From Sphingosinicella sp. CPCC 101087 (GTDB lineage Bacteria > Pseudomonadota > Alphaproteobacteria > Sphingomonadales > Sphingomonadaceae): DNA of 35,847 bases. Positions 1-35,847 of this stretch are shown here, piece after piece; position 1 is the stretch's first letter; each line of letters begins with the position of its first letter. Under the pieces are notes generated by a model, which was not told the DNA's origin, searched no databases, and saw nothing but the letters and a program-made list of their open reading frames with translations. The stretch lies in assembly GCF_004151485.1 (NCBI RefSeq), contig NZ_SBFF01000018.1, forward strand, positions 1 to 35,847, written 5' to 3'. The position numbers were made by a program, and so were the translations under genes.

Positions 1-590
1 GGGTGATGAAGCGGGCCAAGCACGGCACGCGGGTGATCTACGTGCCGGGCAATCACGACGAGATGTTCCGGCAGTTTGCGGGCCTGAACTTCGGCGGGGT
101 CGAGATTCGCCGCAAGGCGATCCACACCACCGCCGACGGGCGCCGGCTCCTGGTCCTGCACGGCGATGAGTTCGACACGATCGTGCTGGCGCACCGCTGG
201 CTCGCCTTCCTCGGCGACAATGCCTACGAGCTGCTGATGCGCCTGAACCTGGTGGTGAACGCCGTTCGCCGCTGGTTCGACCTGCCTTACTGGTCGCTGT
301 CCAAGCATGCCAAGAAGAAGGTCAAGAATGCGGTGGAGTTCATCTCCCGGTTCGAGGAGGCGGTCGCCCATGAAGCCGCCCGCCTCAAGGTGGACGGCGT
401 CGTGTGCGGCCACATCCACACCGCCGAGGAAAGACGCTTCGACGACATCGTCTATTACAATGACGGCGACTGGGTCGAAGGCTGCACCGCTTTGGTCGAG
501 CACCAGGACGGCCGAATGGAGATCCTCCACTGGGCCGACGAAATCGCCGCAAGGAATGCTGTGGACGGCGAACGGCGCGTCGCCGCCTGA
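1..590 (+). CDS. LpxH-like metallophosphoesterase (UDP-2,3-diacylglucosamine diphosphatase family), 5' truncated
   Basis: This is the C-terminal ~195 residues of a calcineurin-like metallophosphoesterase; the reading frame is open to the left edge, so the N-terminal metal-binding motif lies outside the window. Visible motifs are GNHDE (bases ~48-62), HGDEFD (~160-177) and GHIHTAE near 409-429, the asparagine and histidine metal and phosphate ligands of the family. Relatives are usually annotated as UDP-2,3-diacylglucosamine diphosphatase, the lipid A step that yields lipid X, but many alphaproteobacteria use LpxI for that step. The true substrate may therefore be another nucleotide-sugar or phospholipid headgroup. 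The stop TGA overlaps the next ATG by one base (TGATG), so it is translationally coupled to the glycosyltransferase, which points to a shared role in envelope glycolipid metabolism. Family call firm, substrate uncertain. Confidence 0.88.
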   Translation, partial: VMKRAKHGTRVIYVPGNHDEMFRQFAGLNFGGVEIRRKAIHTTADGRRLLVLHGDEFDTIVLAHRWLAFLGDNAYELLMRLNLVVNAVRRWFDLPYWSLSKHAKKKVKNAVEFISRFEEAVAHEAARLKVDGVVCGHIHTAEERRFDDIVYYNDGDWVEGCTALVEHQDGRMEILHWADEIAARNAVDGERRVAA

Positions 591-1669
591 TGCGAATCGC
601 GCTGGTCACCGATGCGTGGGAGCCTCAGGTGAACGGCGTCGTGCGGACGCTTCGCGCCCTCAGCCGCGAACTGGAGCGAGCGGGCCATTCGATCGTGCGA
701 ATCTCGCCCGAAATGTTCCGGACGATTGCCTGCCCCACCTATTCCGAAATCCGTCTTGCGCTGCTCGCCGGCGCCGAAGTGGCGAGGCGCCTGCAGCTGT
801 TCAGGCCTGACGCCATTCACATCGCAACCGAAGGACCGCTCGGCCTGGCGGCACGCCGCTGGTGCATCCGTGGCGGCCATGCTTTCACCACCGCCTACCA
901 CACTCGCTTTCCGGAATATCTCGCCAGCCGAACGCACCTCCCGGCCACCCTGTTCTGGCCCTACATAAGGTGGTTCCACGCGCCCGCGGCGCGCATCATG
1001 ACCTCCACGCCCGCGGTCGCGGCGCAGCTCGCCGGCCACGGCCTCGACAGAACCCACCATTGGGGCAGGGGCGTCGACGTCGACAGCTTCCGGCCGGGCC
1101 TTCCAGCCCATCCGGCGATGGAGAAGCTGCCTCGGCCGATACAGCTTTATGTCGGGCGGGTCGCGATCGAGAAGAATCTGGAGGCCTTCCTCGGCTGCCG
1201 TCACCCGGGCTCCAAAGTCGTCGTGGGCGATGGTCCCGCGTTCGAGGCTCTGCGCAGGCGCTTCCCCTCCGCCCATTTTCTCGGTGCACTGGACGGCGCC
1301 GAACTGGCGAGCGCCTATGGCACCGCCGACGTGTTCGTCTTTCCGAGCCGGACAGACACGTTCGGCCTCGTCCTCGTCGAGGCGCTGGCTTGCGGCACGC
1401 CCGTCGCCGCTTTCCCGGTGCCGGGTCCGGCCGACATACTCAGCGACGAGGTTGCCTGCCTCGACGAGGATCTCGACGAAGCGATTGCCGGGGCGCTGAC
1501 CCGGGTCCGGTACAGATGCGACGAATATGCGGCCCGGTTCAGCTGGTCGGCAAGCGCGAGACAGTTCCTCGCCGGCCTCGAACCCCTGCCTTTACCCCCT
1601 CCCCGCCCTGCACAAGGCGGATTCGGACTGGGAAGGGAGCGAGAGGGGCTTCTTCGCTCGGGGAGCTGA
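590..1669 (+). CDS. GT4-family glycosyltransferase
   Basis: A 359-residue GT-B fold glycosyltransferase of the GT4 (group 1) type. The N-terminal acceptor lobe begins MRIALVTDAWEPQVNGV, with the typical glycine-containing loop. The C-terminal nucleotide-sugar lobe contains YVGRVAIEKNLEAF and SRTDTFGLVLVEALACG. The latter is the E-x7-E motif with Asp in place of the first Glu, as also seen in MgtA/SQD2-like glycolipid glucosyl- and mannosyltransferases. The start overlaps the stop of the metallophosphoesterase, indicating one operon. It probably transfers a sugar to a membrane lipid at the inner face of the cytoplasmic membrane; donor and acceptor cannot be read from sequence. The last ~28 residues (Pro, Gly and Arg rich, from about base 1588) do not look like family sequence and appear to be encoded by an intergenic-type C-rich/G-rich element. 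Confidence 0.9.
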   Translation: MRIALVTDAWEPQVNGVVRTLRALSRELERAGHSIVRISPEMFRTIACPTYSEIRLALLAGAEVARRLQLFRPDAIHIATEGPLGLAARRWCIRGGHAFTTAYHTRFPEYLASRTHLPATLFWPYIRWFHAPAARIMTSTPAVAAQLAGHGLDRTHHWGRGVDVDSFRPGLPAHPAMEKLPRPIQLYVGRVAIEKNLEAFLGCRHPGSKVVVGDGPAFEALRRRFPSAHFLGALDGAELASAYGTADVFVFPSRTDTFGLVLVEALACGTPVAAFPVPGPADILSDEVACLDEDLDEAIAGALTRVRYRCDEYAARFSWSASARQFLAGLEPLPLPPPRPAQGGFGLGREREGLLRSGS

Positions 1670-1693
1670 CGCGCCGCAGCGGCGGCAGTCGCG

Positions 1694-3124
1694 TCATCGG
1701 GCGGCGATCTGCGCCTCGCCGCTCTGCCAGCCGCCCCCGAGCGCGCGGAACAGGTCGACCTGGGCGGTGACGATCCGCGCCTCGCTGAGCGCGAGCGCCG
1801 CCTCGGCGTCGGCAAGGGTCCGTTCGGCGTCGAGCACCGCGAGCGAATCCGCCTGGCCCTCGCGAAGCCTCAGCCGCTCGAGTTCGGCGGCGCGCGAAGC
1901 CGCGTCGCGCGCATCGGCCAATGCGCCGCGGCGCTCGATCTCGTGCCGGTACGCGGAAAGCGCCGTCTCGGTCTCCTGCAGCGCCGTCAGCACCGCCCCG
2001 TCGAACGTGGCGAGCGCGGCCTCGGCCGAAGCTTCGCTCGCCGCGATCCGTGCCCGCACCGCCTCCTGATTGGGGAAGGACCAGTCGATCAGCGGCCCCA
2101 GCAGCCAGCGCAGCGGCCCGCCGGTGAACAGATCGCCGATCGACGGGCCGGTTGCGCCGATCGATCCGCCGAGGGTGATCCGCGGATAGAGATCGGCGGT
2201 GGTGACTCCGATCCGCGCGGTCTCCGCCGCCAGCCGGCGCTCGGCTTCCCTGATGTCCGGGCGCCGGGCGAGCAGGGCACGGCCGTCGCCGACCGGAATC
2301 GGGCGGTCGAGCCGAAGCACGGTCCGGCGCGCACCCGCCGACGGGGGCAAGTCGGCGGGCGCGCGGCCGGTGAGCGCGGCGAGGCGGAACAGGGCGCCGT
2401 CGCGCTCGGCTCGAAGCGGGGGAAGGGCGGCACGCTGCTGGTCCCGCAGGGTGGCGACGCGGGCGACGTCCAGGCGCGTGCCGCGGCCCGCTTCGAAGCG
2501 TCGGGTGGTGATGAAGAGGGTCCGCTCGATCAGAGCGAGGCTGCGCTCGGCGACGGCGAGCCGCTCGGCCGCCGCGGCCGCGTCGGCATAGGCCCGCGCC
2601 GTCTCGGCGGCGACGGCGACCCGCACCGCGTCGCGCACCGCCGCCGCGGCGTCGGCGTCGGCCCGGCTCGCTTCGATTCCGCGCGAGACGCGGCCGAACA
2701 GGTCGAGTTCCCAGGCGACGTCGAGCCCCGCGTCGAAGCGCCAGTCCTCCCGGTCGGCGCCGGGCGCCACCTCGTCCTCGGGCACGCGGCCATAGGTCCC
2801 GCTCGCGCCGATGCCGGTCTGCGGCAGCCGCGCCGAGCGACTCTCGCGCAGCAGGGCGCGGGCGCGGGCCAGATTGGCGGCCGCGACGCGCAGGTCGGTG
2901 TTGCGCGCGAACGCGTCCTCGATCAGCCCGTCGAGCACCGGATCCTGGTAGAGGCGCCACCATCCGTCCTCCGGCTCTGCCGAGATGAAGGCGGGATGGT
3001 CGGCGCCGAGGAACGCGCCCGAAGCCGCGCTCGGCGTAGCCGGCGGCGCATGATCGGGACCGACGGTGCAGGCGGCCAGGGCGAGCAGGCTGGCGATCAG
3101 CGGGATGTGCAGGCGTGTCGTCAT
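1694..3124 (-). CDS. RND efflux outer-membrane channel lipoprotein (OprM/NodT family)
   Basis: A 476-residue outer-membrane factor of the TolC superfamily, NodT/OprM branch. It has a lipoprotein signal peptide with lipobox LAAC at residues 16-19, so Cys19 should be acylated. CTVGPDHAPP then follows, the characteristic mature start of this group. The body is rich in Ala, Arg and Glu with long helical stretches (AAANLARARALLRESRSARL, and a second copy in the C-terminal half), matching the two internal repeats that build the periplasmic alpha-barrel. It is the last gene of the efflux operon; its start lies 10 bases after the pump stop and is preceded by GAGGAAAAGAAG as ribosome binding site. It would form the exit duct of the tripartite pump. 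Export substrate unknown. Confidence 0.95.
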   Translation of the reverse strand: MTTRLHIPLIASLLALAACTVGPDHAPPATPSAASGAFLGADHPAFISAEPEDGWWRLYQDPVLDGLIEDAFARNTDLRVAAANLARARALLRESRSARLPQTGIGASGTYGRVPEDEVAPGADREDWRFDAGLDVAWELDLFGRVSRGIEASRADADAAAAVRDAVRVAVAAETARAYADAAAAAERLAVAERSLALIERTLFITTRRFEAGRGTRLDVARVATLRDQQRAALPPLRAERDGALFRLAALTGRAPADLPPSAGARRTVLRLDRPIPVGDGRALLARRPDIREAERRLAAETARIGVTTADLYPRITLGGSIGATGPSIGDLFTGGPLRWLLGPLIDWSFPNQEAVRARIAASEASAEAALATFDGAVLTALQETETALSAYRHEIERRGALADARDAASRAAELERLRLREGQADSLAVLDAERTLADAEAALALSEARIVTAQVDLFRALGGGWQSGEAQIAAR

Positions 3125-3134
3125 CTTCTTTTCC

Positions 3135-6100
3135 TCATTCCGCCGGCATCAGGGCCGGGTCGGCATCGCCCCGGCGTCGGGCGAGCCGATCGCGAAGCGT
3201 GCGGCAGGCGACGTAGAAAGTCGGCGTGAACACCAGTCCGAAGAAGGTCACGCCGATCATCCCGAAGAAGACCGCCGTGCCCAGCGCCTGACGCAGCTCC
3301 GCACCGGCGCCGGTCGTGAACAGCAGGGGCATGACGCCCAGGATGAAGGCGAAGCTGGTCATCAGGATCGGCCGCAGCCGCTTGCGAGCCGCCTCGACCG
3401 CCGCCTCGACCGGGCTCGCGCCCTTTTCTTCGGCCTGCTTGGCGAACTCGACGATCAGTATGGCGTTCTTGGCGGCAAGGCCGACCAGGACGACCAGGCC
3501 GATCTGGGTGAGGATGTTATTGTCCATCCCCCTCAGGTTCACGCCGGTCATGGCCGCGAGCAGCGTCATCGGCACGATCAGGATCACCGACAATGGGAGC
3601 ATCAGGCTTTCGAACTGGGCGGCCAGCACGAGGAAGACGAACACCACCGCCATCGCGAACACCAGGATCGCGACGTTGCCGGCCGCCTTCTGCTGAAAGG
3701 CGATGTCGGTCCATTCGGCGGTGAAGCCGGGCGGCAGTTCCTCGGCCAGCTGCTCCATGGCTTCCATGGACTGGCCGGTCGAGAAGCCGGGCGCCGTCTC
3801 GCCGTCCACCTCGACCGCGGGGAAGAGGTTGTAGCGCACGACGCGATAGGGCCCGGTGCGGTCCTCGAAGGTCGACACGGCGCCGATCGGCACCATCTGC
3901 CCCGAATCCGAGCGGGTCTCGAGCCGCCCGATATCGGCGAGGTCGTCGCGATGGGGTGCGTCGGCCTGGGCGGTCACTCGGAAGGTGCGCCCCAGCAGGT
4001 TGAAGTCGTTGACATAGGCGGAGCCGAGATAGACTCCGAGCGCCTCGAACACGCGCTGCGGCGGCACCCCGAGCATTTCCGCCTTCGTCCGGTCGATGTC
4101 CGCATAGATGCGCGGCGTGGCGGTGTTGAACAGGCTGAACACCTGGGCGAGGCCCGGAGTCTCGGCCGCCCGGCCGATCAGGCCGAACGCCGCCTGCTCG
4201 AGGGCGCGATAGCCCTGGGCGTTGCGGTCCTGGATCATCATCCGGAAGCCTCCGCCGGTGCCGATGCCCTGAATGACCGGCGGCGGGATGACGAACACCA
4301 TCGCCTCGTCGACGTCGGCGACCGTGGCGCGCATGTCAGCCATGATCGCCGCTTCCGAGCGGCCGGTCGCGGCGCGCTCGGCATAAGGATCGAAGGTCAG
4401 GAACGTCACCGCGGCGTTGGGCGCGTTGGTGAAGGTCGCGCCGTCGAAACCGGCGAACATCACCGCATCCGCGACTCCCTCGACTTCGAGCAGCCGCGCC
4501 GTGACCCGGCGCAGCACCTCGTCCGTCCGTTCCAGCGACGATCCGGGGGGCAGCTGGAAGGCGGCGACGGCATAGCTCTGGTCCTGCGCCGGGATGAAGC
4601 CCGCGGGCGTCGCCCAGAACAGGGCGAGCGTGGCCGCGACCAGCCCGCCATAGGTGACGAGCACTCGCCGTGGCCGGGCAAGCAGCTTCCGCGTGACCGA
4701 GGCATACCAGAGGCTGAGCCGCTCGAAGCCGGCGTTGAACCGCTCGCCGGCCCGGTGCAGTTTCCGCCGCCAGCCGGTCGCCGGCGCTTCGGCCGCCTTC
4801 GGGCGAAGCAGCAAGGCCGCGAGCGCCGGCGACAGGGTCAGCGACAGCAGGAGCGAGATGATCGTCGCCGACGAGATGGTGAGAGCGAACTGCCGGTAGA
4901 ACTCGCCGGTGATGCCGGTGAGGAAGAAGGTCGGGATGAACACGGCGCACAGCACCAGCACGATCGCGACGAGGGCCACCGACACCTCGTCCATCGACCG
5001 GTGCGCCGCCTCGCGTGGGGACAGGCCCTCCTCGAGGTTGCGTTCAACATTCTCGACGACCACGATCGCGTCGTCGACGACGATGCCGATCGACAGCAGC
5101 AGCCCGAACAGCGACAGCGTGTTGAGCGAATAGCCGAAGGCCTGCAGCACGGCGAAGGCGCCGATCAGCGAGACCGGGATCGCGACCAGGGGAATGATGG
5201 CGGCACGCCAGCTCTGCAGGAAGACGAGGATGACGATCACGACCAGGATGATCGCCTCGACGAACGTATCCTGCACCGCGCTGATCGACTCGCTGATGAA
5301 CTCGGTGGGGTTCCAGACGACCCGATGTTGCAGGCCCGGCGGGAAGTTGGCGGAGGCGGCCTCGAGCTCTCTCTTGACCCCCTCGGCCGTGGCGAGCGCG
5401 TTGGTGCCCGGCCGCTGCGTGATTCCCATGATCAGGGAATCCTGGCCGGACAGATAGGCGTTCAGCCCGTAATCCTCTGCCCCGAGCTCGACTCGGGCGA
5501 CGTCGGACAGGCGGGTGACCCGGCCTTGCGGATCGGTCTTCACCACGATGCGCGCGAACTGCTCGGGCGTCGTGAACCGGCCCTGCGCCTCGACGTTGAG
5601 CTGGAAGGCGGAACCGGTATCATAAGGTGGCTGGCCGACGGAGCCCGCCGCGACCTGGACGTTCTGTGCGCGCAGGGCGGCGACGATCTCTCCGGCGGTC
5701 AGGCCGAGCGACGAGGCGCGGCCCGGATCGATCCACACCCGCATCGCATAATCGCGGGCGCCGAACACCTGGACGTCCCCGACGCCCTCGACGCGGGCGA
5801 GCCGGTCCTTCAGCTGGGTCAGCGTGTAGTTGGAGATATAGGCGCGATCGAGCGAGTTGTCGGGCGACAGGATGTTCACCGCCATCAGCCAGGACGGCAG
5901 CGATTTGCGCACGACGACACCGGTGCGGCGCACTTCCTCGGGCAGCCGCGGCTCCGCGAGCGCGACCCGGTTCTGGACGAGCACCTGGGCGGTGTCGAGG
6001 TCGGTGCCGAGCTCGAAGGTGACGGTGATCGTCACGCGGCCGTCCCCGGTCGACTGGCTCGACATGTAGAGCATGTCGTCGACGCCGTTTATCTCCTGTT

Positions 6101-6302
6101 CGATCGGCGCGGCGACGGTGTCGGCGACGGTCTCGGCCGACGCGCCGGGATAGCTGGCGCTGACGGTGACCGTCGGCGGCACCACCTCCGGATATTGCGA
6201 GATCGGCAGGCCGAGATAGGCGAAGGCGCCGACCAGGGTGATGATCACGGCGATCACCGCCGCAAAGATCGGCCGCCGGATGAAGACGTGGCTGAGGCGC
6301 AT
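3135..6302 (-). CDS. RND multidrug efflux permease (HAE1 / AcrB-MexF family)
   Basis: A full-length 1055-residue inner-membrane proton/drug antiporter. It opens MRLSHVFIRRPIFAAVIAVI, a typical HAE1 first helix. The proton relay residues are present: the Asp-Asp pair at 410-411 in the fourth transmembrane helix (GIVVDDAIVVVEN) and the partner Lys at 945 (GLAAKNAILIVEF). Twelve hydrophobic helices in two repeats flank two large periplasmic loops (porter and docking domains). The sequence resembles the MexF/BepE-like branch. The gene sits between adaptor and outer-membrane channel (24 and 10 base gaps), so all three parts of the pump come from one transcript. The start has AGGGAATAGCG just upstream. 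It most likely expels amphipathic drugs, phenolics or solvents; specificity cannot be deduced. Confidence 0.97.
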   Translation of the reverse strand: MRLSHVFIRRPIFAAVIAVIITLVGAFAYLGLPISQYPEVVPPTVTVSASYPGASAETVADTVAAPIEQEINGVDDMLYMSSQSTGDGRVTITVTFELGTDLDTAQVLVQNRVALAEPRLPEEVRRTGVVVRKSLPSWLMAVNILSPDNSLDRAYISNYTLTQLKDRLARVEGVGDVQVFGARDYAMRVWIDPGRASSLGLTAGEIVAALRAQNVQVAAGSVGQPPYDTGSAFQLNVEAQGRFTTPEQFARIVVKTDPQGRVTRLSDVARVELGAEDYGLNAYLSGQDSLIMGITQRPGTNALATAEGVKRELEAASANFPPGLQHRVVWNPTEFISESISAVQDTFVEAIILVVIVILVFLQSWRAAIIPLVAIPVSLIGAFAVLQAFGYSLNTLSLFGLLLSIGIVVDDAIVVVENVERNLEEGLSPREAAHRSMDEVSVALVAIVLVLCAVFIPTFFLTGITGEFYRQFALTISSATIISLLLSLTLSPALAALLLRPKAAEAPATGWRRKLHRAGERFNAGFERLSLWYASVTRKLLARPRRVLVTYGGLVAATLALFWATPAGFIPAQDQSYAVAAFQLPPGSSLERTDEVLRRVTARLLEVEGVADAVMFAGFDGATFTNAPNAAVTFLTFDPYAERAATGRSEAAIMADMRATVADVDEAMVFVIPPPVIQGIGTGGGFRMMIQDRNAQGYRALEQAAFGLIGRAAETPGLAQVFSLFNTATPRIYADIDRTKAEMLGVPPQRVFEALGVYLGSAYVNDFNLLGRTFRVTAQADAPHRDDLADIGRLETRSDSGQMVPIGAVSTFEDRTGPYRVVRYNLFPAVEVDGETAPGFSTGQSMEAMEQLAEELPPGFTAEWTDIAFQQKAAGNVAILVFAMAVVFVFLVLAAQFESLMLPLSVILIVPMTLLAAMTGVNLRGMDNNILTQIGLVVLVGLAAKNAILIVEFAKQAEEKGASPVEAAVEAARKRLRPILMTSFAFILGVMPLLFTTGAGAELRQALGTAVFFGMIGVTFFGLVFTPTFYVACRTLRDRLARRRGDADPALMPAE

Positions 6303-6326
6303 CGCGCTATTCCCTGTTTTTCTGGT

Positions 6327-7625
6327 TCAACCGGCCAGCGTCGCGTGCGACGCGGCGGGGGCGGGTTGTGGAGTGCGGGCGGCGGCGTCCGCGGGCTCGG
6401 CCGGCGGGGCGATTCGCGTCCTGCGGACGTTCACCTGGCTTCCGGGCTGGGCATATTGGACGCCTTCGACGACCACCCGATCGTTTGGACTGAGCCCGGC
6501 GCGGATGCTGCGCAGGCTGCCGATCCGGGCGCCGATTTCGACGGGGCGTGCGGCAACGGTCCCGTCCGGCTGCACGACGAGCACGATCTTGCGCGCCTGG
6601 TCGGTCTGCACCGCTGCATCGGGGATCAGCAGCGCCGGGCGCGCCGAGCCTGAAGCGAGGCGCATCTCGCCGAACATTCCGGGCGTGAGGAAATGGCCGG
6701 GATTGTCGACCACAGCCCGTGCGCGCAACGTGCCCGATCCCGGATCGATCGCATTGTCGCTGAAATCGACTCGGCCGCGCCAGGCGTAATCCGCCTCGTC
6801 CTGCAGCCGGATCTCGACTTCCGTCGCCGCTTCGCCGCCGGCCTGGCGCTCGCGCATGGCCTTGAGGTGGAGCGCTTCGGAGCCGTCGAACGCGAAATGG
6901 ATCGGATCCAGCGACAGCACCGTCGTCAGCAGCGATTCGTTGGCGGCGACGATGTTGCCGGAATCGATCCGGCGGTCGGAGACGCGGCCGCTGATCGGTG
7001 CGCGGACCCGGGTGAATTCGAGGTCGAGCGCACGCTGGCGAACCACGGCCTGGGCAGCGGCGACCTGGGCGGTACGGGATCGCACGGCGGCGGCCAGCGA
7101 TTCGACCTCCTCTCGCGAAACCGCTTCGTCGTCGACCAGCCGCGCGGCGCGCGCATATTCGCTATTGGCGAGCGCCAGCGCCGACTGCGCTTCAGCGAGC
7201 CGGGCCTGGGCTTCCGTCAGAGCGGCGCGGAACGGCCGTTCGTCGATCGTGAAGAGCAACTGTCCGCGCCGAACCAGATCGCCGTCACGAAAGTGTACGC
7301 CGACCAGCTGGCCGGATACGCGCGGACGGATTTCTACCGCCTGGCTTGCCTCGAACCGGCCGGTGAAATCCTCATACTCGATGATGTCGCGCTGCAGTGG
7401 CGAGGCGACGGTGACGGTCGGCGGCGGCGCGGCGTCGGCTTGCGCCTCGCTGCCGCCGAACCAGCGATAGCCGGCGAAGGCGATCAGCAAGGCGGCGGCC
7501 AGCGCGATCAGCATGCCGCGGCGGCCGATGCGCCGACGCGGCGGATCGAGGGGCGGCGTCGGCGGATCGCCGGCATCGTCGGGGAAAGGCGCCGGTTGGC
7601 GGTCCTTGGGAAACGAGATGTACAT
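6327..7625 (-). CDS. RND efflux periplasmic adaptor subunit (membrane fusion protein)
   Basis: A 432-residue membrane fusion protein linking the RND pump to the outer-membrane channel. Reading from the start: a proline-rich cytoplasmic N-terminus, one membrane anchor at about 37-54, then the barrel-sandwich domain (VEIRPRVSGQLVGVHFRDGD). An alpha-helical hairpin (RAALTEAQARLAEAQSALA), the second lipoyl half (FTRVRAPISGRVSDRRIDSG), a beta-barrel (PGMFGEMRL) and the membrane-proximal domain follow. The frame stays open upstream to 8027, but the start at 7625 is chosen because AAAGGA precedes it and because the upstream stretch overlaps another gene in a different frame. The uncleaved anchor, rather than a lipobox, distinguishes it from AcrA. 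The C-terminal tail is Ala/Pro rich and likely disordered. Confidence 0.95.
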   Translation of the reverse strand: MYISFPKDRQPAPFPDDAGDPPTPPLDPPRRRIGRRGMLIALAAALLIAFAGYRWFGGSEAQADAAPPPTVTVASPLQRDIIEYEDFTGRFEASQAVEIRPRVSGQLVGVHFRDGDLVRRGQLLFTIDERPFRAALTEAQARLAEAQSALALANSEYARAARLVDDEAVSREEVESLAAAVRSRTAQVAAAQAVVRQRALDLEFTRVRAPISGRVSDRRIDSGNIVAANESLLTTVLSLDPIHFAFDGSEALHLKAMRERQAGGEAATEVEIRLQDEADYAWRGRVDFSDNAIDPGSGTLRARAVVDNPGHFLTPGMFGEMRLASGSARPALLIPDAAVQTDQARKIVLVVQPDGTVAARPVEIGARIGSLRSIRAGLSPNDRVVVEGVQYAQPGSQVNVRRTRIAPPAEPADAAARTPQPAPAASHATLAG

Positions 7626-7636
7626 GAGGATATCCT

Positions 7637-8002
7637 TTAGCGGGCGGATGCCGCGGCGCGGCGCTGGAGCGCGCGCGCCTGGAAACGGGTGAAGCCGGCA
7701 GCCAGGAAGCGCTTGATCTCCTCGCCGGGAAGCCGGCCGCCGGTGACCCTGACGAGCACGGCGAAGCGGCGCAGCGCCTCGAGCCGCGCGTCGGCGAACG
7801 GCGTCGGCCGCTCGATTCCGAACCACCGCTCGAAGAACCGGGTGAAGCGGGTCGGCGGGCCGATGCTGGCCACCGGATCGGCCTCGGCGAGGCTGATTAC
7901 CGTCAGTTCGAGCGGGTCGAAACTGGCTTCGGCGGTCAGTTCGGGCGATTCGGCAATGTCTGGAAGCGTGGGCGTCGGCCCGCCCTCGAAGCGGTAAGCC
8001 AT
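7637..8002 (-). CDS. Small protein of unknown function, first gene of the RND efflux operon
   Basis: A 121-residue soluble protein that I do not recognise. The start is well supported by AAGGAGG seven bases before the ATG. The N-terminal half is acidic (ELTAEASFDPLELTVISLAE). The C-terminal half is basic and helical, with aromatic residues (TRFTRFFERWFGIE) and the segment LPGEEIKRFLAAGFTRFQA. There is no signal peptide or membrane segment, so it is probably cytoplasmic. It lies 11 bases upstream of the adaptor and is the promoter-proximal gene of the efflux operon, facing the TetR repressor gene. Position suggests an accessory or regulatory role for the pump, but that is inference only. Coding status is supported by the ribosome binding site, codon bias and tight spacing. 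Confidence 0.8.
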   Translation of the reverse strand: MAYRFEGGPTPTLPDIAESPELTAEASFDPLELTVISLAEADPVASIGPPTRFTRFFERWFGIERPTPFADARLEALRRFAVLVRVTGGRLPGEEIKRFLAAGFTRFQARALQRRAAASAR

Positions 8003-8054
8003 TGATTTCCTCCTTGAACTCCGGCACTGAGGGGCCAAGTAGATTGTTACTGAC

Positions 8055-8081
8055 CGGTACGTGCTTTCGTGTTACGTACCG
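8055..8081. promoter_or_regulatory. Inverted repeat, probable TetR operator in the divergent promoter region
   Basis: CGGTACGT (8055-8062) and its exact complement ACGTACCG (8074-8081) are separated by 11 bases, centred near 8068. The 119 bases between the divergent start codons at 8002 and 8122 hold this element plus three GTTAC pentamers (8046-8050, 8071-8075, 8086-8090). TetR repressors bind such dyads as dimers and commonly repress both their own gene and a divergent efflux operon. The dyad is read directly from the sequence; the assignment to this TetR protein is inference. Confidence 0.65.
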
Positions 8082-8121
8082 TTCTGTTACATTTCGTCAA
8101 GAGCGAACGGAAAAAAAGTTG

Positions 8122-8736
8122 ATGAGGAAACTGATTGGCCTGGGAGCGTGCGGCGATCCCTGTGGAGCGCCGCGAAAGAATGCCGCCACGCGCATCTTCG
8201 AGACGGCGCGCGAACTATTCTATCAGCGCGGCGTCCGCGCCGTCGGCGTTGACGAGATCGTCTGTCAGGCTGGAGTCACCAAGCCCAGCCTCTACCGAAG
8301 CTTCGAATCGAAGGACGCTCTCGTCGCCGCCTGCCTGGAAAGCTACGCCGCGGAGGCCTCGGACGCGATGGACGCGCGAATCGTCGCGGCCGGCGATGAT
8401 CCTCGAGCTCAGCTGCGAGCCATAGTCGCCCATTATGCCGATCAGATGACCAGTCCCGGCTTTCGAGGTTGTCCGATGACCAATACCGCGGTCGAGTTTC
8501 CGGAAGAGGGCCATCCCGGTCGACCGGTGGTCGAGGATTGCAAGTCGAAGCTGCGTCAGCATGTCGTCGGCATCGCCCGCAAACTGTCGGCCGACGATCC
8601 CGAGATGCTCGCCGACGGTCTCATCCTCCTGATCGAGGGCGCCTATGCCACCCATCACGTCTTTGGCTCGCAAGGCCCGGCAAGCGCGCTCGTTCGCTCC
8701 GCAGACCGACTGATCGACGCGCACGTCCAGGGTTGA
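8122..8736 (+). CDS. TetR/AcrR family transcriptional repressor, probable regulator of the efflux operon
   Basis: A 204-residue TetR-type regulator. The N-terminal DNA-binding domain shows the family pattern: TRIFETARELFYQRGVRAVG, then the helix-turn-helix VDEIVCQAGVTKPSLYRSFE (~residues 43-62) and SKDALVAACLESY. The C-terminal part (from ~80) is the ligand-binding and dimerisation domain and includes GFRGCPMTNTAVEFPEEGHP, typical of the YezE/AcrR-like branch. The frame is open upstream to 8002, but the start at 8122 is chosen because it begins near the conserved domain and leaves room for the operator. The ribosome binding site there is weak. Cysteines at residues 10 and 14 sit before the helix-turn-helix and are unusual. 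Divergent orientation to the pump operon suggests local repression relieved by a pump substrate. Confidence 0.9.
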   Translation: MRKLIGLGACGDPCGAPRKNAATRIFETARELFYQRGVRAVGVDEIVCQAGVTKPSLYRSFESKDALVAACLESYAAEASDAMDARIVAAGDDPRAQLRAIVAHYADQMTSPGFRGCPMTNTAVEFPEEGHPGRPVVEDCKSKLRQHVVGIARKLSADDPEMLADGLILLIEGAYATHHVFGSQGPASALVRSADRLIDAHVQG

Positions 8737-8740
8737 GGCA

Positions 8741-8756
8741 GGCGCCGCAGGGCGCC
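8741..8756. terminator. GC hairpin between convergent genes, possible terminator
   Basis: GGCGCC at 8741-8746 and 8751-8756 can fold into a six-pair stem with a GCAG loop, directly after the TetR stop and in the 40-base gap to the convergent receptor gene. No run of T follows on either strand, so intrinsic termination is only possible, not shown. Confidence 0.3.
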
Positions 8757-8776
8757 GGCAAAGCGGTAGTGCAGGC

Positions 8777-11152
8777 CTACAGCCGAAGGGAAGCCGACAA
8801 CCCGATCGTGCGGGGGCGCAAGGTCATCTGCCGCAACGGCGCTCCGGTGACCGGAACGAATTCGGCGCTGCTGAACAGGATCGGCGCCGCATCGAGCAGA
8901 TTCTCGACGAAGACGGACAGCCGCCAACGGTCGGACTCGATGCCGAGCCGAGCCAGCATGTTGCCATAGCCTTCGCCACGATAGATACGCGGATCGTAGC
9001 CGACCGACCCTTCCGACGGCGCGCGCCGGTAGGCGCTGGCGAACTGATATTCCAACCGGGCGTAGACGCGGCGCGACTGCGGGAGCCTCGCTTCATATTC
9101 CGCGGCGATCCGGCCGGTCCATTGCGGCACGAAGGGCACGCGGTCGCCCTTCCCGACGATGATCGAACGCTGGCCGCCCGGGCCGGACGCGCCGCCAAGC
9201 ACGGTGCTGCGGAATCGCGCATCGACGAAGCCGATGCCTGCCTGGAGCAGGAAGCCGCTTGCGGGGCGGGCTTTCAGCTCCGCCTCGAAGCCGCGATTGC
9301 GTGCCGTGCCGAGATTGTCGACGTAGGAAAAGCCGCAATTCGGTAGCGTCACGGGCTGCTGAATCCCGCTCCAGTCGATCTGGAACAGGGAAATCGCGAG
9401 GTTCAGCCTGTGCCGTGGCAGTGTAGCCTTGGCGCCGGCCTCATAGCTCCACAGCGTGTCCGAATCGTATGAGACCGGCGCTTCCGTCAGGCCGAAAGCC
9501 TGCAGGTCCTGTGCGCAATTGCCCGCGGGTACCGGGGGATTGGCGCCGCCGATGCGGAATCCCTTGGCAGCGCTGACGTAGAAGAGCCGGTTCGGAGCCG
9601 GACTGAAGCTCAGGCCGAAACGGGGAGTGACCGGCGTCTCGCGCTGCGTCCGGTCGGCGGGCTCGGTCAGGGCGCCGCCGGCATAGGGGCCTTGTGAAAG
9701 CACCCTGAGGTCGAGTTCGGATCGCGTGACTCGCAGTCCTGCCGTTGCTTCCAGTCCTCTCCGGAACCGCCACGTGAATTCGCCGAAGCCGGCGATCTGG
9801 AGTCCGGCCGCGCGTTCCGTTCCGCGATAGCTTAGGCCGCCCGGCAGCAGGGGCACGCCGAAAGCTTCCTCGACCGAGGCGCCGAGGAACTGGTTCACGA
9901 GGTCGGCGATTCCCGGTTCGAAAACCTCCTGAACCAAGCCGAGTTCGGAATCGCGGAAGAATCCCCCAAGAACCCATCGCAAAGGCCCATCCGCCTGCGC
10001 GGAAGCCAGCCGGGTTTCCTGCGTCAGGCTCCGCTGGGAAATTCGGGTCAGGCTGCGGGCGCCGCCTTCGGCGACCAGGCCGGGCACGGTGCCGCCCAGG
10101 ACGAGCTCCCCGAACACCAGCGAATAATCGGTCACCTGCCGGTCATTGCGGTCGAGAAAGGCGGTGACGCTGGTGAGCGTGGCGGCGCCGAGATCGACGG
10201 TCGCGGTGAGGCTTGGCAGGATGAACGCGTCCTCGCCGGGCTGGCGGTGAATGTTGCTCTGCCGATGCGGGCCGAGCGTGCTTTCGAACAGCGGATAGTC
10301 GTCGCGCTCGCCCCGCTGGTAGAAGAGCGCAGGCATGATCTCGACCTTGTCGCCCAGCGCTGCTTGCAGTCCGGCGCGGATCGCCGTCACGGCGCTGTCG
10401 TCGATGTTCCGTTCGATCAGGCCGCCGCTCCGGCGATCGATCCGATCGACATATCCGGCGTCGACTCGACGGTAGACGGCGGCACGGAACCCCAGTCGGC
10501 CGACGATAAGCGGACCGCCGCCGGCCCCTCGCAGCTCATGGCTGAAGCCGCCACTTCGCGTCTGGGCGATTTCGAACGATGCGTGCGCGTCGGCTTGCGC
10601 AAGGCTCGGGCGGCGGGTGATGAAGCGAATCGTCCCGCCCATCGAGTTCGCGCCGAACAGGGTCCCCTGCGGGCCGCGAAGCACCTCGACCCGTTCGAGG
10701 TCGAAGGTTCGCAGGTCCGGGTTGCGTGAAAAGCCGACCGACCGGATCTGGACCGGCACGTCGTCCACGTAGAGGCCGACGGTCGACGATCCCGCGGGCG
10801 AGAAGATGCCTCTGATCGCCGGCGTTTCCACGCCCAGCACGCCCGTCGGCGCAAGGGTGAAGCTGGGCACGGCGCGCGCAATATCGGCCAGCGTGTCGGT
10901 ACCCGCCCGATCGAGGTCGCCCGCCGTCAGCGCGGCCACGCTCATCGGTATTGCTTCGACGGGTTCCGCGACCCGCCGCGCCGTCACGATGATCGGCGAT
11001 TCGGCCGGCCGCGCGGACGCGGCGCTGGCAAGCAGGCTCGCTCCGATCAGGAGCGCACCGCCTCGACACCGGTCGGAGCTCCTCCGAATCGAGGACGAGG
11101 CCAGGCCTGCATGCGCTGCACCATGGCTGGACCGCCCGACCCGCGCGCGCAT
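8777..11152 (-). CDS. TonB-dependent outer-membrane receptor
   Basis: A 791-residue TonB-dependent receptor. An N-terminal signal region ends near SASARPAESP and is followed by the TonB box-like IIVTARR, by which energised TonB engages the receptor. The plug domain follows, including PAIRGIFSPAGSSTVGLYVD and RVEVLRGPQGTLFGANSMGG. The remainder is a 22-strand barrel type sequence with many alternating aromatic residues, ending LGLSASLRL-like. The start is set by AAGGGGGTGA immediately before the ATG. Receptors of this Caulobacter/sphingomonad style import siderophores, vitamins, carbohydrates or aromatic compounds; no neighbouring catabolic gene reveals the ligand here. It is divergent from a LuxR-type regulator that may control it. 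Confidence 0.95.
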   Translation of the reverse strand: MRARVGRSSHGAAHAGLASSSIRRSSDRCRGGALLIGASLLASAASARPAESPIIVTARRVAEPVEAIPMSVAALTAGDLDRAGTDTLADIARAVPSFTLAPTGVLGVETPAIRGIFSPAGSSTVGLYVDDVPVQIRSVGFSRNPDLRTFDLERVEVLRGPQGTLFGANSMGGTIRFITRRPSLAQADAHASFEIAQTRSGGFSHELRGAGGGPLIVGRLGFRAAVYRRVDAGYVDRIDRRSGGLIERNIDDSAVTAIRAGLQAALGDKVEIMPALFYQRGERDDYPLFESTLGPHRQSNIHRQPGEDAFILPSLTATVDLGAATLTSVTAFLDRNDRQVTDYSLVFGELVLGGTVPGLVAEGGARSLTRISQRSLTQETRLASAQADGPLRWVLGGFFRDSELGLVQEVFEPGIADLVNQFLGASVEEAFGVPLLPGGLSYRGTERAAGLQIAGFGEFTWRFRRGLEATAGLRVTRSELDLRVLSQGPYAGGALTEPADRTQRETPVTPRFGLSFSPAPNRLFYVSAAKGFRIGGANPPVPAGNCAQDLQAFGLTEAPVSYDSDTLWSYEAGAKATLPRHRLNLAISLFQIDWSGIQQPVTLPNCGFSYVDNLGTARNRGFEAELKARPASGFLLQAGIGFVDARFRSTVLGGASGPGGQRSIIVGKGDRVPFVPQWTGRIAAEYEARLPQSRRVYARLEYQFASAYRRAPSEGSVGYDPRIYRGEGYGNMLARLGIESDRWRLSVFVENLLDAAPILFSSAEFVPVTGAPLRQMTLRPRTIGLSASLRL

Positions 11153-11320
11153 TCACCCCCCTTGAAATCGTCATCACATTGGTCCCAAAGGGGAAAGGGG
11201 ATCGGCAGGCCGTCGTCAAGTGCGGCGTGAGCATTTCGCACTGGCCTGCCGCCTGCTTCGGTGATTCTTGCGCCTGTCACCGACGCCCGAGGGGAAGGCG
11301 CCGGGGGTAGACCAGGCGGG

Positions 11321-12442
11321 ATGCCGCGGACGTTACGAGCCGAGGAGATTTACGACGCCGCGACCGACGACGCGGCTTTCGACGACTTGGCGGCCTCTCT
11401 CGCCAGGGCCGTCGACGCGCGCTCGGGGGTATTTCACTGGAAAAGCTTCAGCGAGCAGACGGAGGAAGTCTCCTATTCGGGCTATTTCACGGCCGACCAG
11501 ATGGCGGAATATGACCGGCATTTCGCCGACGCCGACCTGTGGTCCACGGCGGTCACCCGATCCGAACGGCTGAACCGGGTCTGGGATTGCGATCGCCTCG
11601 TATCCCCCAGGGAATATGAGAATGGCCGGCTCTACAATGAGTGGATCCGGCCGATGGGAGACGACACCTTCCACTGCCTGGGCGCTGCGCTGCGGACGGA
11701 AACGGCCATCGGAGAGATCGGGTTTCACCGCGGCCGGGACCAGCCGGCCTTCGACGACGAGGTCGTGCGGATCGTCGAGGACGGGCTCGTCCATCTGCGC
11801 CGGATGGTGGCGATCAGAAGCAAGCTGATCTCGGCCCGCCGCACCTCCGCCTGCGCCTCGGCGAGCCTCGATGTCATCGGCCATGCCGTCCTGTCCCTCG
11901 ATTCGAAGGGCCGACTGATCCATTACAACGTCGCCGCCGAGGCCGTGCTGGGCCGCGCGGACGGACTGATCCTTCACCGCGGGCGGCTGGCGGCCCGCCG
12001 GCCGGGCGATCAGAACGCCCTCCAGGCCGCGCTCGACCGGGCGGCGGCGCCCGCCGGCACGGAAGCGAGCGGGGTGCTCGTCCACCGGGCCGAAGGGCGG
12101 CCCTACGAGCTCTCGATTCTCTCCGCGAGCGTCGGCGGGCAGCGGCAGATCGTCGTGGTCGTCACCGATCCGGACACGTGCAACGCCGGCTTGCGTGAGA
12201 GGATCCGCGGTTTGTACGGATTGACCGTGGCGGAAGCCGAGGTGGCGGAGCACCTCGCCGCCGGCCTGTCACCGGCGCAGATCGCCGATCATCGACATGT
12301 CAGCGCCGGGACGATCCATTCGCAGCTCAAGGCGATCTTCCTCAAGCTGGGCTGCCGGCGTCAGTCCGAGCTGGTCGCGATGATCAACAGCCTTCCGCGC
12401 CTTCAGCCCGCGACGGAAAGCGCGCCGGTCGCCGGCCCCTGA
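11321..12442 (+). CDS. LuxR-type helix-turn-helix transcriptional regulator
   Basis: About 373 residues. The C-terminal GerE/LuxR helix-turn-helix is clear: LYGLTVAEAEVAEHLAAGLS, then PAQIADHRHVSAGTIHSQLK and AIFLKLGCRRQSELVAMI. Before it lies a PAS-like or linker region (LDVIGHAVLSLDSKGRLIHY, then AAEAVLGRADGLILHRGRLA). The N-terminal third could be a sensory GAF-like domain with several Trp and Tyr residues. The architecture resembles orphan LuxR regulators of sphingomonads that respond to an intracellular ligand. The frame also offers a GTG start at 11261 without a Shine-Dalgarno; ATG 11321 has CAGGCGGG upstream and is preferred. It is divergent from the TonB-dependent receptor gene, so regulation of that receptor is the simplest guess. 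Confidence 0.85.
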   Translation: MPRTLRAEEIYDAATDDAAFDDLAASLARAVDARSGVFHWKSFSEQTEEVSYSGYFTADQMAEYDRHFADADLWSTAVTRSERLNRVWDCDRLVSPREYENGRLYNEWIRPMGDDTFHCLGAALRTETAIGEIGFHRGRDQPAFDDEVVRIVEDGLVHLRRMVAIRSKLISARRTSACASASLDVIGHAVLSLDSKGRLIHYNVAAEAVLGRADGLILHRGRLAARRPGDQNALQAALDRAAAPAGTEASGVLVHRAEGRPYELSILSASVGGQRQIVVVVTDPDTCNAGLRERIRGLYGLTVAEAEVAEHLAAGLSPAQIADHRHVSAGTIHSQLKAIFLKLGCRRQSELVAMINSLPRLQPATESAPVAGP

Positions 12443-12592
12443 CGGCACGCGCCTGGCAGCCGGCGCAGCGGTCCGCGCCGATATACCAAGTTCATGGGAT
12501 GATTTGCCGCTCGCTCTTTGTCTAGCAGCAGGGCTCGGTGATCCGGACGGAGGGCAAAGCCGCCGGTCGCCGTGCGAAAGCGGGGGGCAAGA

Positions 12593-14413
12593 ATGTCAGG
12601 GGCGGACGGGGGTCTGTCGCCGCGCGGATGGGTGACGTGCGGGCGGCGTGCAGCGGCGAGCTTCGTGCTCGCGATGGTGCTGGTGGCGGACCCGTCGGTC
12701 GCCGCGGCCCAGGCGGTGCCGGCCTCGCCTCCGACACGCGAGGAAGTCGAGCGCGCACCGGTGCAGTCGCTGCCGGGCAGGGGGGCGCGGCTGGAGGTCG
12801 AGGGGGGTGTTCCGGCCGGCCGTTGCGCGCTCGACGATCCGCGCTTCGAAGAAATTCGGGTCACGCTCGCCTCTGTCGAGTTTCAGGAGATGGGGCCGGT
12901 CCCGTCCGCCCTGCTCGAGCCGGCTTATGCGGGGCTGATCGGGTCGGAGCAGCCGGTTTCGGTGCTTTGCGCGATACGGGACCGCGCCACGGCGATCCTC
13001 AACGAGGCCGGTTACCTGGCCGTGGTCGAGATACCCGAACAAAGCCTGGCCGATGGCCGCGCCGCTTTCCGAGTCGTGCTCGGCCGGTTGGTCGCGGTCA
13101 GGGTTCGCGGCGACGCCGGCCGCTCCGAGCGGCTCGTCGCCGCTTATCTCAGGCGACTGACCGAGGACGAGGTGTTCAACCGCGAGGCGGCCGAGCGCTA
13201 CCTGCTCCTCGCCGGTGACCTCCCCGGCTACGACGTGCGCCTCACCTTGCGCTCGGCAGGCGCCGGCCCCGGCGAGCTCGTCGGCGAGGTGGCTGTCCTG
13301 CATAGCCCTGCGACCCTCGTCGCGAGCGTCCAGAATTATGGCTCGGAGGCGCTCGGGCGCTTCGGCGGCCTGCTGAGCGCGGAGCTTTACGGCCTGACAG
13401 GGCTGGGCGACCGAACGACCCTGACCGCCTTCACCACCCTCGACTTCGATGAGCAGCAGACCCTCCAGCTCGGCCACGACTTCCGCATCGGCAGCGACGG
13501 TCTCGTCGTCTCGGCGCAGGTCACCGGTAGCTGGGGCCGTCCGGAGACCGGCCTTGCCGACGTCGACGTGGATTCGGAAACGCTCTTCGCGACGCTGCAG
13601 GCGACCTACCCTTTCCTGCGCACGCGGCAGGCGAGCATCCGCGGGTCGATCGGCTTCGACCTGGTCGACCAGGATGTCGATTTCAACGATGCGCCGCTCA
13701 CGCGCGACCGGCTTCGGGTCCTGTTTGGCCGGCTGACGTTCGACAGCGCCGATCCGGACAGCCTGGCCTATCGGAACGGCTATTCGCCGGCCGAGCCGCG
13801 CTGGGCCGGGCGCGGGCTGATCGAGGTCCGGCACGGCGTCGACGTCTTCGGCGCGTCGCCCGATTGCCGGCCGGCGCCGGCCGAATGCCTGGCCGCGGGC
13901 GCCCAGTCCCCCAGCCGGATCTTCGCCGATCCGACCGCGACGCTCGTCCGCTACGCCGGAGCCGCCGAATTCCGCCCGGTGCCCGCCGTCACGATCGCGG
14001 TCGAGGCCCGCGCCCAGTATAGCGCCAGGCCGCTGCTCGCTTTCGAGGAGTTCTCGGCCGGGAACTTCACCATCGGCCGCGGCTACGATCCGGGCGCGAT
14101 CCTCGGCGACAGCGGCATCGGCAGCAGCATCGAGCTGCGCCTCGGCAGGCTTGCGCCGATGACGCGCAACGACCTGGCGGTCCAGCCTTACGTGTTCGTC
14201 GATGTCGCCAGGGTGTGGAACGAGGATCCGGGCGTTGCCGGGGACCGGCTGGCCTCGGCCGGCGGCGGGTTGCGCGCGCTCTGGGGCGACCGCGTGCAGG
14301 CCGACATGACCGTCGCCATCCCGCTCGAGCGCGTCGGCCTTCAGGCCGACCGTGGAGACGTCCGCTTCCTCTTCACCCTGACCACCAAGCTTCTGCCTTG
14401 GAGTTTCCGATGA
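12593..14413 (+). CDS. Two-partner secretion outer-membrane transporter (TpsB; ShlB/FhaC/HecB family)
   Basis: A ~606-residue Omp85-superfamily transporter that exports a cognate TpsA protein. It has a signal peptide (SFVLAMVLVADPSVAAAQA) and a proline-rich linker. Two POTRA-like regions follow, at about 85-160 (including AIRDRATAILNEAGYLAVVE) and 160-235 (RLTEDEVFNREAAERYLLLA). The rest is a 16-strand barrel. The diagnostic loop-6 motif is present as GRGYDPG, with Arg496. The frame is open to GTG 12572, but ATG 12593 is preferred because GGGGGG lies seven bases upstream. The stop overlaps the next gene as ATGA. It should sit in the outer membrane and thread the downstream exoprotein to the cell surface. 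Confidence 0.93.
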   Translation: MSGADGGLSPRGWVTCGRRAAASFVLAMVLVADPSVAAAQAVPASPPTREEVERAPVQSLPGRGARLEVEGGVPAGRCALDDPRFEEIRVTLASVEFQEMGPVPSALLEPAYAGLIGSEQPVSVLCAIRDRATAILNEAGYLAVVEIPEQSLADGRAAFRVVLGRLVAVRVRGDAGRSERLVAAYLRRLTEDEVFNREAAERYLLLAGDLPGYDVRLTLRSAGAGPGELVGEVAVLHSPATLVASVQNYGSEALGRFGGLLSAELYGLTGLGDRTTLTAFTTLDFDEQQTLQLGHDFRIGSDGLVVSAQVTGSWGRPETGLADVDVDSETLFATLQATYPFLRTRQASIRGSIGFDLVDQDVDFNDAPLTRDRLRVLFGRLTFDSADPDSLAYRNGYSPAEPRWAGRGLIEVRHGVDVFGASPDCRPAPAECLAAGAQSPSRIFADPTATLVRYAGAAEFRPVPAVTIAVEARAQYSARPLLAFEEFSAGNFTIGRGYDPGAILGDSGIGSSIELRLGRLAPMTRNDLAVQPYVFVDVARVWNEDPGVAGDRLASAGGGLRALWGDRVQADMTVAIPLERVGLQADRGDVRFLFTLTTKLLPWSFR

Positions 14414-17400
14414 TGTCGCACGATCGCAATCGGCCGGCCACGCGCCGCAGGACCGGGCTCAGGGCCGGCTGTGCGGTCGCCGCCATCGCCGCCCTGGCGG
14501 GGCCGTTCGCCGGCGCCGCCTTCGCGCAGGCCTTCAACGGCTCGCCGACCGTGGCGACCGGTCAGGTGAATTTCGACCGCACCACGCCGGGCGTCGAGAC
14601 CATCACCGTGCTCGACGACTCGATCGTCAACTGGACGCCGGTCGAAGGGCCGGGCGGAACGATCGACTTCCTGCCGGCCGGCAACACGGCGTTCTTCCAG
14701 GATTCGGTCGGCGACGGCGGCTTCGTCATCCTGAACCGGATCCTGCCGACCGGAACGGGAATCGTGGAGCTCAACGGCAACATCGTCAGCCGGCTGCAGA
14801 CCGGGGCCGGCACGACGCCTGGCGGCCTTGTCGCTTTCTACAGCCCGAACGGGATATTGGTCGGGAGCACGGCGGTTTTCGACGTCGGCAGCCTGATCCT
14901 CACTGCCGCCGATCCCGACCCGGCGAGCTTCCAGGATTTCGGAAACGGCAGCGGCGCGCTCGGCCTGGCCGCCGTTCCGGGCAGTAGCGCGCGCGTGGAG
15001 ATCCTGCCGGGGGCCACCATCAATGCGACGGCCGAGAACAGCTTCCTCGCGGTCGTCGCTCCGCAGGTCGTCATGGGCGGGACGGCGCGGATCAACGGCT
15101 CGACTGCCTATGTCGCGGCCGAGGCCGTGGGCCTGACGCTGATCAACGGCCTGTTCGACATCGTCGTGACGGCCGGCACCAGCGTGGCCGACGCGATCAT
15201 CCACACCGGCACCACCGGCGGCCCGGCCCGGACCGGCGCGGACTCCAGGCAGGCGATCTACGCCGTGGGTGTCGGCCAGACCCAGGCCGTCCAGCTGCTT
15301 TTCTCCGGCAATCTGGGTTTCGACCCGGCGACGGACGCCAGCATCGTCAATGGCGAGATCGTCCTGTCGGCCGGCTATAACATCACCTCGATCACGTCGG
15401 ACGGCAGTCCGGCGACCGGCGACCCGCTGTTCGGCGGTCCCTGCGACGGCTGCGGCGCCGATCCCGTCAGCGCCTCGCCGGCGAGCATTATCGTCGACGG
15501 CGGAAGCTTCACGTCCAACCTGGTCGGCCGCGCGGTGACCGACTTCCTGGTGGCGAGCACCACCGCGACGCCCAGCTTCAGCGGCGACCTGATCATGCAG
15601 GCCGGATCGCGGGCGCATGTCGGGGCGCGTGTTACCGGCGAGTTGCTGACGATCGGTGGCAATCTCGAAATCTCGACCGACGATCTCAAGAATTTCGCCG
15701 TCGCCAATCCCAGCGTCACCCGAGAGCTCGACGCCCAGGGCGGCCAGTCGCTGCTCTATGCGGAGAATGGCGGCAATATCGACGTCGCCGGCGACGTCCG
15801 GGTGACCGCCGACGCGCGGCCGGGCACCAACTCGGTCCTCGGGACCTCCGGCTCCGCCACCGGCGGCGAGGCGAGGATTTTTGCCGCCGGAGGCGGATCC
15901 ATCACGATCGATGGCGGCACGCGCGTCTCGGCTTCGGCCCAAAGCTATCTCTCCTTCGGCGGGGCGTCCCCGGTCGGTGGCGATTCTACCGGCGGCGCGG
16001 CGTCCGCGGCGGCGTTCGATGGCAGTTCCGTCGTGATCTTCGGCGACGTCGAGATCGATGCTTCCGCGACCGCTGGCTTCGGCTCGACCGCCGATGGCGT
16101 CGCCGGCATAGCGCGCCTCGTTACGGAGAGCGGCGGCTCCGCGCTCGCCCTGGGGAACGTCACCGTCACCGCAAATGCGAATGGCGGCGGCGGCCCCGAC
16201 GGCGGTGCGGCGGCAGCGGGCAGCGCTGGAATTCTTGCGATCGGCGGTCAAATCCAGATCAATGGCGCGATAGGGGTCGCGGCCGACGCGGTCGGCGGCA
16301 ATGCCAGCGGCTTCGGCGGCCAGGGCGGCTCGGGCGAGGGCGGCACGGCGTTCATCCAGGCGGAGTCGCCGGGGGCGGGGCGCTTCTTCGGAGGCAGCGC
16401 CACCATCACGGCCAACGGTTTCGGCGGCACGGGCGGCGCGGGCGATGGCGGATCGGTCGCGGCCGGCGCGGGTGGCGAAGGCCGCGGCGGGCTCTTCGAC
16501 AACCAGATCGATTCCGGCGGGGCGTTCGCGCTCGCCGGTATCGACGAGGGCGATCTCACATTGCTCGACGTCACCCTGGAGGCGATCGGCACAGGCGGCG
16601 CCGGCGGCGCCGGCGGCGCAGGGCAGGGGGGTGGCGCCGGCGGCGCGGCCTTCGGCGGCACGGCCCAGCTCGGATCGTACAGGGGCGAGGCCTCGGGCAA
16701 TTTCGGCGGGTCCGTGGCGCAATTCGTGACCGCCGTTGCGAATGCCTCCGCGGCCGGCGGAGCCGGTGGCGCCGGACCGGCGGGTGCCGGCGACGGCGGC
16801 GCCGCGACGGGAGGGCTTGCCATCGTGACCGGCACCAGCGGCGGTCAGGTAAGCGTCGATACGATCGGTCTGCTCTCGAACGCCGAGGGTGGAACGGGCG
16901 CCACGGGGGGCGCTGCAATCGGCGGCCGGGCGGGCATCTCTGCTACGGGCGACATCGGCATCGGCACCGCGACGCTGGAGGCGCGGGCTCTGAGCGCAGG
17001 CGGCGCGACCGGCGGCGCAGGAGCCGTCGTGGGCGGCAACATCCTGATCGAGACCGGCGCTGGCCTTGGTGGCAGTGTCGGCAATATCGAGGTCGGCAGC
17101 CTTGCCGGTGACATCACGTCGCTGGGAGACGTCGCGACAAGCACGCCCGGCACGACCGACCTGCTGGTCCCGGTCGGCGAGGCGCAATTCACGACGTTTG
17201 GCGTCGCCGCTACCGAAGAACAGGCCGGGCAGGTGGCGCCTGCGGCGTCGAGGATCTCGACGGGCGGCCTGGTGACCTTCCTCGAGAGCGCTCAATGGCA
17301 GGTGCAGGGCGATATCGAGATCAGCACGACCGGATCGGGCCGCATTCTGGGCGGTCCCGATCCGAACACGCCGACCGCATTCCTGAACTTCTTCAGCGCG

Positions 17401-18585
17401 AACGGCACGATCAGCATCGCCGGCGTGAATGACGACATCATCAATCTCGGCGGGCAGGGCCTCTCTCTCGTCTCGAACGACCTCGAGATCCTGGAGGGCG
17501 CGCGCATCGGCGCGGTGGACGTTTCCCTCATCGCCAACGACACCGGCGAGCTGGTCACACTGGGCGGCGCCGAGCAGGGACCCGGTTATACCCTGACCCA
17601 GGACGAAGCGGCCCGGGTCGAGGCCCAAAGCGTCTTCTTCAACGGCACGGACGTGGTCGTGCGCGACCTCACCATCACCGGCGCGCCCGACGGCGGCCCG
17701 TCCTTCGTCGAGCTGGAAGCCGACAATGTGAGCGTCCAGGGCGCCCTGGTCTATGTCGCCGGTCCCGAGGACACCTTGTCGATCGACGTCGCCGGCGGCC
17801 TGCTCGAGGTGATCACGCCCACCGGCTCGATAAGCGTCAACGACGGCGAGACGTTGAGCGGCCGGCTCGAGATCGAAGCTGGAACGACCATCGTCGCCGA
17901 CGCCGAGCTGACGGCGCGGATCAAGGCCGACCCGAATTTCGACGGCCTCGCCGACGCGCTGGCGACGAACAACGGCCCGGACAATCCCGAAGGCTATCTC
18001 CAGGCTTCGATCATCGAGTTCAGCTTCGACGGAGAGCCCGGAGAACCCCAGAAGGCCGTTTACATCCAGAATAGCGGCGACGACACGACCTTCGGCGGCA
18101 CGGCGACCCGCGTCCCCGGGCTGATCTTCAGGCTCGAGGACGATGACGACGAGGCGGCCCAGGTCCGCCTGATCGGCTATGGCGCCGGCCTCGACCAGGG
18201 CGGCGGCGCGGTCACCAATTCCGCTTATGCGAACAGTGTCGATTTCGGCGAGGGGCAGGGCATCACCTATACGGACGATTCCGAGTTCAACGCCACCTTC
18301 GTCACGACGGGCCTGCCGGCGCGGCCGTCGCCTGGCGGCGAAGGCGGCGGCGCAATCCAGGGTTCGGAGATCGTCATCGGCCCGCTGGCGCAACTGGTCA
18401 TCCCGGAGCCCGGAGAAGAGGAGCGCGACCTGGCATTCGGCGGCGCCTTCCCGGCGCTGATCGGGACGGCCGACCTCACGCTGGATTCGATGATCGACCA
18501 GGGCGTGGCGAGCGGCGGCGACAACGCCCGGTGGCGCACCGGCGCCGACGAGCGCGAGGAAGATGATAGCGGGCAGGAGCAATGA
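14410..18585 (+). CDS. Two-partner secretion exoprotein (TpsA), filamentous haemagglutinin N-terminal domain
   Basis: A 1391-residue secreted protein. An Arg-rich n-region and signal peptide end near residues 38-41 (GAAFAQA). The TPS domain occupies roughly 42-290 and carries the family hallmarks NRIL (109-112, equivalent to NRV) and SPNGILVG (145-152, equivalent to NPNGI), which TpsB POTRA domains recognise. The rest should form a right-handed beta-helix: repetitive IxVxGDV-like strands, then a Gly/Ala-rich low-complexity block, then a less repetitive C-terminal 450 residues ending in an acidic tail. No C-terminal toxin or barrel domain is recognisable, so an adhesin, matrix or surface-layer role is likelier than contact-dependent inhibition. 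ATG 14410 overlaps the TpsB stop (ATGA); a second ATG follows at 14413. Its own stop overlaps the CHAT gene. Cargo function is unknown. Confidence 0.9.
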   Translation: MMSHDRNRPATRRRTGLRAGCAVAAIAALAGPFAGAAFAQAFNGSPTVATGQVNFDRTTPGVETITVLDDSIVNWTPVEGPGGTIDFLPAGNTAFFQDSVGDGGFVILNRILPTGTGIVELNGNIVSRLQTGAGTTPGGLVAFYSPNGILVGSTAVFDVGSLILTAADPDPASFQDFGNGSGALGLAAVPGSSARVEILPGATINATAENSFLAVVAPQVVMGGTARINGSTAYVAAEAVGLTLINGLFDIVVTAGTSVADAIIHTGTTGGPARTGADSRQAIYAVGVGQTQAVQLLFSGNLGFDPATDASIVNGEIVLSAGYNITSITSDGSPATGDPLFGGPCDGCGADPVSASPASIIVDGGSFTSNLVGRAVTDFLVASTTATPSFSGDLIMQAGSRAHVGARVTGELLTIGGNLEISTDDLKNFAVANPSVTRELDAQGGQSLLYAENGGNIDVAGDVRVTADARPGTNSVLGTSGSATGGEARIFAAGGGSITIDGGTRVSASAQSYLSFGGASPVGGDSTGGAASAAAFDGSSVVIFGDVEIDASATAGFGSTADGVAGIARLVTESGGSALALGNVTVTANANGGGGPDGGAAAAGSAGILAIGGQIQINGAIGVAADAVGGNASGFGGQGGSGEGGTAFIQAESPGAGRFFGGSATITANGFGGTGGAGDGGSVAAGAGGEGRGGLFDNQIDSGGAFALAGIDEGDLTLLDVTLEAIGTGGAGGAGGAGQGGGAGGAAFGGTAQLGSYRGEASGNFGGSVAQFVTAVANASAAGGAGGAGPAGAGDGGAATGGLAIVTGTSGGQVSVDTIGLLSNAEGGTGATGGAAIGGRAGISATGDIGIGTATLEARALSAGGATGGAGAVVGGNILIETGAGLGGSVGNIEVGSLAGDITSLGDVATSTPGTTDLLVPVGEAQFTTFGVAATEEQAGQVAPAASRISTGGLVTFLESAQWQVQGDIEISTTGSGRILGGPDPNTPTAFLNFFSANGTISIAGVNDDIINLGGQGLSLVSNDLEILEGARIGAVDVSLIANDTGELVTLGGAEQGPGYTLTQDEAARVEAQSVFFNGTDVVVRDLTITGAPDGGPSFVELEADNVSVQGALVYVAGPEDTLSIDVAGGLLEVITPTGSISVNDGETLSGRLEIEAGTTIVADAELTARIKADPNFDGLADALATNNGPDNPEGYLQASIIEFSFDGEPGEPQKAVYIQNSGDDTTFGGTATRVPGLIFRLEDDDDEAAQVRLIGYGAGLDQGGGAVTNSAYANSVDFGEGQGITYTDDSEFNATFVTTGLPARPSPGGEGGGAIQGSEIVIGPLAQLVIPEPGEEERDLAFGGAFPALIGTADLTLDSMIDQGVASGGDNARWRTGADEREEDDSGQEQ
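16183..17040 (+). repeat. Gly/Ala-rich low-complexity repeat region inside the TpsA exoprotein gene
   Basis: Imperfect GGC-rich repeats encode runs such as GGAGGAGGAGQGGGAGGAA within residues ~590-880. The composition (Gly with Ala, few charged residues) resembles the glycine-rich coils of secreted beta-helix proteins. Copies are not identical, so this is a low-complexity tract and not a clean tandem array. Boundaries are approximate. Confidence 0.6.
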
Positions 18586-21500
18586 TCGTGAAAGCAGCCT
18601 TGTTGACCGGATCGGGTCTCGCGGTCGCGCTGGCCCTCGCGGCTCAGGCGCCGGCGCAGCAGCGTCCGGTCAGCCTGGAGGAGAGCTTCCAGATCGGATC
18701 GAATGCGCTCTGCACCGCCCAACTGCTGCCGGCCGACCGCGCGGGAGACCTGTTCGATCGCACCTACGCCCTCGTCTGTCGCGACGCTTCCGCGCCGGTC
18801 GGCCGGCTCGCCGTCATTCGCGGTACGACCGAGTCGGCGATCGAGCGCGTCCATCACGGCGACTCCGGCAATTGCTCGCCCGCCGCGCGGGTGGCGATCG
18901 ACGGCCTCGGTGAAGTGCAGGCGCTGCGCTGCGCTGCCGAGGGGAGCATCCAGCGCATCACCTACCTGTTGCCGCGCGGCGGCAGCGTCTACGCGGCTCA
19001 TGGAGTGGCCGGTTATGAGAGCGCCCTCGGCATCGGGCTGCGGACGATCGCGCTCGATCGCCCGGTCGATGCCCCGGTCGAGATCGCGGTAACGGAGGGC
19101 AGCGACGCGGCTGCCTTTGCGCGGGCCCAGGCGGTTCAGCTCTCGCCCGAGGCGGCGCTCGCCGAAGCCTATCGCCGCAGCAATGCCGGCGACTTTGCGG
19201 CCGCCGCCGAGTTTTTCGCTGCCGCCGAACAGGCCGACGGACCAGCCGCGAGCGGTGCCGAGGCGATGCTCAACGCTGCCCTGCAGCAATCCAATCTCGG
19301 AAATCATGCGCGCGCCGAGGAGCTGTTCGCTCAAGCTGTGGAATCGGTCGGCACCGACCCGGTCCTGGCGCGCATGATGCGCAACTATCAGGCGATCCAC
19401 CGCCTGAACCTGGACGACCGCGCCGGCGCGATCGAACTGCTTTCGGCGGCATTGCCCGCGCCGGAGGGTTTCGATCCGGCCGGTCTTCGCGCGTTGGAGA
19501 TCGACCGCGGCCTCGCCGCGCGGCTCAATGCCGAAGGCAGTGGCGCCGCGCCCCTGATCGCCGGTACGGACGCGCTGCTCCCGGCCGAGCGCGCCGAAGT
19601 CCTGGACGGCCAGGCGGCGCAGCTCCGCGGGACGGTCTATGGCTTGAACGGCGACCCTGCGCGCGCGCGTCTCGAGCTCAACCAGGCTCTCGAGAGGCTG
19701 GGGGCGGTCCGGGGCGGCCGGATCGGCTCGGTCGCCTGGATGCGGGCCCAGATCATGACCGAACTTGCGGCGATGGCCGAATCGGACGGCGATCCGGCCG
19801 AGGCCGAGCGGCTGTATCGAGCCGCCGCCGAGCTCGTCGCCACGCGCTATCCGGCCTCGCCCGCCTTGCTGTCGTCGCAGGCGCAGCTGGCGAGCTTCCT
19901 CGCCCGCGCCGGCCGCGAAGATGAGGCGATCGCACTCTACCGGTCTGTCGTCGAGATCGCGCAGCGCACGCCGGCACCGGGCCTCAAGCGCCTGATCACC
20001 CCTTATTTCGCCCTCCTAGCGCGGCGTGCCGACCGGCCGGAAGCCGTCGCCGACATGTTCCAGGCCGGGCAGGCGCTGATGCGGCCCGGCGTCGCGCAGA
20101 CTCAGGCCGTGCTGGCGCGCGAACTCTCCGCCGGAAGCGATGCGGCGGCCGGCCTCTTCCGGCGGTCGCTCAACCTGGCGCGGGAGGTCGAGCGCACCCG
20201 CATCGCCGTCGCCGCCCTGGCGAGCGAGGCGTCGCAGGACGCTGGGGCCGGCCTGCGCCTCGCCGAGCTTCAGCAGCGCCTTGAAGCGCTGGAGTCGCTG
20301 CAGGTCGCGACCCAGGCCGAGCTTGCGCAATATCCGCGCTACCGCGCGGTTTCTCCCGCGGCGATCGGACTTGCCGAGCTTCAAGGCGAGCTTCGCGAGG
20401 GCGAGGCCTATCTGAAGCTCATCGTCCTCGACGATTCGAGCTACGCGCTCTTCCTGACCCGCGATGCGGCCCGCGCCTATCCGATCGGGATGAGCGAGAG
20501 CGAGATGAACGGAATCGTCTCGGCCCTCAGGGACTCGATCGTGAAAGTCGAGGACGGGCAGAACGTCACCTACCCGTTCGATGTCGCGCGCTCGCATGAG
20601 CTTTACGGCCGACTGTTCGGCCCGGTGGAGCGGGAGATGGCCGGCATTCGCCATCTGGTGTTCGAGCCCGATGGCGCGATGCTGACGCTCCCGCTCAACC
20701 TGCTGGTGACCAGCGGCGACAGCGTCGCGGCTTATGCCGAGCGGGCGAACCGGCCCGACGGCGATCCGTACGACTTCACCGGACTCGACTGGCTCGGCCG
20801 GCGCCTCGACGTGACCACGGCCGTCTCCGCCGGCGCCTTCCGGGATATCCGCCAGGCCAGGCCCTCCGGCGCGCAACGCGCTTATCTCGGCTTCGGGCAG
20901 AACCAGCCGGTGGACGTGACCGCGCTCCCCTCCGCCACGCGCTCGGCGGCTGGAGGGGGCTCGGCCTGCCAATGGCCGGTCTCAACCTGGTCCCGACCCA
21001 TCTCGGCGGCCGAGCTGCTGGCGGCGCGCGGCTCCATCGCCCGCACCGGCGGCAACGAGGGACAGGTCGTCACCGGCGAAGACTTTTCGGACACGTCCAT
21101 CCGCCGGATGGAGGGGATGGACGACTATCGGGTCATCCACTTCGCCACGCACGGCCTGGTGACGGCGCCGCGCGCGGAATGCCCGGCACTTCCCGCCTTG
21201 CTGACCTCGTTCGGCCCAGAGGAGTCGGACGGCCTGCTGACCTTCGCCGAGATATTCGATCTCCGGCTCGATGCCGATCTGGTCATCCTCTCGGCCTGCG
21301 ACACGGCGGGGGGCGCCAGCATCGCCGCGACGCGCGCAGCCGGGATCATGTCCGGCGGCGGCACTGCGATGGACGGGTTGGTGCGCGCCTTCGTCGGCGC
21401 CGGCGGCCGATCGGTGCTGGCCAGCCACTGGCCGGTGCCGGATGATTTCTCCGCCACCGAGCGGCTCGTCACCGGCCTGTTCACCGCCCCTCCGGGCACT

Positions 21501-21671
21501 TCGACCGCCGAATCCCTCCAGATCGCCCAACGCGCGCTGATGGATGATCCGCAGACGTCCCATCCTTACTACTGGTCGGCTTTCGCCATCGTGGGAGATG
21601 GCGCCATCCCCGTCATCCGAACGGCGGCCGCGACACAGGCGGTGCCGCCCGCGATCGCGTCGCTCGACTGA
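18582..21671 (+). CDS. Exported TPR-CHAT domain protein, putative caspase-like peptidase
   Basis: A 1029-residue protein with a Sec signal peptide (LLTGSGLAVALALAAQAPAQ). An N-terminal unknown domain runs to ~180. TPR-like helical repeats span about 186-540 (LAEAYRRSNAGDFAAAAEFF, AEAERLYRAAAELVATRYPA, EDEAIALYRSVVEIAQRT). A CHAT domain spans about 600-1010. The CHAT catalytic pair is present: His857 in VIHFATHGLV and Cys906 in VILSACDTAGG, with GRSVLASHWPVPD after it. CHAT proteins are caspase/separase relatives (clan CD), often scaffolded by TPRs and active in the cytoplasm. Here the signal peptide predicts a periplasmic or surface location. The start overlaps the TpsA stop as ATGA, so the three genes are translationally coupled. 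It could mature or release the exoprotein, but the activity is unproven. Confidence 0.92.
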   Translation: MIVKAALLTGSGLAVALALAAQAPAQQRPVSLEESFQIGSNALCTAQLLPADRAGDLFDRTYALVCRDASAPVGRLAVIRGTTESAIERVHHGDSGNCSPAARVAIDGLGEVQALRCAAEGSIQRITYLLPRGGSVYAAHGVAGYESALGIGLRTIALDRPVDAPVEIAVTEGSDAAAFARAQAVQLSPEAALAEAYRRSNAGDFAAAAEFFAAAEQADGPAASGAEAMLNAALQQSNLGNHARAEELFAQAVESVGTDPVLARMMRNYQAIHRLNLDDRAGAIELLSAALPAPEGFDPAGLRALEIDRGLAARLNAEGSGAAPLIAGTDALLPAERAEVLDGQAAQLRGTVYGLNGDPARARLELNQALERLGAVRGGRIGSVAWMRAQIMTELAAMAESDGDPAEAERLYRAAAELVATRYPASPALLSSQAQLASFLARAGREDEAIALYRSVVEIAQRTPAPGLKRLITPYFALLARRADRPEAVADMFQAGQALMRPGVAQTQAVLARELSAGSDAAAGLFRRSLNLAREVERTRIAVAALASEASQDAGAGLRLAELQQRLEALESLQVATQAELAQYPRYRAVSPAAIGLAELQGELREGEAYLKLIVLDDSSYALFLTRDAARAYPIGMSESEMNGIVSALRDSIVKVEDGQNVTYPFDVARSHELYGRLFGPVEREMAGIRHLVFEPDGAMLTLPLNLLVTSGDSVAAYAERANRPDGDPYDFTGLDWLGRRLDVTTAVSAGAFRDIRQARPSGAQRAYLGFGQNQPVDVTALPSATRSAAGGGSACQWPVSTWSRPISAAELLAARGSIARTGGNEGQVVTGEDFSDTSIRRMEGMDDYRVIHFATHGLVTAPRAECPALPALLTSFGPEESDGLLTFAEIFDLRLDADLVILSACDTAGGASIAATRAAGIMSGGGTAMDGLVRAFVGAGGRSVLASHWPVPDDFSATERLVTGLFTAPPGTSTAESLQIAQRALMDDPQTSHPYYWSAFAIVGDGAIPVIRTAAATQAVPPAIASLD

Positions 21672-21788
21672 TCGGCAGGTCGCGCTCGTCGCACCACGCT
21701 GCTCGTACGTCGTCGCCCTTCGGGCAATGCGCCTAGCCGCTGGCGAATCGAGGAAAATGCTCCGTTAACCAAACACTTGGCCGGAGAT

Positions 21789-21804
21789 TTTGCAATTGTT
21801 TACA
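21789..21804 (+). promoter_or_regulatory. Tandem half-site TTTGCA-N4-TTTACA upstream of the diguanylate cyclase
   Basis: TTTGCA (21789-21794) and TTTACA (21799-21804) form a direct repeat with a ten-base period in a GC-rich background, 75 bases before the diguanylate cyclase ATG. The same pair with the same spacing recurs on the minus strand at 28061-28076, in the region upstream of the response regulator operon. OmpR/PhoB-type regulators bind tandem half-sites of about this period. The motif is visible; the binding protein is inferred. Confidence 0.45.
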
Positions 21805-21878
21805 TGACTCGCACGCCCGAATGATCGCAAGGCACGCATCGATTCGACCGCGGAAGCTATTTTGCGGTCCGCCCCCAT

Positions 21879-22913
21879 ATGGAGACGCCTTCAGTGATTG
21901 TTCCGGCAAGCCGAAGCGCATCTGCAACGGCCGCGGTGCGCGCCGTGGCGAGGGTTGCCGCGAACGACAGTTTCCCGCTTCCGGCGGGGCATCTCGGGCA
22001 ATTGAGCGGGCTTCTGCTGGGCCTGCCTGCTCCCATCTGCCTGATCGACCGAAGCTTCCGCTACGCCTTCGTCAACGAGGCCATGGCCGAAGTTCACGGT
22101 CTGTCTGCCGGAACGATCAAGGGTCGGCGGGTCGCGGAATTTTTCCCGCCCGCGCCCGCCGCCCTTGATCGCTGGTTCGAGGCCGCGGATGCCGGGAGAC
22201 CCCTGCCGGAGCGGCAGGTCAGCTGGCAGGGCCGGCACTACCGGCTCGTGGCGAGCCCCTTGCGGGATCTGGCCGACGCGACCTGCGGCATCTCGATCGT
22301 CGCGTTCGATATCACCCGCCGCGTCCGTTTCGAAGCCGGCTTGCGCGAATCCCGAAGGCGGCTGCTGTCGCTGGCGCGTCACGACGAGCTGACCGGTCTG
22401 CTGAACCGACGGGGGCTGGAGTCCCAGCTCAATGTCGAACTCGGGCGGGCGCGCCGCGAGCAGCGGCCGGTTTCGCTCCTCATGATCGATATCGACTGCT
22501 TCAAATCCTACAATGATCTGTTCGGCCATCTCGAAGGCGACGCCTGCTTGCGCGCCGTTTCCGCCGTGCTGGGCCAGGAAATGCGGCGTCCCGGAGACGT
22601 GGCGGGCCGGTTCGGCGGCGAGGAATTCGTCGCTCTGCTTTCCGGGATGACTGGAGAGGGCGCCCGGCAGGTTGCCGAGCGCCTGCGGACGGCCGTCGAG
22701 GCTCTGAACCTGGCGCATCCCGGGAGCGAGCCGGGCAAGGTCACGATCAGCATCGGCGTGGCATCGGTTGACGTGGCGTCGGATTGCGGGCCGGCCCGCC
22801 GGCACCGCGACAGGCTGATCCAGGCCGCCGACCATGCCCTCTATCGGGCAAAGGCGGCTGGACGGAACAGCATCGGAATGGCGTCGGTGAGTGGCACGGC
22901 ACGGATCTCGTGA
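21879..22913 (+). CDS. PAS-GGDEF diguanylate cyclase
   Basis: A 344-residue c-di-GMP synthase. A PAS sensor occupies about 42-155 (LLLGLPAPICLIDRSFRYAF). The GGDEF domain begins at HDELTGLLNRRGLESQ. The active-site motif is intact as GGEEF (246-250), and an allosteric I-site RPGD lies at 237-240, five residues before it, so product feedback inhibition is expected. The metal-binding Asp in LMIDIDCFKSYND is present. There is no signal peptide or membrane helix, so it is cytoplasmic. ATG 21879 is taken as start; GTG 21894 is an alternative with GGAG nine bases upstream. It lies between the secretion-CHAT operon and the sensory operon. Since c-di-GMP commonly controls surface adhesins, a functional link with the exoprotein is plausible but unproven. 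Confidence 0.93.
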   Translation: METPSVIVPASRSASATAAVRAVARVAANDSFPLPAGHLGQLSGLLLGLPAPICLIDRSFRYAFVNEAMAEVHGLSAGTIKGRRVAEFFPPAPAALDRWFEAADAGRPLPERQVSWQGRHYRLVASPLRDLADATCGISIVAFDITRRVRFEAGLRESRRRLLSLARHDELTGLLNRRGLESQLNVELGRARREQRPVSLLMIDIDCFKSYNDLFGHLEGDACLRAVSAVLGQEMRRPGDVAGRFGGEEFVALLSGMTGEGARQVAERLRTAVEALNLAHPGSEPGKVTISIGVASVDVASDCGPARRHRDRLIQAADHALYRAKAAGRNSIGMASVSGTARIS

Positions 22914-22984
22914 GTCGCCACGTCCGACGGCGTGCGCCCCCTTCGTCTTGTTTCGGCACGTCCCTCCATTGTAGGGAAAGGCCG

Positions 22985-23476
22985 ATGCGCAACACGTTCA
23001 GCCGGGCGGCGGCCGCCGCGCTCGCCCTCATTCTCATCGGCGGCTGCGCCTCGACGCCGCCTATCGAGACCCAGTCGAGCGGGACCTTGCCCGCCGAGGG
23101 CGATTTCGCCCTGGCCGAGGGCGTCGATCCGGACCTCGAACGCGCTTTCTCGACCTGGGCCGAAGGTCGCGGCCTCCGGCCGGCGGAGCGGCCGGCCTTC
23201 CTCGTTCAGCTCAGCGTGTCCGAGCGGCCTGCGGGCACCGGCCTGTTCCTGCCGGATCGCGACGACCGGCAGTGGCTGCGCGCGCCCGACCTGAGCCGCA
23301 AGCGCAGGCCGGTCAGCACGCTCGCCATCAGCATCGCCGACACGGCGACGGGCCGGGAGGTCTTTCGCGCGTCAGCGATCCGGCGCGGGTCGGGCCGTCG
23401 GGCCGGCGAGGGATGGGACCCGCTGCTTCAAGCCGTGTTGGAGTCGCCGGGCCCTTCGGACGCTCCGGCCGGCTGA
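22985..23476 (+). CDS. Small outer-membrane lipoprotein of unknown function
   Basis: A 163-residue predicted lipoprotein. The signal peptide has a Leu/Ala-rich core and the lipobox LIGGC, so the Cys near residue 21 should be lipidated. No Asp follows it, favouring outer-membrane sorting. The mature part (DFALAEGVDPDLERAFSTWA, then AFLVQLSVSERPAGTGLFLP) resembles DUF4136-type lipoproteins, but the match is by eye and weak. GGAAAGG lies just upstream of the ATG. A longer in-frame extension back to 22784 overlaps the diguanylate cyclase and is not credible. The gene is 71 bases downstream of the cyclase and may be cotranscribed. It converges on the histidine kinase gene, with both stop codons inside one palindrome. 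Confidence 0.82.
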   Translation: MRNTFSRAAAAALALILIGGCASTPPIETQSSGTLPAEGDFALAEGVDPDLERAFSTWAEGRGLRPAERPAFLVQLSVSERPAGTGLFLPDRDDRQWLRAPDLSRKRRPVSTLAISIADTATGREVFRASAIRRGSGRRAGEGWDPLLQAVLESPGPSDAPAG

Positions 23477-23491
23477 ACGGGTTCAGCCGGC
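23468..23491. terminator. Perfect palindrome spanning both convergent stop codons, probable bidirectional terminator
   Basis: GCCGGCTGAAC (23468-23478) is followed by GG and its exact complement GTTCAGCCGGC (23481-23491), an 11-base inverted repeat. The lipoprotein stop (23474-23476) lies in the left arm and the histidine kinase stop (23483-23485, minus strand) in the right arm, so the hairpin serves transcripts from both sides. No long T run follows on the plus strand, so efficiency is uncertain. Confidence 0.6.
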
Positions 23492-25753
23492 TTCCTCTCC
23501 GGCGGCGAGCGGGAGCGTCACGGTGAAGGTCGTGCCCTCGCCGAGACTGCTCTCGCACCTGATGGTGCCGCCGTGCCGCGCGATCACCGTCTGCACGATG
23601 GCGAGGCCCAGACCGGCGCCTCTGGAGCCTGCGGCGGCAGGGCCGCGTCGAAACCGCTCGAACAGGGTGGCGACCATCTCGGGCGCCATGCCGCCGCCTT
23701 CATCCCGAATCAGGCACTCCGCCACCGGGCCTTCGCCGCTGTCGCGGCGGCGGACCGTGCAGGCCAGCCGTCCGCCGTGCGGGCTGTGCTTCGTCGCATT
23801 GTCGAACAGGTTGATGAACGCCCGTGTCAGCAGCGAGGGCTCGCCGGACAGAAGCAACTCCTCGTCCACGCGATTAACCTCCACCTCGAGATTCTTCTCG
23901 CGAATCTGGGGCCAGAGCTCGTCGATGGCATCGTCGACGACGTCGACCAGGTTGAGGAGGAGCGGCTCGTAGCTGAGCGTCTCCGCGCGTGCGAGATGCA
24001 CGATGCCGTCGGCCAAAGCGAGCGTGCGATGGGCGTAGCGTTCGATCCGCTCGGCGAGCGCCGGCGCGATGTTCTCCGGTTCGGCGCTGGACGTGAGCGC
24101 GAGGATCGACGCCTGCGGGGAGCGCATGTCGTGGGTCAGATAATGGAGCATGTCGTCGCGCTGCCGCTGGGCGATGCGGATCGGGCTGATGTCGCTCATG
24201 CGGACGATCCACCCGGCGGGACGTCCGCTCTCGTCGTGATGCTCGCTCGACAGGATGTCGAAGATCCGGCCGTCGGGAGCGACGGCCTCCTGCCGCTTGC
24301 CGGCGCCGGGCGGCGGCCACAGCGAAAGGCCGCTGCCGTCGAACATGGGCTCCAGCCGGTCCAGAAGGTCCGGGAGCCGCGGCTCTCCGCCGGTTCGGTG
24401 AATCGTCTCGAGCAATTCCTGCGCGCATCGGTTGGCGAGGGTGATCGCGCCCTCCTTGTCGACGACGAAAACCGCATCGGGGAGCTGGTCCATGCTGTCG
24501 GACACGAACCGCCGCATCGCGCGCAGCTTCGACACCGCCTCGCCCAGCAATATGGCCTCTCGCGTGACCGGATCGGTGGTGACGGTCGGGTTCGTGACCG
24601 AGGGCAATATGTCGGGCTCGGCCCGGAGCCGTTCCAGCTCGCTGACCATGTAGCCGCTCACGCCGACCAGTCGTCGCCATCCCCACAGGGGGTAGACCAG
24701 CACCGGGCCGATCAGCGCGGGGACAGGGGGAATCCAGATCCTGAGCCAGTGGAAGGCGGCCGCGCTCAGAGCGAGGATCAGCAGGATCAAGGCCGGGAGC
24801 ACGACCAGCGTCGTCCGCGGCCGCAGCTTGCGCAAGGCGAGCAGCAGCAGCCAGAGCGGCGCCAGCGCGAAGAGCGCCCGAAACCACGGTACGGCCTCGT
24901 CCGCCAGGTCGCCTCTCAGGAGGCCGTCGAGCAGGTTCGCCTGGATCTCGACCCCGGACATTCCGCCATCGCGGTCGCTCAGCGGGACAGGATGCCGGTC
25001 GCCCAGTCCCGGCGCCGTCGCACCGACGATCACGATCCGGTCCCGCAGCAGCTCGGCCGGAAGTTCTCCCCGAAGCACGGCATCCGCCCCGATGGTCGGG
25101 AAATGGCCGGATGGGCCCGCGAACGGGAGCAGGATGATCCCGTCGCGGCCGGCGGCGGGCGCGCCTTCGGCGCCGACTTGTGCGTGGCGCCGCACGAGAT
25201 CCATCAGATGGGGCCACTCGGCGGCGCCGTCGCGTTCCGTCAGCCGCACCCGGCGGATCTTGCCGTCGCGGTCGGGGATGAGGTTCACATGGCCGGTGCC
25301 CGACGCCGTTTCGCGAAGCGGCGGGACCGGCTGGATGGCCTCGAGCGGCGAGCCGGCCGTTCCGGTCTGCTCGAGAAGCAGCGGGAGGAAGACCGGCCCG
25401 GCTCGGCCTATGGCTTGCCCGAGCCGCGCATCGCCCGGCGCGGGCTCCAGGAATAGGACGTCATAGGCGATGGCGCTCGGAGCGCCCTCGGCGATATGCT
25501 CGATCAGTTCGGCATGGATTTCGCGCGGCCATGGCCAGCGGCCGACCGCCTGCAGGCTGCGATTGTCGATGGTGACGAGCAGGATGCGCGGATCCGGCTC
25601 GTGCGTCTTGAGGTGGAGGAGCGCGTCATAAGCGAGGTCGTCCATCCTCTCCGTGGCGCGGCTCTGGGCGAGGAAGATGACGAGAGCGCTGGAGACGATG
25701 GCGACCAGCCACCATTCGGCGGTGAGGCGATGGAGCCGGCCCGGGAATCTCAT
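23483..25753 (-). CDS. CHASE2-PAS sensor histidine kinase
   Basis: A 756-residue membrane sensor kinase. One N-terminal transmembrane helix (WWLVAIVSSALVIFLA) precedes an extracytoplasmic CHASE2 domain (~32-290, including RILLVTIDNRSLQAVGRWPW). Three further helices follow (~295-370), the usual CHASE2 arrangement. A PAS domain comes next (QLPDAVFVVDKEGAITLANR), then the HisKA domain with phospho-acceptor His541 in HYLTHDMRSPQAS. The ATPase domain carries the N box NLFDNATKHS, DEGGGM, FERFRRG and GAGLGLAIVQ. ATG 25753 is chosen because it overlaps the FecR-protein stop as ATGA; upstream in-frame codons lie inside that gene. It is the third gene of the operon after the response regulator and FecR protein, so the regulator is its likely partner. 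The stimulus is unknown. Confidence 0.93.
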   Translation of the reverse strand: MRFPGRLHRLTAEWWLVAIVSSALVIFLAQSRATERMDDLAYDALLHLKTHEPDPRILLVTIDNRSLQAVGRWPWPREIHAELIEHIAEGAPSAIAYDVLFLEPAPGDARLGQAIGRAGPVFLPLLLEQTGTAGSPLEAIQPVPPLRETASGTGHVNLIPDRDGKIRRVRLTERDGAAEWPHLMDLVRRHAQVGAEGAPAAGRDGIILLPFAGPSGHFPTIGADAVLRGELPAELLRDRIVIVGATAPGLGDRHPVPLSDRDGGMSGVEIQANLLDGLLRGDLADEAVPWFRALFALAPLWLLLLALRKLRPRTTLVVLPALILLILALSAAAFHWLRIWIPPVPALIGPVLVYPLWGWRRLVGVSGYMVSELERLRAEPDILPSVTNPTVTTDPVTREAILLGEAVSKLRAMRRFVSDSMDQLPDAVFVVDKEGAITLANRCAQELLETIHRTGGEPRLPDLLDRLEPMFDGSGLSLWPPPGAGKRQEAVAPDGRIFDILSSEHHDESGRPAGWIVRMSDISPIRIAQRQRDDMLHYLTHDMRSPQASILALTSSAEPENIAPALAERIERYAHRTLALADGIVHLARAETLSYEPLLLNLVDVVDDAIDELWPQIREKNLEVEVNRVDEELLLSGEPSLLTRAFINLFDNATKHSPHGGRLACTVRRRDSGEGPVAECLIRDEGGGMAPEMVATLFERFRRGPAAAGSRGAGLGLAIVQTVIARHGGTIRCESSLGEGTTFTVTLPLAAGEEAG

Positions 25754-27078
25754 TCGTCCGGGGTGATCGTCAGCTGCTCCATCGCCGACCATTTGGCGAA
25801 AGCGGAACCGTCGACGAACTGGACGGACATGACCCGCCAATAATAGGTGCCCTCCGGAAGGTCGGTGACGACGAAGCGCCCGGTGGTCAGGCCGGCTTCG
25901 TCGACCATGGGCGTCGCGTCGGGCCGGTCCTTCATGAGCTGGAACCGATATTGGCGGGTGCCCGAGCCCTCGACGATCCAGCGGAACAGATATTCCCGAT
26001 ATCGCCCGGCTTGCCGCTGCTCCAGCGCTGTCTCGATCTGCTGGAGGCGGCGCTGGAAGCTGTAGGTGGCGGCCAGGCCTTCGAGGCCCTGGGCGTCGAG
26101 GGCGGATGCGCGGACGAACCAGGTGCCGTCCGGCACCGGGGGCAGGGTCACGTTCGGCGTTTGGGCCGTCTCGTCGGCGGCCACGTCGAGAAATCCGGCG
26201 TCACGCGCCACCTGGACGCGATAGGCCGCGGCATTTTCGAGCGGCTCGACCTCGAAGTTCAGCTCTGGCTCGTCCTGCACCTTGCCTGGCCGCCGCAGCT
26301 CCGGTGCCGGCAGGAGCGGCACGGGCGGCGAGGTTCCGGCGGCCGTCGACACGGCGCCGAAGCCGGCGGCGAGCGCGACCGGATCCGCTTCCGCATTCGC
26401 GGCGACGGCGACCGTCCCGTCGATCACTTCGGTGGCCGCGCGAGCGCTGTCCGGCTCGAAGCGGGCTCGAAACTCGGTCCCGCGCACGGCGGAGACCGAG
26501 ACCGGAGTCGAGATCCGGAATCCGTCGTCCTCGTTCTCCGCCGGAGTCACGACGGCGCGAGTCCGGCCCGCCTCCAGAGCGAACGAACGTTCGATGCCGC
26601 CCGTCAGGAGCACGCGGCGCAGGCGACGCACGCCGACGCGGCTGCGCGAAGGCAGGGACACGGTCGATCCGTCCTCGAGGCGGAGCGACACGAAGGCGTT
26701 GGCGGCCGTCGAGATCTCGTCGCCTTCGCTAATCTTCGTGCCTTCGGCCACGGCGACTTCCCGGCCGCCTCTGGTGACGCGGACCTGCCCCCGCATCGCG
26801 ATCACGGTCGCCGTCAACGGTTCGTGGCGCAGCAGCGCGCGCGGGATCCGTAGGGTTCGTCCGACGGGCAGGCGGTACGGGTCTATGACCCGGTTGAGCC
26901 GCTGCACACGAACATAATCGGCCGTCCGGACGAAGTAGCGCTGGGCCAGCGTGTAGAGATTGTCTCCCTGCCGGGTCGTATAGAGCACCGGGTCGGCAGG
27001 ACCTGGTGGAGAGGCGGCCGACGCGGCCACGGGAAGCAGGAATGCCACCAGCGCCGCGATGATCGCCCCTCTCGTCAT
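25750..27078 (-). CDS. Exported LysM-FecR domain protein
   Basis: A 442-residue periplasmic protein. A signal peptide (AALVAFLLPVAASAAS) is followed by a LysM peptidoglycan-binding domain at ~33-79 (TTRQGDNLYTLAQRYFVRTA). A FecR domain at ~92-215 (EGTKISEGDEISTAANAFVS, then SVSAVRGTEFRARF) comes next. The C-terminal ~200 residues look like two fibronectin-type or jelly-roll repeats (GTWFVRASALDAQGLEGL and GTYYWRVMSVQFVDG). Classical FecR is an anti-sigma signal transducer, but no sigma factor gene is present here. Instead the gene is wedged between a response regulator and a CHASE2 kinase, with ATGA overlaps at both ends. It may bind cell wall or another envelope component and present a signal to the kinase. 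Domain calls firm, role inferred. Confidence 0.9.
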   Translation of the reverse strand: MTRGAIIAALVAFLLPVAASAASPPGPADPVLYTTRQGDNLYTLAQRYFVRTADYVRVQRLNRVIDPYRLPVGRTLRIPRALLRHEPLTATVIAMRGQVRVTRGGREVAVAEGTKISEGDEISTAANAFVSLRLEDGSTVSLPSRSRVGVRRLRRVLLTGGIERSFALEAGRTRAVVTPAENEDDGFRISTPVSVSAVRGTEFRARFEPDSARAATEVIDGTVAVAANAEADPVALAAGFGAVSTAAGTSPPVPLLPAPELRRPGKVQDEPELNFEVEPLENAAAYRVQVARDAGFLDVAADETAQTPNVTLPPVPDGTWFVRASALDAQGLEGLAATYSFQRRLQQIETALEQRQAGRYREYLFRWIVEGSGTRQYRFQLMKDRPDATPMVDEAGLTTGRFVVTDLPEGTYYWRVMSVQFVDGSAFAKWSAMEQLTITPDE

Positions 27079-27773
27079 GCCGTTCCCTCCCCGATCGCCT
27101 CCAGCCGGTATCCGTAGGCGTAGACGGGAACAAGCCTGAAGCCGTTGCTCGCCCTAAGTCCGAGCTTCGTCCTCACCTTGGAAATGTGGGCGTCGAGGGT
27201 GCGTGTCTGCAGATCGGGATTGGATCCCCAAAGCGCCTCGAAGATGTAGGAGCGCGACAGCGTCCGGTTGAGGTTGCGGAACAGCATCAGCGCCAGCGCG
27301 AACTCCTTGGCGGTGAGCTGGATCGGCGAGTCGCGCACGGTGGCGGTTTCGGTGCGCGTGTCGAAGGCATATTCGCCGAACTTCTCCGGTCCGGTCGAGG
27401 GCGGCTCCGGATAGACTCGCCGGCACAGCGCCTCGATCCTGGCGAGCAGCACCGCCGGCTGGACCGGCTTGATGACATAATCGTCGGCGCCGGCCTTGAG
27501 CGCCGCGACGATATCCTCTTCGGCCGTGCGGCTGGTCAGCACCACGATCGGGGGGTGGCGCGTGACATGCTGCCGCGACCAGCGGATCACGTCGAGACCG
27601 GACACGTCCGGGACGTTCCAGTCCAGCAGCAGGATGTCGACCGTCTCGCGCGACAGGAAACCGATCAGCTTCTGCCCACTGTGGAAGACGAAGCTGCTAT
27701 GTCCCGCCGTTGAGAGCAGTTTCTGCAGTTGATCGGCCAAGGCCGGGTCATCCTCGAGAATGCCGATCCGCAT
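27075..27773 (-). CDS. OmpR/PhoB-family response regulator
   Basis: A 232-residue two-domain regulator. The receiver domain has the acidic pocket Asp8/Asp9 (ILEDDP), phospho-acceptor Asp51 (LLLDWNVPDVSG), Thr80 (VVLTSRT) and Lys102 (DDYVIKPVQ). The C-terminal winged-helix domain is seen in LTAKEFALALMLFRNLNRTL and TLDAHISKVRTKLGLRASNG. The frame extends to 27914, but the receiver fold begins at ATG 27773; the Shine-Dalgarno there is weak. Its stop overlaps the LysM-FecR ATG as ATGA, making it the first gene of a three-gene sensory operon with the CHASE2 kinase. It probably activates or represses promoters with tandem direct repeats; TTTGCA-N4-TTTACA sites nearby are candidates. Confidence 0.94.
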   Translation of the reverse strand: MRIGILEDDPALADQLQKLLSTAGHSSFVFHSGQKLIGFLSRETVDILLLDWNVPDVSGLDVIRWSRQHVTRHPPIVVLTSRTAEEDIVAALKAGADDYVIKPVQPAVLLARIEALCRRVYPEPPSTGPEKFGEYAFDTRTETATVRDSPIQLTAKEFALALMLFRNLNRTLSRSYIFEALWGSNPDLQTRTLDAHISKVRTKLGLRASNGFRLVPVYAYGYRLEAIGEGTA

Positions 27774-27908
27774 TGCCCATGTCTGTTTCTTGATGTCGTT
27801 GAACTCTCCGCAAGGCCATCCGCAGCTCGAAGATCGAGCGGGATCGCGAACAAGGCCGTTGCGCCCCATAGCAGGCTTATCGCCGTTGCTAGCGGGACGG
27901 CACCGGCA

Positions 27909-27925
27909 TTTCACACTCCTTTACA
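27909..27925 (+). promoter_or_regulatory. Possible variant tandem half-site TTTCAC-N5-TTTACA
   Basis: TTTCAC (27909-27914) and TTTACA (27920-27925) form an imperfect direct repeat with an 11-base period, 136 bases upstream of the response regulator ATG. It shares the TTTACA half with the two better copies at 21789 and 28061. It is weaker because the first half-site differs and the spacing is one base longer. Confidence 0.3.
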
Positions 27926-28060
27926 ATTTCCCGTTTGGCGGCGGCGTCCGACCGCGCGAACGCCTCCCGCGAAGCGGTGGCGTTCATGGCAAGCGTCGAG
28001 CCATTTCAGGACGACGGCTCGCGCCTGCGGGCGAGGCAGCGAACCTGCCGCCTACGAGAC

Positions 28061-28076
28061 TGTAAAACAATGCAAA
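28061..28076 (-). promoter_or_regulatory. Tandem half-site TTTGCA-N4-TTTACA upstream of the response regulator operon
   Basis: Read on the minus strand, TTTGCA (28076-28071) and TTTACA (28066-28061) are separated by TTGT, the same halves and spacing as at 21789-21804. It lies 288 bases upstream of the response regulator start and 52 bases before a small plus-strand ORF. Autoregulation by the response regulator is the simplest hypothesis. Confidence 0.45.
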
Positions 28077-28127
28077 AGCGGCGAACCGATACTTAACGTT
28101 GGCGGCGCGTCGGTTTAATCTGCAGCT

Positions 28128-28337
28128 ATGGACAGGGCATTGCTACACCGGCTGACCAATCAGGCCATGGCATGCAGGAAGCTTGCCTGGTCCATGGGAG
28201 ACCAGAAGGCCAGCTTGCTCCTTCACGAAATGGCTTCCGAATGCGAGCTTCGGGCCATGCGCGTGGCGAGCCGCTTGCCGGCCCACTCTGCCGGTCACCC
28301 CTCGACCGGCGCTCGGCCGGAGCCGGGCGGCGGCTGA
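28128..28337 (+). CDS. Possible small helical protein of unknown function
   Basis: A 69-residue open frame, MDRALLHRLTNQAMACRKLA onward. The first ~50 residues look like two amphipathic helices (CRKLAWSMGDQKASLLLHEM, ASECELRAMRVASRL); the last 18 are Pro/Gly rich and may be disordered. There is no obvious Shine-Dalgarno, which lowers confidence. It lies just downstream of the tandem motif at 28061-28076 and is divergent from the response regulator operon, so it might belong to the same regulon. I do not recognise a family. Coding status rests on helix-like composition and position only. Confidence 0.45.
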   Translation: MDRALLHRLTNQAMACRKLAWSMGDQKASLLLHEMASECELRAMRVASRLPAHSAGHPSTGARPEPGGG

Positions 28338-28599
28338 AGCGGCGGCGCCCCGTCCTCGCTGCGCTGGCTGTCTCGACGGGATTTCGCGTCCGCGTGGCGA
28401 TCGCTGAAAGGCCCTGTCTCGCCCGCAATAGTCTTTGTCGGCTCGGCGCCTAGCGCTGGCGGCAGCCCCGGCGGAAATTGGACTTCGGAAAGGGGCCGTG
28501 GCGACGATCGGACGTCCTTCGATGCGCCTGGTGGGCTGCCGCCGCCGGGAGGCGATAATCGGCGAAGCGGTCCCTTTGGTCCAAGCAAGGAATGGCCCG

Positions 28600-29079
28600 A
28601 TGTCCCGAACTTCGGAAGGCCGCCCGCTGGGGTGGTTCACCGTTGCCGCGATCGCCTGTGAGTTCGCGGCGACCACCGTCCATCATGTCCATGGAGGGAT
28701 CGCCTTCGATTCTTTGGGCCGCTTGTACGCGGCGGCGGTCTTCGCCGGCATCTTCCTGCTCACGCTCCTGTCGAACGGCCCGACCGCAAGCAGGCCGCGC
28801 CGCATGCTCGCGACATTGCTGGCGGCACTGTTCTGGGTCGGCCTGCTCGGCCTGTTCGAAGGCGGCTATAATCATGCCTGGCCGGTCTGGCGGCAGCTCG
28901 TCGGATCCCCTGTCGCGGACTTCCGGCCCGACCTTCTGTTCCAGACGACGGGCGTGGTGACCTTCGTTGCGGCGCTGGCTGTCGCCGCCGGCCTGTCCCG
29001 GGACTGGTGGTCGGGTGTCACCGAGGGCCGACGGCAGGACCGATCGACCAGGCGCGTCGCGGCGGCGGGGCCGGACTGA
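28600..29079 (+). CDS. Four-helix membrane protein of unknown function
   Basis: A 159-residue integral membrane protein with four hydrophobic segments: WFTVAAIACEFAATTV, YAAAVFAGIFLLTLLS, LATLLAALFWVGLLGLFEGG and TGVVTFVAALAVAAGL. Histidines lie at helix ends (TTVHHVHGGIAF and EGGYNHAW), arranged as if for metal or haem contact or proton handling, though this is speculative. The start at 28600 is supported by AAGGA nine bases upstream; the longer frame to 28435 lacks one. The C-terminal tail is Arg rich and probably cytoplasmic. It stands alone, converging on the AraC regulator gene. No family was recognised. Confidence 0.75.
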   Translation: MSRTSEGRPLGWFTVAAIACEFAATTVHHVHGGIAFDSLGRLYAAAVFAGIFLLTLLSNGPTASRPRRMLATLLAALFWVGLLGLFEGGYNHAWPVWRQLVGSPVADFRPDLLFQTTGVVTFVAALAVAAGLSRDWWSGVTEGRRQDRSTRRVAAAGPD

Positions 29080-29104
29080 CCCGCACTTCGCCCGGCTCGC
29101 TCTT

Positions 29105-29123
29105 CTCCGGCCGGCGCCGGGAG
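29105..29123. terminator. GC-rich hairpin between convergent genes, possible terminator
   Basis: CTCCGGC and GCCGGGAG flank CGGC and can fold into a stem with one bulged G, within the 54-base gap between the membrane protein and the convergent AraC gene. No T run follows, so this is only a candidate. Confidence 0.3.
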
Positions 29124-29133
29124 GGTGCGCGGC

Positions 29134-29919
29134 TCACCCTTTCGGCCGGCGAGACCTGCCGAAATAGGCTTTGGGCGTCAGGCCGGTCGCGCGCCGGAAC
29201 ATGGCGATGAAGTTGGACGTCGAGCTGAATCCCACGTCGAGGGCCACGTTCGTGACGGCCTCTCCTCGGGCCAGCCTCTCCATGGCCGCGTGAAGGCGGA
29301 CCTGGCGGCGGAACTCGGTAAACGGCATTCGCGACTCCCGGGCAAAGGCGCGCGCAAGCGATCGGGTGGTGGTGCCGAGTTCGCGCGCCCAGTCTTGCAG
29401 TTGCCTTGCGTCGGACGGATCGGCGCGAAGCGCATCGGCGATCCTGACGAGGGCTGGATCGGAGGGTTCGGGAAGCGCCAAAGGCGGCTGAGGCTGCGGC
29501 GAAATCTCGCCGAGGAGGAGCGAGTCGATCTTCTCGCCGATGGTGGCGCCGGGATGGTCGTCCGCGAAATCGGTCATTGTCAGGATCAGCTCGCGCAGGA
29601 AGGGGCTGATCGGGACGATGCCGCTGGCGTTCGGCATCAGGCCCGCGAGGCGCCGGCAATAGACGCTGTGCATCTCCAATCCGGTACGGGTTTCGACCCG
29701 ATGCTCCTCGTGGGCTGGCACCCAGCAGCCTCGAAGCGGCGGCACGACCCAGGCTCCCGAGCGGATATGCAGGGTCATCACGCCGCGGCTGGGATAGATG
29801 AGTTGCCCCAGGTCGATGGCGTGCCATTCGCTTCGAAAATGCGGCGGATAGGTGGTCCGGATCGCCACCGGGCCATCGGTCGGCGCAGGGCCTGAATGCG
29901 CGGAGGGGGACGCCGTCAC
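29134..29919 (-). CDS. AraC-family transcriptional regulator with cupin sensor domain
   Basis: About 261 residues. The N-terminal ~120 look like a cupin effector domain (IDLGQLIYPSRGVMTLHIRS, VVPPLRGCWVPAHEEHRVET), typical of the NimR/RipA-like AraC branch. The C-terminal domain has both helix-turn-helix motifs: LQDWARELGTTTRSLARAFA and VALDVGFSSTSNFIAMFRRA, followed by TGLTPKAYF. The frame runs open to 30111, but GTG 29919 is preferred because GAGG lies about nine bases upstream and the extension would run into the divergent gene. It is divergent from the methyltransferase gene, 112 bases away, which it may regulate. Inducer unknown. Confidence 0.9.
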   Translation of the reverse strand: MTASPSAHSGPAPTDGPVAIRTTYPPHFRSEWHAIDLGQLIYPSRGVMTLHIRSGAWVVPPLRGCWVPAHEEHRVETRTGLEMHSVYCRRLAGLMPNASGIVPISPFLRELILTMTDFADDHPGATIGEKIDSLLLGEISPQPQPPLALPEPSDPALVRIADALRADPSDARQLQDWARELGTTTRSLARAFARESRMPFTEFRRQVRLHAAMERLARGEAVTNVALDVGFSSTSNFIAMFRRATGLTPKAYFGRSRRPKG

Positions 29920-30031
29920 TGTCCGATCCTCAACGGTCTGTGTCGCACCATGGGCTATCGGGCTCGGGAAGGGTCGGGTCAAGTCGGGCTGCCGGCGACG
30001 TGGACATTCGCGCCGACGAGTGGAGACCCGA

Positions 30032-30790
30032 ATGAACGATGTAAACAGCGCAAGATCGGCTCGCGATGCCCGCGTCGATGGCGCGAACGGCCCTTCGGTC
30101 GCGGCCCACAAGGTCTACAAGGCCGAGTTCCTGGCGCGTGCCGCCCAGATGGACCCCGAATCCCTGCTGGACGTCGGGTGCGGGGCGGGTGCGTTGCTGG
30201 AGGCCGTGCGCGCCGCCGGTTGTCGACGCTGCGTCGGCCTGGACGTCGATCCGGACTCGGTCGAGGCGCTGCGGCGGGCGGGCTTCGAGGCGCAGGTCGC
30301 CGCCGCCGAGGCGCTGCCTTATGCGGATCGAAGCTTCGACGTGGTGACGTTCGAATATGCCGCCCACCATCTGACCAGCCTCGACGTGGCGCTGCTCGAG
30401 GCGAGCCGGGTGGCGCGGCGGGCCGTGCTGGTGCTCGATCCCTGGTATGATGCGACGATACCGTCTCAGGGCGTCGCGCTGGCCTACGATCTTTGGAGCA
30501 AGTCCATCGATCGCGCATCGGGCATGGTCCACAATCCCTGCCCCTCCGCCTTCGATCTCATGCGGCCGTTGCAGGCCGCGGGGTGGTTCGCCTTCGATGC
30601 GACCCATCGGCTTGTCCTCGGCAATCTCCCGCTCGGCATGGTCGAGCGTGACGGGCGGCGCCATCTCGACCGACTGCAGGGCGATCGATCGGACGCGGCG
30701 GCTGGTCTCGACGCGATACTGGCCCGCGCGGCCGTGGACGGGATCAGCGCGGACGGCGCGTTGATGTTCGTCGCCACGCGCGTCTGCTGA
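30032..30790 (+). CDS. Class I SAM-dependent methyltransferase
   Basis: A 252-residue Rossmann-fold methyltransferase of the UbiE/Methyltransf_11 type. Motif I is LLDVGCGAGALLEAV (Gly-rich SAM loop, ~46-58). The ribose-binding acidic residue is in GLDVDPDSVEAL (Asp71 or Asp73). Motif II/III regions follow as AEALPYADRSFDVVTFEYAA and HHLTS. There is no membrane or export signal, so it is cytoplasmic. The start at 30032 is fixed by GGAGA about six bases upstream; the in-frame extension to 29852 overlaps the divergent AraC gene. The substrate cannot be named: small-molecule or quinone-like acceptors are typical. Divergent pairing with an AraC regulator suggests induced expression. Confidence 0.9.
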   Translation: MNDVNSARSARDARVDGANGPSVAAHKVYKAEFLARAAQMDPESLLDVGCGAGALLEAVRAAGCRRCVGLDVDPDSVEALRRAGFEAQVAAAEALPYADRSFDVVTFEYAAHHLTSLDVALLEASRVARRAVLVLDPWYDATIPSQGVALAYDLWSKSIDRASGMVHNPCPSAFDLMRPLQAAGWFAFDATHRLVLGNLPLGMVERDGRRHLDRLQGDRSDAAAGLDAILARAAVDGISADGALMFVATRVC

Positions 30791-30822
30791 GCTTCTTCTG
30801 CCGAAGACTCCCGCAGCTAAGT

Positions 30823-32229
30823 TCAGGCCCCGGACCGGGCGAACGCGCCGCTGAAGCGCTCCTGCTCGACCAGCCGCGCCCGCCCGTAATTGTTCACGAA
30901 GCGGCCCGGCCCCCGAAGGTCGGTCGACCAATGGTTCCGGCGAACCGTCGCCCCGGCGAATTGCCCGACCAGATCGTCGCCCTCGCCGTCATGGCCGGAC
31001 CGGGCGACGAAGACTTCATTGTCCTCGAATCGGTGATTGGGGTTGGCGCAGCGGAAGAGATAGGTCTGGCGGAAGGGCTGCGGCGAGCGCAGCAGGAAAC
31101 GGTTGTGGTGGATCCACGTGTTCGGCTGCTGCCGGCTGAGGTCGAAGACGGGGCCCCAGCCCGGATTGTCGCCGCTCCACACGCCTCCGCTCACCTCCAG
31201 GTTGACGTCGGTCCCGAACTTGCGATGCGCGCCATAGCCGGGGGCGATCTGGATATTGTGCCAGTTTCCGCCGCGGATGCGCGCCTGCGCGCAGGTGAGG
31301 ATCATTCGGCTCCACGGGCTGCCGGTCCCGCTGCAATCGATCAGCTCCACCAGGGCGGCGGTGGTCGGATTGCCCGCGGCGACGGGGGCGCCGCGATTAT
31401 TGTCGAACCGGCACCGCTCGGCCCTGAATTCGGAAGGGACGTCATATTGGAGAGCTGGCTCCACGTCGACGCCGGCGCCGGGCGCGCGAAAATAGTCGCC
31501 GCCGGTCCTGCCCGTCTCGCTGAAGGCGCAGTCGGTCGCCACGACCGCTACGGCGCCGGAATTGGTCAGCCCCTGGCGCGCATTGTTGGTCAGGCGGACG
31601 TTCGTCAGCCTCACGTCCCGGCTCACCCGTCCGCCGCGCCCGCGTATGTACACGCCGTCTGCCGTGAAATGGTGGACATGGATATCCTGGAGGCGCACGC
31701 GCGAGCAGCCGACGATCATGATCCCGTGCCCGGGCCCCTCCGCCACGCGGCGATCAGCCGTCGTCATGCCGGCATTGCCGTTGAGCGTGCCGCCGCGCGC
31801 CAGGACGTCGGAACAGGCTTCGAAATGCAGGGGGACGACGGCATGGGTGGACGAGTGGGTGCCGCGGACGTCTCCACGGCGATGAAAGTCGCCTTTGACG
31901 TCGATCGTGGCGCCGTTCAGGTCGATGGTCAGGCCGTTGCAGCCTCTGAAATCGATATGGCCGACGCCGCTCCGGCTGGGCGTGCGGGTCGAGAGGAAGC
32001 GGTCGATCCGATAGGTCTTCCCGGCCCCGAACCGGACGATCCCGCCGCCGGCGCGGCTGACCTCGGCGGCGAGGCGGACCAGGGCCGGATAATCGTCGGC
32101 CCGCCCGTTTCCGGCCGCCCCGAACTGCTCGGGCGTGAATTCCGTTCCCCGTTGCGCCGCACAGGCCGTGGAAGCAGGAAGGAGGCTCGCGCAGGCCAGC
32201 GAGCCGATCATGTGCCGCCGGCTCAGCAT
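30823..32229 (-). CDS. Tat-exported right-handed beta-helix protein (pectate lyase 3-like)
   Basis: About 468 residues. The N-terminus MLSRRHMIGSLACASLLPA carries a twin-arginine signal (SRRHMIG) with cleavage near ACAAQ. The mature part starts TPEQFGAAGNGRADDYPALV, the usual opening of pectate-lyase-3/GH-type parallel beta-helix proteins. Strand-rich coils follow with Asn ladders and many VRLTNVRL-like repeats. Such proteins are polysaccharide lyases, glycosidases or phage-like depolymerases; catalytic residues cannot be placed with confidence. Tat export implies folding in the cytoplasm. The start is uncertain: in-frame codons at 32268 and GTG 32283 lie upstream, and none has a clear Shine-Dalgarno; 32229 best fits the Tat signal. 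It is not linked to other polysaccharide genes here. Confidence 0.85.
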   Translation of the reverse strand: MLSRRHMIGSLACASLLPASTACAAQRGTEFTPEQFGAAGNGRADDYPALVRLAAEVSRAGGGIVRFGAGKTYRIDRFLSTRTPSRSGVGHIDFRGCNGLTIDLNGATIDVKGDFHRRGDVRGTHSSTHAVVPLHFEACSDVLARGGTLNGNAGMTTADRRVAEGPGHGIMIVGCSRVRLQDIHVHHFTADGVYIRGRGGRVSRDVRLTNVRLTNNARQGLTNSGAVAVVATDCAFSETGRTGGDYFRAPGAGVDVEPALQYDVPSEFRAERCRFDNNRGAPVAAGNPTTAALVELIDCSGTGSPWSRMILTCAQARIRGGNWHNIQIAPGYGAHRKFGTDVNLEVSGGVWSGDNPGWGPVFDLSRQQPNTWIHHNRFLLRSPQPFRQTYLFRCANPNHRFEDNEVFVARSGHDGEGDDLVGQFAGATVRRNHWSTDLRGPGRFVNNYGRARLVEQERFSGAFARSGA

Positions 32230-32935
32230 ATCGCGTGCCGGCCGGTTGGTACCGGCGCCGGAGACCATTCGTCGGCTCGGCACAAGCGGGGGGTGCCCGA
32301 GGGCGGAATGGAAGAGACCATCATTATGCGTCCTGCGGATAGTTCGACGTCGTCACGGGCTCGTACCCCAGAAGTACGCTCAGATCCGAATCCGACGTGG
32401 ATAAGATGCCTGTTTACGACGAGCAGAGATGGCTCAGCGACGGGACGATCCGGCCGGTCGGCGTGACCGCGGCGCCGCTTCACGGAAGCGCCCCTCACCA
32501 CATCGGTCCGATGCGCAACCGGTCGAGGTGATCCGACCAGAGCTGCACCCCCCGGAAGGTGCAACGCATTATCTGCGCAATTCTCCAATCGTGCCCATCT
32601 TGTCCCCAACAGGATATCGTGGCACAATCATGACAGTTGCACTTCCCGGGAGGCTTCCATGCATTCGAGCGGGTGCGTTTTTACGGCGGCGGCGCCAAGC
32701 CGCGACCGTCCTTTGTCCTCTCGGCCGCATGCGACCTGTCATTCGGTTCGGCCCTGATGTCGCTCGGCGTCCCCGCCTCGGTCGGTCTGGGGGAATTCGC
32801 CTCCGCTCGACGGTCCGGATGTGCCTCGCAAGGCAATCGCTCCCGGCTTTCCCTGCCGCTGCTTTGGCCGGTCCACGATGACGGGCGAAGCACCAGGTCG
32901 GCCGGCAGCCGCAGATTTGAACAGGGAGTCCTGGC
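32230..32935. other. Intergenic region without a convincing gene
   Basis: About 700 bases between the beta-helix protein and the serine hydrolase. The segment 32330-32420 and 32560-32640 is less GC-rich than its surroundings and may hold promoters for both flanking genes. Short frames exist (a 41-codon plus-strand frame at 32406-32531 and overlapping frames of 130-150 codons), but their composition is Arg/Pro rich, they overlap each other and they lack ribosome binding sites. I see no RNA gene or repeat. Confidence 0.5.
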
Positions 32936-34888
32936 ATGAAACTCGTACTGACGTTGGCCCTCCTGGCGCTGCCGCTGCCTTCGATGGCTCAGACGGCCGC
33001 CGCCGATACGCCGCTCCAGACCGCGGGAGGCGTCGCCTACCATCAGCCGGGCGGTTGGACCCGGAGCGTTGAAGGCGCCGCCACGATCTTCGCCGCACCC
33101 GAGGGCACTCTTCAGGTTGCCGTGGTGGAGGTCGGCGCCGCGGCGGACGCGAGCGAGGCCGCAACAAAGGCCTGGGCGACCTTCAAGCCGAACGTCGCCC
33201 GCACCGTGCGTCTCGCTACGCCCGAAGCGCCCGGAGAGGGCTGGGAGGAACGCGTCGCCTTCAGCTACGAAAGCGCGCCGAGCGAGCAGCGGGTGAGCGC
33301 CGCCTTGGCGCTGCGCCGGGGCACCGACTGGACCGTCATGATCACCGACGGATCGGAGGCGATTGCGAACAAGCGCTCCTCGGCCGTGAACCTGATTCGA
33401 CAAAGCCTGCGCCCCGCGGGCTATGAGCGCGAGAACTTCGCGGGCAAGGAGGCGCATCCGCTGACGCCCGAGCGGGTGCAGCTGTTGCGCGACTTCGTCG
33501 AGGAATCGGCGCGCGCGCTCGAAGTGCCGGGCGTTGGCCTGGCCTTGATCGACGATGGCGAGGTGGTCTGGCAGGGGGGAATCGGCGTGCGTGCCCTGGG
33601 CTCCGACGATCCCGTGACCGCTCGCACCAAGTTCATGATCGCCTCCAACACCAAGGGGATGGCGACCTTGCTGCTGTCGGTGCTTGCCGACGAAGGCCGG
33701 CTGAGGTGGGATCAGAAGGTCACCGAGCTTTATCCCCCATTCCGGCTGGGGAGCGACGAGGTGACTCGATCGGTGGAGGTTCGCCACCTGGTGTGCGCCT
33801 GCACCGGCCTGCCGCGCAAGGATTTCGCGTTCATCCTGGCCGACCGCGGTGCGCCTGCCACCGACACGTTCAGGCAGCTGGCTCTCACCCAGCCGACCAG
33901 CGGCTTCGGGGAATTGTTTCAGTACAACAACCTCATGGCCTCGGCGGCAGGTTATCTCGGCGGCCACCTGGCCTATCCCGGTATGGAGCTGGGCGCAGCG
34001 TTCGATCTGGCAATGAAGACCCGCATCTTCGATCCGCTCGACATGAACGATACGAGCTTCGACCTGTCGTTCGGAGAAAGCGGCGACTGGGCGCGCCCGC
34101 ACGGCTACGACGTAGATGGGCGGATGACCGTGATGTCGAACCGCTTCAACCACCTGGTTGAGCCGCATCGCCCGGCCGGCGGTGCCTGGTCGAGCGCCGC
34201 CGACATGGCTCGCTATGTCCAGCTTGAACTCTCGAAGGGCCTTACGCCCGAAGGCCGTCGGCTGGTGAGCGAGGCCAATCTGCTCGAACGGCGCCGGCAC
34301 ACCGTGTCGCTGGGAGAAAACGCCTGGTACGGAATGGGCCTGATGGAGCGGATCGAATGGGGCATACCCGTCGTCACGCACGGCGGCACCCTGCAAGGCT
34401 ATCACAGCACCTTCTACGCCCTGCCGGAAGCGGGGATCGGGGCGGTCATACTTACCAACGCGGATACCGGACCGGCGCTCTTCGCGCCGTTCCTGCGCCG
34501 GCTTCTGGAGGTCGTTTATGATGGAAGACCTGAAGCGGCGCAGGCCATCGCACCGGCCGCCGCCCGGTTGAAGGCGGCGAACGCCGCCCGGCGTGAGCGG
34601 CTGACGATCCCCGGCGATCCCGAGGTGCTCGCAAGCCTCGCCGCTGCCTATCGCTCGCCCGAGGGCCTCAATCTGACGATCGCCGACCGGGATGGTGGGA
34701 AGTATCTGGTTGCGGGCTTCATCGAGGGACCGGTTGCCACGCGCCGAAACTCCGACGGCACCATGTCGATCGTGTCGGTGGCGCCCGGCGGCATCGGGGT
34801 GGACGCTTTGGTCGGAACGAGCGAGGGCAAGCGTACGCTTCTGATCCGCGACAGCCAGCACGAATATCTTTACACCGAGGTGGAATAG
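32936..34888 (+). CDS. Exported serine hydrolase (class C beta-lactamase-like) with extra N-terminal domain
   Basis: A 650-residue periplasmic protein. The signal peptide (LVLTLALLALPLPSMAQ) is followed by a ~160-residue domain (QPGGWTRSVEGAATIFAAPE, VAVVEVGAAADASEA) that looks like a DcrB/PsbP-type fold. A beta-lactamase/penicillin-binding-like domain follows at ~190-560: nucleophile motif SNTK (Ser237, Lys240), YNN (Tyr330-Asn332) and HGG (482-484) in place of KTG. The C-terminal ~100 residues form a lipocalin-like extension common in this family (DUF3471-like). Members include D-aminopeptidases, esterases and peptidoglycan-acting enzymes; true beta-lactamase activity is not implied. GGGAG seven bases upstream supports the start. 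It stands alone. Long architecture is unusual for the family. Confidence 0.92.
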   Translation: MKLVLTLALLALPLPSMAQTAAADTPLQTAGGVAYHQPGGWTRSVEGAATIFAAPEGTLQVAVVEVGAAADASEAATKAWATFKPNVARTVRLATPEAPGEGWEERVAFSYESAPSEQRVSAALALRRGTDWTVMITDGSEAIANKRSSAVNLIRQSLRPAGYERENFAGKEAHPLTPERVQLLRDFVEESARALEVPGVGLALIDDGEVVWQGGIGVRALGSDDPVTARTKFMIASNTKGMATLLLSVLADEGRLRWDQKVTELYPPFRLGSDEVTRSVEVRHLVCACTGLPRKDFAFILADRGAPATDTFRQLALTQPTSGFGELFQYNNLMASAAGYLGGHLAYPGMELGAAFDLAMKTRIFDPLDMNDTSFDLSFGESGDWARPHGYDVDGRMTVMSNRFNHLVEPHRPAGGAWSSAADMARYVQLELSKGLTPEGRRLVSEANLLERRRHTVSLGENAWYGMGLMERIEWGIPVVTHGGTLQGYHSTFYALPEAGIGAVILTNADTGPALFAPFLRRLLEVVYDGRPEAAQAIAPAAARLKAANAARRERLTIPGDPEVLASLAAAYRSPEGLNLTIADRDGGKYLVAGFIEGPVATRRNSDGTMSIVSVAPGGIGVDALVGTSEGKRTLLIRDSQHEYLYTEVE

Positions 34889-35000
34889 AGTCGGCGAAGG
34901 GGAGCGGTGCGGCCGGTCACCGTTCGGCACAGAAGAAACGCGGAAAATTGCGGTTTCTAAACCTTCGCGAAGCGCCTTGGGAGGCCCTGAGACAGGGGGA

Positions 35001-35024
35001 TGGTGCCCAGGGGCGGAATCGAAC
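35001..35024 (-). pseudogene. 3' fragment of a tRNA-Phe gene, possible attachment-site scar
   Basis: Read on the minus strand the 24 bases begin GTTCGATTCCGCC and end CCTGGGCACCA: T-loop, 3' T-stem, 3' acceptor strand, discriminator A and CCA of an alphaproteobacterial tRNA-Phe. Identity stops at the 5' T-stem, which reads CCAAG and cannot pair with CCGCC. Upstream (35066-35072) GGCCAGG could pair 6 of 7 with the acceptor strand, but D- and anticodon arms are not recognisable, so no functional tRNA exists. Such 3' fragments are classic att sites of integrative elements. Confidence 0.55.
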
Positions 35025-35484
35025 TTGGCTATATGATACTGATATCAAAGAAGTAAACTTGGAGACCTGGCCCGCATCTACCATCAAATGTTCCATTGGT
35101 CGGCAATCCGACTGCGGTTCGATTCCCCGCTTGCGGCGAACCGAGGTGAATTTGCGATCACCTAAAAATCCGCAACGGCTGCCCTCCATTCGTGCCGCCC
35201 ATGCGTGCTGGCCGCCGTGGGCTGAAGCGTCCCGCGGCAAATTCGAACTGCGGTGACTCGGTTCGGGAGCGGAACATTCCGCTCACCAGAGATGTCAGCC
35301 TGTGTGGAGTTAATATCTGGTCGGGAAACGAACCCGCTCCGCGGGATCGGTGCGGGCGATAAGGGAACGTGTAGGGTCGCGCCCGCTCGCCTAGGTTAAG
35401 CTATGTCCGGCGCGGACAGCGCGTTTCGGCTCCTGCAATCAGAGGAGTCAATCGATGATCGGATCGATCCCCGATTGCCCGGTC

Positions 35485-35503
35485 AGCCGCTTCGCCAGCG
35501 GCT
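35485..35503. repeat. Short perfect hairpin in non-coding DNA
   Basis: AGCCGCT (35485-35491) and AGCGGCT (35497-35503) flank TCGCC, giving a seven-pair stem. No T run follows and no gene end is near, so its role is unknown. Confidence 0.35.
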
Positions 35504-35801
35504 AAAGGATTTCGCGACCAGCATTGCGCTCCTGTCGGCCCGGCCTGCGCGCTCGCTTGGATCCATTGCGCGAAGCCGCGAGCCTAACCCACGGCCTATA
35601 TCTTTTGGTCTACAGGGTTTCCCACAGGCTTATACAAAATCCGAATCGACATAGTCTATCTTCTTGACTCGACTCGGCACCGCGAAAGCCGGGATAGTCA
35701 ACATGCTGTTAATCAAGCGAGTCGGGTGATTGCCTCGCTTCGGGCGGCACCCACAGCCTTCCCGTTACTCCGGAAGGCTATGCGGGGGAATGGCGTAACC
35801 G

Positions 35802-35847
35802 ATGAAATCGAACGCGAGGACTGATTCCTTGCGAGGAGTCGTGCGCC
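35802..35847 (+). CDS. Possible start of a gene running off the right edge
   Basis: ATG 35802 opens a frame with no stop to the window end, reading MKSNARTDSLRGVVR. The basic N-terminus would suit an exported or membrane protein, but only 15 codons are visible and the nearest purine-rich stretch (GGGGGA) is about 14 bases upstream. An alternative start near the edge after GCGAGGAG cannot be excluded. Low confidence. Confidence 0.22.
   Translation, partial: MKSNARTDSLRGVVR

What the first reader, a model, noticed from the sequence alone, without database searches (positions are those of the whole stretch)
12593..21671. Two-partner secretion pair translationally coupled to an exported TPR-CHAT putative peptidase
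TpsB, TpsA and a TPR-CHAT protein form one operon in which both junctions are ATGA overlaps, implying fixed stoichiometry. The CHAT protein keeps the His857/Cys906 pair and has a Sec signal peptide, unlike the cytoplasmic CHAT proteases studied in CRISPR-linked and other defence systems. Known TPS systems sometimes use a separate surface protease to mature the exoprotein; a clan CD protease encoded in the operon would be a new solution. Sequence facts are the overlaps, signal peptide and motifs; the maturation role is inference.
Basis: partly seen in the sequence, partly recalled or inferred. Interest (0 to 1): 0.78.

Follow-up and report, generated by a model that had tools for sequence, protein, structure and literature searches.

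The report
Secretion operon with built-in caspase-like partner
A bacterial operon that puts a giant protein on the cell surface also carries an exported caspase-like protein, and the giant protein ends in a short conserved tag that goes with it, which suggests a dedicated way of trimming, holding or sensing surface proteins.

Summary
TpsB (12593-14413), TpsA (14410-18585) and an exported TPR-CHAT protein (18582-21671) form one operon with two ATGA overlaps; His857/Cys906 are present.

The pairing is no accident. In 199 genomes of the family, 75 of 78 full-length CHAT orthologues lie within 25 kb, same strand, of a related TpsB. Across the class, 18 of 21 CHATs of this subfamily are TpsB-linked, against 0 of 33 more distant ones. 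The dyad is invariant in the orthologues aligned.

New here: CHAT-linked TpsAs, about 1,240-5,140 aa and otherwise variable, end in a conserved tag, consensus PLIDEPVTGxGN(D/E)DLW; the window's copy, VASGGDNARW, is a divergent example. Eight CHAT-less TpsAs lack it. In 62 of 64 relatives a cysteine pair precedes the tag, as in known TpsA anchors; the window lacks it. About half of the loci add a CHASE2-cyclase and an exported protein.

Best reading: a dedicated envelope partner that reads the TpsA C-terminus and cleaves there, a functional analogue of LapG-CdrA. Linkage, tag and dyad are shown; recognition and cleavage are inferred. A non-proteolytic anchor or signalling role stays open. Searches found no paper joining CHAT domains with two-partner secretion.

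The parts
12593..14413 (+). TpsB: ShlB/FhaC-type outer-membrane transporter, 606 aa (ORF opens at GTG 12572)
   Evidence: Pfam ShlB 60.1 bits; POTRA_2 19.1 bits, below its cut-off
14410..18585 (+). TpsA: exported large exoprotein, 1391 aa, signal peptide, weak FHA/TPS N-terminal domain, Gly/Ala-rich middle, no Cys in its last 260 residues
   Evidence: ATGA overlap with TpsB; TIGR01901 17.3 bits, below cut-off; relatives hit PF05860
18505..18534 (+). C-terminal tag of TpsA, VASGGDNARW, a divergent example, ending 16 residues before the C-terminus
   Evidence: sequence; matches only the relaxed six-residue pattern; conserved island in relatives
18582..21671 (+). Exported TPR-CHAT protein, 1029 aa: signal peptide, beta-rich N-terminal domain with four invariant Cys (44, 66, 98, 117), helical/TPR region about 180-580, CHAT domain about 670-1006
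   Evidence: Pfam CHAT 182 bits, TPR_12; model pLDDT 84.5; best PDB fold match 7y84_C, Craspase TPR-CHAT; invariant Cys
21150..21152 (+). Codon of catalytic-type His857
21297..21299 (+). Codon of catalytic-type Cys906

Best explanation
This is a three-partner variant of two-partner (type Vb) secretion. TpsB exports TpsA; the TPR-CHAT protein is a dedicated third partner in the periplasm (it starts like a lipoprotein in several other families). TpsA is thought to cross TpsB with its C-terminus last; in most relatives a cysteine pair near the C-terminus could lock it in the TpsB pore, as in HxuA and HMW1, and the conserved tag lies 48-122 residues (in most) beyond that pair, on the periplasmic side. 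There the tag (PVTGxGNxxLW type) is recognised by the TPR groove of the CHAT protein, which brings the caspase-like His-Cys site to TpsA; a cut near the C-terminus decides whether the protein is released, retained or matured. In many relatives a CHASE2-cyclase and an exported protein of the same gene row would report or control the state of the envelope. Shown: linkage, coupling, tag, cysteine pair, dyad, fold. Inferred: location, recognition, cleavage, consequence.
For: Linkage: 75 of 78 full-length CHATs have a related TpsB within 25 kb, same strand; 57 of 57 named loci with enough flank; 18 of 21 class-level CHATs of >=300 bits against 2 of 12 at 250-300 and 0 of 33 at 180-250 bits. Conversely 83 of 126 TpsB places found with a profile of CHAT-linked TpsBs have a CHAT near: 73 of 75 in the top tier, 9 of 23 and 1 of 28 below. 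Joint descent: CHAT and TpsB distances correlate at 0.91 over 61 loci (largest of 500 permutations 0.25), nearest neighbours agree in 46 of 61. Tag: strict match in 56 of 67 TpsAs, 7 more by a relaxed pattern, 2 more by eye; all 51 matches to a longer pattern in 189,095 TpsA residues lie in the last 95 residues; none of 8 CHAT-less TpsA ends has it. Cysteine pair before the tag in 62 of 64 TpsAs, in proteins with 0.65 Cys per 1000 residues elsewhere. Dyad invariant and present in 28 of 28 further loci. Fold like Craspase TPR-CHAT, a true protease, whose orthologues cleave non-conserved sites near the C-terminus of their substrate (PMC11106740, abstract and opening text). [quoted passage not shown]
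Against: No cleavage was or could be shown. The window's own TpsA has a divergent tag and no cysteine pair; L056 also lacks the pair. The residue at the N/D position can be K or E, so caspase- or legumain-type specificity is not supported. In some class-level TpsAs the tag is the very C-terminus (L292 ends ...SNTGNEQLW), leaving almost no tail to remove. The tag is diverged in 5 of 16 class-level TpsA ends seen beside CHAT. One genome (G127) keeps CHAT and TpsB 358 kb apart. Fairly close TpsBs without CHAT exist (14 of 23 in the second tier have none within 25 kb), and the two such TpsAs read also have a C-terminal cysteine pair, so the pair is not special to CHAT. The loop after Cys906 is of low confidence in the model; active-site geometry was not measured.
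Confidence: 0.5

Rival explanations
1. Anchor or chaperone: the TPR-CHAT protein binds the TpsA tag to hold the C-terminus in the periplasm or to keep TpsA unfolded until secretion, without cutting it; the conserved dyad is structural or serves another substrate.
For: Tag sits at the extreme C-terminus in some TpsAs; the TPR region is closest to kinesin light chain TPRs by sequence, and these are among the fold matches; they bind short tryptophan-acidic peptides (PMC6214655, passages), and the tag ends in LW, often with acidic residues around it; HMW1 and HxuA keep their C-terminus in the periplasm (PMC5422565, passages).
Against: His and Cys are invariant or conserved in all sequences examined, as in active TPR-CHAT proteases; strict conservation of a dyad is unusual for a mere anchor. 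Most relatives already have a cysteine pair that could serve as anchor.
Confidence: 0.22
2. Outside-in signalling: the tag keeps the CHAT protein quiet or active according to whether TpsA is in transit, and the CHAT protein then cuts the exported FecR-like protein or the CHASE2 cyclase, so that TpsA works as a sensor.
For: A CHASE2-cyclase gene follows CHAT in 45 of 80 named loci, in 44 of them with the exported protein; CHASE2 and cyclase domains confirmed by Pfam in the two scanned; fold match to an anti-sigma factor.
Against: The window and the other loci show no such pair (some are cut by contig ends); the window's own CHASE2 kinase, LysM-FecR and response regulator have homologues beside TPS-CHAT in only 0, 0 and 1 of 161 loci.
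Confidence: 0.15
3. Sorting by transpeptidation: the CHAT protein cuts at the tag and joins TpsA to an envelope acceptor, as sortases or GPI transamidase do.
For: Tag reads PVTG followed by xGN in most of the family; clan CD includes transpeptidases (recalled).
Against: No acceptor known; PVTG becomes LVGR, FSNT, LITG or VASG elsewhere.
Confidence: 0.07
4. Mere co-inheritance of neighbours, with no functional contact between CHAT and TpsA.
For: None beyond the lack of an experiment; parallel descent would also follow from linkage alone.
Against: Three different gene orders keep the partners together, linkage reaches 11 other families of the class, and the TpsA tag tracks CHAT as far as read.
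Confidence: 0.04

Closest known systems
CdrA-CdrB with LapG (Pseudomonas aeruginosa)
   Same: TPS exoprotein whose periplasmic C-terminal tail is cut by a periplasmic protease under second-messenger control (PMC5422565 section 9); a C-terminal cysteine pair in most relatives here recalls the CdrA cysteine hook (recalled)
   Different: LapG is of another protease family (recalled) and its gene is not counted as part of the TPS operon by the review; here a CHAT protein is in the operon, and TpsA has another tag
FhaB-FhaC with SphB1 (Bordetella)
   Same: TpsA matured by a protease (PMC5422565)
   Different: SphB1 is a subtilisin autotransporter encoded elsewhere
Craspase TPR-CHAT (Csx29)
   Same: Best PDB fold match (7y84_C), TPR plus CHAT
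   Different: Bound to a CRISPR effector and activated by RNA; ours is exported, with an N-terminal Cys-bearing beta domain, and no PADLOC model hits it
DdvA transmembrane anti-sigma factor (8rot, 8rw5)
   Same: Fold match over most of the length, E 8e-10
   Different: Known here only by title; membrane protein; no paper on its structure was found
HMW1ABC and HxuCBA three-gene TPS operons
   Same: Third gene added to a TPS pair (PMC5422565 section 9); C-terminal disulphide anchor of HxuA (passages)
   Different: Their third genes are a glycosyltransferase and a TonB-dependent transporter

Membership tests
Two-partner (type Vb) secretion | ShlB/FhaC-type TpsB barrel | tested here: met
   PF03865 60.1 bits against cut-off 22.7
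Two-partner (type Vb) secretion | POTRA domains in TpsB | tested here: inconclusive
   PF08479 19.1 bits, cut-off 24
Two-partner (type Vb) secretion | TPS secretion domain at the TpsA N-terminus | tested here: inconclusive
   window: TIGR01901 17.3 bits, cut-off 29.1; relatives: PF05860 listed in 4 of 10, over cut-off in 1; FHA- or LktA-type NCBIfam matches below cut-off in 10 of 10
Two-partner (type Vb) secretion | tpsA and tpsB adjacent, TpsA large with signal peptide | tested here: met
CHAT family (PF12770), TPR-CHAT architecture | CHAT domain behind TPRs | tested here: met
   182 bits, cut-off 24; TPR_12 33.3, cut-off 30.1; model and fold match
CHAT peptidase | catalytic-type His and Cys | tested here: met
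CHAT peptidase | proteolytic activity | not testable with these tools
   needs an assay
CRISPR Craspase | association with gRAMP/Cas7-11 | not tested
   no CRISPR family among the window ORFs scanned by Pfam; no PADLOC hit for CHAT; the genome was not searched for gRAMP
LapG-type adhesin-release protease | sequence family of LapG | tested here: not met
   the CHAT protein has no Pfam family other than CHAT and TPR, and no LapG family in NCBIfam, to E 0.1; only an analogy of role is claimed

The most novel reading that the evidence does not exclude
A distinct subtype of two-partner secretion, widespread in Alphaproteobacteria, in which the exoprotein carries a C-terminal tag read by a co-encoded, exported TPR-caspase-like enzyme: the first TPS operon with its own processing protease and the first role for a CHAT enzyme in building the bacterial surface, coupled in many species to a CHASE2 cyclase that reports the result to the cell.
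Probability: 0.45. Interest if true: 0.86.

Novelty: new variant of a known kind. Interest (0 to 1): 0.74.

Why it matters
The CHAT proteases met in the papers seen here work inside the cell (CRISPR Craspase); here a whole subfamily goes with protein secretion. A C-terminal tag with a co-encoded enzyme gives an immediately testable answer to how TpsA proteins without a known protease are matured, released or held; the TPS review speaks of 'yet unidentified proteases' (PMC5422565 section 9). It also ties giant surface proteins of environmental alphaproteobacteria to second-messenger signalling.

Tried and rejected
Asn/Asp P1 specificity (legumain/caspase-like, recalled): dropped as a claim, since the position is also K (class) and E (L192), and Craspases cleave non-conserved sites.

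A CHAT fusion in L111: artefact, the open frame runs through masked letters.

The window's CHASE2 kinase, LysM-FecR, response regulator, GGDEF and LuxR genes as parts of the system: not supported; tblastn at 1e-12 finds homologues in 0, 0, 1, 5 and 0 of 161 TPS-CHAT loci.

A Crp-type regulator beside CHAT in Sphingobium herbicidovorans: not conserved, 0 of 161 at 1e-12.

Clean TpsB monophyly: 62 CHAT-linked TpsBs form a clade without any of 28 CHAT-less ones (support 0.989), but the CHAT-less sample was the best-scoring ShlB matches; the nearer CHAT-less TpsBs were not in that tree, so the clean split is partly a matter of sampling. Likewise the TpsB profile was made from CHAT-linked TpsBs, and the score tiers were drawn after seeing the lists.

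Fold of the exported FecR-like protein: model pLDDT 83, no PDB match at E <= 0.001.

A first regex for the catalytic His in the class search's loci found it in 5 of 28; it wrongly required the first, non-catalytic His; the sequences themselves show it in 28 of 28.

L183 was at first counted as a CHAT-less TpsA end; its frame does not look like TpsA and it was dropped from that count, leaving 8.
Full report
Observation. The three genes and both stop-start overlaps are as described. TpsB is a ShlB/FhaC-type transporter, and the third gene encodes a TPR-CHAT protein well above the Pfam cut-offs. TpsA is recognised by position, signal peptide and a weak FHA N-terminal match in the window; among ten relatives' N-termini PF05860 (TPS domain) is listed in four, over its cut-off in one, and all ten show FHA- or LktA-type adhesin matches at E < 0.02, below cut-off. 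The genome has a second, diverged copy of the set (TpsB, 2215-aa TpsA, CHAT 55% identical, then an Omp85/TamA-like gene) on contig C2 and a third TpsB, without CHAT, on C12.

Linkage in the family. A search of 199 genomes with the window CHAT found a match at 1e-10 in 93. Eighty stretches around matches (75 of the 76 full-length ones outside G000, and five divergent ones), plus the second copy, were read and typed with profiles. Three orders recur: TpsB-TpsA-CHAT (the window's), CHAT-CHASE2/adenylate cyclase-exported protein-TpsB-TpsA, and CHAT-TpsB-TpsA. Some named loci hold all five genes in one row (for example L196, Erythrobacter fulvus). A TpsB profile built from CHAT-linked TpsBs was searched over the same 199 genomes: 75 of 78 full-length CHATs have a TpsB of the first or second score tier within 25 kb on the same strand. 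Of the three without, two lie on contigs that hold no such TpsB (one of them, L039, has TpsA directly upstream) and one, G127, is a real separation of 358 kb. Seen from TpsB, 83 of 126 places have a CHAT within 25 kb: 73 of 75 in the first tier, 9 of 23 in the second, 1 of 28 in the third. The tiers were drawn after seeing the scores. So fairly close relatives of this TpsB exist without CHAT, also in the window's own genus.

Named loci. All 57 with at least 8 kb upstream and 7 kb downstream carry TPS genes; the 12 without are all cut by contig ends.

Class level. In 385 genomes of the class (for CHAT, for TpsB, whose place list was cut), the 66 listed CHATs outside the family with 180 bits or more were compared. 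Those of 300 bits or more are within 20 kb of a TpsB in 18 of 21 cases, 17 on the same strand; the other three are in assemblies of about 100 to 480 contigs, and one TpsB place of one of them (G537) was not listed. At 250-300 bits it is 2 of 12, and at 180-250 bits 0 of 33, though only 9 of those 33 lie in genomes with a listed TpsB. The fall is a built-in control: other TPR-CHATs are not TPS-linked. Linked cases of 300 bits or more come from 11 families besides the window's. A phylum-wide draw of 398 genomes had 28 with a match at 1e-30; linkage was not examined there.

Joint descent. CHAT and TpsB distances over 61 loci correlate at 0.91 (largest of 500 permutations 0.25); nearest neighbours agree in 46 of 61, and in none of the loci printed from genomes with two sets is the own paralogue the nearest. 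The TpsB tree separates 62 CHAT-linked from 28 CHAT-less TpsBs, with the sampling caveat under Tried and rejected.

Translational coupling. Of 26 loci of the window's order, window included, 18 have the 4-nt in-frame ATGA/GTGA overlap between TpsA and CHAT. In the CHAT-TpsB-TpsA order, 11 of 14 show a 4-nt overlap between CHAT and TpsB by ORF coordinates.

The TpsA tag. The TpsAs read are about 1,240 to 5,140 aa long and vary greatly, yet end alike. A strict pattern matches 56 of 67, a relaxed one 7 more, the window among these, and 2 more were seen by eye; one reading runs off the fetched stretch (L046) and one is unresolved (L060). The window's VASGGDNARW lacks the Pro before the Val and the Leu before the Trp. 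Seven further upstream TpsA ends (L064, L109, L110, L112-L115) show it or a variant. In the named set 28 of 33 complete TpsAs match by pattern, 3 more by eye (one with E at the N/D position); of the last two one is a variant and one a broken frame. Columns outside the pattern support it: Pro before the core in 59 of 62, acidic before that in 59 of 62, Trp or Tyr after Leu in 52 of 62, with low information further out (two of these columns were also used to choose among several matches in a protein). In 8,863 ORFs of the fetched loci a longer pattern has 41 matches, all within 80 residues of a C-terminus; the one ORF set apart by the script, L239, is open at its left end and looks like a cut TpsA. 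In the class search, 11 of 16 TpsA ends seen beside CHAT (judged by position; some from one genus) have the core G(N/K)(E/D)xL(W/F), for example ...GVAGSGNEGLWGVGLP and ...SNTGNEQLW at the very end; five are diverged. CHAT-less TpsA ends: none of eight has it. L167 and L168 are, L272-L275, L307 and L308, from the window's genus, the last two judged by eye; L308 has a faint NEVW.

The cysteine pair. Of 64 TpsAs of the family set (67 less the three doubtful readings L046, L058 and L060), 62 have a pair C-x(3-14)-C, mostly in the context STINGC or FNxC, upstream of the tag, 48-122 residues away in all but one; Cys is rare in the rest of these proteins (0.65 per 1000 against 10.6 per 1000 in the last 260 residues). 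The two without are the window and L056. The CHAT-less L307 and L308 have a C-terminal pair too. In HxuA a C-terminal disulphide loop is described as locking the C-terminus in the TpsB pore (PMC5422565, passages), so the tag may sit on the periplasmic side of such a lock.

The CHAT protein. His857 and Cys906 are invariant in 28 and 48 aligned sequences, and the dyad is present in 28 of 28 loci L279-L306. Four Cys of the N-terminal beta domain are invariant too, fitting an oxidising compartment. A stretch of 11 or more small or hydrophobic residues is found in 60 of 71 distinct N-termini by a crude rule. Several CHATs of other families start like lipoproteins (for example LAGC, LAAC; by eye). 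The AlphaFold model (pLDDT 84.5, pTM 0.83) is closest to the Craspase TPR-CHAT protease, then DdvA, separases and, further down, kinesin light chain TPRs; by sequence the PDB shows TPR-type proteins for the whole protein and nothing convincing for the CHAT half. The loop behind Cys906 is of low confidence.

Mechanism. Craspase orthologues cut at non-conserved sites near the C-terminus of Csx30, and the authors suggest that positioning matters more than the residues (PMC11106740, abstract and opening text). Kinesin light chain TPRs bind short W-acidic peptides such as SKIP TNLEWDDSAI (PMC6214655, passages). Together with LapG-CdrA (PMC5422565 section 9) this suggests a tag docked by the TPRs and a cut nearby. 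The likeness of DLW plus acidic residues to W-acidic peptides is an analogy, not a test. The anchor, signalling and sorting rivals are listed with odds.

Regulators. The CHASE2 proteins of two relatives scanned carry a Guanylate_cyc domain; the exported neighbour of about 250 aa has no Pfam family in the two scanned and no PDB fold match, and 'FecR-like' is only my label for it. A CHASE2 gene of this kind follows CHAT in 45 of 80 named loci. In the window a PAS-GGDEF gene follows, and a CHASE2 kinase, a LysM-FecR protein and an OmpR-type regulator lie beyond on the other strand, but these are not conserved beside TPS-CHAT.

Literature. 'CHAT domain' with 'two-partner secretion': 0 papers; with 'hemagglutinin': 0; with 'CHASE2': 0. 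A search with 'periplasm' and 'secreted' (any two of three terms) listed one paper naming a CHAT domain among the 25 shown of 9,987, about DGR targets. The library holds open-licence papers only. Public records annotate the neighbours one by one (Sphingobium herbicidovorans pMSHV: CHAT, CHASE2, hypothetical, ShlB/FhaC/HecB, hypothetical), and that hypothetical 2092-aa TpsA ends in PLIDEPVTGAGNEDLW plus a short tail.

Verdict. Interest 0.74; a new variant of TPS.

Noticed in passing
G000:C2, locus L003 1844-15494: Second full TpsB-TpsA(2215 aa)-CHAT set in the same genome, followed by an Omp85/TamA-like gene.
   Followed up: partly
L043 14574-17328, L049, L196 and others: CHASE2-adenylate cyclase and an exported protein of about 250 aa without Pfam family next to CHAT in about half of the loci; no PDB fold match for the latter.
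   Followed up: yes
TpsA C-termini of L003, L038, L057/L125 and others: Conserved cysteine pair (STINGCxxxxxxSC type) before the tag in 62 of 64 TpsAs; absent from the window and L056.
   Followed up: partly
window 23483-27914 (-): CHASE2-PAS histidine kinase, LysM-FecR protein and OmpR-type regulator next to the operon; similar kinds of domain as in the relatives' partners, but no conserved linkage.
   Followed up: yes
L272-L275, C-termini of CHAT-less TpsAs: A different recurrent C-terminal tail (PVYPRKxARH in two, ending in DRN in two), perhaps a tag of another TPS subtype.
   Followed up: no
L119, L120 TpsA C-termini: After the tag, repeats of QVTGTRNENLD-like units, as if part of the tag had been multiplied.
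   Followed up: no
L004, L171, L172, L180: CHAT-less TpsBs lie near open frames that look FecR-like by eye, which may be another TPS subtype.
   Followed up: no
8rot, 8rw5 (fold matches): Transmembrane anti-sigma factor DdvA matches the TPR-CHAT model; no paper on its structure was found in the library.
   Followed up: partly
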